The translations under genes and the position numbers were made by a program. From assembly GCA_007134085.1 (NCBI GenBank), contig SLLL01000052.1, positions 1 through 36,499 of the forward strand: 36,499 bases of DNA, read 5' to 3'. Source of the DNA: Balneolaceae bacterium. GTDB taxonomy: Bacteria > Bacteroidota > Rhodothermia > Balneolales > Balneolaceae. The notes beneath the pieces were generated by a model. The model was not told the DNA's origin, ran no database searches, and saw only the letters and a program-made list of their open reading frames with translations. Shown here piece after piece: positions 1 through 36,499 of the stretch. Positions within the stretch are counted from its first letter, which is position 1; every line of letters starts with the position of its first letter.

Positions 1-686
1 ATCTCTTTAGCGCGGCCTTGTGCTTCGTTAATTCTGCGCTGGCGTTGAGCTTCAGAAACTAAAACCTGGCTCTGCTGCTCCCCTTTCGATTCGTTAATTC
101 TCGCCTCGCGCATACCCTCAGAACTGGTAATGTCGGCTCGTTTTTGGCGTTCAGCTTCCATCTGCTTCTCCATAGTATCCACTATTTCGTTGGATGGACG
201 GATATTACGGATCTCATATCGCAGCACTTTCACCCCCCAGGGATCGGCTGCCTTATCAATTTCCTGCACAATGTTCTCATTCATTTTTTCTCGCTCCGAG
301 AAGGTATCATCAAGCGAAATTTTACCGATTTCACTACGCATTGTGGTTTGCGCCAGGTTAATTGCAGCAGCTTTGTAATTGGATATACCATAACTGGCTT
401 TGTGAGAGTCCATCACTTTCAGGTAGGCAATGCCATCAACCGTAACCTCAATATTATCTTTTGTGATACAGGTTTGGCTGGGTACATCAATTACCTGCTC
501 GCGCATCTCCTGATGGTAGGCAGCCCTGTCAACAAACGGTATCAAAAAGTGAAATCCCGGTTTTAACGTTTTTTTGTATTTACCCAAACGCTCTTGTATT
601 ACCTCTTCTCTCATCTCCACAATGATAAACAACCGTGTGAGAATGAAGTAGAGAAATACAATAAATATAAATAGTGCCGTCCACAT
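1..686 (-). CDS. SPFH/stomatin-like (paraslipin/QmcA-type) membrane protein, C-terminus outside window
   Basis: The frame opens with ATG at 686 and stays open to the window edge, giving 228 residues of a longer protein. It begins with a short hydrophobic anchor (residues about 2-22), followed by the SPFH core with EEVIQERLGKYKKTLKPG, FLIPFVD, the VDGIAYLKVMD strand, and LAQTTMRSEIGKISLDDTFSER. It ends in an Ala/Glu/Gln/Arg-rich coiled-coil segment (QKRADITSSEGMREARINES), as in stomatin, paraslipin and QmcA proteins. These proteins oligomerise at the inner membrane and organise membrane microdomains. The NfeD gene lies immediately upstream, with its stop at 689-691 and only two bases between the genes, which is the classic NfeD-SPFH operon. 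The family assignment is secure; the exact cellular role is inferred. Confidence 0.93.
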   Translation of the reverse strand, partial: MWTALFIFIVFLYFILTRLFIIVEMREEVIQERLGKYKKTLKPGFHFLIPFVDRAAYHQEMREQVIDVPSQTCITKDNIEVTVDGIAYLKVMDSHKASYGISNYKAAAINLAQTTMRSEIGKISLDDTFSEREKMNENIVQEIDKAADPWGVKVLRYEIRNIRPSNEIVDTMEKQMEAERQKRADITSSEGMREARINESKGEQQSQVLVSEAQRQRRINEAQGRAKE

Positions 687-688
687 GA

Positions 689-1186
689 TTAGTTTTTCTC
701 CTTTTGTTTCGTTGATTGATTCATGGGTTCGTAAGAGTCTGTAGCCTCAACCACCCACGTAGTATTTTCTCTGTATCTGATGGTAACTTCCCTGCCTGCC
801 TGAATGCGCCCTTTCATGGAGCGGGCATTCCACGTTGCACCATTAAAGCGGATTCGGCCGCTGTTATCTTCTTCATTCAGGTCGGTTACAACCATTGCGA
901 GTTGATCCATCGCTTCAAAATCTTCATCCGCAATTTTGGTGAAGGTTTCTGATTTGAAATACTTTTTGATAAATGGCCGTATTGCAATCGTCAGGCCGAT
1001 GGATGTAAGCAGCCATGCCGTGATTGCCCAAACAGGGTCACCCAACAGGCCAAATAATCGCAATACCCCAATGCCTAATCCACTGATACCCAGAAAGAAG
1101 GCAACGCCTCCGGGCAGGGCTAATTCAAGCAGCATGAGTATGATGCCGCCTACCACAAAAATCCAGGTTAGTGTTTCTCCATCCAT
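689..1186 (-). CDS. NfeD family membrane protein, OB-fold C-terminus
   Basis: This 165-residue protein has about three hydrophobic segments (roughly residues 7-28, 30-47 and 52-73), including the Gly-rich LELALPGGVAFFLGISGLG stretch typical of NfeD. A soluble C-terminal domain follows (about 90-150) with GRIRFNGATWNARS, the usual signature of the NfeD OB-fold. It is a short-form NfeD without the ClpP-class serine protease domain found in long homologues. It sits directly upstream of, and is almost fused to, the SPFH gene that ends off the left edge. NfeD proteins are thought to work with SPFH partners in membrane quality control. The family call is firm and the function is by association. Confidence 0.92.
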   Translation of the reverse strand: MDGETLTWIFVVGGIILMLLELALPGGVAFFLGISGLGIGVLRLFGLLGDPVWAITAWLLTSIGLTIAIRPFIKKYFKSETFTKIADEDFEAMDQLAMVVTDLNEEDNSGRIRFNGATWNARSMKGRIQAGREVTIRYRENTTWVVEATDSYEPMNQSTKQKEKN

Positions 1187-1314
1187 ATTGTAGTAATTTG
1201 TTGTTTATGGACGGGATAGATAATGAATTACTTACAAAAAATCTCTCGATTTTTTATTTATTTTCGTTTTGCTTTACAGTATTAGCCGGCTTTTTTTACA
1301 CCACACAATTTTTA

Positions 1315-3240
1315 TCAAACCATCCTCTTAAGCAGCCTGCCCAAAAACTTATTCCCATACACTTTTTGGATATGATCCATATCTGCAATTACAACCAGCT
1401 CTTTTTTGCTTCTTGAAAATGCAACATTCAGCAGGCGGGGGACGCTCAATCCGTTTTTTTCTTCATCCAGCGGACGCACAGAGTAGTGGCGTATTCTGCC
1501 GTGTTGTTGTTCGCCGCTCATCACCGTATCAAAAATGATGTAATCTTTCTCACGCCCCTGAAAGGTGTGGATTGTACCAACTTCTACGTTCCTGATACCG
1601 GCTTCGTACAGCCTGTTTCGTAAATCGTAAACTACGCTTCTGAAAGGAACAATAACCCCAACCTGATCCATCAGAATACCACGGTTGCCCATATTTTTAA
1701 GTAACCGTTCAATCACCTCCTGATGCACACTATTTATCGGCTTAAAGCCTCTTTCTCCCTCTTTTTGTAACAGGAACGGGCCATATTTCGATGTATTTAC
1801 CAAATGGAAAGCACGGTCGTTCAACGAAAGCAGATTAGACTCTGAGGCAGCTTTCCCGGTTTTGAGGCGGCCTTCGTAGAACACAGTGCTGATAACGTCC
1901 GCCAGTGACGATTCAAGGCGATATTGCGTATCAAAAAATGAGGTGAAGCCGGGGTTTTCATCATGCCAGGAGAAGAGATCTTCGCCTGTTTCAGCGCCGG
2001 ATACCGTAGTGAAAATATCTTTTTCCAAAAACGCCCGCGCTTCTGGCTCTCCGGTAAGTGCTATGGGTGGCAGCTGCATGGGGTCGCCCACCACAACCAT
2101 GTGCCACTTTGCGTGGGCAGCTAAAACCATAAGGTATGGCAGATTCGCCATAGAGCTTTCATCCACCACTACGGCATCAAAATCCAGATCGTGGAACAGG
2201 TCGGAGGTACACACTTTAGCGAGCGTGGTTGCCACGAGACGTTTTTTCCAAAGCTCTTTTCTTTCATTCACGGTGCTCAGCTCTTCCATGCGATCTTCAA
2301 GAATCTCCAGCCCACCTGCGTCTTTGATTTTTTGATCAATCAGTTTCAGTTCCATTTCCTGATTGGCCGTTGGCTGTTTTCCGCTTTTCAGCCGTTTTTC
2401 AACTGCTCGCAGTGCTTTTTCGCGCCTGTTCAGCAGATCAATCCACTCTCCCGCTTCCTCTTTCTGTTTGTTGATAGCAGCCTCAATCTGAACATCAAAA
2501 AGATGGTTTTCCAACAGGCCATTCTTCAACGCTGCATCACCAAAACGGCTTATTTTTTCCGGGTTGATGGATACCCCTATTACACTCATTGCATGCAATG
2601 CGCTCAGCAGGCCCACATCTACCGCACGGTTTGTATTTGATGCAAAGAGCACTTTCTTCCCACCGGCAATATAGTTGGCAATGATGTAGCCCAATGTATC
2701 TGTTTTGCCTGTTCCCGGAGGGCCCCAAACAAATAGTGTGCGGCACATCATCGCCTTTTCGATGGCATCTCGCTGGGCCTCATTTCGCAAACCATCTTCT
2801 TCGATGGAGCCCTCAAACGGTATAGATGCTTCAGTAGGTTTAAAAAGCCGCTCCAGGCGCTGCTCAACGCCATCATCCAGATCCTGAAGTTTCATGATTT
2901 CAGAAAGCGTGCGTTTCAGAACAAAATCGTTTTCCCACTCCAGCTGAACATTTGGGATATCGGTTCCTGCATCTTCCGTAAACCGCAAAACCACTTCGTT
3001 ATCTTCGAATGAAACAGGGTGAACCGTGAAAGTTTTATCTGCAATTGTTGCCTTAATCTCTTCAGCAAAACGAATGGAGGGCTGATGACACTCAAATTTA
3101 TAGTCGAAAAAATCTGCCGGTGCGGTTTTGGCCTTCAGCCCATTAAACAGAATTTCGGTTGATGGTTTTTCCCGAACAGTCTCTATCTCAGCTTCAAGTG
3201 AAACGGCCGCCTGATGAAGTAATTTTTTGATGGATTTCAT
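1315..3240 (-). CDS. Superfamily 1 (Upf1/IGHMBP2-like, DNA2/NAM7 type) helicase
   Basis: This 641-residue protein has a complete set of SF1B helicase motifs. Walker A is GPPGTGKT (173-180). Walker B is VVVDESSMA, with the D360-E361 pair. Motif III is GDPMQLPPIA (385-394), motif IV is DTQYRLES (437-444), motif V is VGTIHTFQGREKD (554-566), and motif VI is LLNVAFSRSKKEL (603-615). A coiled segment of about residues 250-335 occupies the stalk position between motifs Ia and II. The N-terminal 150 residues resemble the accessory beta-barrel region of IGHMBP2-like helicases. The expected activity is ATP-driven 5'-3' translocation on RNA or DNA. It is a stand-alone gene, separated from the upstream regulator by a repeat-bearing spacer. 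The family is very likely correct; the substrate is unknown. Confidence 0.93.
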   Translation of the reverse strand: MKSIKKLLHQAAVSLEAEIETVREKPSTEILFNGLKAKTAPADFFDYKFECHQPSIRFAEEIKATIADKTFTVHPVSFEDNEVVLRFTEDAGTDIPNVQLEWENDFVLKRTLSEIMKLQDLDDGVEQRLERLFKPTEASIPFEGSIEEDGLRNEAQRDAIEKAMMCRTLFVWGPPGTGKTDTLGYIIANYIAGGKKVLFASNTNRAVDVGLLSALHAMSVIGVSINPEKISRFGDAALKNGLLENHLFDVQIEAAINKQKEEAGEWIDLLNRREKALRAVEKRLKSGKQPTANQEMELKLIDQKIKDAGGLEILEDRMEELSTVNERKELWKKRLVATTLAKVCTSDLFHDLDFDAVVVDESSMANLPYLMVLAAHAKWHMVVVGDPMQLPPIALTGEPEARAFLEKDIFTTVSGAETGEDLFSWHDENPGFTSFFDTQYRLESSLADVISTVFYEGRLKTGKAASESNLLSLNDRAFHLVNTSKYGPFLLQKEGERGFKPINSVHQEVIERLLKNMGNRGILMDQVGVIVPFRSVVYDLRNRLYEAGIRNVEVGTIHTFQGREKDYIIFDTVMSGEQQHGRIRHYSVRPLDEEKNGLSVPRLLNVAFSRSKKELVVIADMDHIQKVYGNKFLGRLLKRMV

Positions 3241-3272
3241 ATGGAGCTAAAGGTAAAAAGGAAACGACATTA

Positions 3273-3345
3273 GGTTCAAGGCTCAAGGCTCAAGGCTCAG
3301 GGTGCAAGCTTCCTTATACCTGAAACCCTGGGCCCTGAACCTTGC
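3273..3345. repeat. Degenerate heptamer (GGYTCAR) repeats arranged as an imperfect inverted repeat
   Basis: Five heptamers run head to tail from 3273 to 3307: GGTTCAA, GGCTCAA, GGCTCAA, GGCTCAG, GGTGCAA. Related heptamers lie on the opposite strand across about 3320-3345 (read on minus: GGTTCAG, GGCCCAG, GGTTTCA). The two arms could fold into a long imperfect hairpin between the GntR gene and the helicase gene. No function is evident; it may be a terminator-like structure or a slippage-prone spacer. Confidence 0.6.
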
Positions 3346-3348
3346 CCC

Positions 3349-4242
3349 TCACTGATCCCACAGCTCCGATCGTATCATTTCAGCACTTTTTTCAGAGATG
3401 ATGTACTCAAGTTTAATGCGGTTTCTTTCGGGAATTTTTGCTTCAACCAGGCGGGCACTTGCAGGGGTGTACACAATCAGGTCGGTGTTTCGCACAAAGA
3501 GCGGCAACGATTTACCATAGGTAGCACCGGCAACGAAAGCTCCTTCAAATTGCATTAATGATTTCAGTTCACTGATTATTTTTGGGATTGAATCCTCCTC
3601 AGCGGTAACCAGGCCAATAGCCTCAATGCCTGCACGGCCTATAATCGATAAAAGTACATCTGCATCGTAATGAAAAACAACAGGCATGATACGCACAGAA
3701 TCGCTTAAATCACGGAATTCATTCATCAAGTGTATGGGCACAAAAAGTGCTTCGTACTTGAGCGCTTCATCGTAATTATCCGATTTTAATGTAGAACTTT
3801 TAACACCGATCTGGTTTTGGATTGAATCAGACAAAATCTTTGCAAGTTCTATTGTTTCTCCAATTGTAGCGATGCTTTGGATGCGATCGGGCCACTCCAT
3901 AAAGTTTATCTGCTCTTCAAAAATGGCCTCGATCTCTGCCTCATCCAGCCCAAAACCGATCAACTCTTCAAGTAGCTGCTGCATTTTGGCAGCTCCCAGC
4001 TCAAGGCGTTCGGTTTTATCCAGTGCAGAGCTCTGGCGCATCACGATGAAACCGCGCCCTTGTTCGCTCTCGATCATCCCCTCATCAGCAAGTTTATGAT
4101 ACGCTTTACGAACCGTGTGGAAACTTGCTCCAAGTTGCTTGCCCAGCTCGCGTGTGGATGGCAACTGCTCCCCAACCTGAAACTGCTTGGTGGAGATCAT
4201 CAGGCGAATTCTATCGGCAATATGTTTAGCTGAATGCTGCAT
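3349..4242 (-). CDS. GntR-family transcriptional regulator with atypical C-terminal domain
   Basis: From ATG 4242 the protein is 297 residues. An N-terminal GntR winged helix (about 1-70) is clear: HIADRIRLMISTKQFQVGEQ, LPSTRELGKQLGASFHTVRK and AYHKLADEGMIESEQGRGF. A helical linker with a YtrA-like DEAEIEAIFEEQINFME segment follows. The last 190 residues (such as IMPVVFHYDADVLLSIIGRA) are neither an obvious FCD nor an aminotransferase domain and are probably a ligand-sensing region. An in-frame ATG at 4293 would add 17 residues, but it lies at the edge of the T-tract of the upstream gene's terminator, so the internal start, which begins at the usual family N-terminus, is preferred. Ligand and targets are unknown. 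Confidence 0.85.
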   Translation of the reverse strand: MQHSAKHIADRIRLMISTKQFQVGEQLPSTRELGKQLGASFHTVRKAYHKLADEGMIESEQGRGFIVMRQSSALDKTERLELGAAKMQQLLEELIGFGLDEAEIEAIFEEQINFMEWPDRIQSIATIGETIELAKILSDSIQNQIGVKSSTLKSDNYDEALKYEALFVPIHLMNEFRDLSDSVRIMPVVFHYDADVLLSIIGRAGIEAIGLVTAEEDSIPKIISELKSLMQFEGAFVAGATYGKSLPLFVRNTDLIVYTPASARLVEAKIPERNRIKLEYIISEKSAEMIRSELWDQ

Positions 4243-4290
4243 GGGTAAAAAGTTAGGCAGGCTTGTAAGAAAACCAAACAGAAAATTAGG

Positions 4291-4340
4291 CAAAAAAAAG
4301 CCTGTGAGATTTCGGAGTGATCCATTTTCTCACAGGCTTA
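4291..4340 (-). terminator. Rho-independent terminator of the upstream TIM-barrel gene
   Basis: A perfect 12-bp stem, AAGCCTGTGAGA (4298-4309) with TCTCACAGGCTT (4328-4339), encloses an 18-nt loop. On the minus strand it is followed by eight T residues (4292-4299 as A on plus, overlapping the stem base). It lies 28 bases past the stop of the gene at 4368-5243, so it should end that transcript and isolate the GntR gene. Confidence 0.9.
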
Positions 4341-4367
4341 GAATTTTAAAACCAATAAATACGAGAA

Positions 4368-5243
4368 TTATCCTCTTCTGATAATTTCGAGGCTTCTCAT
4401 AAACTCAGCATTGTCGCGAACGGCATCCAGCGGAGTGGTACCGGTGTATGCTTCCTGTTCTACTAACAAATACTTCATTCCGTTTTCTATTGCAGCATCA
4501 AGCACAGAAGGGAAGTCGATTGTACCCATTCCGAGGGTTACTGATTCCATTTCTCCGTCAACTGTGGCCAGATCCTTAATATGGCAAGATGTAAATCTGC
4601 CCGGATATTTTCTTGCCCACTCAATAGGATCGTGCCCGCCTGCAACTACCCAATAAATATCCATTTGATACTCTACAAGATCGGGATCGGTTTCGTCCAT
4701 CAACACTTCCTGAGGAATTTCACCCTCAAGCTCTTCAAATGTATAGGCATGGTTGTGATAGGCAAACTTTACGCCGGCGTTATTGGCAATTTCTCCAAAA
4801 CGGTTGAAGTTTTCTGCCATCTCCTTGTAGGCATCAATCGATTCCTGCGGGCCAATCCATGGACAAACAATGTATGGCACGCCAATTTCAGCAAGCTCAT
4901 CTACTTTTCGCTCATAATCCTGGAAAACGTTGGCATGGGTTGAAACCATGGTAAGGCCAAGATCATCAATAAAGCTCTTGAAGGCTGTGTTGCCCATTCC
5001 CCAGAAAATTCCGAGCTGGCCTTCATAGCTTTCAATCTGTTTGTAGCCAAAATCAGCAACCTGTCTGATTACGCCTTCTGGATCATCGTTTATCACGTGG
5101 CGAAGTGTATAAAGCTGTATCCCAAATGGTTTATAATCATTACCTGCAGGAGCACATGATTTTAAAAATGGTACGCTTCCCAAAGCAAGGCCTGATGCCA
5201 ACGCTCCTGAGGTTTTTAAAAAAGAACGACGAGAGTATTTCAT
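4368..5243 (-). CDS. Sugar phosphate isomerase/epimerase-like TIM-barrel protein, exported by Tat
   Basis: This 291-residue protein belongs to the xylose isomerase-like TIM-barrel (AP endonuclease 2) family. The N-terminus carries a twin-arginine signal, SRRSFLK (4-10), then a hydrophobic stretch ending FLKSCAP. Cys30 could be either a lipid-attachment site or simply part of the cleavage region. Likely metal-binding and catalytic residues sit at the expected strand ends: AYHNHAYTFEEL (161-172), YQMDIYWV (192-199), CHIKDL (220-225) and LLVEQEAY (259-266). Homologues act on keto-sugars or inositol derivatives, but the substrate here cannot be read from sequence. It has its own strong terminator and about 175 bases of upstream spacer, suggesting a single-gene transcript. 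Confidence 0.87.
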   Translation of the reverse strand: MKYSRRSFLKTSGALASGLALGSVPFLKSCAPAGNDYKPFGIQLYTLRHVINDDPEGVIRQVADFGYKQIESYEGQLGIFWGMGNTAFKSFIDDLGLTMVSTHANVFQDYERKVDELAEIGVPYIVCPWIGPQESIDAYKEMAENFNRFGEIANNAGVKFAYHNHAYTFEELEGEIPQEVLMDETDPDLVEYQMDIYWVVAGGHDPIEWARKYPGRFTSCHIKDLATVDGEMESVTLGMGTIDFPSVLDAAIENGMKYLLVEQEAYTGTTPLDAVRDNAEFMRSLEIIRRG

Positions 5244-5418
5244 AATGATGGTGTTTTGATTAACTGTTAAACATTTATAAATGGTTAATTATCCCCTTAC
5301 GATGCTCTCTTAGCACATTGAGCATTCATTTAGTTTACCTAACTAAAAGCTTTACTGCAATAATTGATTTCAAAGTTTTACGTGTATTGAACTTATCATC
5401 CGGATAATTACCTAAAAC

Positions 5419-8088
5419 CTACTTCTTCACAAGCCTCTTTAATTCACTGATCAGCAGCAGTGCTTCGATGGGTGTCATCCGTTCGGGATCGCAGGCTTCC
5501 AGTTTATTGAGTACTGTCTCCACATTTGGGTCTATATGAGTATCAAAAAGAGTCATCTGAGGAAGCCTCTCCTGGCTTTCAATCTGCTGTACAGCTTTGC
5601 GGGCAGCTTCTTTTTTTGATGCAGTCTGTTTGATGGTTCCATTGCCTTCATGGCTTACATCCAGGGTATGGCTTTCAAGGTTTGCAAGAATCTCCTTCGC
5701 CCTGTTGATAACCACCTGCGGAAGGCCTGCCATATTTGCCACCTGTATTCCATAGCTGTGGTCGGCACCACCTCGAACCATTTTCCGCAGAAAGATCACC
5801 TTACCGTCATGTTCTTTCACCTGCACATTGAAATTTTTGATGCGTTCGTAACGGCTCTCCAGCTCGTTCAGCTCATGGTAGTGGGTGGCAAAAAGTGTTT
5901 TAGCAGCCACTTCGGGTTGATTGTGAAGATATTCTGAGAGTGCCCACGCAATGCTCAGCCCATCAAACGTACTGGTACCCCGGCCAACTTCATCAAGAAG
6001 AATCAGTGATTTTGGTGTTGCGTTGTTTAGAATATTTGCGGCCTCGTTCATCTCAACCAAAAATGTACTTTCACCGGCTGCAAGGTTATCGGATGCCCCC
6101 ACGCGGGTAAAAATTTTATCTACGATACCGATGGAAGCCTTCTCTGCCGGCACAAAAGAGCCCAGCTGTGCCATCAGCACAAGCAAGCCGGTCTGCCGCA
6201 GAATAATACTCTTACCGGCCATGTTTGGGCCGGTGATGATGAGAATCTGATGCTCGCTGTTATCCAGATAGATATCATTTGGGATAAAGGGCTCACCGGC
6301 AGCCAGTGTTTTTTCCACAACGGGATGGCGCCCTTTTTTTACATCAATTACATCAGATATGGTTATTTCCGGACGCACATAATTATTGCGGAAGGCAACC
6401 TCAGCAAAACTCTGAATGCAGTCGAGGTGAGACAAAGCTTGTGCAATTTGCTGAACATCATCTGCAAATTCGGCAACGTAGAGCCTTAGCTCTTCAAACA
6501 GTTCGCCCTCAAGCATTTTGCTTTTATCCTCTGCCGAGAGAACTTTTTCTTCCACCTCTTTTAGTTCAGGCGTGATGTATCTCTCCGAGTTAACCAGTGT
6601 CTGCTTTCTGATGAAGTGCTCCGGCACTTTATTTTTATGGGTGTTGGTAACTTCTATATAGTATCCAAATACCTTGTTATACCCGATTTTCAGCGATGGA
6701 ATGCCCGACTCTTTCGCAAGCTGATCTTTTATTCGAGCGATATATTTTTTCCCATTCCGTGCAATTTCCCGCAGCTCATCAAGATCTTCATTGAATCCCT
6801 CAGCAAACATCCCGCCATCCCGTATGGAAGCAGGGGGTTCTTCTGTAAGTGCATTTGAAATTCGGCCCTGCACATCGAGCAGAAGTTTCAGGTTGTCATT
6901 CAACTTTGCAATGAGAGAACTTTCTGTTTGATTGATCTGAATTTTCACCCTCGGTATCTGGGCAAGCGATAGCTGCAGCTGCTTGAGGTCGCGCGCATTG
7001 GCCCGCCCCACACTTATCCGGCTGATGAGCCGTTCCAAATCACCAATTTGATCCATCTCATCACGCAGCTCATTTCGTCTTTCGTGATTGTGATAGAGCC
7101 AGTCAACGGCATTGAGCCGCTCTTCAATTTGCTTTACTTTTTTGAGCGGACGCATAATCCACTTCCTCAATAAACGCCCTCCCATCGCGGTAACCGTATC
7201 ATCCATGATGGATACCAGCGTTCCCTCTGTACCGCCCTCCTGCATGGATGCAGTGAGCTCAAGGTTTCGTTTGGTTGATCCGTCCAGCGCCATATAATCC
7301 GCACTTTCGTACGCATATAACCTGCGCAGATGCCCCAGTGATGATTTTTGTGTCTCCTGCATATAGTGCAGAAGCGTGCCCGCCGCGGTATGCGCTATTT
7401 CAAGCTCTTCAACGCCAAAACCTTTCAGTGAATGGGTTTTGAAATGGCCGGTTAGCAGTTTGTAGCCATAATCGCCCTCATAAACCCAATCATCAATAAA
7501 CGTGATGTTGTAGGCAGATAACCCATTGGGCAGGTTATTTTTGTACTTCTTTTGGAGCAGAATTTCTGATGGCTGCAGCGCCTGTAAAAGAGAATCCGTT
7601 TCTGTTTTCGAGATCTGGCTAAGGGCAAACTCTCCGGTTGAGATGTCAGAAAATGCAATACCTGCTGTACCACCTGCCCAAAAAATTGAAACAATATAGT
7701 TGTTCCGTTTGTGGTCAAGCAGCTTGTCCGACATGGTAACGCCGGGTGTGGTGATCTCGGTTACCTCGCGGTTTACAATTTTTTTTCCGGCTTTTTTTGC
7801 CTCTTCGGGGTTTTCAGTCTGCTCACAAATCGCAACCCTGAACCCGCGCTTAACCAGCTTTGGGAGGTACGTATCTAACGAATGGTAGGGAAAGCCTGCG
7901 AGCGGGGTTTGGTCGCCGCCATTATTCCGTTTGGTGAGCGTAATACCCAGTTCACTGCTAATCAGAATGGCATCTTCAGAAAACGTTTCGTAGAAATCCC
8001 CCACCCTGAACAGCAGAATAGTGCCGGGATGTTTCTCTTTAATATCAAAATATTGCCGCATCAGCGGTGTCTGCTTTTTTTTACTCAT
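5419..8088 (-). CDS. mutS: DNA mismatch repair protein MutS
   Basis: The 889-residue protein is full length for bacterial MutS. The mismatch-reading Phe-x-Glu motif is in GDFYETF (Phe32, Glu34). The connector, lever and clamp regions follow, including KIGYNKVFGYYIEVTN (467-482). The ABC ATPase domain has Walker A GPNMAGKS (620-627), Walker B LILLDEVGRGTSTFDG (695-710), the H-loop ATHYHEL (734-740) and GGADHSYGIQVA (773-784). The C-terminal LEACDPERMTPIEALLLISELK is the dimer/tetramer helix region. It recognises base mismatches and small loops and recruits MutL; no mutL is in the window. The Nudix-like gene ends 54 bases upstream on the same strand and may share its transcript. Confidence 0.98.
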   Translation of the reverse strand: MSKKKQTPLMRQYFDIKEKHPGTILLFRVGDFYETFSEDAILISSELGITLTKRNNGGDQTPLAGFPYHSLDTYLPKLVKRGFRVAICEQTENPEEAKKAGKKIVNREVTEITTPGVTMSDKLLDHKRNNYIVSIFWAGGTAGIAFSDISTGEFALSQISKTETDSLLQALQPSEILLQKKYKNNLPNGLSAYNITFIDDWVYEGDYGYKLLTGHFKTHSLKGFGVEELEIAHTAAGTLLHYMQETQKSSLGHLRRLYAYESADYMALDGSTKRNLELTASMQEGGTEGTLVSIMDDTVTAMGGRLLRKWIMRPLKKVKQIEERLNAVDWLYHNHERRNELRDEMDQIGDLERLISRISVGRANARDLKQLQLSLAQIPRVKIQINQTESSLIAKLNDNLKLLLDVQGRISNALTEEPPASIRDGGMFAEGFNEDLDELREIARNGKKYIARIKDQLAKESGIPSLKIGYNKVFGYYIEVTNTHKNKVPEHFIRKQTLVNSERYITPELKEVEEKVLSAEDKSKMLEGELFEELRLYVAEFADDVQQIAQALSHLDCIQSFAEVAFRNNYVRPEITISDVIDVKKGRHPVVEKTLAAGEPFIPNDIYLDNSEHQILIITGPNMAGKSIILRQTGLLVLMAQLGSFVPAEKASIGIVDKIFTRVGASDNLAAGESTFLVEMNEAANILNNATPKSLILLDEVGRGTSTFDGLSIAWALSEYLHNQPEVAAKTLFATHYHELNELESRYERIKNFNVQVKEHDGKVIFLRKMVRGGADHSYGIQVANMAGLPQVVINRAKEILANLESHTLDVSHEGNGTIKQTASKKEAARKAVQQIESQERLPQMTLFDTHIDPNVETVLNKLEACDPERMTPIEALLLISELKRLVKK

Positions 8089-8142
8089 TGCAGGCTGTCA
8101 TCATCTTTACTGAAAATTCGATGCTTCTGTTTGTTGATTGGT

Positions 8143-8880
8143 TTACTCATCATCAGAATGAAATACATATAAATAGGGGGCTCTGTGAGATCCACCGGTT
8201 TTCTTTTTGCCTACCCGCTTCAGCAGGCCAGAGTTTAGCATTTTCCTGTGAAATGCCGTTCGGTTCAATTGCTCCCCAAGAATGGTTTCGTGAAGTTTTT
8301 GAATATCCCCCATGGTGAACTGATCATGCAGCAGGTTGGTGCCTATAAACTTTCTGTCGATATTTCTACGCAGGGTTTCAAGTGCTTTTTCTACGATTAG
8401 ATTGTGATCCTGCATCATCTCCGGGAGTTCATCAAGTTCGTACCAGGAACAGCTTTCTGAAAAATAATCAGGCTTAGGCTCTGCCCGTTTGTAATTGATC
8501 AGGGCGTAATACCCAATGGAAATAAACCGCTGAAGCATCCAGTGAGTATCATCAAATGGCACTTCATTTGCTTGCATAACCTGCTTCAAAGGCTCGGGGT
8601 TAGCCCTGTCTTTCTCGCCAAAAGTATAAAACTGATTTAAAAAAATATTATCCAAGCCGGTACGCTCAGAAAGTACCCTAAGAGCAGCCTCATCCGCATC
8701 TTCATCCTTCTTTATAAAACCACCCGGCAGAGCGTGAAGGTTTGTGTTTTTATACTTTGAAACCAGAATTTTGAGCTCTCTTTCATGGTAGCCGAAAATC
8801 ACACAATCTAAAGATATGCCGGGCATGTAAAGCGATTGATCAAATACATCGGCTTCTGCTATTTCTTTAATTTTTTGCAT
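8143..8880 (-). CDS. Nudix-fold transcriptional regulator (NrtR/AraR-like) with C-terminal winged helix
   Basis: This 245-residue protein has an N-terminal Nudix domain (about 20-150) and a C-terminal winged-helix domain (about 170-240, with GDIQKLHETILGEQLNRTAF and HRKMLNSGLLKRVGKK). The Nudix box begins normally (GGFIKKDE, 53-60), but the catalytic REUxEE core reads RVLSER, so two of the conserved Glu positions are lost. That pattern matches the NrtR/AraR regulator group, where the Nudix fold binds a nucleotide sugar or sugar metabolite without hydrolysing it. In Bacteroidetes, members control sugar catabolism. Here the neighbours are mutS and a divergent YihY gene, so the effector and targets are open; the 139-base divergent spacer could hold its operator. 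Confidence 0.88.
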   Translation of the reverse strand: MQKIKEIAEADVFDQSLYMPGISLDCVIFGYHERELKILVSKYKNTNLHALPGGFIKKDEDADEAALRVLSERTGLDNIFLNQFYTFGEKDRANPEPLKQVMQANEVPFDDTHWMLQRFISIGYYALINYKRAEPKPDYFSESCSWYELDELPEMMQDHNLIVEKALETLRRNIDRKFIGTNLLHDQFTMGDIQKLHETILGEQLNRTAFHRKMLNSGLLKRVGKKKTGGSHRAPYLYVFHSDDE

Positions 8881-9019
8881 AGCTTTAATATAAATATTTG
8901 ATGAGAGCTTTCCCTACCGGCAAATTGCCTAATCAGCAACTTTCGGCATGCCCGGTTTGCAATCATCATAACATACGCGTTTTGGGATTATTGAGAGATC
9001 AGGCTATTTTCAAACCTTC

Positions 9020-9943
9020 ATGGCCACCAAAGAATCAAATAACATTACCCTTTTTGGGCGAAAGCTACTGGCTCTTCTTCGTGAAAAAGATCTTTTTTTC
9101 AACGCATCAGCCATTACGTTTAATCTTTTTATCTGTGCCATACCCTTTACATTAATCCTGATTTCCATTCTGGGTTACATTCTCTCAACAGAAGCGGCTT
9201 TCAATGAACTTTTACGCTACGGAAGAGAACTGTTTCCGTCGTTCACGTTCGAATCGCAAACAGGGGATGTTATTGAAGGTGCCATTACACTGGAAGCATT
9301 AATTGAGCCACTGGTTGGAGTAAGGCAGGTTTTTGGTATCGTGGGCCTTATTTTTCTGATGATCTTCGCTCAGGGCCTGTTCCATACATTGAAGCATGTT
9401 CTCTTTAAAGTATTTGATATTCAGGACAGAAAAAGCCCGGTTATGGAGCTTGTATACAACTTCTTTGCCTTTGGCATTGTGGGAGGTGTTTTCATCTTTT
9501 TTACGATGGCCATATCACTTATCTCATTTTTCTCTTTTGATGAGTACGCCATACCATACACCGAAATTGTGATTGAACTCTCCTGGATTTCCGACTGGCT
9601 TACGGGCTTCATCCCAACTCTTTTCACATTTCTGCTCTTTTTTGCGATCTATCGCTACATCAGTGAGAAACGGCTCAACAACCGTGTGGCTTTGATCGCT
9701 GCAACTTCCTACACGGTTCTGTTTGAGGTTGCAAAGTATGGTGTTAGCATTTACCTGGAGTATGCATTTACTGCTTACCAGTTTTTCTATCAGGGGTATG
9801 CTGCGCTCATCATTTTGAGTTTCTGGGCATTTTACTCTGCATTTCTATTTGTATTTACCTCTGTTCTCGCGCGAGCCTATCAGGAGGTATTTCTGGAACA
9901 GACACCCGCAATAGAAAAAAATCCCTATACCGCTATTTCCTGA
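9020..9943 (+). CDS. YihY/virulence factor BrkB family inner-membrane protein
   Basis: The 307-residue protein has about six transmembrane helices, at roughly residues 33-54, 110-130, 145-175, 196-217, 225-248 and 255-285. Family features include the N-terminal LFFNASAITFNLFICAIPFT and the C-terminal GYAALIILSFWAFYSAFLFV. The long loop between helices 1 and 2 is usual for YihY proteins. The family is widespread, and older annotations as ribonuclease BN are mistaken. Transport or envelope roles have been proposed but not settled. Its TGA stop (9941-9943) overlaps the ATG of the glycosylase gene by one base, so the two are translationally coupled. Confidence 0.92.
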   Translation: MATKESNNITLFGRKLLALLREKDLFFNASAITFNLFICAIPFTLILISILGYILSTEAAFNELLRYGRELFPSFTFESQTGDVIEGAITLEALIEPLVGVRQVFGIVGLIFLMIFAQGLFHTLKHVLFKVFDIQDRKSPVMELVYNFFAFGIVGGVFIFFTMAISLISFFSFDEYAIPYTEIVIELSWISDWLTGFIPTLFTFLLFFAIYRYISEKRLNNRVALIAATSYTVLFEVAKYGVSIYLEYAFTAYQFFYQGYAALIILSFWAFYSAFLFVFTSVLARAYQEVFLEQTPAIEKNPYTAIS

Positions 9944-10548
9944 TGCGTTCACCTCGTACAGCCGATCTTCTCTCACCTGCTTTTTACAACAACCCCAGCG
10001 TGGTGGATGTTAGCAGAAAACTGCTTGGAAAAGTTCTCTGCAGTAATATCGACGGCACATTTACTTCAGGAATAATTCTCGAAACAGAAGCCTACTGCGG
10101 CAGAAACGATAAAGCGTGCCATGCCAATAACGGCTTGCGCACAAACAGAACAGAGGTGATGTATGGTGATCCCGGCCACGCTTATATCTACCTTTGCTAC
10201 GGCATTCACCATCTGTTTAATGTAGTTACGAATGTTAATGGGTTGGCTGATGCGGTTCTGATTCGGGCAATCTATCCGTTAGATGGCAAGCAAGAGATCA
10301 TTAAGAGAAGAAATATCAAAAATGAAAGAAATCTTACGGATGGCCCCGGTAAGCTGACTCAGGCTCTTGGTATTAACACCAACCTGAATGGTTGCAGCCT
10401 TTTCGAATCTCCGGTGTGGATTGAGGATCGCAACCTGAAGGTTAACCCTAAACGAATCGAAGCCACCCCAAGAATTGGCGTTGATTATGCCGGTGATGAT
10501 GCGAAAAAGCTATGGCGGTTTGTGATTTCTCCGGATGATGTTTATTGA
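9943..10548 (+). CDS. DNA-3-methyladenine glycosylase (AAG/MPG family)
   Basis: This 201-residue protein has the usual length of the bacterial AAG-type alkyladenine glycosylase. It excises 3-methyladenine, 7-methylguanine and hypoxanthine to start base excision repair. The active-site segment GIILETEAYCGRNDKACHA is intact. By alignment with human AAG, Glu49 is the general base, Tyr51 the intercalating residue and His60 the flipped-base contact. Further family motifs are RTEVMYGDPGHAYIYLCYGIHHLFNVV and LTDGPGKLTQALGI. Start and stop give a one-base overlap with the upstream yihY-like gene (TGATG), so ATG 9943 is well supported. Confidence 0.96.
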   Translation: MRSPRTADLLSPAFYNNPSVVDVSRKLLGKVLCSNIDGTFTSGIILETEAYCGRNDKACHANNGLRTNRTEVMYGDPGHAYIYLCYGIHHLFNVVTNVNGLADAVLIRAIYPLDGKQEIIKRRNIKNERNLTDGPGKLTQALGINTNLNGCSLFESPVWIEDRNLKVNPKRIEATPRIGVDYAGDDAKKLWRFVISPDDVY

Positions 10549-10676
10549 TCACCACTACGTTTACTGAAAAAGATAGTTGATTTCAGATTTCAGAAGCCTA
10601 TCTAATTGGTGAACGCTACAGGCATCTTGATGGTTTAATGTCGAAGTAATTCATAAAACAAACATAAATCATACCC

Positions 10677-11291
10677 ATGAAAACAATTCAACAAACATTA
10701 ATCATCACTCTTATTTCACTCATTGCATTTGCAGGTAATGCATTTGCAACCGATAACGATAATGCTGCAACAGCATGGCAAATTGATAAATCGCATAGTG
10801 CCATCAATTTTACCATCAATCACTTTTTCACGCCTGTAGATGGCTCATTCGATGACTACGAAGCGGAAGTACATTTCGACCCGGAAAATCTTGAAGGCAG
10901 CCGTATAGATGTAACCATCCCCGTTGAGAGTGTAAACACACGAAATGAAAGACGTGACAATCACCTTAAATCAGGCGATTTCTTCAATACATCCGAATGG
11001 CCGGCAATTCGTTTTGTGAGTCACAGCATTGAGAGCCGTGGAGACAACCAGTTCGTAGCAATTGGCGAGTTAACAATCCGCGACGTTACACTCGACTTTG
11101 AACTTCCTTTCGAACTTCTTGGCGTAATGGAGCACCCAATGCGCGAAAATACGCTGGTTGCCGGTATCGTAGCTGATGCCCAACTCATGAGATCAGACTA
11201 CGGCGTTGGTGTTGGCGATTGGGCGGCTACAGCTGTAGTAGGCGACCGTGTAAACATCCGTTTGAATCTCGAGCTTCTTGCATCGAACTAA
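10677..11291 (+). CDS. YceI-family periplasmic lipocalin-like protein
   Basis: The 204-residue protein starts with a Sec signal peptide (about 1-24: KTIQQ, a hydrophobic core, then NAFA before TDNDN). The mature part is a YceI domain, recognised by WQIDKSHSAINFTINHFF, the IDVTIPVESVNTRNERRD stretch, HLKSGDFFNTSEWPAIRFVS, GELTIRDVTLDFELPFEL and the closing DRVNIRLNLEL. YceI proteins form a beta-barrel that binds long isoprenoid or lipid ligands in the periplasm, and many respond to base or osmotic stress. The gene stands alone, with a 128-base leader and its own terminator. The domain is certain; the ligand is unknown. Confidence 0.94.
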   Translation: MKTIQQTLIITLISLIAFAGNAFATDNDNAATAWQIDKSHSAINFTINHFFTPVDGSFDDYEAEVHFDPENLEGSRIDVTIPVESVNTRNERRDNHLKSGDFFNTSEWPAIRFVSHSIESRGDNQFVAIGELTIRDVTLDFELPFELLGVMEHPMRENTLVAGIVADAQLMRSDYGVGVGDWAATAVVGDRVNIRLNLELLASN

Positions 11292-11310
11292 ACCAATTCT
11301 CTCATCATTT

Positions 11311-11350
11311 AAAAGCCATGCTTTTGACGAAGTATGGCTTTTTCTTTTTA
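11311..11350 (+). terminator. Rho-independent terminator after the YceI gene
   Basis: A 12-bp stem, AAAGCCATGCTT (11312-11323) with AAGTATGGCTTT (11330-11341), contains one G-U pair and a 6-nt loop. It is followed by TTTTCTTTTTA. It lies 20 bases after the stop codon. Confidence 0.9.
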
Positions 11351-11419
11351 TAAAATCCGGCTCACACTTTTGATGATCATCCCTTATATTTACAGACTAA
11401 ATTCAAAGAACCACACTTC

Positions 11420-11983
11420 ATGAAGAAAACAACTGTATATATAATTGTCGGATTTATTGTTTTTGCTGCACTTTCACGGCTTCTGCCGCATGCATATAAC
11501 TTTACACCATTAGGCGCTATAGCACTATTTGGCGCAGCCTATTTCACAGACAAAAAATGGGCACTTCTTGTACCAATAATCGCGCTTTTTCTGAGTGACC
11601 TTCTCCTCAATAACATCGTATACAGTGCATATTACGATGGTTTTGCATGGCTTACAGGTGGGTTTGTTTACCTTTACGGAAGTATGGCTCTTATTGTACT
11701 TCTGGGATATTATCTCCTTAAAAAAGTTACTGTTGGGCGAGTATTAGGTGGTGCAATCGGAGCGTCTCTTATATTTTTCATCATCAGCAATTTTGGTGTA
11801 TGGATTCACAGCCCTATGTACCCGCTTACCTTCGAAGGCCTGGTGATGTGCTACACAGCTGCCATACCGTTTTTCCATAACACACTCGCCGGTAATGTAA
11901 TCTACTCAGCTGTGCTTTTTGGTGGATATGAGTATTTAAAGTATCAGTACCCGCAGCTGCAGCCTGTGCACATTAACTCCTAA
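11420..11983 (+). CDS. DUF6580-type small integral membrane protein
   Basis: This 187-residue, very hydrophobic protein has about five or six membrane helices: residues 4-20, 32-42, 46-62, 73-95, 105-128 and 150-170. The N-terminal LLPHAYNFTPLGAIALFGAAYF followed by KKWALLVPIIALFLSDLLLN is the signature of the family catalogued as DUF6580, which resembles ECF-transporter S components. I infer a possible small-molecule uptake role but see no energising partner nearby. The gene follows the YceI terminator and ends 24 bases before a short-chain dehydrogenase, so the two may be co-transcribed. Confidence 0.78.
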   Translation: MKKTTVYIIVGFIVFAALSRLLPHAYNFTPLGAIALFGAAYFTDKKWALLVPIIALFLSDLLLNNIVYSAYYDGFAWLTGGFVYLYGSMALIVLLGYYLLKKVTVGRVLGGAIGASLIFFIISNFGVWIHSPMYPLTFEGLVMCYTAAIPFFHNTLAGNVIYSAVLFGGYEYLKYQYPQLQPVHINS

Positions 11984-12007
11984 AAACGCAGATAAAGGGC
12001 TGAATTC

Positions 12008-12730
12008 GTGAAAAAACGAATGATTATAATAGGTGCCACTTCGGGCATCGGGGCATCATTGGCTCGGCAAGCCATCAAAAAAGGGTACTTAGTAGCCGGA
12101 ACCGGCCGAAGAGAAGAGAGGCTGATTTCAATGAAAGAAGAGCTCGGAGAGGACTTTTTCTTCCGCCAGATGGATGTAACTGATTTTGATGATGCCTCTG
12201 AAAAACTACACTCTCTGATTGAAGAGATGGGTGGCATGGATATTATTGTTCTGAATGCAGGAATTGCCAATGCACCTGCTGCGTCCATCGTATCAATGGA
12301 ACAGGAGATTACAGATGTTAATGTGAAGGGATTTGTGCAGCTGTTTGGCGAAGCATTCCAGTATTTCAGGAAAACAGGACGTGGGCACATCGTGGGTATT
12401 TCGTCCATAGCCGCGCTATTTGGTTCTGCAAGAAATGCACCTTATGCAGCGTCCAAAGCGTACATCTCAACATTTATGCAGGCTTACCGAAACCGGTGCT
12501 ATACATCAAATATTGATATCGCCATAACAGATTGCAAACCCGGTTTTGTTGAGAGCGAAATGACGGATGGCAAGAAAGGGATGTTCTGGGTGGCCGATAC
12601 GGAGAAAGCCGTAAAACAGATGCTAACCGATATCGAAAAGAGAAAAGCGTATTCGTACGTAACCAGGCGCTGGAGGCTCATTGCCTGGATCATCAAACTA
12701 ACGCCCAATTGGCTTATTGAAAGGGTGTAA
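12008..12730 (+). CDS. Short-chain dehydrogenase/reductase (SDR), NAD(P)-dependent
   Basis: This is a classical SDR of 240 residues. The cofactor motif is GATSGIGA (9-16), the structural NAG motif is 83-85, and the catalytic residues are Ser133, Tyr146 and Lys150 (ISSIAALFGSARNAPYAASK). PGFVESEM (178-185) follows. The C-terminal tail (TRRWRLIAWIIKLTPNWLI) is amphipathic and could contact the membrane. The start listed is GTG 12008, giving MKKRMIIIGATSG; ATG 12020 would remove four residues. The RREE after the second beta-strand (GTGRREERL) favours NADP(H). The substrate is unknown. It probably shares a transcript with the membrane protein upstream. Confidence 0.93.
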   Translation: MKKRMIIIGATSGIGASLARQAIKKGYLVAGTGRREERLISMKEELGEDFFFRQMDVTDFDDASEKLHSLIEEMGGMDIIVLNAGIANAPAASIVSMEQEITDVNVKGFVQLFGEAFQYFRKTGRGHIVGISSIAALFGSARNAPYAASKAYISTFMQAYRNRCYTSNIDIAITDCKPGFVESEMTDGKKGMFWVADTEKAVKQMLTDIEKRKAYSYVTRRWRLIAWIIKLTPNWLIERV

Positions 12731-12732
12731 TC

Positions 12733-12819
12733 TCACAAGAAGAGATAAAGCAGCAACAGGATAAACGGAAGGGTGAAAATCCAGTTGCCTCTGTAATATG
12801 ATTGATAGTTGCTGTCCAT
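12733..12819 (-). CDS. Candidate 28-residue single-span membrane microprotein
   Basis: An open frame of 28 codons runs from ATG 12819 to TGA 12733-12735, converging with the SDR gene two bases beyond its stop. The peptide starts with a polar, Tyr-rich segment (MDSNYQSYYRGNW) and ends in a hydrophobic stretch (IFTLPFILLLLYLFL) long enough to enter a membrane. The bases before the ATG are purine-rich (AAAAAAAGAAAAA) without a classical ribosome-binding site. It is too short to assign to a family and could be chance; the clean polar-then-hydrophobic layout is the only argument for it. Confidence 0.35.
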   Translation of the reverse strand: MDSNYQSYYRGNWIFTLPFILLLLYLFL

Positions 12820-12880
12820 TTTTTCTTTTTTTATCTCTTACACATGCATGCAAAAATTGTTCCGGCCGGTCAAAGATTTG

Positions 12881-12998
12881 GATTCGTGCCGATGGCACTT
12901 AATTTGGGGTGCTATTTTCTAATTCCTCCGGTTACCCCAAAGGGATCGCATTGCGAAAACCGGAGGCTACGATGTTTGGCGTGCCTCACGGCACTTCA
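12881..12998. repeat. REP-like palindrome cluster (three potential hairpins)
   Basis: Two short hairpins of the same type flank a larger palindrome. GTGCC-gat-GGCAC is at 12886-12898 and GTGCC-tcac-GGCAC is at 12981-12994; both read AAGTGCC-n-GGCACG on the minus strand. Between them the arms CCTCCGGTT (12925-12933) and AACCGGAGG (12958-12966) pair perfectly and enclose two mini-hairpins (CCCAAAGGG and TCGC-att-GCGA), giving a potential multi-branched fold. Such AGTGCCnnnGGCACG palindromes are a known style of dispersed intergenic repeat. No transposase is adjacent. The rest of the gap, 12999-13177, shows no gene or structure I can support. Confidence 0.6.
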
Positions 12999-13177
12999 TT
13001 CTTATCGGTATTTATATCATTTTTTTGGTAGAGTAGCACTTCTTAGTTGACCTCTTTGTGCTCAACTACTTTTCCTAAATGCTATGCCAAGATTTTGAGT
13101 GCAGATTGTAGCCCAGAAATTTTATTACACCAATCTTTACTCAAATAAGATAAACACTGTTAATTCTGATCTTATAA

Positions 13178-14719
13178 CTACCCCAACCACCCTTCTCTGT
13201 CGAGGCTGCGGTATTGGATAGCTTCGGCGATGTGATTTGATTGAATGCCCTCGCTCTTGTCGAGGTCGGCGATGGTTCTGGAAACTTTCAAAATTCTGTC
13301 GAAAGCGCGGGCTGACAACCCAAGCGAATTCATCGCTTTCTTCAGCATGGTTTCACCTGCTTGGTCAATCCTGCAGATTTTGCGTGCCAACTTGGTATTC
13401 ATCTGCGCATTGCAGTACACCCCATTCATTCCCATAAAGCGAAGGCTCTGAATTTCCCGCGCCTCAATTACCCGTTCTCTGATTTCAGCCGAACTTTCTC
13501 CCTTACTCTTGGCAGACAACTCATCAAAACTGACTTTATCTACATCCACATGAAGATCGATGCGGTCGAGCAGCGGGCCGCTTATTTTGCTGAGATACCG
13601 CTGCATCTGGATGTTGGTTGAGCCGTGCTCATCCGAAGGGTCGTACCAATCGCCGGTTGGTGACGGGTTCATCGACGCCACCAGCATAATTCTGCTGGGG
13701 TAATTCACACTCATTCGCGCACGGGATATACTTACCGAGCCATCCTCAAGTGGCTGCCGCATCACCTCGAGGGCGCTTCGTTTAAACTCCGGTAGTTCAT
13801 CGAGAAACAGCACGCCATTATGCGCCATGGAAATCTCCCCCGGCATGGGAATACTTCCACCGCCTACCAGTGCAACATCAGAAACTGTATGATGCGGGCT
13901 TCTGAACGGCCTGTTGGTAACCAGTGATTTTCCCGGCTCCACAAGCCCGGCCACCGAATGGATTTTGGTGGTTTCAAGGGCTTCATCCAGTGTTAATGGA
14001 GGGAGAATTGTGGGGATTCTTCGTGCCATCATGGTTTTACCTGATCCCGGCGGCCCCACCATAATTACGTTATGCCCACCGGCCGCGGCAACCTCCAATG
14101 CGCGTTTTACATTCTCCTGCCCGCGCACATCCTCAAAATCAAGAATTTCGGTTTGGCCATTTAGCCTGAATATGGATTTCAAATCAACTTGCACGGGGTC
14201 GAGGGTGCTCTCATCATGCAGCCACTCCATCACCTGCTTAAGATCTTCAAACGCAATGACGCGTATTCCGTCAACCACAGCAGCTTCGGCTCCATTTTTT
14301 TCGGGAACCAGAACATACTCCAAGCCACGGTTTCGGGCTTCTACAGCCATTGGCAGCACGCCTTTTACAGGGCGCAATTTGCCATCCAACGCCAGCTCAC
14401 CGAGAATGAGCGATTTTTCAAGTTTATCCGTCTCAATCTGCCCGGATACAGCCAGCAGGCTTACTGCTATGGGCAGATCGAATGCGCTGCCCTCTTTTGG
14501 CAAATCTGCAGGAGCGAGATTAACCGTTATTTTTCCCCGCGGGAAATGTGCGCCGGCATTTTTCAGGGCGGCATCAATTCTGTCTTTCGATTCACTCACC
14601 GCACGATCGGGCAGCCCAACCAGAAAATATTTTGGCACACCGCCGCTCATGTTCACTTCAACTTCAATCAATCTTGCATCAACGCCAATGGTTGATGCAC
14701 AAAAAACTCTTGAAAGCAT
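13178..14719 (-). CDS. YifB/ComM-family Mg-chelatase-like AAA+ ATPase
   Basis: The 513-residue protein matches full-length YifB/ComM. The N-terminal domain (about 1-165) has the Lon-protease-like fold segments VEVNMSGGVPKYFLVGLPD and LAPADLPKEGSAFDLPIAV. A Mg-chelatase-type AAA+ core follows, with Walker A GPPGSGKT (222-229), RSPHHTVSDVALVGGG (273-288), Walker B GVLFLDELPEF and the sensor region MLVASMNPSPTGD. The C-terminal part has the lid domain (LSARAFDRILKVSRTIADL, SNHIAEAIQYRSLDR). ComM is a hexameric helicase that drives branch migration in natural transformation. It is divergent from the DUF4342 gene across an 89-base spacer. No other competence gene is in the window. Confidence 0.95.
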   Translation of the reverse strand: MLSRVFCASTIGVDARLIEVEVNMSGGVPKYFLVGLPDRAVSESKDRIDAALKNAGAHFPRGKITVNLAPADLPKEGSAFDLPIAVSLLAVSGQIETDKLEKSLILGELALDGKLRPVKGVLPMAVEARNRGLEYVLVPEKNGAEAAVVDGIRVIAFEDLKQVMEWLHDESTLDPVQVDLKSIFRLNGQTEILDFEDVRGQENVKRALEVAAAGGHNVIMVGPPGSGKTMMARRIPTILPPLTLDEALETTKIHSVAGLVEPGKSLVTNRPFRSPHHTVSDVALVGGGSIPMPGEISMAHNGVLFLDELPEFKRSALEVMRQPLEDGSVSISRARMSVNYPSRIMLVASMNPSPTGDWYDPSDEHGSTNIQMQRYLSKISGPLLDRIDLHVDVDKVSFDELSAKSKGESSAEIRERVIEAREIQSLRFMGMNGVYCNAQMNTKLARKICRIDQAGETMLKKAMNSLGLSARAFDRILKVSRTIADLDKSEGIQSNHIAEAIQYRSLDREGWLG

Positions 14720-14808
14720 GGTTCATTCCGTATCTTTTGTTAGTGTCTTCTCGTAGTATGAACCAGAAACAGGCAATTCCTTACAGAAATTTTTAAAAAA
14801 ACTTAGCT

Positions 14809-15174
14809 ATGGAAACATCAAACAAAACAATTCTTCAGGAAATAGGCGGAACACTCGAGGAAATTATCGCGCAGGTAAAAAAACTGATCCGCGAAGGAAA
14901 TGCGCGCCGGGTGTACATCAAAAACAAAAGCGGGAAAACACTGTTTGAGAGTCAGCTCACTATTGGCGCTGCCGGTGCTGCCTTTTTTGTAATTTACGCG
15001 CCTATTCTAACAGCCCTAACCACCATTGTTCTCATGGCGAATGACGTTACCGTTCTGGTTGAACGCGAGTTAGATCCCGAGGAGAAAGAGGACGAATACG
15101 AAGTAAAAGCGGAGGTTATCGAGATAAAGGAAGTTGATGAAGATGATGAGAGCAACAAACCGGAGGAGAAATAA
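14809..15174 (+). CDS. DUF4342 domain protein with one hydrophobic segment
   Basis: The 121-residue protein has an N-terminal amphipathic helix (LQEIGGTLEEIIAQVKKLIR), then a basic beta-hairpin (GNARRVYIKNKSGKTLFE). A hydrophobic span (about 52-80, TIGAAGAAFFVIYAPILTAL) precedes a strongly acidic tail (DPEEKEDEYEVKAEVIE onward). This is the arrangement of the DUF4342 family, small proteins of unknown function often found near envelope-stress genes. It lies between a divergent comM-like gene and a convergent thioredoxin reductase gene, so it is probably transcribed alone. The family call is good; the function is unknown. Confidence 0.85.
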   Translation: METSNKTILQEIGGTLEEIIAQVKKLIREGNARRVYIKNKSGKTLFESQLTIGAAGAAFFVIYAPILTALTTIVLMANDVTVLVERELDPEEKEDEYEVKAEVIEIKEVDEDDESNKPEEK

Positions 15175-15208
15175 AAAAAAAGGCAGACAACCCTAAAGTT
15201 GCCTGCCT
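15172..15208 (-). terminator. Terminator between DUF4342 and trxB, strongest on the minus strand
   Basis: AGGCAG(a)CAAC (15181-15191) pairs with GTTG(c)CTGCCT (15198-15208) around a 6-nt loop. On the minus strand the stem is followed by nine T residues (A-run 15172-15180), correct for ending trxB, whose stop is 26 bases away. For the plus-strand gene there is no good U-tract, so it would work less well in that direction. Confidence 0.85.
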
Positions 15209-15233
15209 CTCAAACTGTGCTAATTCTTACTCC

Positions 15234-16211
15234 CTACTTCCAATGGCTCTGAGCAATCACCTCTTCACTCTCGTGATCTGCGAGAAACCGTTCGGCATCC
15301 AGGGCAGCGCGGCAACCGGTTCCCGCTGCGGTAACTGCCTGTCTGTAAACAGCATCCATCGCATCGCCACAGGCAAAAACTCCCGGCAAGTCTGTTTTGG
15401 TTGACTGCCCTTTGGTTTGAATGTAACCCACATCATCCATTGTAAGCACACCCTTAAACAGATCGGTATTAGGCTTGTGGCCAATAGCTATGAAAACACC
15501 GGTCACATCCTCAAGAACAGTTTCCTCGCCGGTTTTTCTGTTTTTTACTCTCACGCCTTTCACAACCTGATCACCCAGAACTTCCTGCAATTCAGAATCC
15601 CAGATGAACTCGATCTTCTCATTTGCAAATGCACGGTTCTGCATCGCTTTTGATGCTCTTAACTCATCACGCCGGTGAATAACCGATACTTTGCTCGCAA
15701 ACTTGGTGAGAAAAAGAGCCTCTTCCATAGCTGTATCTCCACCGCCAACAATTACTACGTGTTCGTTTCTGAAAAATGCACCATCACACGTAGCGCAGGC
15801 ACTTACACCTTTTCCGCGAAGCCTCTGCTCACTCGGCAGGTCAAGCCACATGGCCGAAGCACCTGTTGATATGATGATTGTTTTTGCAAAAATAGTGGTT
15901 TCTTCATCAACTGTGAGTTTGTACGGGCGTTTCTCAAAATCGATATCGGTTACGTAGCCGTACCGGCAATCTGCGCCAAAACGCGTTGCCTGTTTTCTGA
16001 AATCCTCCATCATTTTGGGCCCCATCACGCCATCGGGGTAGCCGGGATAGTTCTCCACATCGGTAGTTTGCATTAACTGGCCACCCGGTTCGGGGCCTTC
16101 AAATACAATTGGGTTGAGGTCGGCACGTGCGGCGTAGAGAGCTGCAGTTAAGCCGGCAGGCCCGCTGCCTATAATCACCACATCGAATGTTTTTTCTGCT
16201 ATATCTTCCAT
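15234..16211 (-). CDS. trxB: Thioredoxin-disulfide reductase
   Basis: The 325-residue flavoprotein has the standard low-molecular-weight TrxB layout. The FAD site is VIIGSGPAGLTAALYAARA (13-31). The redox centre is SACATCDG, with Cys139 and Cys142. The NADPH site is VIVGGGDTAMEEA (153-165) with HRRDELRAS, whose arginines are typical of NADPH specificity. The final FAD motif is GVFACGDAMD. It reduces thioredoxin with NADPH in the cytoplasm. It is transcribed divergently from the transhydrogenase operon across a 170-base spacer, a sensible pairing because transhydrogenase supplies NADPH. A strong terminator follows it. Confidence 0.97.
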   Translation of the reverse strand: MEDIAEKTFDVVIIGSGPAGLTAALYAARADLNPIVFEGPEPGGQLMQTTDVENYPGYPDGVMGPKMMEDFRKQATRFGADCRYGYVTDIDFEKRPYKLTVDEETTIFAKTIIISTGASAMWLDLPSEQRLRGKGVSACATCDGAFFRNEHVVIVGGGDTAMEEALFLTKFASKVSVIHRRDELRASKAMQNRAFANEKIEFIWDSELQEVLGDQVVKGVRVKNRKTGEETVLEDVTGVFIAIGHKPNTDLFKGVLTMDDVGYIQTKGQSTKTDLPGVFACGDAMDAVYRQAVTAAGTGCRAALDAERFLADHESEEVIAQSHWK

Positions 16212-16405
16212 TTTTTTATTAGATATTTTTTTCTGTTTATTTGTTAGTAATGTAAGAAAAATAGTGGCACGATTTGGTCAATATTCTCTATCAATTCTAT
16301 AGCCTGAGTATTAGTTTTGAGGTTATTTTAAATTAAAATCGCTTCCAAATTGCCACAAGAGTTGCAAAAACCTTAAAATTCGCTATGTTTAGCAAAAGCA
16401 TGAGA

Positions 16406-17548
16406 ATGGAGGAAATTTTGAAAGTTGGAGTTTGCAAAGAATTAGCCAAAGGCGAAGCGCGGGTTGCGCTTACACCGGAAGGCGTAGAAAAATTGGGTTC
16501 ACTCGGTTTGAGTGTCACCATAGAAACCGGAGCAGGATTAGCATCAAGCTATTCTGATGATGATTACACCGCAGCCGGAGCAGAAATAGGGAAGGACAGA
16601 AAATCCATTTTGTCCGCTTGTGATATGCTGCTTGCCGTTCAGGCACCGGATGAAGAGACTGTAAAACAGCTCAAACCCGGCACGCTTCTCACCTCTTTTA
16701 TCTGGCCACTTCAGAACAAGCCATACATCGAGCTGCTCAAAAAGCAGCAAATAACCGGCCTGGCGATGGATACCATCCCGAGAATTAGCCGTGCCCAGTC
16801 TATGGACGCGCTCTCTTCCATGAGTAATATTGCAGGCTACAAAGCTGCCCTGCTTGGTGCCGGCCACCTCGATAAATACCTGCCTATGATGATGACGGCT
16901 GCCGGAACAATACCACCCGCAAAGGTACTGGTTCTTGGCGCAGGCGTTGCAGGGCTTCAGGCAATTGCCACTGCCAAGCGTTTAGGTGCTGTTGTTGAAG
17001 CATTCGATGTGCGTCCGGTTGTAAAAGAACAGGTAGAGAGCCTTGGCGCTAAATTTGTTGATGTACCCGTTGAGGAGGATGAAACCGAATCGAAAGGCGG
17101 CTACGCCAAAGAACTTTCCGACAGAAATAAGGAGAAGCAGCGGGAAGTTATACACGAGCATGTTAAAAAATCGGATATTGTAATTACCACCGCCCTGATA
17201 CCCGGCAGGCCTGCACCGCTTCTGATAACAAAAGCGATGGTTGAGGATATGAAGGCCGGTTCCGTAATTGTTGACATCGCCGCAGAGCAGGGCGGTAACT
17301 GCGAAGTAACCAAGCCCGGCGAAACGTATTATCACAACGGAGTGGCAGTTATGGGGCCGCTGAACATCCCCTCAACACTGGCTTTTCATGCCAGCAAACT
17401 CTACTCCAAAAATATTCTCTCTCTGCTTTCTCTGTTGATTAAAGATGGGAAAGCTAATCTCGATTTTGAAGATGAAATCATAGCTAACGCAACCGTAACG
17501 CACAATGGGGAACTGATTTCGCCATTTGTAAAAGAGAATTTAAAGTAG
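16406..17548 (+). CDS. pntAA: Proton-translocating NAD(P) transhydrogenase, alpha subunit part 1 (NAD-binding domain I)
   Basis: This is the soluble NAD(H)-binding subunit of the split three-gene transhydrogenase. Key segments are CKELAKGEARVALTPEGVEK, the RQD-loop counterpart PRISRAQSMDALSSMSNIAG and the Rossmann fingerprint VLGAGVAGLQAIATAKRLGA. VIVDIAAEQGGNCE and NGVAVMGPLNIPSTLAFHAS follow. The start is uncertain. In-frame ATGs lie at 16385, 16400 and 16406. A TTG at 16418 is preceded by GGAGG (16408-16412) at 5-nt spacing and would give MKVGVCKE, which matches the usual N-terminus of the family best. ATG 16406 is listed as a compromise. It is followed by the membrane subunits pntAB and pntB. 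Confidence 0.94.
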   Translation: MEEILKVGVCKELAKGEARVALTPEGVEKLGSLGLSVTIETGAGLASSYSDDDYTAAGAEIGKDRKSILSACDMLLAVQAPDEETVKQLKPGTLLTSFIWPLQNKPYIELLKKQQITGLAMDTIPRISRAQSMDALSSMSNIAGYKAALLGAGHLDKYLPMMMTAAGTIPPAKVLVLGAGVAGLQAIATAKRLGAVVEAFDVRPVVKEQVESLGAKFVDVPVEEDETESKGGYAKELSDRNKEKQREVIHEHVKKSDIVITTALIPGRPAPLLITKAMVEDMKAGSVIVDIAAEQGGNCEVTKPGETYYHNGVAVMGPLNIPSTLAFHASKLYSKNILSLLSLLIKDGKANLDFEDEIIANATVTHNGELISPFVKENLK

Positions 17549-17628
17549 AGCTCTTTTGCCTGATGGCTTAGATGCTTACGGTTTCAACATTGAATCAAAA
17601 AAAGTATTTATAACCACACCCTGCTACC

Positions 17629-17919
17629 ATGGAAGACCTCATTTTTAACCTCTTTATTTTTGTTCTAGCCTCTTTTGTTGGCTTTGAACTCATCTCAAAA
17701 GTGCCGCCAACGCTACACACCCCGCTTATGTCGGGCGCGAACGCTATATCCGGCATCACACTGATTGGTGCTTTAATTATTGCCGGTGGCTCTGAAAGCG
17801 TTTATGCACAGTGGATTGGCTTTGCCGCCATTATTTTTGCCACTATAAATGTGGTTGGCGGATTTATGGTTACCGACAGAATGCTCGAGATGTTCAAGAA
17901 AAAGGAGGATGATAAATGA
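17629..17919 (+). CDS. pntAB: NAD(P) transhydrogenase alpha subunit part 2 (membrane)
   Basis: The 96-residue membrane protein has about three helices (4-24, 35-56 and 60-83). It contains the family segment FVGFELISKVPPTLHTPLMSGANAISG, where the conserved SKVPPxLHTPLMS loop shapes the proton path. It forms part of domain II with PntB. It starts 80 bases after pntAA. Its stop overlaps the pntB start in an ATGA (17916-17919), showing translational coupling. Split PntAA/PntAB is common outside enterobacteria. Confidence 0.96.
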   Translation: MEDLIFNLFIFVLASFVGFELISKVPPTLHTPLMSGANAISGITLIGALIIAGGSESVYAQWIGFAAIIFATINVVGGFMVTDRMLEMFKKKEDDK

Positions 17920-19334
17920 GCCAGTTTCTACCTGAGTTTTTACAGGCGTATATACCAACAACCATACAGCTGATTTACCTGATAGCAACGGGCTTTTTTA
18001 TTGTTGGGATAAAGCGCCTTGGGTCGCCCGCAACAGCACGTTCCGGCAACCAGATGGCCTCTTTCGGTATGCTGCTTGGCGTTGTGGTTACCCTCTTCGA
18101 CCGAGAGATTGTCAGTTTTGAATTTATTATTGCCGGTGTTGTAATCGGAGCACTGTTAGGTGCAATAGCCGCCAAAAAGGTGCAGATGACTGCCATGCCC
18201 GAAATGGTTGCTATCTTTAATGGGTTTGGGGGCGGTGCTTCGGCACTTGTAGCATGGGGCGAATTCACACGGCTAGATCCCACCCTTTTCGAAACCCAGG
18301 CCCTGGTAACAACCGGACTGAGTATTTTGATTGGTTCCATCACCTTTACAGGAAGTTTTATCGCGTTCGGGAAGCTGAAAGGCTTTATTCCCGGCGGGAG
18401 AATTGCACTGCCCGGGCAAAATATCATCAATCTTGTGCTCACCTTTGTGGCACTTGGGCTTGTGGGCTGGTTCACTATAGATCCTGAATATCAGCTCGTT
18501 TTCTGGTCGCTGTTTGGGCTGGCACTGTTGATCGGGGCCTTTACTGTACTCCCAATTGGCGGAGCGGATATGCCGGTGGTAATTTCACTTCTCAACTCCT
18601 ACTCCGGTATTGCGGCGTCTATGGCAGGTTTTGTGCTCGGGAATAACCTTCTCATTATCAGTGGTGCGCTTGTGGGTGCTGCCGGCCTGATTTTGACCAA
18701 CATTATGTGTAAGGCAATGAACCGAACCCTCCCCAATGTGCTGTTCGGGGCATTTGGTGGATCGGATGACCCCGCCCAAACCGGCACTGTGGGCGACAAG
18801 AGTATTCAGCAAACCTCCGCTGATGATGCAGCTATTCAGTGCGCGTATGCTAAAAAGGTTGTGGTTACTCCCGGTTATGGCCTTGCGGTAGCCCAGGCGC
18901 AGCATGTGCTCAAGGAGGTGGCTAATCTCCTCGAAGAGCGTGGTGTTACAGTAAAGTATGGAATCCATCCGGTAGCTGGACGCATGCCCGGACACATGAA
19001 CGTTCTGCTTGCTGAGGCAGATGTACCTTACGATCAGCTCTACGATATGGACGAGATCAACCCCGAATTTGCCTCAACAGATGTGGTGCTGATTATTGGC
19101 GCGAATGATGTTGTGAATCCGGCAGCAAAAACCACTCCCGGCAGCCCTATCTACGGCATGCCGATTTTAAATGTGGATGAAGCAAAACGCACCATTGTAT
19201 TCAAACGAAGTATGAGTACCGGGTATGCAGGAATTGAAAACGACCTGTTTTACAGCGATAAGAATCAGATGTTTTTCGGTGATGCGAAGAAATCGCTGCA
19301 GGAACTGGCTACCGCTATTAAGGAGTTAGATTAA
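17916..19334 (+). CDS. pntB: NAD(P) transhydrogenase beta subunit (membrane and NADP-binding domain III)
   Basis: The 472-residue protein has nine or so N-terminal membrane helices (to about residue 270), including MPEMVAIFNGFGGGASALVA and LPIGGADMPVVISLLNSYSG. The C-terminal NADP(H)-binding domain III carries VVVTPGYGLAVAQAQH (315-330), HPVAGRMPGHMNVLLAEA (351-368), VVLIIGANDVVNPAA (390-404) and the KRSMSTGYAGIEN loop (430-442). With PntAA and PntAB it couples inward proton flow to NADPH formation. The full set of conserved loops suggests a working enzyme. An M50 peptidase gene begins 36 bases downstream. Confidence 0.97.
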   Translation: MSQFLPEFLQAYIPTTIQLIYLIATGFFIVGIKRLGSPATARSGNQMASFGMLLGVVVTLFDREIVSFEFIIAGVVIGALLGAIAAKKVQMTAMPEMVAIFNGFGGGASALVAWGEFTRLDPTLFETQALVTTGLSILIGSITFTGSFIAFGKLKGFIPGGRIALPGQNIINLVLTFVALGLVGWFTIDPEYQLVFWSLFGLALLIGAFTVLPIGGADMPVVISLLNSYSGIAASMAGFVLGNNLLIISGALVGAAGLILTNIMCKAMNRTLPNVLFGAFGGSDDPAQTGTVGDKSIQQTSADDAAIQCAYAKKVVVTPGYGLAVAQAQHVLKEVANLLEERGVTVKYGIHPVAGRMPGHMNVLLAEADVPYDQLYDMDEINPEFASTDVVLIIGANDVVNPAAKTTPGSPIYGMPILNVDEAKRTIVFKRSMSTGYAGIENDLFYSDKNQMFFGDAKKSLQELATAIKELD

Positions 19335-19370
19335 TTCATGCATTCAAAATTGTTCTTTAGATAATTGTAA

Positions 19371-20507
19371 ATGGCCGCGGTTAACTGGAAAAAAATCTTT
19401 CTTTTAGTAACTGCAATGTTTGTGGGTGCAGGCTCCGTGCTGCTCTACTTATTAGTGCGCGACAGCTTTGAATTAGTACTTCCCTCCTGGCCGGTATCGA
19501 TACTTGCAGTAATAGCGGCTCTTTTCCTATCTGTATTTGCCCATGAACTCGGACATTTGACTGCCGGGATTATTCACAAATTTAAGTTTTACATGTTTAC
19601 TGTTGGGCCTTTTAAAGTGGAAAAAACAGATAATGGCCTCAGGCCGGGATTAAATCTAAACCTCAACGTAGCCGGAGGGCTTGCTTTGATGGTGCCTACC
19701 TCCAAAACATTCAACAGATCAGAATATGCCTGGTTTATAGCAGGTGGGCCAATAGGTTCTTTCCTGTTTTTCATTATTCTTGCGGCTGTCGCTTTCACGG
19801 TTAATTCTGTTTATGGAGCAGAAGGAGCTGCGAATTCCATAATCTATTTTTCATGGCTTACAGCTGTAATCAGCCTGGGTGTTGGTGCCACTGCACTATT
19901 TCCTGATGAAGAGAATGGCCTCGAAACAGATGGCACCCATCTGAAAGATTTGCTTAGAGGCGGGAAAAAAGCGTTGATAAAGCAGTATGTAATGCAGTTG
20001 TACACATCAACATTTAATGGCACCCGTCCAAGAGATTACGATGCAGAAATTCTTGCAAAATTAAAGAGAGCTATTAATGAACAGAAAAGCAGTAATTCCA
20101 TCATAGCAAAACTCTTCACTTACACTCACTTATTAGATAAAGATGAAGTTGAGAAAGCAGGAGAAATCATCAACGAGCTTTCAGCTACCGCCAAAGAGGC
20201 AAAAAATGAATTATTGAACCCAAGTATTTTTCTCGAAAAATCCTTTTTTGAAGCATACTACAACAATAACATTGAAACGGCAGAACTATACTTTGAAAAA
20301 GGGAAAAAAGGATACAGCGAAAAGGGGACATTAAAACGGGTAGAAACGATTCTTTTGCTAAAAAAGGGAGAGTTTGATTCTGCAAAAACTATATCTGAGC
20401 AGGCTTTCAAAGCATTAAACAACAGCTACGATAAAGGAGGTGCAAAATGGGAAAAAGAGTTGCTTGAGAAAGCACTTAAAGAGAGTGGTGTTCAGTTGAA
20501 TAGCTGA
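19371..20507 (+). CDS. M50-type (site-2 protease-like) membrane metallopeptidase with helical C-terminal domain
   Basis: The 378-residue protein has two N-terminal membrane helices (about 8-29 and 40-57). The zinc motif is FAHELGH (His58-Glu59-xx-His62), followed by further membrane spans near 125-145 and 157-178. A possible third-ligand region, ATALFPDEENGLETDG, stands where M50 proteins usually have an Asp-Gly pair. The last 180 residues are soluble and helical, with repeated Ala/Lys/Glu helices suggestive of TPR-like packing, and may bind substrate or a partner. Its close spacing after pntB suggests read-through, although no functional link to transhydrogenase is known. The protease family is likely; the substrate is unknown. 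Confidence 0.82.
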   Translation: MAAVNWKKIFLLVTAMFVGAGSVLLYLLVRDSFELVLPSWPVSILAVIAALFLSVFAHELGHLTAGIIHKFKFYMFTVGPFKVEKTDNGLRPGLNLNLNVAGGLALMVPTSKTFNRSEYAWFIAGGPIGSFLFFIILAAVAFTVNSVYGAEGAANSIIYFSWLTAVISLGVGATALFPDEENGLETDGTHLKDLLRGGKKALIKQYVMQLYTSTFNGTRPRDYDAEILAKLKRAINEQKSSNSIIAKLFTYTHLLDKDEVEKAGEIINELSATAKEAKNELLNPSIFLEKSFFEAYYNNNIETAELYFEKGKKGYSEKGTLKRVETILLLKKGEFDSAKTISEQAFKALNNSYDKGGAKWEKELLEKALKESGVQLNS

Positions 20508-20540
20508 TTTGAATACAATACCGCGCTATTCGATCCCAAA

Positions 20541-20575
20541 AAATAAAAGCCCCGATCAGTATCAGGGCTTTCGTT
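20541..20575. terminator. Bidirectional terminator between convergent genes
   Basis: AAAGCCCCGAT (20546-20556) pairs with ATCAGGGCTTT (20561-20571) around a 4-nt loop, with one C/A mismatch. It lies 38 bases past the M50 stop and 33 bases past the stop of the minus-strand sugar dehydrogenase. On the minus strand the stem is followed by TTTTATTTTTT; on plus by a weaker TTTCGTT. Confidence 0.85.
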
Positions 20576-20603
20576 CAATTCAGATTTGATAAAGAGTTGT
20601 AAA

Positions 20604-21806
20604 TTAATCCACAGGCAGAATCCTGCTTATTGTACCGTTCGATTCGTTGCTAAAGTAGATGTAACCATCCGGGGCTTCTCTAACGTCACGTATGCGGCCT
20701 ATTCCCTCCAGAATTCGTTCTTCATGTACGTACTCTTCGCCATCCAAAACAATTCTTGAGATCAACTGGAATGCCAGTGCACCATTCAGAGCATCGCCCT
20801 GCCATCCGGGATATTTATCGCTGGTAACGAACGTCATACCCGATGGGGCTATGGATGGCGTCCAGTGCATCACAGGCTGCTCCATACCCTCTTTTTCGGT
20901 ATGTTCCGTTATGATGGTACCGTTATAGTTAATTCCATACGTAATTTCAGGCCAGCCATAATTTGCACCCGGCTTGTTATGCACGTTCAGCTCATCACCA
21001 CCTCTTGGGCCATGCAGGTTACTCCAGACAACTCCCGTTTCCGGGTGTACGGCCATTCCCTGAATATTTCTGAGGCCGTATGCATAAATCTCATCCAGCC
21101 CATCGCGGCCCACAAAAGGGTTATCCTGAGGCACCGATCCGTCATCATGCAACCTGAAAAGATTTCCGTGAGAGTTACTGATATCCTGAGCGGTGTTCAT
21201 TGCACCACGATCACCAATAGAAAAGTACATGTAACCTTCAGGATCAAACACAATGCGGCTGCCAAAGTGATGGCGGGCTGTAGTGAATGGCTGCCCCACA
21301 TACACATCCTCAACGTTGGTGAGGGAGTGAGAGTCCGCATCAAACTGCGCTCTCATAATTGCTGTATTACCGCCACCGGAACCGGGCTTAGAGTAACTCA
21401 TGTAGATCCAACCGTTCTCCTCATAATCGGGATGAAGTACTATGTCAAGAAGCCCACCCTGGCCGCGAGCGTACACTTCAGGCACGCCACCAACAGGATC
21501 GCTAACAAGCCGCCCTTCTTTAACGAGCCGCAAGGTGCCATCTCTCTCTGTGATTAGCATGGTGCCATCGGGTAAAAATGCCATTCCCCAAGCAATATTC
21601 AGGCCGCTAATTACGGTTTGAATCTGGAAGTTCAGTTCTTCAGATTGATGTATTTCACCAACTTCATCCGGCAAAGGAAAGTAGAAGTTTGAACTGAATT
21701 CATACTCTTTTCCATTATCATTGTTGTTAACTTCCGGGCTGATTTCAATACTTTCAGAGCAAGCAATCATCGGGAATAGTAGTAAAACGGGCAGAATCAT
21801 TTTCAT
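20604..21806 (-). CDS. PQQ-dependent soluble aldose/glucose dehydrogenase-like lipoprotein
   Basis: A lipoprotein signal (KMILPVLLLFPMIAC) is followed by a six-bladed beta-propeller of the sGDH/Asd family. Typical blades include NIAWGMAFLPDGTMLITERD, GGLLDIVLHPDYEENGWIYM, RHHFGSRIVFDPEGYMYFSI, DRGAMNTAQD, IYAYGLRNIQGMAVHPETG, GPRGGDELNVHNKPGANYGW and the closing IGRIRDVREAPDGYIYFSN. The His in RHHFGSR is the likely general base and the GLRN loop is near the PQQ site. Homologues oxidise aldoses in the periplasm and pass electrons to a quinone or cytochrome. ATG 21806 gives a conventional signal peptide; ATG 21830 would add eight residues. It is divergent from a lipoprotein flavin oxidoreductase. 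Confidence 0.9.
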   Translation of the reverse strand: MKMILPVLLLFPMIACSESIEISPEVNNNDNGKEYEFSSNFYFPLPDEVGEIHQSEELNFQIQTVISGLNIAWGMAFLPDGTMLITERDGTLRLVKEGRLVSDPVGGVPEVYARGQGGLLDIVLHPDYEENGWIYMSYSKPGSGGGNTAIMRAQFDADSHSLTNVEDVYVGQPFTTARHHFGSRIVFDPEGYMYFSIGDRGAMNTAQDISNSHGNLFRLHDDGSVPQDNPFVGRDGLDEIYAYGLRNIQGMAVHPETGVVWSNLHGPRGGDELNVHNKPGANYGWPEITYGINYNGTIITEHTEKEGMEQPVMHWTPSIAPSGMTFVTSDKYPGWQGDALNGALAFQLISRIVLDGEEYVHEERILEGIGRIRDVREAPDGYIYFSNESNGTISRILPVD

Positions 21807-22009
21807 AGCGTTTTGTATCAATTGAATCATAATTCAATAATTTTTATAAAAGTTTACACTCACTAATTAAACCTAAATTATTGCATTACTCAACCAATTA
21901 AGCTCTGTGTGAATGTTTTTTCATTTTTTTAACAATCTTCTGTAAACTTGGATTCGCGTAAATATTCAAGTTTATTGACATTGCAAAAAACCAACTCTCT
22001 TCTAAACAA

Positions 22010-24013
22010 ATGAATTACCTCAGACAGATTATCTCATTTACTCTTTTATCTCTAACATTGCTTCTTTTATCCGCATGTAATTATCAAAATGAAGATGGAT
22101 ATGAGCAGATTATTCAAACCGATCTGCTAGTAGCCGGTGGGGGTGCAAGCGGAACCTCAGCTGCAATACAGGCGGCAAGAGATGGTGTTGATGTAGTGGT
22201 AGTTGAACCCTCTCCGTGGCTTGGGGGTATGCTGACTGCTGCCGGTGTTAGTGCAACAGATGGCAATCATAACCTGCCATCCGGCATTTGGGGAGAATTC
22301 CGTGAAAAACTTAGGGAATACTATGGAGGCGCTGAGGCGCTGGCTACAGGGTGGATCAGCCACACACTGTTTGAACCGCATGTGGGCAACCGAATTCTGA
22401 ATGAAATGATGGATAATTATCCGAACATCCGGAGAGTTCATGGGTTTTATATTGATGAGGCCATCATGGAAGGTAACCGGGTTACCGGTGCTACTTTTTT
22501 TGATATGGATGGAAACAGGCTTCGGGTTGAAGCAACTATCAGTATTGATGCAACCGAATATGGCGATTTAATGGCACGTTCAGGTGCTGATTATTTTATC
22601 GGGCTTGACCCCAAAAGCAGAACCGGTGAAGAGATAGCACCCACACATGGCAATAGTGCAATTCAGGATCTCACCTATACAGCAACACTGAAAGATTTTG
22701 GCCCTGATGCAGACATGACCATCCCAAGGCCTGCCAACTATCAGCCATCCATCTTTTTGAATGCCTGTAAAGAACTGAGTGAAGACCCTGAAACATTTGA
22801 TGGCGTGGATTGTGTAGAGATGATGGATTATGCCCGCCTGCCGAATGATAAATTTTTGATCAACTGGCCAAATAATGGAAATGATTACTACTTGAATGTT
22901 TTGGAGATGAATCATCATGAACGGCTTACGCTTTATGAGGAAGCAAAAAACCGAACCCGTCAGTTTATCTATTTCATACAGGCCGAAGGCGGGTTCAAAA
23001 ATCTTGGCCTTGCTGATGATGAATACGGTACGGATGATCTTTTCCCGCATATACCCTACCACAGAGAGTCGCGGAGGCTTGATGGGCTTACCATGCTCAC
23101 CATGAATGAGTTAATTGATCCTTATGCTGTTGAAAACGATCTGTATAAAACTGCAATTGCAGTTGGCGATTACCCACTGGATCATCATCGGGACCTGAAC
23201 CCATCACCACCTTCGCACCTTCTTGAACCCGGCGACCGTGAACCCTACCAGTTCGAAACCCGATTCGGTGCATTTCCACCTATTCCATCGTTTTCTATCC
23301 CCTTTGGTTCATTAATCCCAAAAACCATTGATGGCTTGTTTGTTGCAGAGAAGAGTATTTCCGTAAGCAGTATTGCAAATGGCTCGAGCAGGTTACAGCC
23401 TGTAGTGATGGGCATAGGCCAGGCAGCCGGTTTAGCTGCGGCTATTGCAATTAGGCATAATTTACAGCCTCGCAACCTGCCGCTAAGACAGGTACAACAA
23501 GCACTGCTCGATACAGACAGCTGGGCACTGCCATTTATCGATTCTACGCCTGATGACTGGCATTTTCAACCTATACAGAGAGTTGGGCTAAGCGGGGTAT
23601 TAAAAGGCCACGGCGTACCTTATGCCTGGGCTAACCAAACCTGGATCTACCCTGATAGCACAATGAGTACCAATGAACTTGCGGATGCCATTTCGCGGGC
23701 TGTAGATTCGCCTGTGCAAACCCCGCCGGAAAGTAATACGCGGGTCGGCGTGATTTTATCAATCTGGCAGCAAATCGGATCGCCAGCACCATCAGGAGAG
23801 GTTCCTTTTTCTGATGTTGATTCAACCATAATTGCATACGATGCCATTGCCTTTGCCGCTGAAAATGGCTGGCTTGATGGATGGATTACAAATGATAAGT
23901 TTGAACTGAATAACCCAATCAAACGAAAAGAGTTCGCAAAAATAGTGGATGTTGCTTTAGATCCGTTTAAAAATCTACCAATAGCCATAGTACCGGAGCG
24001 GTACAACAGGTAG
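22010..24013 (+). CDS. FAD-dependent oxidoreductase lipoprotein with C-terminal S-layer-homology-like repeats
   Basis: The 667-residue protein has a lipoprotein signal (TLLLLSAC, lipid Cys23). An FAD_oxidored-type domain follows, with the dinucleotide motif LLVAGGGASGTSAAIQAARD (39-58), SPWLGGMLTAAGVSATDGNH and the late FAD motif GLFVAEKSISVSSIANGSSR, then QPVVMGIGQAAGLAAAIAIR. The last 150 residues differ from ordinary members. Residues about 515-566 (GVLKGHG, TWIYPDSTMSTNELADAI) and 598-650 (PFSDVD, YDAIAFAAENGWLDGW, NPIKRKEFAKIVD) each look like an SLH repeat. The repeats suggest attachment to cell-wall or surface glycan from a lipid-anchored enzyme. The substrate is unknown; related proteins act on sugars or polyols. 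Confidence 0.87.
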   Translation: MNYLRQIISFTLLSLTLLLLSACNYQNEDGYEQIIQTDLLVAGGGASGTSAAIQAARDGVDVVVVEPSPWLGGMLTAAGVSATDGNHNLPSGIWGEFREKLREYYGGAEALATGWISHTLFEPHVGNRILNEMMDNYPNIRRVHGFYIDEAIMEGNRVTGATFFDMDGNRLRVEATISIDATEYGDLMARSGADYFIGLDPKSRTGEEIAPTHGNSAIQDLTYTATLKDFGPDADMTIPRPANYQPSIFLNACKELSEDPETFDGVDCVEMMDYARLPNDKFLINWPNNGNDYYLNVLEMNHHERLTLYEEAKNRTRQFIYFIQAEGGFKNLGLADDEYGTDDLFPHIPYHRESRRLDGLTMLTMNELIDPYAVENDLYKTAIAVGDYPLDHHRDLNPSPPSHLLEPGDREPYQFETRFGAFPPIPSFSIPFGSLIPKTIDGLFVAEKSISVSSIANGSSRLQPVVMGIGQAAGLAAAIAIRHNLQPRNLPLRQVQQALLDTDSWALPFIDSTPDDWHFQPIQRVGLSGVLKGHGVPYAWANQTWIYPDSTMSTNELADAISRAVDSPVQTPPESNTRVGVILSIWQQIGSPAPSGEVPFSDVDSTIIAYDAIAFAAENGWLDGWITNDKFELNNPIKRKEFAKIVDVALDPFKNLPIAIVPERYNR

Positions 24014-24034
24014 TTAACAGGTAGTTAACAGGTA
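24005..24034. repeat. 11-bp tandem repeat over the stop codon of the FAD oxidoreductase gene
   Basis: AACAGGTAGTT occurs at 24005-24015 and 24016-24026, and its first eight bases (AACAGGTA) occur again at 24027-24034. The first copy contains the TAG stop. Gain or loss of copies would not change the protein, because the stop lies in the first unit. Confidence 0.8.
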
Positions 24035-24056
24035 ATCATTAGATAAGGCTGGCTGG

Positions 24057-27000
24057 TTAAACTACTTCATCAGCGATTAATTCATCAGGTTTATTATCAC
24101 TTTTTGATGATGTTCGGGCATTGGTAAGTGGAAGTGTAAAACTAAATACACTTCCCTTGCCAATTTCACTTTCTACCCAAATTTTTCCATCCTGAAGCAC
24201 AACAAACTCCTTACATAATGCAAGGCCCATTCCAGCCCCTTTCTCTCCCTGAGTACCCAGTTTCGAATGTTCTTTAGAACCGCCAAATATCTGTTCTAAC
24301 CGCTCACTTTCAATGCCTACACCCTGATCAATAACCGATACAGTTGCGCAAGAGTCATCTTTTTCCAGTTTTATTGTTATCGATTTACCAATCCCGGAAA
24401 ATTTTATTGCGTTGGATAACAGGTTACGCAATACCGTCTTAGTCATATTTTTATCAGCTCTGGCGAACAAAGGCATATCCGCATCAATCAAAACACTTAC
24501 CTGTTTAAACGCAGCCTGAGAAGCTACCATATCAACTACCTCATTGATTAAACTTTTCATCTCAACATTTTCGATATTTACGTTTAATCCACCACCCCTT
24601 GTTCCGGACCATTGCAACAGATTTTCGAGCAAATTGAGTGAGTTTTTGCCCGAATCCAGAATCATATCGGTAATTTCAGAATATTCTTCATTGCCCTTCT
24701 GTTCAAACTCAAGCTTAAGAAGCTCAACGTATCCTAAAATTGTGTTAAAAGGATTCCTCAAATCGTGAGCTAATATGCGATGAAGTTTATTTTTTTCTTC
24801 AATCAATTTTTTCAACTCTTCATTAGAACTTTGCAGTTCAGTAGTTCTCGCTTCAACATCTTTTTGCAGCTGTAGGTTATATGCCCTGATCTGCCTTACC
24901 CTGTAGCGGTACAAAGCCGCGAGAAGAGCAATAAATAGAGTGAGAACAATCAAAAAGAACCATAGCGTTTGCCAGTATGGAGGAATAACTGTAATAGATA
25001 AGCTGGCTCCTTCTTCGTTCCAAAAGCCATCATTATTCGATGCCCTTACCATAAATGTGTATGTACCGGGCAGAAGTGAAGTATAGGTAGCTTCGCGTGC
25101 TCCAGTTGCCCGCTGCCAGCTGGTATCGAACCCCTCCAATTTATACTCGAATTTAACATTTTCAGCATTTCTGAAGCTAAGTGCTGTAAAGCGGAATGTG
25201 ATCCGTTGAGTATTATGTGGTATTTCAGAAATATCAGACATGGGACAATTTATTCCATCTAATTCTACCTCTTCAATAAATACTCTGGGCACTTCTCTGT
25301 TTTGCTGAAAAAGATCCGTTCTAAGCAAAGCCATACCTTGTACAGTAGGTATGAAGAGCTCACCTCGGGCGCTTAATAAGCTAGACGGCATAAAACCACC
25401 CGTAGTTTCACGAATTGGCATACCCTCAGAAACCCCAATCCTTGAAACTCTTACCCTCTCAATTTCATATGCTAAAAAAAGTTCTATCTGTTCATTTTCG
25501 ATAAAAAACACACCCATATTACCTGCCAGCCAGAGATTGTTATCCTCATCAAACTCAACCTGGGAGATAGTGTTATCAAAAAGCCCATTTTGTTCATCCA
25601 GAATCTTAGTTCTGCCATTCGAGTTGTAAATCAGCATACCGGCGCCATAACTGCCAAACCAAAACCTCCCTGAACTGTCGCGGTTTATGGTTCTGAAATT
25701 TGTGATTGAAAGCTGTTTAAACTCATCCGGTTTAGTAATGGTTGAGCCATTGTAATATCCTATACCGTTATCTGTGGCTACAAATATTGTTCCGCTCTCA
25801 TCTTCATAAATGGTTCTGGTTGCTGATACAATCTCACCTGAATCATTCAAAACCGAAATAACTTCATTTCCATCGTACTTGAAAAGCCCATAATAGTACG
25901 AACCAAACCATAAATTTCCTGCTCCATCTTCATGCATGGCGAGTACTACATCTGCATTTCGTAGCTCATCGGGGATGAACCGTTGAAACTGATTGGAGTT
26001 CTGTGGTTTATAGTATACTCCCCCGCCCCAGGTACCGGCCCAAACGGTTCCGTCAGATTGTTGCATTACAGACCAAACGCAGGTGTTAAGGATGCCGGTG
26101 GCTGACCCATACCTTCGATAAGCATCTTTATTTACCTGATACAAACCATCACAATTTGTGCCAATCCAAACATCGCCGCTTTGATCTTCTAATATAGCAG
26201 TAAGCGCTGTACCTGCTAAAAAATCGAACCTATCGCCCTGATAAACCGGTGTTTGTATAAGCTGAATCATACCATTAGCAGGTTTTGCCAGCCAAATAGA
26301 CCCCTCGTGATCAAACGTAAAATCTAATGTATGTATACCCGACAACAAGCTTACTTCTTTTTCATTTTCAAATAGGTTTTGCACCCGTAAAAACCCATTG
26401 TTGCCAGAGATGTAATGACTGCCATTAAAGTATTCTACTTTATGGATCATGGACTGCCCTATTTGTTCACGGCCTAATATAACCTCATATTGATCATCAC
26501 CTATCTTTACAATACCACTCTCGTGAACAATAACCATCTCTCCCTCATGCCACTGAATGTCTCTCAACCTGTAAATTGTTCTGAACGATCGAACAGTTAA
26601 CTCTTCATCTATTAATACTGAGATTGAATTTTCATCTTCGTTATACCTAACAACCAATGTATGATCCTCGCCAATTCGCCCTAACTTATATACTTCGAAA
26701 TCAAAAACTACATATAACCGCCCATCATGCTCTCGGAAGCTTTGTACAGATTGCCTTGGCAGTTTAGTATACCTTCTGAATTCACCATCATTGAATGAAA
26801 AAAGGCCTCTGCTGGTGCCTACCCATAAGTTGTTATCAATAAAATTAAGATTTGTAACAAATGTATTTGGTGGTGTTAACTCTTCAGGTATTTTGTATAC
26901 TTTTGAAATATTCCCATCTATCATAACAACGTTGCTGTACTCAAGCCCGGCCCAAATTCTGCCTTGGCCATCCTCTGCAACTGCTGTAAAACGGTTTGAT

Positions 27001-27317
27001 TGAAGCTCGGGCAAATTGGTGTTGTTAAATACCACCTTACTTTGGCCATCGAAACGTACCAAGCCATTAAATGTGGCAGCCCAAATGTAACCTCTCGAAT
27101 CCTGAATTATCTGGTTTACGCCATTGGCGGGCAGCCCATTTTCAGTGTTGAAAATTCTGGAAATTGTATGATTGTCTTGAACGGTAGTTACCGAATAGCT
27201 TGTAACCTGTGCCTTAGATATGAGGGGCAAAAATAAAAGAAGAGACAAAAAAAATAAAGACGCACCATTTGTAACTCTTTTGAATGGTACTGTTGCAATG
27301 TATTTCTTCTCTTCCAC
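24057..27317 (-). CDS. Large periplasmic beta-propeller/Y_Y_Y sensor histidine kinase (no receiver domain)
   Basis: The 1086-residue protein begins with a signal sequence (hydrophobic core about 19-35). Two-component-regulator propeller repeats follow to about 690, with many copies of W-G-T/S patterns such as GYIWAATFNGLVRFDG, GDVWIGTNCDGLYQV and GTVWAGTWGGGVYYK. The Y_Y_Y domain is about 700-785 (FEYKLEGFDTSWQ, LPGTYTFMVRASNNDG), then comes one membrane helix (about 790-812) and a coiled coil. The kinase core has H-box ILAHDLRNPFN with His851, N-box LRNLLSNAIKFS, VIDQGVGIE and GEKGAGMGLALCKEF. It ends without the receiver and AraC-type output module seen in Bacteroidetes hybrid sensors, so it needs a partner encoded elsewhere. 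Such sensors usually detect glycan fragments. Confidence 0.93.
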   Translation of the reverse strand: MEEKKYIATVPFKRVTNGASLFFLSLLLFLPLISKAQVTSYSVTTVQDNHTISRIFNTENGLPANGVNQIIQDSRGYIWAATFNGLVRFDGQSKVVFNNTNLPELQSNRFTAVAEDGQGRIWAGLEYSNVVMIDGNISKVYKIPEELTPPNTFVTNLNFIDNNLWVGTSRGLFSFNDGEFRRYTKLPRQSVQSFREHDGRLYVVFDFEVYKLGRIGEDHTLVVRYNEDENSISVLIDEELTVRSFRTIYRLRDIQWHEGEMVIVHESGIVKIGDDQYEVILGREQIGQSMIHKVEYFNGSHYISGNNGFLRVQNLFENEKEVSLLSGIHTLDFTFDHEGSIWLAKPANGMIQLIQTPVYQGDRFDFLAGTALTAILEDQSGDVWIGTNCDGLYQVNKDAYRRYGSATGILNTCVWSVMQQSDGTVWAGTWGGGVYYKPQNSNQFQRFIPDELRNADVVLAMHEDGAGNLWFGSYYYGLFKYDGNEVISVLNDSGEIVSATRTIYEDESGTIFVATDNGIGYYNGSTITKPDEFKQLSITNFRTINRDSSGRFWFGSYGAGMLIYNSNGRTKILDEQNGLFDNTISQVEFDEDNNLWLAGNMGVFFIENEQIELFLAYEIERVRVSRIGVSEGMPIRETTGGFMPSSLLSARGELFIPTVQGMALLRTDLFQQNREVPRVFIEEVELDGINCPMSDISEIPHNTQRITFRFTALSFRNAENVKFEYKLEGFDTSWQRATGAREATYTSLLPGTYTFMVRASNNDGFWNEEGASLSITVIPPYWQTLWFFLIVLTLFIALLAALYRYRVRQIRAYNLQLQKDVEARTTELQSSNEELKKLIEEKNKLHRILAHDLRNPFNTILGYVELLKLEFEQKGNEEYSEITDMILDSGKNSLNLLENLLQWSGTRGGGLNVNIENVEMKSLINEVVDMVASQAAFKQVSVLIDADMPLFARADKNMTKTVLRNLLSNAIKFSGIGKSITIKLEKDDSCATVSVIDQGVGIESERLEQIFGGSKEHSKLGTQGEKGAGMGLALCKEFVVLQDGKIWVESEIGKGSVFSFTLPLTNARTSSKSDNKPDELIADEVV

Positions 27318-27367
27318 TTAGAATTGCACCTATTTTTTTCCCTTACTTAAGCCATTTGCCTTTCTAT

Positions 27368-27396
27368 ATATTAAGATTTTTTAATACTGTAGTCAA
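27368..27396 (-). promoter_or_regulatory. Candidate sigma70-like promoter of the sensor kinase gene
   Basis: On the minus strand TTGACT (27391-27396) and TAATAT (27368-27373) are separated by 17 bp, 51 bases upstream of the kinase start codon. Five of six -35 and four of six -10 bases match consensus. This is recognition by eye only. Confidence 0.5.
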
Positions 27397-27443
27397 TAGG
27401 TAAAACACCTGCTAAAAAACATTGAATATTGTACTACATACAG

Positions 27444-29252
27444 TTAGTTGAGCAACTGTGGCTGCTGATCTTTCTCTTTATCGATGGTGGAAAGATGCCT
27501 GAACCAGGTGAAGTAGAGCGCAACTGAGAGTACTGTGAGAATGGCAGCGAGAATAAAGAAGTTCGTCCACTGTTTGGTCATAAATGCCATTGGTGTTAAG
27601 AAAAGCACAATTTGCCACGGCACTGCAATGAATATGGAGATAATATCCCGCCGGTTCTCTTTGTTGATATCTTCTATATCGGCAGGGTTGAACAGTTTTC
27701 TCACTGGCCCCCAAAAGCCAAAAGGCCTTGTGGTTTTGTAAAAATTGACGAGCGTTTTGTCGTTTGTTCTTGTAGTAAGGAGAGATACAGATATTGATAT
27801 TACAAAAGTGCCGCCTGCAATAATCATAAAACCCTGAAGCTCCGGTATGCCGGGTGCAATGAATCGCTGGCCAATAGCTAAAATCATGCCTGCAAGTGTT
27901 CCAAAGGCAAACCCATATCCATTAAACCTCCACCAGTACCAGCGTATAACCTGCGGTACAATCAAACCGGCTCCCAATCCCATTGTGAGCCAGCTCCAGA
28001 GTTCGTTCAGGTTTCGGAATGTTAATGTGAAAAGAACACCAATTACCACAACCCCTATACTGGCGAGGCGGCTTTGCAAAACCAGTTTCTTCTCAGATGC
28101 ACGTGGGTTTAGAAACCGATGGTAAATATCTTTCACCCAGTACGCTGCTCCGGCATTCACTACAGAATCGAATGTGGACATAGCAGCTGCAATGAGCCCG
28201 GCAACCAGTAAACCTGTGATGCCTATCGGCAGCTCATTCATAATAACAATGGGCAGAACTTCCTCAGGGTTTTCTATAACAGCTCCACCAAGGCCAATAC
28301 TTATACCTATAATGGCTATAGCCACCACAAACGGCCATCTGAACGAGAGTAGCAGAATCCAAAAGAGGCTGAGAAGGCCCGCTTCTCTATCACTCTTTGC
28401 GGCAAAATAACGCTGAATAAGATACCCACCTGTACCGCCACTCCCCTCAATAGATGTTTTGAACAGATAGAACAGAACAGCTATGCCAAACAGATTATAC
28501 TGAGAATATTCACCGGGCAGATCCATCGTCCAGCTTGGAACAACATTTGCCCAATCTGATAAACTCACTTCGATTGACTTAAACCCTCCTTCCAGCAACG
28601 GCACGGAAACCATGAAAACCTCCGGCAGGTCAAACCGGACAAATGCCAGAACACATACATAGATTACGGTAAAAAAGATTAGAAACCCCTGAAATACATC
28701 CGTATAAATCACACCATAAAATCCGCTTACTACAGTGTAGATAGAAGCGAGGGCAATCATAAGTAATGCTGCCGTAATAGGTTCAATATTCAGAATACTG
28801 CCAAGAAATATTCCGGCTCCCTGAGTAAAGTATGTTACAATAGCAATTGTGAACATTAAGTTAGCTATAGCGCTTAGCAAACGTGCTGAATTACCCTGCC
28901 TGCCACTGCCAAACCTAAGTTTCATCCACTCGGCTACCGTCATAACCTGAGCACGCCTGTTCCATTTGCCCATAAAAATCATCAGAAAAGCCATGATTAA
29001 AACCATGCCGCCCCTGATCTCTATGAACAATCCTTGAACACCAATTGCGTAGATAAACGCAACAATTATCAGCGTACCTGCTACATCAAGATTGGATGCC
29101 ATTCCGCTCGAGCCCAAAGCCCACCAAGACATGTTTCTGTTCCCCAAAAAGTAGCTCTCGGGGTTTTTACCCGCTTTTCTTTGCGCATACAAGCCTATGC
29201 TGATAAGAAAAATCAGATAGACTGCAATAATTCCAAAATCAATAGCATGCAT
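27444..29252 (-). CDS. Sodium:solute symporter (SSS family)
   Basis: The 602-residue membrane protein has about 13-14 hydrophobic helices. The first (IIAVYLIFLISIGLYAQRKA) is followed by the family motif NPESYFLGNRNMSWWALGSSGMASNLDVAGT, which contains helix-1 sodium-site residues. The core segment VVSGFYGVIYTDVFQGFLIF and the helix-8 region GLIAAAMSTFDSVVNAGAAYWVKD are also typical SSS sequences. The family imports sugars, amino acids or carboxylates with sodium. The gene follows the GHL10 lipoprotein gene by 88 bases on the same strand, without a visible terminator. It is probably co-transcribed, and its substrate is likely a sugar released by that enzyme. Confidence 0.94.
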   Translation of the reverse strand: MHAIDFGIIAVYLIFLISIGLYAQRKAGKNPESYFLGNRNMSWWALGSSGMASNLDVAGTLIIVAFIYAIGVQGLFIEIRGGMVLIMAFLMIFMGKWNRRAQVMTVAEWMKLRFGSGRQGNSARLLSAIANLMFTIAIVTYFTQGAGIFLGSILNIEPITAALLMIALASIYTVVSGFYGVIYTDVFQGFLIFFTVIYVCVLAFVRFDLPEVFMVSVPLLEGGFKSIEVSLSDWANVVPSWTMDLPGEYSQYNLFGIAVLFYLFKTSIEGSGGTGGYLIQRYFAAKSDREAGLLSLFWILLLSFRWPFVVAIAIIGISIGLGGAVIENPEEVLPIVIMNELPIGITGLLVAGLIAAAMSTFDSVVNAGAAYWVKDIYHRFLNPRASEKKLVLQSRLASIGVVVIGVLFTLTFRNLNELWSWLTMGLGAGLIVPQVIRWYWWRFNGYGFAFGTLAGMILAIGQRFIAPGIPELQGFMIIAGGTFVISISVSLLTTRTNDKTLVNFYKTTRPFGFWGPVRKLFNPADIEDINKENRRDIISIFIAVPWQIVLFLTPMAFMTKQWTNFFILAAILTVLSVALYFTWFRHLSTIDKEKDQQPQLLN

Positions 29253-29340
29253 GCAGCAGGATAAGTAATTGGTTACGGTTTAAAACTACAGTTGATTAAG
29301 CAAGTTTCGAATATGCAAAATAGCCACTTCAAATTCTCAA

Positions 29341-30528
29341 TTATTCGCGATATGGTAAACCGGCCGTACTGTAGTAGGTTGATTCAAAAATGGCATCGCC
29401 CAGATTTTCATTATTTTCATGAAGCCCTTCATAGAAAAAGAATACCTCCCCGTCTATACCAAGTTCACGATGTAAGCGAAGTGCCTCATTTACATACTCC
29501 GGGCCGTTATAGCGATCCCCAACTTTAATCAACACTCCCGGAGCGTGAAATATCGGCTGATCCCTGCCTTCCGATAACTCCCGCTCTTCCTTTGCCCGCA
29601 AAAAATGATCATGTGTTTCTATGAGTGTAGCCCTGTAGGCGTCAATATCGTACCTGTAAACCTGAGGATGGATAATATCAACAATTCCCCGGCGTATCCA
29701 CTCGGGCCAGTCCTGCAGATATTCATATTTCGACCAATCGTACGGGCTTGGCGAAAATGAGACGATCAAGCCCCTGTCATATGATTTAACCATCTCAAAA
29801 AGTTTTTCTCCAAAATCGGTAAGCCTGTCGGCCTTCCATTGCAAAAACGGCTCTTCGAGATGATTGGCTGGTGGATCTTCACCAAACTCTGCGCGGTAAA
29901 GTTCTCGTGTGTAATCAGAATATCCACCTTCTGCGGGCAGCGCCGGAAGCCGGTCATCACCCTGAATGCCGTCGATATCGTAATTTTTTATCACCTCAGC
30001 AATCAGTTTTAGCATGAACTCCTGCACTTCGTGATGAAACGCATTCATCCATTCAAAGCCGTTTTTGGTTAACAAATTACCCTCAGCGTCTTTTGCAGCC
30101 CAGTGAGGATATGCATCAAGTATGTGCCCGCCACCAAGGTTGTGAGAACTTGCAAATCCATATTCAAACCAAGGTATCACTTCAATTTCGTGCTCTCTTG
30201 CAAGATCAATCAAATCCTGAAGTGCATCCCTTCCCGGCTCATCAAAATCGGGGTGTATTCGATACTCTTCGCCAAAGTACTCAGCCATCACATCACTTGG
30301 GTAGAGTGTATATCCTGCATTCCACACAACCGGAAAAATTACATTAAACCCCCGCTCTGCAAGAAAATTGACCGCCACTTCGCTCTTGGTCCTGTTGAAC
30401 ATCACTTCAGAGTCTACATTAGTGATCCAGACACCTCGAATTTCCCTGAGTTCTTCTGCCCTGTCTGCATCCGTAGTGCAAGAACTAAAAAAAACCGAGA
30501 TGAATAAAAGCAGCAAAATGATTCGCAT
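29341..30528 (-). CDS. GHL10-type family 10 glycosylhydrolase-like lipoprotein
   Basis: This 395-residue lipoprotein has a short signal with a lipobox (VFFSSC, Cys17). The mature part is a TIM barrel of the GHL10/YddW type. REIRGVWITNVDSEV (28-42) opens the barrel, PVVWNAGYTLYPSDV is near strand 2, IPWFEYGFASS lies at 118-128, and YDIDGIQGDDRLP at 183-195 supplies acidic residues in the usual catalytic region. Members are seldom characterised but act on glycans or peptidoglycan. The gene lies downstream of a LacI-type palindrome and a good sigma70-like promoter and precedes the symporter gene, fitting an import unit in which surface hydrolysis is followed by uptake. The exact bond cleaved is unknown. 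Confidence 0.88.
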   Translation of the reverse strand: MRIILLLLFISVFFSSCTTDADRAEELREIRGVWITNVDSEVMFNRTKSEVAVNFLAERGFNVIFPVVWNAGYTLYPSDVMAEYFGEEYRIHPDFDEPGRDALQDLIDLAREHEIEVIPWFEYGFASSHNLGGGHILDAYPHWAAKDAEGNLLTKNGFEWMNAFHHEVQEFMLKLIAEVIKNYDIDGIQGDDRLPALPAEGGYSDYTRELYRAEFGEDPPANHLEEPFLQWKADRLTDFGEKLFEMVKSYDRGLIVSFSPSPYDWSKYEYLQDWPEWIRRGIVDIIHPQVYRYDIDAYRATLIETHDHFLRAKEERELSEGRDQPIFHAPGVLIKVGDRYNGPEYVNEALRLHRELGIDGEVFFFYEGLHENNENLGDAIFESTYYSTAGLPYRE

Positions 30529-30560
30529 GAAAATTGGATTGAGCTAAAGTTTACAGACAG

Positions 30561-30589
30561 ATTATACATTCTGAGCACTTCAAACACAA
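30561..30589 (-). promoter_or_regulatory. Candidate sigma70-like promoter of the GHL10-symporter unit
   Basis: On the minus strand TTGTGT (30584-30589) and a perfect TATAAT (30561-30566) are spaced by 17 bp, 32 bases before the GHL10 start codon. The -35 box directly abuts the 18-bp palindrome. Confidence 0.6.
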
Positions 30590-30607
30590 TTTGGGAGCGC
30601 TCCCAAA
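30590..30607. promoter_or_regulatory. LacI-family operator, 18-bp perfect palindrome
   Basis: TTTGGGAGCGCTCCCAAA is a perfect inverted repeat with the central CG typical of LacI-family operators. Its core TGGGAGCGCTCCCA is the operator described for the cellulase regulator CelR of Thermobifida. It lies between the divergent GHL10 and HAD genes, abutting one -35 box and overlapping the other. The cognate repressor gene is not in this window. Confidence 0.8.
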
Positions 30608-30619
30608 ACATCTTATTAT
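30591..30619 (+). promoter_or_regulatory. Candidate promoter of the HAD-mannosidase unit, overlapping the operator
   Basis: TTGGGA (30591-30596) and TATTAT (30614-30619) are spaced by 17 bp. The -35 box lies inside the palindrome, so a bound repressor would block it. The leader to the HAD start codon would be about 75 bases. The match is moderate and by eye. Confidence 0.4.
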
Positions 30620-30701
30620 TGGTGCTTCTGCATGTTGAATTGGTGAACAATCCTTACTTTCAATAGTCGCCAACTTTCGAAAACCATTTCCGTCTCTTTT
30701 C

Positions 30702-31970
30702 ATGGGCAATCACATCCTAAAAAAATCAGATATCAACCCGGCAGATTTCGGTTGCATTGAGTATGTAAAGGTGGAAAACCCCGTTTCCGTATTTCCTGAG
30801 TTTGAATTGTTGCCTCTCGCTGATTCCCTATCCGTCTTCACCGATAAGCCCAAAGCGTTCTTGATGGATATGGATGGCACCACAACCACAACTGAAACTC
30901 TCTGCCTTTATGCTCTTGAGGATGCTATCCAAAAAGCGTGCGGTAGCCATAATTTTGCAGGCCTGGATTCTGAAACAGACTATCCCAATGTTATCGGCAA
31001 CAGCACCACGAAGCATGTTGAGTATCTTGTAGGAAAATATCAGGCGCTATTTGATCTGAGCGCACTTTTCAAGCAGTATCATGAATCAGCACTGTGGACT
31101 ATCAACGAGTGCAGAGATGAAAACAGGCGTAAACAGGCGCATGAAAACCTCCGTTTTTTTGGTTTGATTGATAAGGGCAACAAACCCGTAAACATCCCGG
31201 AAAAGCTTGCGGTATTTGAGGGTAAAGTACGAGCCTGCACAGATATCTACTACCACACCTACCACCTCATTTTAAATGCAATTGAGGCGGGTGATGATGA
31301 GTACCTTAACAATATTCCGGGAATAAACTCCGACGAAAAACTTATAAAACCAATGCCGGCTGTTGCAGCAACTCTTGCAATCATGAAAGGTGACCTTGGA
31401 AAAGAAGCAGGCAAACTGTCCGCCTTCTTTTCTGATATGTTACATGTAGAGGAACCCATCAACAACACACAAGAGGTGCTTACTAATCTTGGCGGGTATT
31501 TTGAAAAAAACCCAGCTAAAATTGCGCTTGTAACATCATCCATTAAGTTTGAGGCGGATATTGTAATGAATCAGGTGTTTGAAGTTATCAGACAAGAAAT
31601 TTCCGGCTGGCCGGTTCCTCACTCTTGCCGGGAAAAATTAAACCGGCGTTTTGCCACACCTGAACACTGCTACGATGCGTTCATTACCGCGAATGATGCT
31701 AACGAAATGCGGCTCAAGCCACATCGCGATTTATACTCAACCGCACTGCAAATGCTGCAAATTAAACCGGCTGATTTTCACACCGTTGCCGGTTTTGAAG
31801 ACAGTGAAAGCGGTACAATTGCACTTCGTGCAGCAGGTGTTGGCCTAACAGTTGCCCTGCCATTTTTAGAATCAGCCAATCACAATTTTGGCGCTGCAAG
31901 CCGTGTAGTGAAGGGCGGGCTGCCCGAAGTACTGCTTAAGCACCGCCTTTTTTTATCTGAAATCCTGTAA
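30702..31970 (+). CDS. Large HAD-superfamily hydrolase, probably a sugar-phosphate phosphatase
   Basis: All four HAD motifs can be seen in this 422-residue protein. Motif I is FLMDMDGTTTT, with Asp56 as nucleophile and Asp58 as acid/base. Motif II is IALVTSSIKFE, motif III is the Lys in MRLKPHRDLYSTAL, and motif IV is VAGFEDSESGTIALRAAG. This order matches the beta-phosphoglucomutase/phosphatase subgroup. However, the cap region between motifs I and II is about 210 residues, far longer than the four-helix cap of ordinary members. About 45 extra residues precede motif I. No signal peptide is present. It starts the plus arm from the shared operator and is followed after 24 bases by the GH38 gene, so a role on a phosphorylated sugar is inferred. 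Confidence 0.85.
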   Translation: MGNHILKKSDINPADFGCIEYVKVENPVSVFPEFELLPLADSLSVFTDKPKAFLMDMDGTTTTTETLCLYALEDAIQKACGSHNFAGLDSETDYPNVIGNSTTKHVEYLVGKYQALFDLSALFKQYHESALWTINECRDENRRKQAHENLRFFGLIDKGNKPVNIPEKLAVFEGKVRACTDIYYHTYHLILNAIEAGDDEYLNNIPGINSDEKLIKPMPAVAATLAIMKGDLGKEAGKLSAFFSDMLHVEEPINNTQEVLTNLGGYFEKNPAKIALVTSSIKFEADIVMNQVFEVIRQEISGWPVPHSCREKLNRRFATPEHCYDAFITANDANEMRLKPHRDLYSTALQMLQIKPADFHTVAGFEDSESGTIALRAAGVGLTVALPFLESANHNFGAASRVVKGGLPEVLLKHRLFLSEIL

Positions 31971-31994
31971 CACCCAATTTCAATCATATTGGTT

Positions 31995-34784
31995 ATGCAA
32001 AAAAACAGAGTTTTTCATGTAATCTCGAATACTCACTGGGACCGTGAATGGCGGTTCCCCTACCAGCGCAACCGCCAAATGCTGGTTGAAATGATGGATG
32101 AAGTGCTCAGGATTCTCGAAACAGAGCCCGGTTATCGTGCCTACCATCTCGACAGCCAGTCTATTATGGTGAAAGATTACCTGGAAGCAAGGCCCGGAAA
32201 AAGGGAACAGCTTACCAAGTTTGTTGAGGAAAAGAGGCTTTTTATCGGCCCATGGTACACCCTGCCTGATCAGTACATGGTTGGCGGTGAAAATCTGGTT
32301 CGTAACCTTCTTAGGGGGCATGAAGTTTGTGCTCAGTATGGCGGTGTATCAAAAATTGGCTACTCTCCGTTTTCGTGGGGGCAAATTTCTCAGCTGCCTC
32401 AGTTGTACCGGCAGTTTGGGGTACATCTCATCATGTTTTACAGAGGCATCAATTCATTCGACAGCCCAAAGGCGGAATTCATCTGGCAGGGAGCAGACGG
32501 CACTAAAGCACTTGCTTCCCGGTTTTCTACCTGGCCACGATACAATTTCTACTTCTACATCTATCGGCCGGTAGTTCACGGAGAAATGCCTGCCGACATT
32601 GAGCAGGCCTGGGGCAACGGCGGCACACCTTTCCACTTCGCTGACCCAGAGCAGGCTGATGAGGATTACTTTATGAGCCGCTTTAAAGATGGCTACACAA
32701 AAGAGAACCTTCGGGATGCTGTAGAAAAAATTATAGCGGACCAGGCTGATGATTTTACAACCCGCCACGTAATCTGGATGGAAGGGCACGATTCAAGTGG
32801 CCCTAATGCAAAAACGGTAGAGCTACTGGAAGACATTAAGAAAGAGTTTCCAGAGCTTGATGTGCGCCACAGCACTCTTGAGGATTATGCCGAGGCTCTC
32901 GCGGAAGAAGCAGATACCGCCTCACTGCCGGTAGTTACAGGAGAAAGGCGAAGCGCACAGTACGACAGGCGCAGTTCCAACCTCTACGGCTATGCGTTGT
33001 CTGCGCGGATGTATTTAAAGCAGGCCAATTTTAACGCAGAACGCTGGCTGCAGTATGTTGCAGAACCACTAAACTCTCTCATGGGCATCTGTGGGCTGGA
33101 TATTTTCGACAGATACCCCGAACTGGCATGGGATCTACTGGTGCAAAACTCTGCCCATGACTCAATTGGCGGCTGCAGCCTCGACCGCATCCACGAAGAT
33201 ATGATGGGCCGTTTTCAGCACTCTGAGGAGATCTCCCGCGGCATGGCAGATCGCGCCATGCGTCATCTCGCTCAACAGGTTGACCTTTCGGATGCACCTG
33301 AAGATTCTATCCACCTTGTTGTAGTGAATACCACTCAGTTTGCGAGAAATGAAATTACTGAAGCCTTTGTGGATGTACCTAAGTCAGCCGATAAAGGCAG
33401 CATTAAGTTTATTGACAAAAACGGCAGCGAGCTTCCCTTCCAACTGATTGAGCGAACGGACGTACAACCGGTTCTTGAACAGATGATAAACCGCCCTATG
33501 TATTTTGACATGGTTCGCTACAACATCTGGCTCCAAACCAGTGATGTTCCCGAAATGGGTGTTAACGCTATTCGTGTAGAACCGGCTGAAAAATCCACAG
33601 AATCAAACCACAAAATTGCTGCAACCGGTAGTAATCTACCCGTTCTCGAAAATGAGTATCTAAGGATTGCGATCAATAAAAATGGTACGTTCAACATCAC
33701 AGACAAAGTAAGAGAGCGAACTTTCAGCAATCAGGGTTGGGTATATGATGAAGGCGAAGCAGGCCACGCATGGGTGCATGAAGCCATCGGCCCATTTGTT
33801 GACACACGTTATAGTTCACCAGACATCACTATCTCAGAAAATGGGGCGCTCTCAGCTACTGTAAAGATTGAACATCTGCTTCAGCTCTCGCCGTCATTAT
33901 CTCACAGAAAGAGTAAAAGCAGCAACACGGTTGATGTTCCGGTAATAATCCGAATTTCACTGAAAAAAGGACAAAAGTGGCCTGAAATTAATGTGGAAAC
34001 TGATAACCGCGCTGAAAGCCATCGCATGCGCATGATGTTCCCGCTCGGGTTAAATGCTGATTACTCATTTGGTGAAGGTCAGTTTGATGTAGTTCAACGC
34101 TCCACAAACCGTATAGACAGCAGCAGCTGGGTTGAGCAGCCAATGTACGATTACCCCATGCATCACTTTGTGGATGTTTCGAATGATGAGGAGGGCGTGG
34201 CATTGCTTGTTGACGGGCTTAAAGAGTACGAGGTTTTAGATGATGCTGATCAGACGCTGGCAATTACACTGTTTCGCTCTTTCGAATACCGGATTCCTGT
34301 CTCTTCTGATGTTGATTATTCTCATATGAAAGGAACGCAATGCCTTGGAAAGCAGAAATTCCGAATGGCTTTCTTCCCTCACACAGGCAACTGGCACAGC
34401 GGTAATGTGTACCGAGAAGCTTTTACGTTCAACTACAATCTGCGGCTGTTTGAAACAGGCAGAACGGAAGGTGCCATCAAACCGGGGTCTTCATTTATAT
34501 CTCTTGACTCTTCAGATCTCATCTTCAGCTGCTTTAAAAAAGCTGAAGGAGATTTTGTGAATGAAAACGGAGAAACCGGCAGCGGTTCAAAGTTTGTGTT
34601 GCGGCTGTTTAATCCTTCTGATCAATTCTCTAAAGGTACGATCACATTTTTCAGGACGATCAAGAAAGCTGAACTGGTAACACTTGAAGAAAAAAGGGTT
34701 GCAGATATTGAGGTTGAAAACGGTAACTCGTTTAACATCAGTGCTAAACCAAAAGAGATCTTTTCGGTTAGGCTTACATTTTAA
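31995..34784 (+). CDS. GH38 alpha-mannosidase-like protein (MngB-type) lacking the usual nucleophile
   Basis: From ATG 31995 the protein has 929 residues and no signal peptide, so it is cytoplasmic. Family motifs are present: metal-binding THWDREWR (His14, Asp16), RLFIGPWYTLPDQ, the acid/base region WMEGHDSSGP (Asp266) and the metal-ligand segment NSAHDSIGGC (His388). The beta-sandwich C-terminal domains fill 430-929. In the nucleophile segment, KIGYSPFSWGQISQLPQLY corresponds to the family pattern GYxPDSFGxSxQxP, and Phe126 stands where the nucleophile and metal-ligand Asp is expected. The DNA at this point is clean, with no frameshift. The gene is coupled to the HAD gene upstream and ends two bases from the convergent epimerase gene. 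Substrate and activity are therefore uncertain. Confidence 0.9.
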   Translation: MQKNRVFHVISNTHWDREWRFPYQRNRQMLVEMMDEVLRILETEPGYRAYHLDSQSIMVKDYLEARPGKREQLTKFVEEKRLFIGPWYTLPDQYMVGGENLVRNLLRGHEVCAQYGGVSKIGYSPFSWGQISQLPQLYRQFGVHLIMFYRGINSFDSPKAEFIWQGADGTKALASRFSTWPRYNFYFYIYRPVVHGEMPADIEQAWGNGGTPFHFADPEQADEDYFMSRFKDGYTKENLRDAVEKIIADQADDFTTRHVIWMEGHDSSGPNAKTVELLEDIKKEFPELDVRHSTLEDYAEALAEEADTASLPVVTGERRSAQYDRRSSNLYGYALSARMYLKQANFNAERWLQYVAEPLNSLMGICGLDIFDRYPELAWDLLVQNSAHDSIGGCSLDRIHEDMMGRFQHSEEISRGMADRAMRHLAQQVDLSDAPEDSIHLVVVNTTQFARNEITEAFVDVPKSADKGSIKFIDKNGSELPFQLIERTDVQPVLEQMINRPMYFDMVRYNIWLQTSDVPEMGVNAIRVEPAEKSTESNHKIAATGSNLPVLENEYLRIAINKNGTFNITDKVRERTFSNQGWVYDEGEAGHAWVHEAIGPFVDTRYSSPDITISENGALSATVKIEHLLQLSPSLSHRKSKSSNTVDVPVIIRISLKKGQKWPEINVETDNRAESHRMRMMFPLGLNADYSFGEGQFDVVQRSTNRIDSSSWVEQPMYDYPMHHFVDVSNDEEGVALLVDGLKEYEVLDDADQTLAITLFRSFEYRIPVSSDVDYSHMKGTQCLGKQKFRMAFFPHTGNWHSGNVYREAFTFNYNLRLFETGRTEGAIKPGSSFISLDSSDLIFSCFKKAEGDFVNENGETGSGSKFVLRLFNPSDQFSKGTITFFRTIKKAELVTLEEKRVADIEVENGNSFNISAKPKEIFSVRLTF

Positions 34785-34786
34785 AG

Positions 34787-35959
34787 CTAAACAGATTCCT
34801 CAAGTTCTAGCAGCATCTGCCAGCAGTAGAAAAGTGCCCTCGGCACGTGGAAGCACCCTTTGTATGGGCCGCCCTTGAACCGGTGTGTTATTTCTCCCCT
34901 GCGATTGGCATATCCAAACCACTCACCAAACTCTTTATCAGAAAAGTGGGCAAAAGAGTAATCTGTAACCTCGGTGAAACTGTCCCAATCTTCTTTTAAG
35001 CCAAAGAGCTTAATATTTTGCAGGTGAGCAACCATTGCCTCACAATGCGGCCACCATAGTTTCATATCCCACTCAAGCTGGGTAGGCGAGTAACCCTCAT
35101 AATCCAGAAAGTAGTAAATGCCGCCATACTGCTGATCCCAGCCTTTATTATATGACCATCGAACCATATTCGCGGCGGTTTCAGCCAGTTTACTGTCCTG
35201 CTTTTTTTGCGCCCAGTTTTGCAGAAACCAACCGGCTTCAATTGCATGGCCGGGGTTTAGCAGGCGTCCGTCAATGTTGTTGATATACCCGCCATCTGGC
35301 GAAACAGTTTCGAATACCGCCTGCCTCTCTTCATCTACATGAAGCAAAATTCGCTGAATACACTCCTCTATCTCCGCACTGTATTGGCTGTCATTGTCCC
35401 GGGCTACCTCTTCAATAAGGTTCAGAAGTATCATTGGGATAGCGAGCGATTGGGATGCAACCTCACCTGAAAAAGCCGGCCTGCCAACTTTAGAAAGATC
35501 TTCTGACCACTCCCAAATCTTAGCAAGCTGAGATTCGGCTTTCTTTAGATAAGCCATATCACCTGAGGCGTATGCGTAACCGGCAAGAGCCATCACGTAA
35601 AAGCATTCAGAAAAAATCTTCCGTTGAAGGTAGATCGGCTTGCCATCTTCAGTCATCGAAAAATAGGCCCTGCCATCATCGCGAATAGCCTTGTCGGTTA
35701 AAAACTTCACCCCGTTCAAAGCTATTTCAAGCCATTCAACTTTCTGCTCATGTTCAAACAGCTTGCTAAACATCCAGGCCTGGCGGCCTTGCAGCCAGAT
35801 ATGCTTACGGGTGTCGTAAACTGAACCGTCCCGATCAAGGCAATTGTAGTAACCGCCATGTTTTTTGTCGATGGAGTGAGTTTCCCAAAAAGGAATTACG
35901 TGATTAAACAGCTCATTCTCGATCTGACATTTATATGAAACGATGTTTTCTTTTTTCAC
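34787..35959 (-). CDS. N-acylglucosamine 2-epimerase (AGE) family sugar epimerase/isomerase
   Basis: The 390-residue (alpha/alpha)6-barrel protein is full length for the AGE family. It begins with FWETHSIDKKHGGYYNCLDRDG, then HIWLQGRQAWMFSKLFEH with Arg59. The conserved histidines stand in LNPGHAIEAGWFL (His238), LWWPHCEAMVA (His305) and GCFHVPRAL (His371); the last two are the expected general acid/base pair. Members interconvert mannose with glucose or fructose, cellobiose with its mannose epimer, or N-acetylglucosamine with N-acetylmannosamine. The neighbouring alpha-mannosidase-like protein makes mannose or a mannoside the likely substrate. It lies 22 bases downstream of the DUF4434 gene on the same strand. 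Confidence 0.92.
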   Translation of the reverse strand: MKKENIVSYKCQIENELFNHVIPFWETHSIDKKHGGYYNCLDRDGSVYDTRKHIWLQGRQAWMFSKLFEHEQKVEWLEIALNGVKFLTDKAIRDDGRAYFSMTEDGKPIYLQRKIFSECFYVMALAGYAYASGDMAYLKKAESQLAKIWEWSEDLSKVGRPAFSGEVASQSLAIPMILLNLIEEVARDNDSQYSAEIEECIQRILLHVDEERQAVFETVSPDGGYINNIDGRLLNPGHAIEAGWFLQNWAQKKQDSKLAETAANMVRWSYNKGWDQQYGGIYYFLDYEGYSPTQLEWDMKLWWPHCEAMVAHLQNIKLFGLKEDWDSFTEVTDYSFAHFSDKEFGEWFGYANRRGEITHRFKGGPYKGCFHVPRALFYCWQMLLELEESV

Positions 35960-35981
35960 GATAGAATTTGCTTTTTTTCGT

Positions 35982-36499
35982 TTACTCCTTCAGCCACTCT
36001 TTGTAACGGTCAAAAAGGGTATGAGCCGCAGGATAGATGGATTGCGGGCTCATAAAATGGGAAAATTCAAACGTAATGAGTTTATCAACACCGGATTCAA
36101 GTGCCGATTCCATTTTATACCGCATTTTTGGCCAGGCTATAGGCGGGAATTTAATCGGCATATCGCGGTCGAAAGATTCTACATTACTCCAGCTTGTTAT
36201 GCCGTTTTCTGCTGCAAGCCTGCCATTTACTTCCAGGTAGTCTTTGAGTTCATGAAGGCCTACCTGCCCGTCCTGAAATGCCACGATATCTACAATTCCC
36301 TTAAGCCGGGAGAATACAGAACTCCACTCCTTTTCATGCTTTTCGAGAGTAATGGCTTCACCCCCAAATTGCTTGACCCCTTTCACGTAAGGCGAAATCA
36401 GAATAGGAATCTTTTTCAAGTTTCGTAAATGCGATGAAAGATCTTCATATACCTTCATGATTCCGTCATTGAACGTGTTAATCTCATGTGAAATGTACC
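35982..36499 (-). CDS. DUF4434-type TIM-barrel protein, N-terminus outside window
   Basis: The frame is open to the right edge, so only the last 172 residues are visible. The visible part starts YISHEINTFNDGIMKVYEDL, then PILISPYVKG, the EWSSVFSRLKGIVDIVAFQD segment with GQVG, SWSNVESFDRDMPIKFPPI and FEFSHFMSPQ. This pattern of ISPY, DIVAFQDG and W-NVE is typical of DUF4434, a barrel family related to glycoside hydrolases and found in carbohydrate loci. An internal ATG at 36458 is not the real start, since the conserved EI segment precedes it. It is followed after 22 bases by the epimerase gene and is probably its operon partner. Confidence 0.8.
   Translation of the reverse strand, partial: YISHEINTFNDGIMKVYEDLSSHLRNLKKIPILISPYVKGVKQFGGEAITLEKHEKEWSSVFSRLKGIVDIVAFQDGQVGLHELKDYLEVNGRLAAENGITSWSNVESFDRDMPIKFPPIAWPKMRYKMESALESGVDKLITFEFSHFMSPQSIYPAAHTLFDRYKEWLKE

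Follow-up and report, generated by a model that had tools for sequence, protein, structure and literature searches.

A GH38-like clade without the catalytic nucleophile, tentatively read as alpha-N-acetylmannosaminidases

What reaction, if any, is left to a protein of glycoside hydrolase family GH38 that has lost its catalytic nucleophile? The question is raised by a gene, here called GH38F, in a stretch of 36,499 nucleotides from a Balneolaceae bacterium (the window). Residues are numbered from the ATG at 31995 (residue 1); an alternative TTG start at 31989 would give 931 aa, and both frames end at 34784. The gene and its neighbours are:

27444..29252, minus strand: SSF sodium:solute symporter, perhaps an importer
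29341..30528, minus strand: GHL10 protein, in divergent orientation to the HAD gene, of the family of the lytic transglycosylase Cwp19
30702..31970, plus strand: HAD-superfamily gene, 422 aa, weakly beta-phosphoglucomutase (beta-PGM)-like, directly upstream of GH38F on the same strand
31995..34784, plus strand: nucleophile-less GH38-like gene (GH38F), 929 aa from the ATG
34787..35959, minus strand: N-acylglucosamine 2-epimerase of the AGE type (ManNAc/GlcNAc)
35982..36497, minus strand: DUF4434 gene, truncated by the end of the window

All four Pfam GH38 domains were recognized above their cut-offs in GH38F: PF01074 with 112 bits (cut-off 25), PF07748 with 75 (25), PF09261 with 31.4 (31.1) and PF17677 with 30 (22). 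The sole NCBIfam model that matched was the equivalog of the mannosylglycerate hydrolase MngB, with 479 bits at a cut-off of 1138. The positions of the active site that matter here are the following:

32034..32042, plus strand: H14-W15-D16, with the kept metal ligands H14 and D16 (H13 and D15 in SpGH38, the Streptococcus pyogenes GH38 enzyme, PMC2815779)
32352..32408, plus strand: the motif KIGYSPFSWGQISQLPQLY, K120 to Y138
32370..32372, plus strand: F126, codon TTT, at the position of the Asp that is GH38 nucleophile and Zn ligand
32442..32444, plus strand: R150, a kept Arg, equivalent to SpGH38 R149
32535..32669, plus strand, limits approximate: insertion of about 45 residues (about 181-225) with R182 and R191
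32781..32792, plus strand: E263-G-H-D266, with a new Glu three residues ahead of the acid/base Asp
33156..33161, plus strand: H388-D389, kept metal ligand and substrate contact

In SpGH38, D125 is described as the nucleophile and at the same time as a ligand of the Zn ion; R149 is believed to assist its ionisation, Y192 hydrogen-bonds to it and the metal contacts O2 and O3 of the inhibitor (PMC2815779). Compared with that enzyme (2wyh; 3lvt), GH38F has kept the His-Asp-His ligands, the acid/base Asp, the stacking Trp and the equivalent of Arg149, but it has Phe in place of the Asp, Trp in place of F127, an insertion with two Arg and a Glu before the acid/base. The sequence-only reading of this DNA had proposed that Phe126 replaces the nucleophile, and the alignments bear this out. 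The segment aligns ungapped (phmmer) to GYFPDTFG of three GH38 crystal structures, MngB of E. coli K-12 has GYLPDSFG in the same columns, and KIGYSPFSWGQISQLPQLY does not hold any Asp or Glu that could slide into the nucleophile position. The codon TTT had been read correctly; the segment had been placed at 32342-32401, off by about 10 bases. MngB, which has PDSFG and NGHD, differs furthermore in being without the insertion.

The exchange is fixed. More specifically, column 126 holds Phe in 40/40 core rows with data and Asp in 13/13 of the nearest canonical GH38 rows, and this fixation, together with the ungapped alignment to three structures, rules out a sequencing error or misalignment. The underlying alignment consists of 42 core rows (one stop-split gene counting as two), 3 sister rows and 13 canonical rows. 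The fragments L016-L020, L023 and L028 lie outside it and were covered by a motif check of the 28 loci in genome contigs, in which [ST]PFSWGQ was found in all 26 loci that hold the stretch (L019 and L028 do not). The other metal and acid/base motifs have indeed been kept: H14 and D16 are present in 40/40 and H388 and D266 in 41/41 core rows with data, and R150 is invariant, at an overall identity of about 50%. In addition, W128 is fixed in the core, where the canonical residue is Phe, and E263 occurs in 41/41 core rows with data, replacing a canonical Asn in the core only. R182 and R191 were found in 40/40 core rows and in 3/3 of the F126 sister rows; the insertion in which they lie is missing from the nearest canonical rows or is short there, and it begins beside the position of SpGH38 Y192.

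Could GH38F then be a non-catalytic sugar-binding or regulatory protein? The loss of the nucleophile and of one metal ligand would be in line with this, as would the existence of more degenerate relatives (L117, L120), but none of the 40-41 rows deviates in the acid/base or in the three other metal ligands, at the identity given above, and GH38F sits in metabolic gene clusters. We consider such a role improbable, and binding without cleavage appears the least likely of the options that had been put forward for this protein. Of those options, a different mechanism would be the favoured one.

Homologues that carry the Phe group together, which answers a question that the sequence-only reading had raised for proteins with SPFSWG: a tree splits the Phe rows of the GH38F core from the Asp rows of canonical GH38. 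It was made with a quick method from 75 rows of an alignment of 100, after removal of duplicates, fragments and three strongly divergent proteins. MngB is placed on a long branch among the Asp rows, close to the Phe clade. The GH38F loci in the tree are labelled Balneolota, Bacteroidota, Ignavibacteriota and Neomarinimicrobiota. Sister groups, with Phe or Thr at position 126, are also without the Asp; at position 263 the F126 sister rows have Ile, Gln or Ser and the Thr126 group has Asp. Since the F126 sister rows have these residues, E263 cannot be the replacement in all nucleophile-less groups, and its candidacy as a universal substitute for the nucleophile is weakened by the sisters as a whole. 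The earlier suggestion that another residue takes over thus has partial support: Glu at position 263 is a novelty shared by the whole core, but not by the sisters. It seems unlikely that GH38F is a hydrolase that acts, possibly with inversion, on an ordinary or modified alpha-mannoside by way of a different enzymatic base or nucleophile, be it E263, D16 or water bound to the metal. The fixation of E263 and the Asp of the Thr126 group argue for such an enzyme, and in family GH97 retaining and inverting members are described that employ a different carboxylate (PMC2670981), whereas the residues of the F126 sisters at position 263 argue against it.

The genomic context provides a link to N-acetylmannosamine. 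NanE, the ManNAc-6-P epimerase, is encoded in 17/41 loci and an AGE-type epimerase in 5/41 (4 distinct), the two together in none; the locus of the window has AGE in place of NanE. The window AGE scores 355 bits against GlcNAc 2-epimerases and 84 bits against the best cellobiose epimerase, and reaches 400 of the 600 bits of the NCBIfam equivalog cut-off. Among 38 distinct core genomes (40 minus two duplicates), 27 have only NanE, 6 only AGE, 1 has both and 4 have neither, at strict cut-offs (NanE E<1e-40, AGE E<1e-45) that were chosen after the first search results. Both epimerases thus co-occur in 1 of the 34 genomes with either (G419). This exclusivity is cut-off-dependent: at the Pfam cut-off 18/40 genomes have some PF07221 match, the weaker ones being mostly proteins of about 600 aa. 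Moreover, the counts are not independent, because 5 of the 6 AGE-only genomes are Balneolales or, in the case of the window, close to them.

A comparison of genomes with and without GH38F was in line with the association. Among 198 phylum genomes NanE was found in 9, namely in 4/5 with GH38F and in 5/193 without. In the Neomarinimicrobiota, which were examined afterwards, NanE is present in 7/9 genomes with an E263-core protein, in 0/5 whose GH38F is without E263 or degenerate, and in 1/20 without a match. The set comprised 45 genomes, of which 11 with unclassed or only distant GH38 pieces were left out (G475, G483, G505, G431, G437, G442, G451, G456, G467, G479 and G487); NanE is present in two of these (G475 and G431). 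The five genomes of the second class, all without NanE, are three sister and two degenerate ones. The loss of the nucleophile as such is therefore not tied to ManNAc, as sister groups without Asp126 are also without E263 or NanE.

Two routes from ManNAc to GlcNAc-6-P, NanK with NanE and the AGE-type NanE-II with RokA, are described for sialic acid catabolism (PMC8754123). The GH38F operons resemble these in that NanE or AGE accompanies the gene, and differ in that NanA was not found among the typed core-operon genes, so that the source of the ManNAc would be a glycoside. ROK kinases are present in 24/24 genomes searched (of 40), and the presence of a kinase therefore does not discriminate between hydrolysis and phosphorolysis.

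The explanation that we tentatively prefer is that core GH38F is a still-catalytic offshoot of GH38 that cuts alpha-linked ManNAc, most likely by substrate assistance. The protein would have the GH38 fold and depend on a metal, would be unable to form the glycosyl-aspartate of the family and would remove alpha-ManNAc from imported fragments. The 2-acetamido group of alpha-ManNAc is 1,2-trans to the leaving group, and its carbonyl oxygen could attack C1 from the face of the former Asp to give an oxazoline or oxazolinium, with D266 acting as acid and then as base. The aromatic pair F126/W128 may line the acetamido pocket. In GH18, GH20 and GH84 a carboxylate beside the acid/base orients the substrate amide, and E263 might do likewise. 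Like these families, GH38F lacks a carboxylate at the nucleophile position; its E263, closely preceding the acid/base Asp, may correspond to theirs, and its gene neighbourhood suggests a HexNAc context. They are substrate-assisted N-acetylhexosaminidases of other folds, which act on beta-GlcNAc/GalNAc substrates and are not known to have a catalytic metal. The freed ManNAc would enter central metabolism via AGE (as in the window) or via a kinase and NanE (as in other operons). Chemically, ManNAc oxazoline yields alpha-glycosides (PMC3326621). In all this, the exchanged residues, their fixation, the neighbouring genes and the distribution of the epimerases are observed, whereas fold, substrate, mechanism and the parts played by E263 and the pocket are inferred.

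Several points count against the ManNAc reading. E263 lies three residues before the acid/base and, by its place in the sequence, may not be on the same face; by analogy with SpGH38, a 2-acetamido group would alter the metal binding through O2 and O3. The core genome with both epimerases (G419), the four with neither and the 2/9 Neomarinimicrobiota core genomes without NanE do not fit, and the ManNAc could be set free by a different operon enzyme. Finally, a substrate-assisted mechanism has no need of R182/R191, invariant as they are, or of the HAD partner, whose function it leaves unexplained.

The pairing with a large HAD protein, already remarked in the window, proved general. A HAD gene adjoins GH38F in 37/40 core loci with room: 31/33 distinct loci in a first set, which leaves out two duplicates and L017-L020, L028 and L072 (contigs that begin in or just before the gene), and 6/7 in a second set, in which L137 has no room and L122-L128 and L136 are not core. 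HADs of other types stand beside GH38F in 2/4 sister loci, the neighbours of which are partly typed. The best NCBIfam match of the partners is the beta-PGM family, at E 1e-6 to 1e-7 and far under the curated cut-offs (for the window HAD 28.8 of 153 bits with TIGR02009 and 19.4 of 189 with TIGR01990), and all of the 18 aligned partners share the common HAD residues without exception. In addition, a GH94 phosphorylase is encoded in the same operon in 25/41 loci, and a GlmM-like mutase accompanies NanE and GH94 in many. The operon GH94 is about as close to cellobiose phosphorylases (480 bits) as to chitobiose phosphorylases (455 bits); a GH94 of Ignavibacterium album appears in a review as a chitobiose phosphorylase (PMC8950772).

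This neighbourhood brings a phosphorylase into view. Inverting GH65 phosphorylases work alongside beta-PGM, and GH38F, which is without a nucleophile and is paired with a weakly beta-PGM-like HAD, resembles that arrangement, but GH65 and GH94 have a fold unrelated to GH38F. Phosphate, held by R150, R182 and R191 at the former Asp site, would attack C1 with inversion to give a beta-manno sugar 1-phosphate; the HAD would then make the 6-phosphate (ManNAc-6-P), to be taken by NanE with no need for a kinase. This candidate reading is the main rival of the one preferred here, and we regard it as a possibility, if a doubtful one. The missing nucleophile, the fixed Arg pair beside the position of Y192, the conserved HAD and the GH94 are in its favour. 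On the other hand, AGE requires ManNAc in its free form, and the loci that encode it retain the HAD but have no NanE, mutase or GH94 in the visible stretch. The beta-PGM matches are weak, the Phe occupies the space that phosphate would need, and R191 is replaced by Lys in part of the T126 sister rows. Moreover, a review counts 11 CAZy phosphorylase families, GH38 going unmentioned in its text (PMC8950772).

The least probable of the readings is that the substrate is anionic, e.g. a phosphorylated manno-sugar, with R182/R191 meeting the charge and the HAD stripping the phosphate before or after cleavage. The Arg pair, the HAD pairing and the heptose-type genes that surround one sister GH38F would be in agreement with it, but it leaves the loss of the nucleophile without explanation, and where the two Arg lie is deduced from sequence. 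Returning to ManNAc, a wider version of the preferred reading, which we hold loosely, is that the core clade may be the missing alpha-N-acetylmannosaminidase, the axial 2-acetamido group attacking and the oxazoline perhaps passing to phosphate instead of water in some members.

A paper of 2012 (PMC3326621) states that no glycosidase was known to act on ManNAc glycosides, be they alpha or beta, and in a literature search of partial coverage for nucleophile-less GH38 or N-acetylmannosaminidases this protein was not described among the matches listed (titles and starts of abstracts). With the nucleophile lost and the remaining active site kept under four phylum labels, GH38F represents a natural experiment in the change of a glycosidase mechanism. 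The ManNAc reading, if true, would fill that gap, provide a tool for ManNAc-containing bacterial glycans and place substrate-assisted catalysis in the GH38 fold, as an alpha-manno counterpart of the beta-hexosaminidases. Phosphorolysis, if true, would establish a new family of phosphorylases and give access to beta-manno sugar phosphates. Under either, the label 'ordinary alpha-mannosidase' would mislead.

A lead with respect to the substrate is that it may derive from peptidoglycan or teichoic acid. Genes that point in that direction are the GHL10/Cwp19-type gene, an Amidase_2 protein beside one operon, and NAGPA.

The gene for the GH38-like protein that lacks the Asp nucleophile (GH38F) starts at an ATG whose Met is residue 1, although a TTG start at 31989 is possible.

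31995 to 34784, forward strand: open reading frame of GH38F
32370 to 32372, forward strand: TTT codon of Phe126, from the translation of this frame

All four GH38 domains score above the Pfam cut-offs, and the GYSPFSWG stretch falls without gaps on GYFPDTFG of the solved structures 3lvt, 5kbp and 2wyh in phmmer. Column 126 of the joint alignment holds Phe in 40/40 rows of the core (the clade with F126 and E263 that includes the window protein) and Asp in 13/13 of the nearest canonical rows, which bears out the sequence-only reading of Phe in place of the catalytic Asp. That the remaining metal and acid/base motifs are kept was also correct: H14, D16, D266 and H388 are retained in the alignment to the Streptococcus pyogenes enzyme SpGH38 (2wyh), as are W19, R150 and D389. 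As described for SpGH38, the metal is bound by D125 together with H13, D15 and H351, D125 stands at the nucleophile place, D232 serves as the acid/base, F127 and W18 hold the sugar in position, and R149 and Y192 act on D125, Y192 being said to form a hydrogen bond with the nucleophile (PMC2815779). Thus, a single residue that in GH38 serves both the metal and the nucleophile site is missing from the window protein. GH38F belongs to GH38 by sequence but departs from it at the residue that defines the mechanism, so the label GH38 alpha-mannosidase should not be applied to it; against the MngB model it scores 479 bits, where the cut-off is 1138.

The replacement is fixed in a clade. A scan of genome contigs yielded 28 loci encoding a GH38F relative, 26 of which hold the motif stretch, with [ST]PFSWGQ in 26/26. 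A draw of 395 phylum genomes added, beside the window's own, 12 genomes with matches of 50-58% identity, below which a gap extends to about 30% (short N-terminal pieces excepted). Since no match at E 1e-20 was found in the 10 same-genus genomes listed from this draw, the gene is accessory. In a tree of 75 rows, a branch with moderate support (SH-aLRT 89) separates 32 Asp rows from 41 Phe rows and two degenerate rows that lie among the Phe rows, and the core itself (38 rows) has a support of 98; the homologues with SPFSWG do form a clade. The GH38F genes of L104 (an in-frame stop) and L023 (breaks) show either decay or assembly errors. The genome of the window encodes another GH38 N-domain protein, of very divergent sequence (G000:C118 4628-5458, L030), with Asp aligned at the nucleophile column.

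Other changes accompany F126. The sites fixed in the core include, with the mostly fixed canonical state in brackets, N12 (H), S54 (G), F126 (D), W128 (F), Q130 (H), Y138 (L), E263 (N), S267 (H) and G392 (C). In addition, the core carries an insertion of roughly 45 residues, missing or short in canonical rows, which begins one residue past the place of SpGH38 Y192 (phmmer alignment, read with the chain offset from D125) and contains R182 and R191 in 40/40 core and 3/3 sister rows. The placing of E263, R182 and R191 is predicted by alignment to a solved relative. In the Neomarinimicrobiota, sister groups combine F126 with an I, Q or S residue at 263 (L112, L114, L115, L145, L146) or T126 with D at 263 (L138, L140, L147; in part L141, T126 only, and L118, D at 263 only). 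Nucleophile loss thus extends beyond E263, the mark of the core.

The sequence-only reading had left three options. Binding without cleavage is unlikely, because the rest of the active site is invariant. Takeover by another residue, a moved carboxylate, is possible and has a described precedent between GH97 members (PMC2670981), but E263 is not common to the sister groups. We tentatively prefer the third, another mechanism, in the form of substrate-assisted catalysis on alpha-ManNAc by the core proteins. The axial acetamido group of alpha-ManNAc is trans to the axial leaving group, so that its amide oxygen could stand in for the missing Asp, with D266 as acid/base. In GH18, GH20 and GH84, carboxylates beside the acid/base orient the substrate amide, and E263 may do the same here; GH38F would then work like a substrate-assisted hexosaminidase, but on a GH38 frame. 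ManNAc oxazoline is described as forming and giving alpha-glycosides in the flask, in a source that states alpha- and beta-ManNAc glycosidases as not known (PMC3326621); an alpha-ManNAc enzyme may have been described after 2012. No description of GH38F was found in the literature searched, which left out most subscription papers.

The genomic context was compared over 41 loci (the window, 28 contig loci and 12 genome stretches, two of them duplicates). A large HAD-superfamily gene adjoins GH38F in 31/33 distinct loci with room, the misses being L026, which shows no HAD at all, and L025, whose nearest HAD belongs to another, smaller type. Together with 6/7 Neomarinimicrobiota core stretches with room (L135 is the miss) this makes 37/40, and the pairing noticed in the window is thus general. 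The loci further contain GH94 (25), a GlmM-like phosphohexomutase (20), the ManNAc-6-P epimerase NanE (17) and the N-acylglucosamine 2-epimerase AGE (5, 4 distinct), counts that are lower bounds since many contigs stop inside the cluster. These neighbours bear on phosphorolysis, in which GH38F would be a phosphorylase coupled to a beta-phosphomutase: the HAD partner fits this scheme, as do the GH94 neighbour and the Arg pair, predicted to lie next to the vacated site. Moreover, one mutation is described to have turned a GH84 N-acetylglucosaminidase into a phosphorylase (PMC8950772), and substrate assistance and phosphorolysis can be combined in one enzyme. Nevertheless, AGE loci, which would need free ManNAc, still carry the HAD gene, and we consider phosphorolysis somewhat less likely than substrate assistance alone.

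The link of the preferred substrate, ManNAc, to the core comes from the epimerases. Two routes from ManNAc to GlcNAc-6-P are described, one through NanK and NanE, the other through the AGE-type NanE-II and RokA (PMC8754123). NanE and AGE occur together in 0/41 loci. Among 38 distinct core genomes, 27 have NanE only, 6 AGE only, one both (G419) and 4 neither, at cut-offs (NanE E<1e-40, AGE E<1e-45) chosen after the tables were seen; the split has a Fisher p of 5e-4, relatedness ignored. Some match to the AGE-type family PF07221 occurs in 18/40 genomes at the Pfam cut-off, the weaker ones mostly proteins of ~600 aa. Of the six AGE-only genomes, four carry a Balneolales or Balneolaceae label, that of the window is close to these, and the sixth is of the Melioribacteraceae. 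NanE is rare in the phylum (9/198 genomes), being found in 4/5 genomes with GH38F versus 5/193 without; such genome counts come largely from metagenome assemblies of uneven completeness. In the Neomarinimicrobiota, a set examined afterwards, NanE occurs in 7/9 core genomes with E263 versus 0/5 with a GH38F that lacks E263 or is degenerate, and in 1/20 without a match; 11 further genomes, 2 of them with NanE, were not classable. PF07221 matches are few in the Neomarinimicrobiota, in 7/45 genomes at E 1e-20; three of these are core genomes with NanE as well, where the match is to 600-aa proteins, and one is a sister genome (G447). Thus, the core with E263 tracks ManNAc, and bare loss of the Asp does not.

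The full gene order in L067 is a protein without assignment, hydantoinase A, FAD protein, NanE, FAD oxidoreductase, mutase, HAD, GH38F, GH94, NAGPA and GDSL. Hydantoinase A, a short FAD-protein piece and the FAD oxidoreductase (L067 886-5915) recur in the operon. Several operons are headed by a 491-aa protein (L004 790-2262), perhaps a transporter, that has no Pfam or NCBIfam match. The window, L001 and L002 show a variant, GHL10, HAD, GH38F, AGE and DUF4434, with an SSF gene at the GHL10 side; GHL10 proteins also occur in the operons of L129 (Pfam) and, with weaker similarity, L130 and L134. The studied GHL10 protein Cwp19 is described as a lytic transglycosylase (PMC6016235). Two genes follow the SSF gene in the window, the first possibly a sensor for the GH38F locus.

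24057 to 27317, reverse strand: histidine kinase with regulator propellers and a Y_Y_Y domain, adjoining the SSF gene
22010 to 24013, forward strand: FAD oxidoreductase of PF12831, the Pfam family of the operon FAD protein, beyond the kinase gene

Among the sisters, one GH38F (L124 1772-8841) lies in a set that looks heptose-type: a cytidylyltransferase-like protein, an epimerase, a PfkB kinase and HAD, followed by SIS. With T126, L138, L140, L141 and L147 represent a third nucleophile-less group; the neighbours of L147, as seen in L123, include genes for a URO-D protein and a B12-binding protein. Nested near the Phe clade are also L117 and L120 of the Neomarinimicrobiota, in which both the metal ligands and the acid/base motif are lost; they are possibly true pseudoenzymes.
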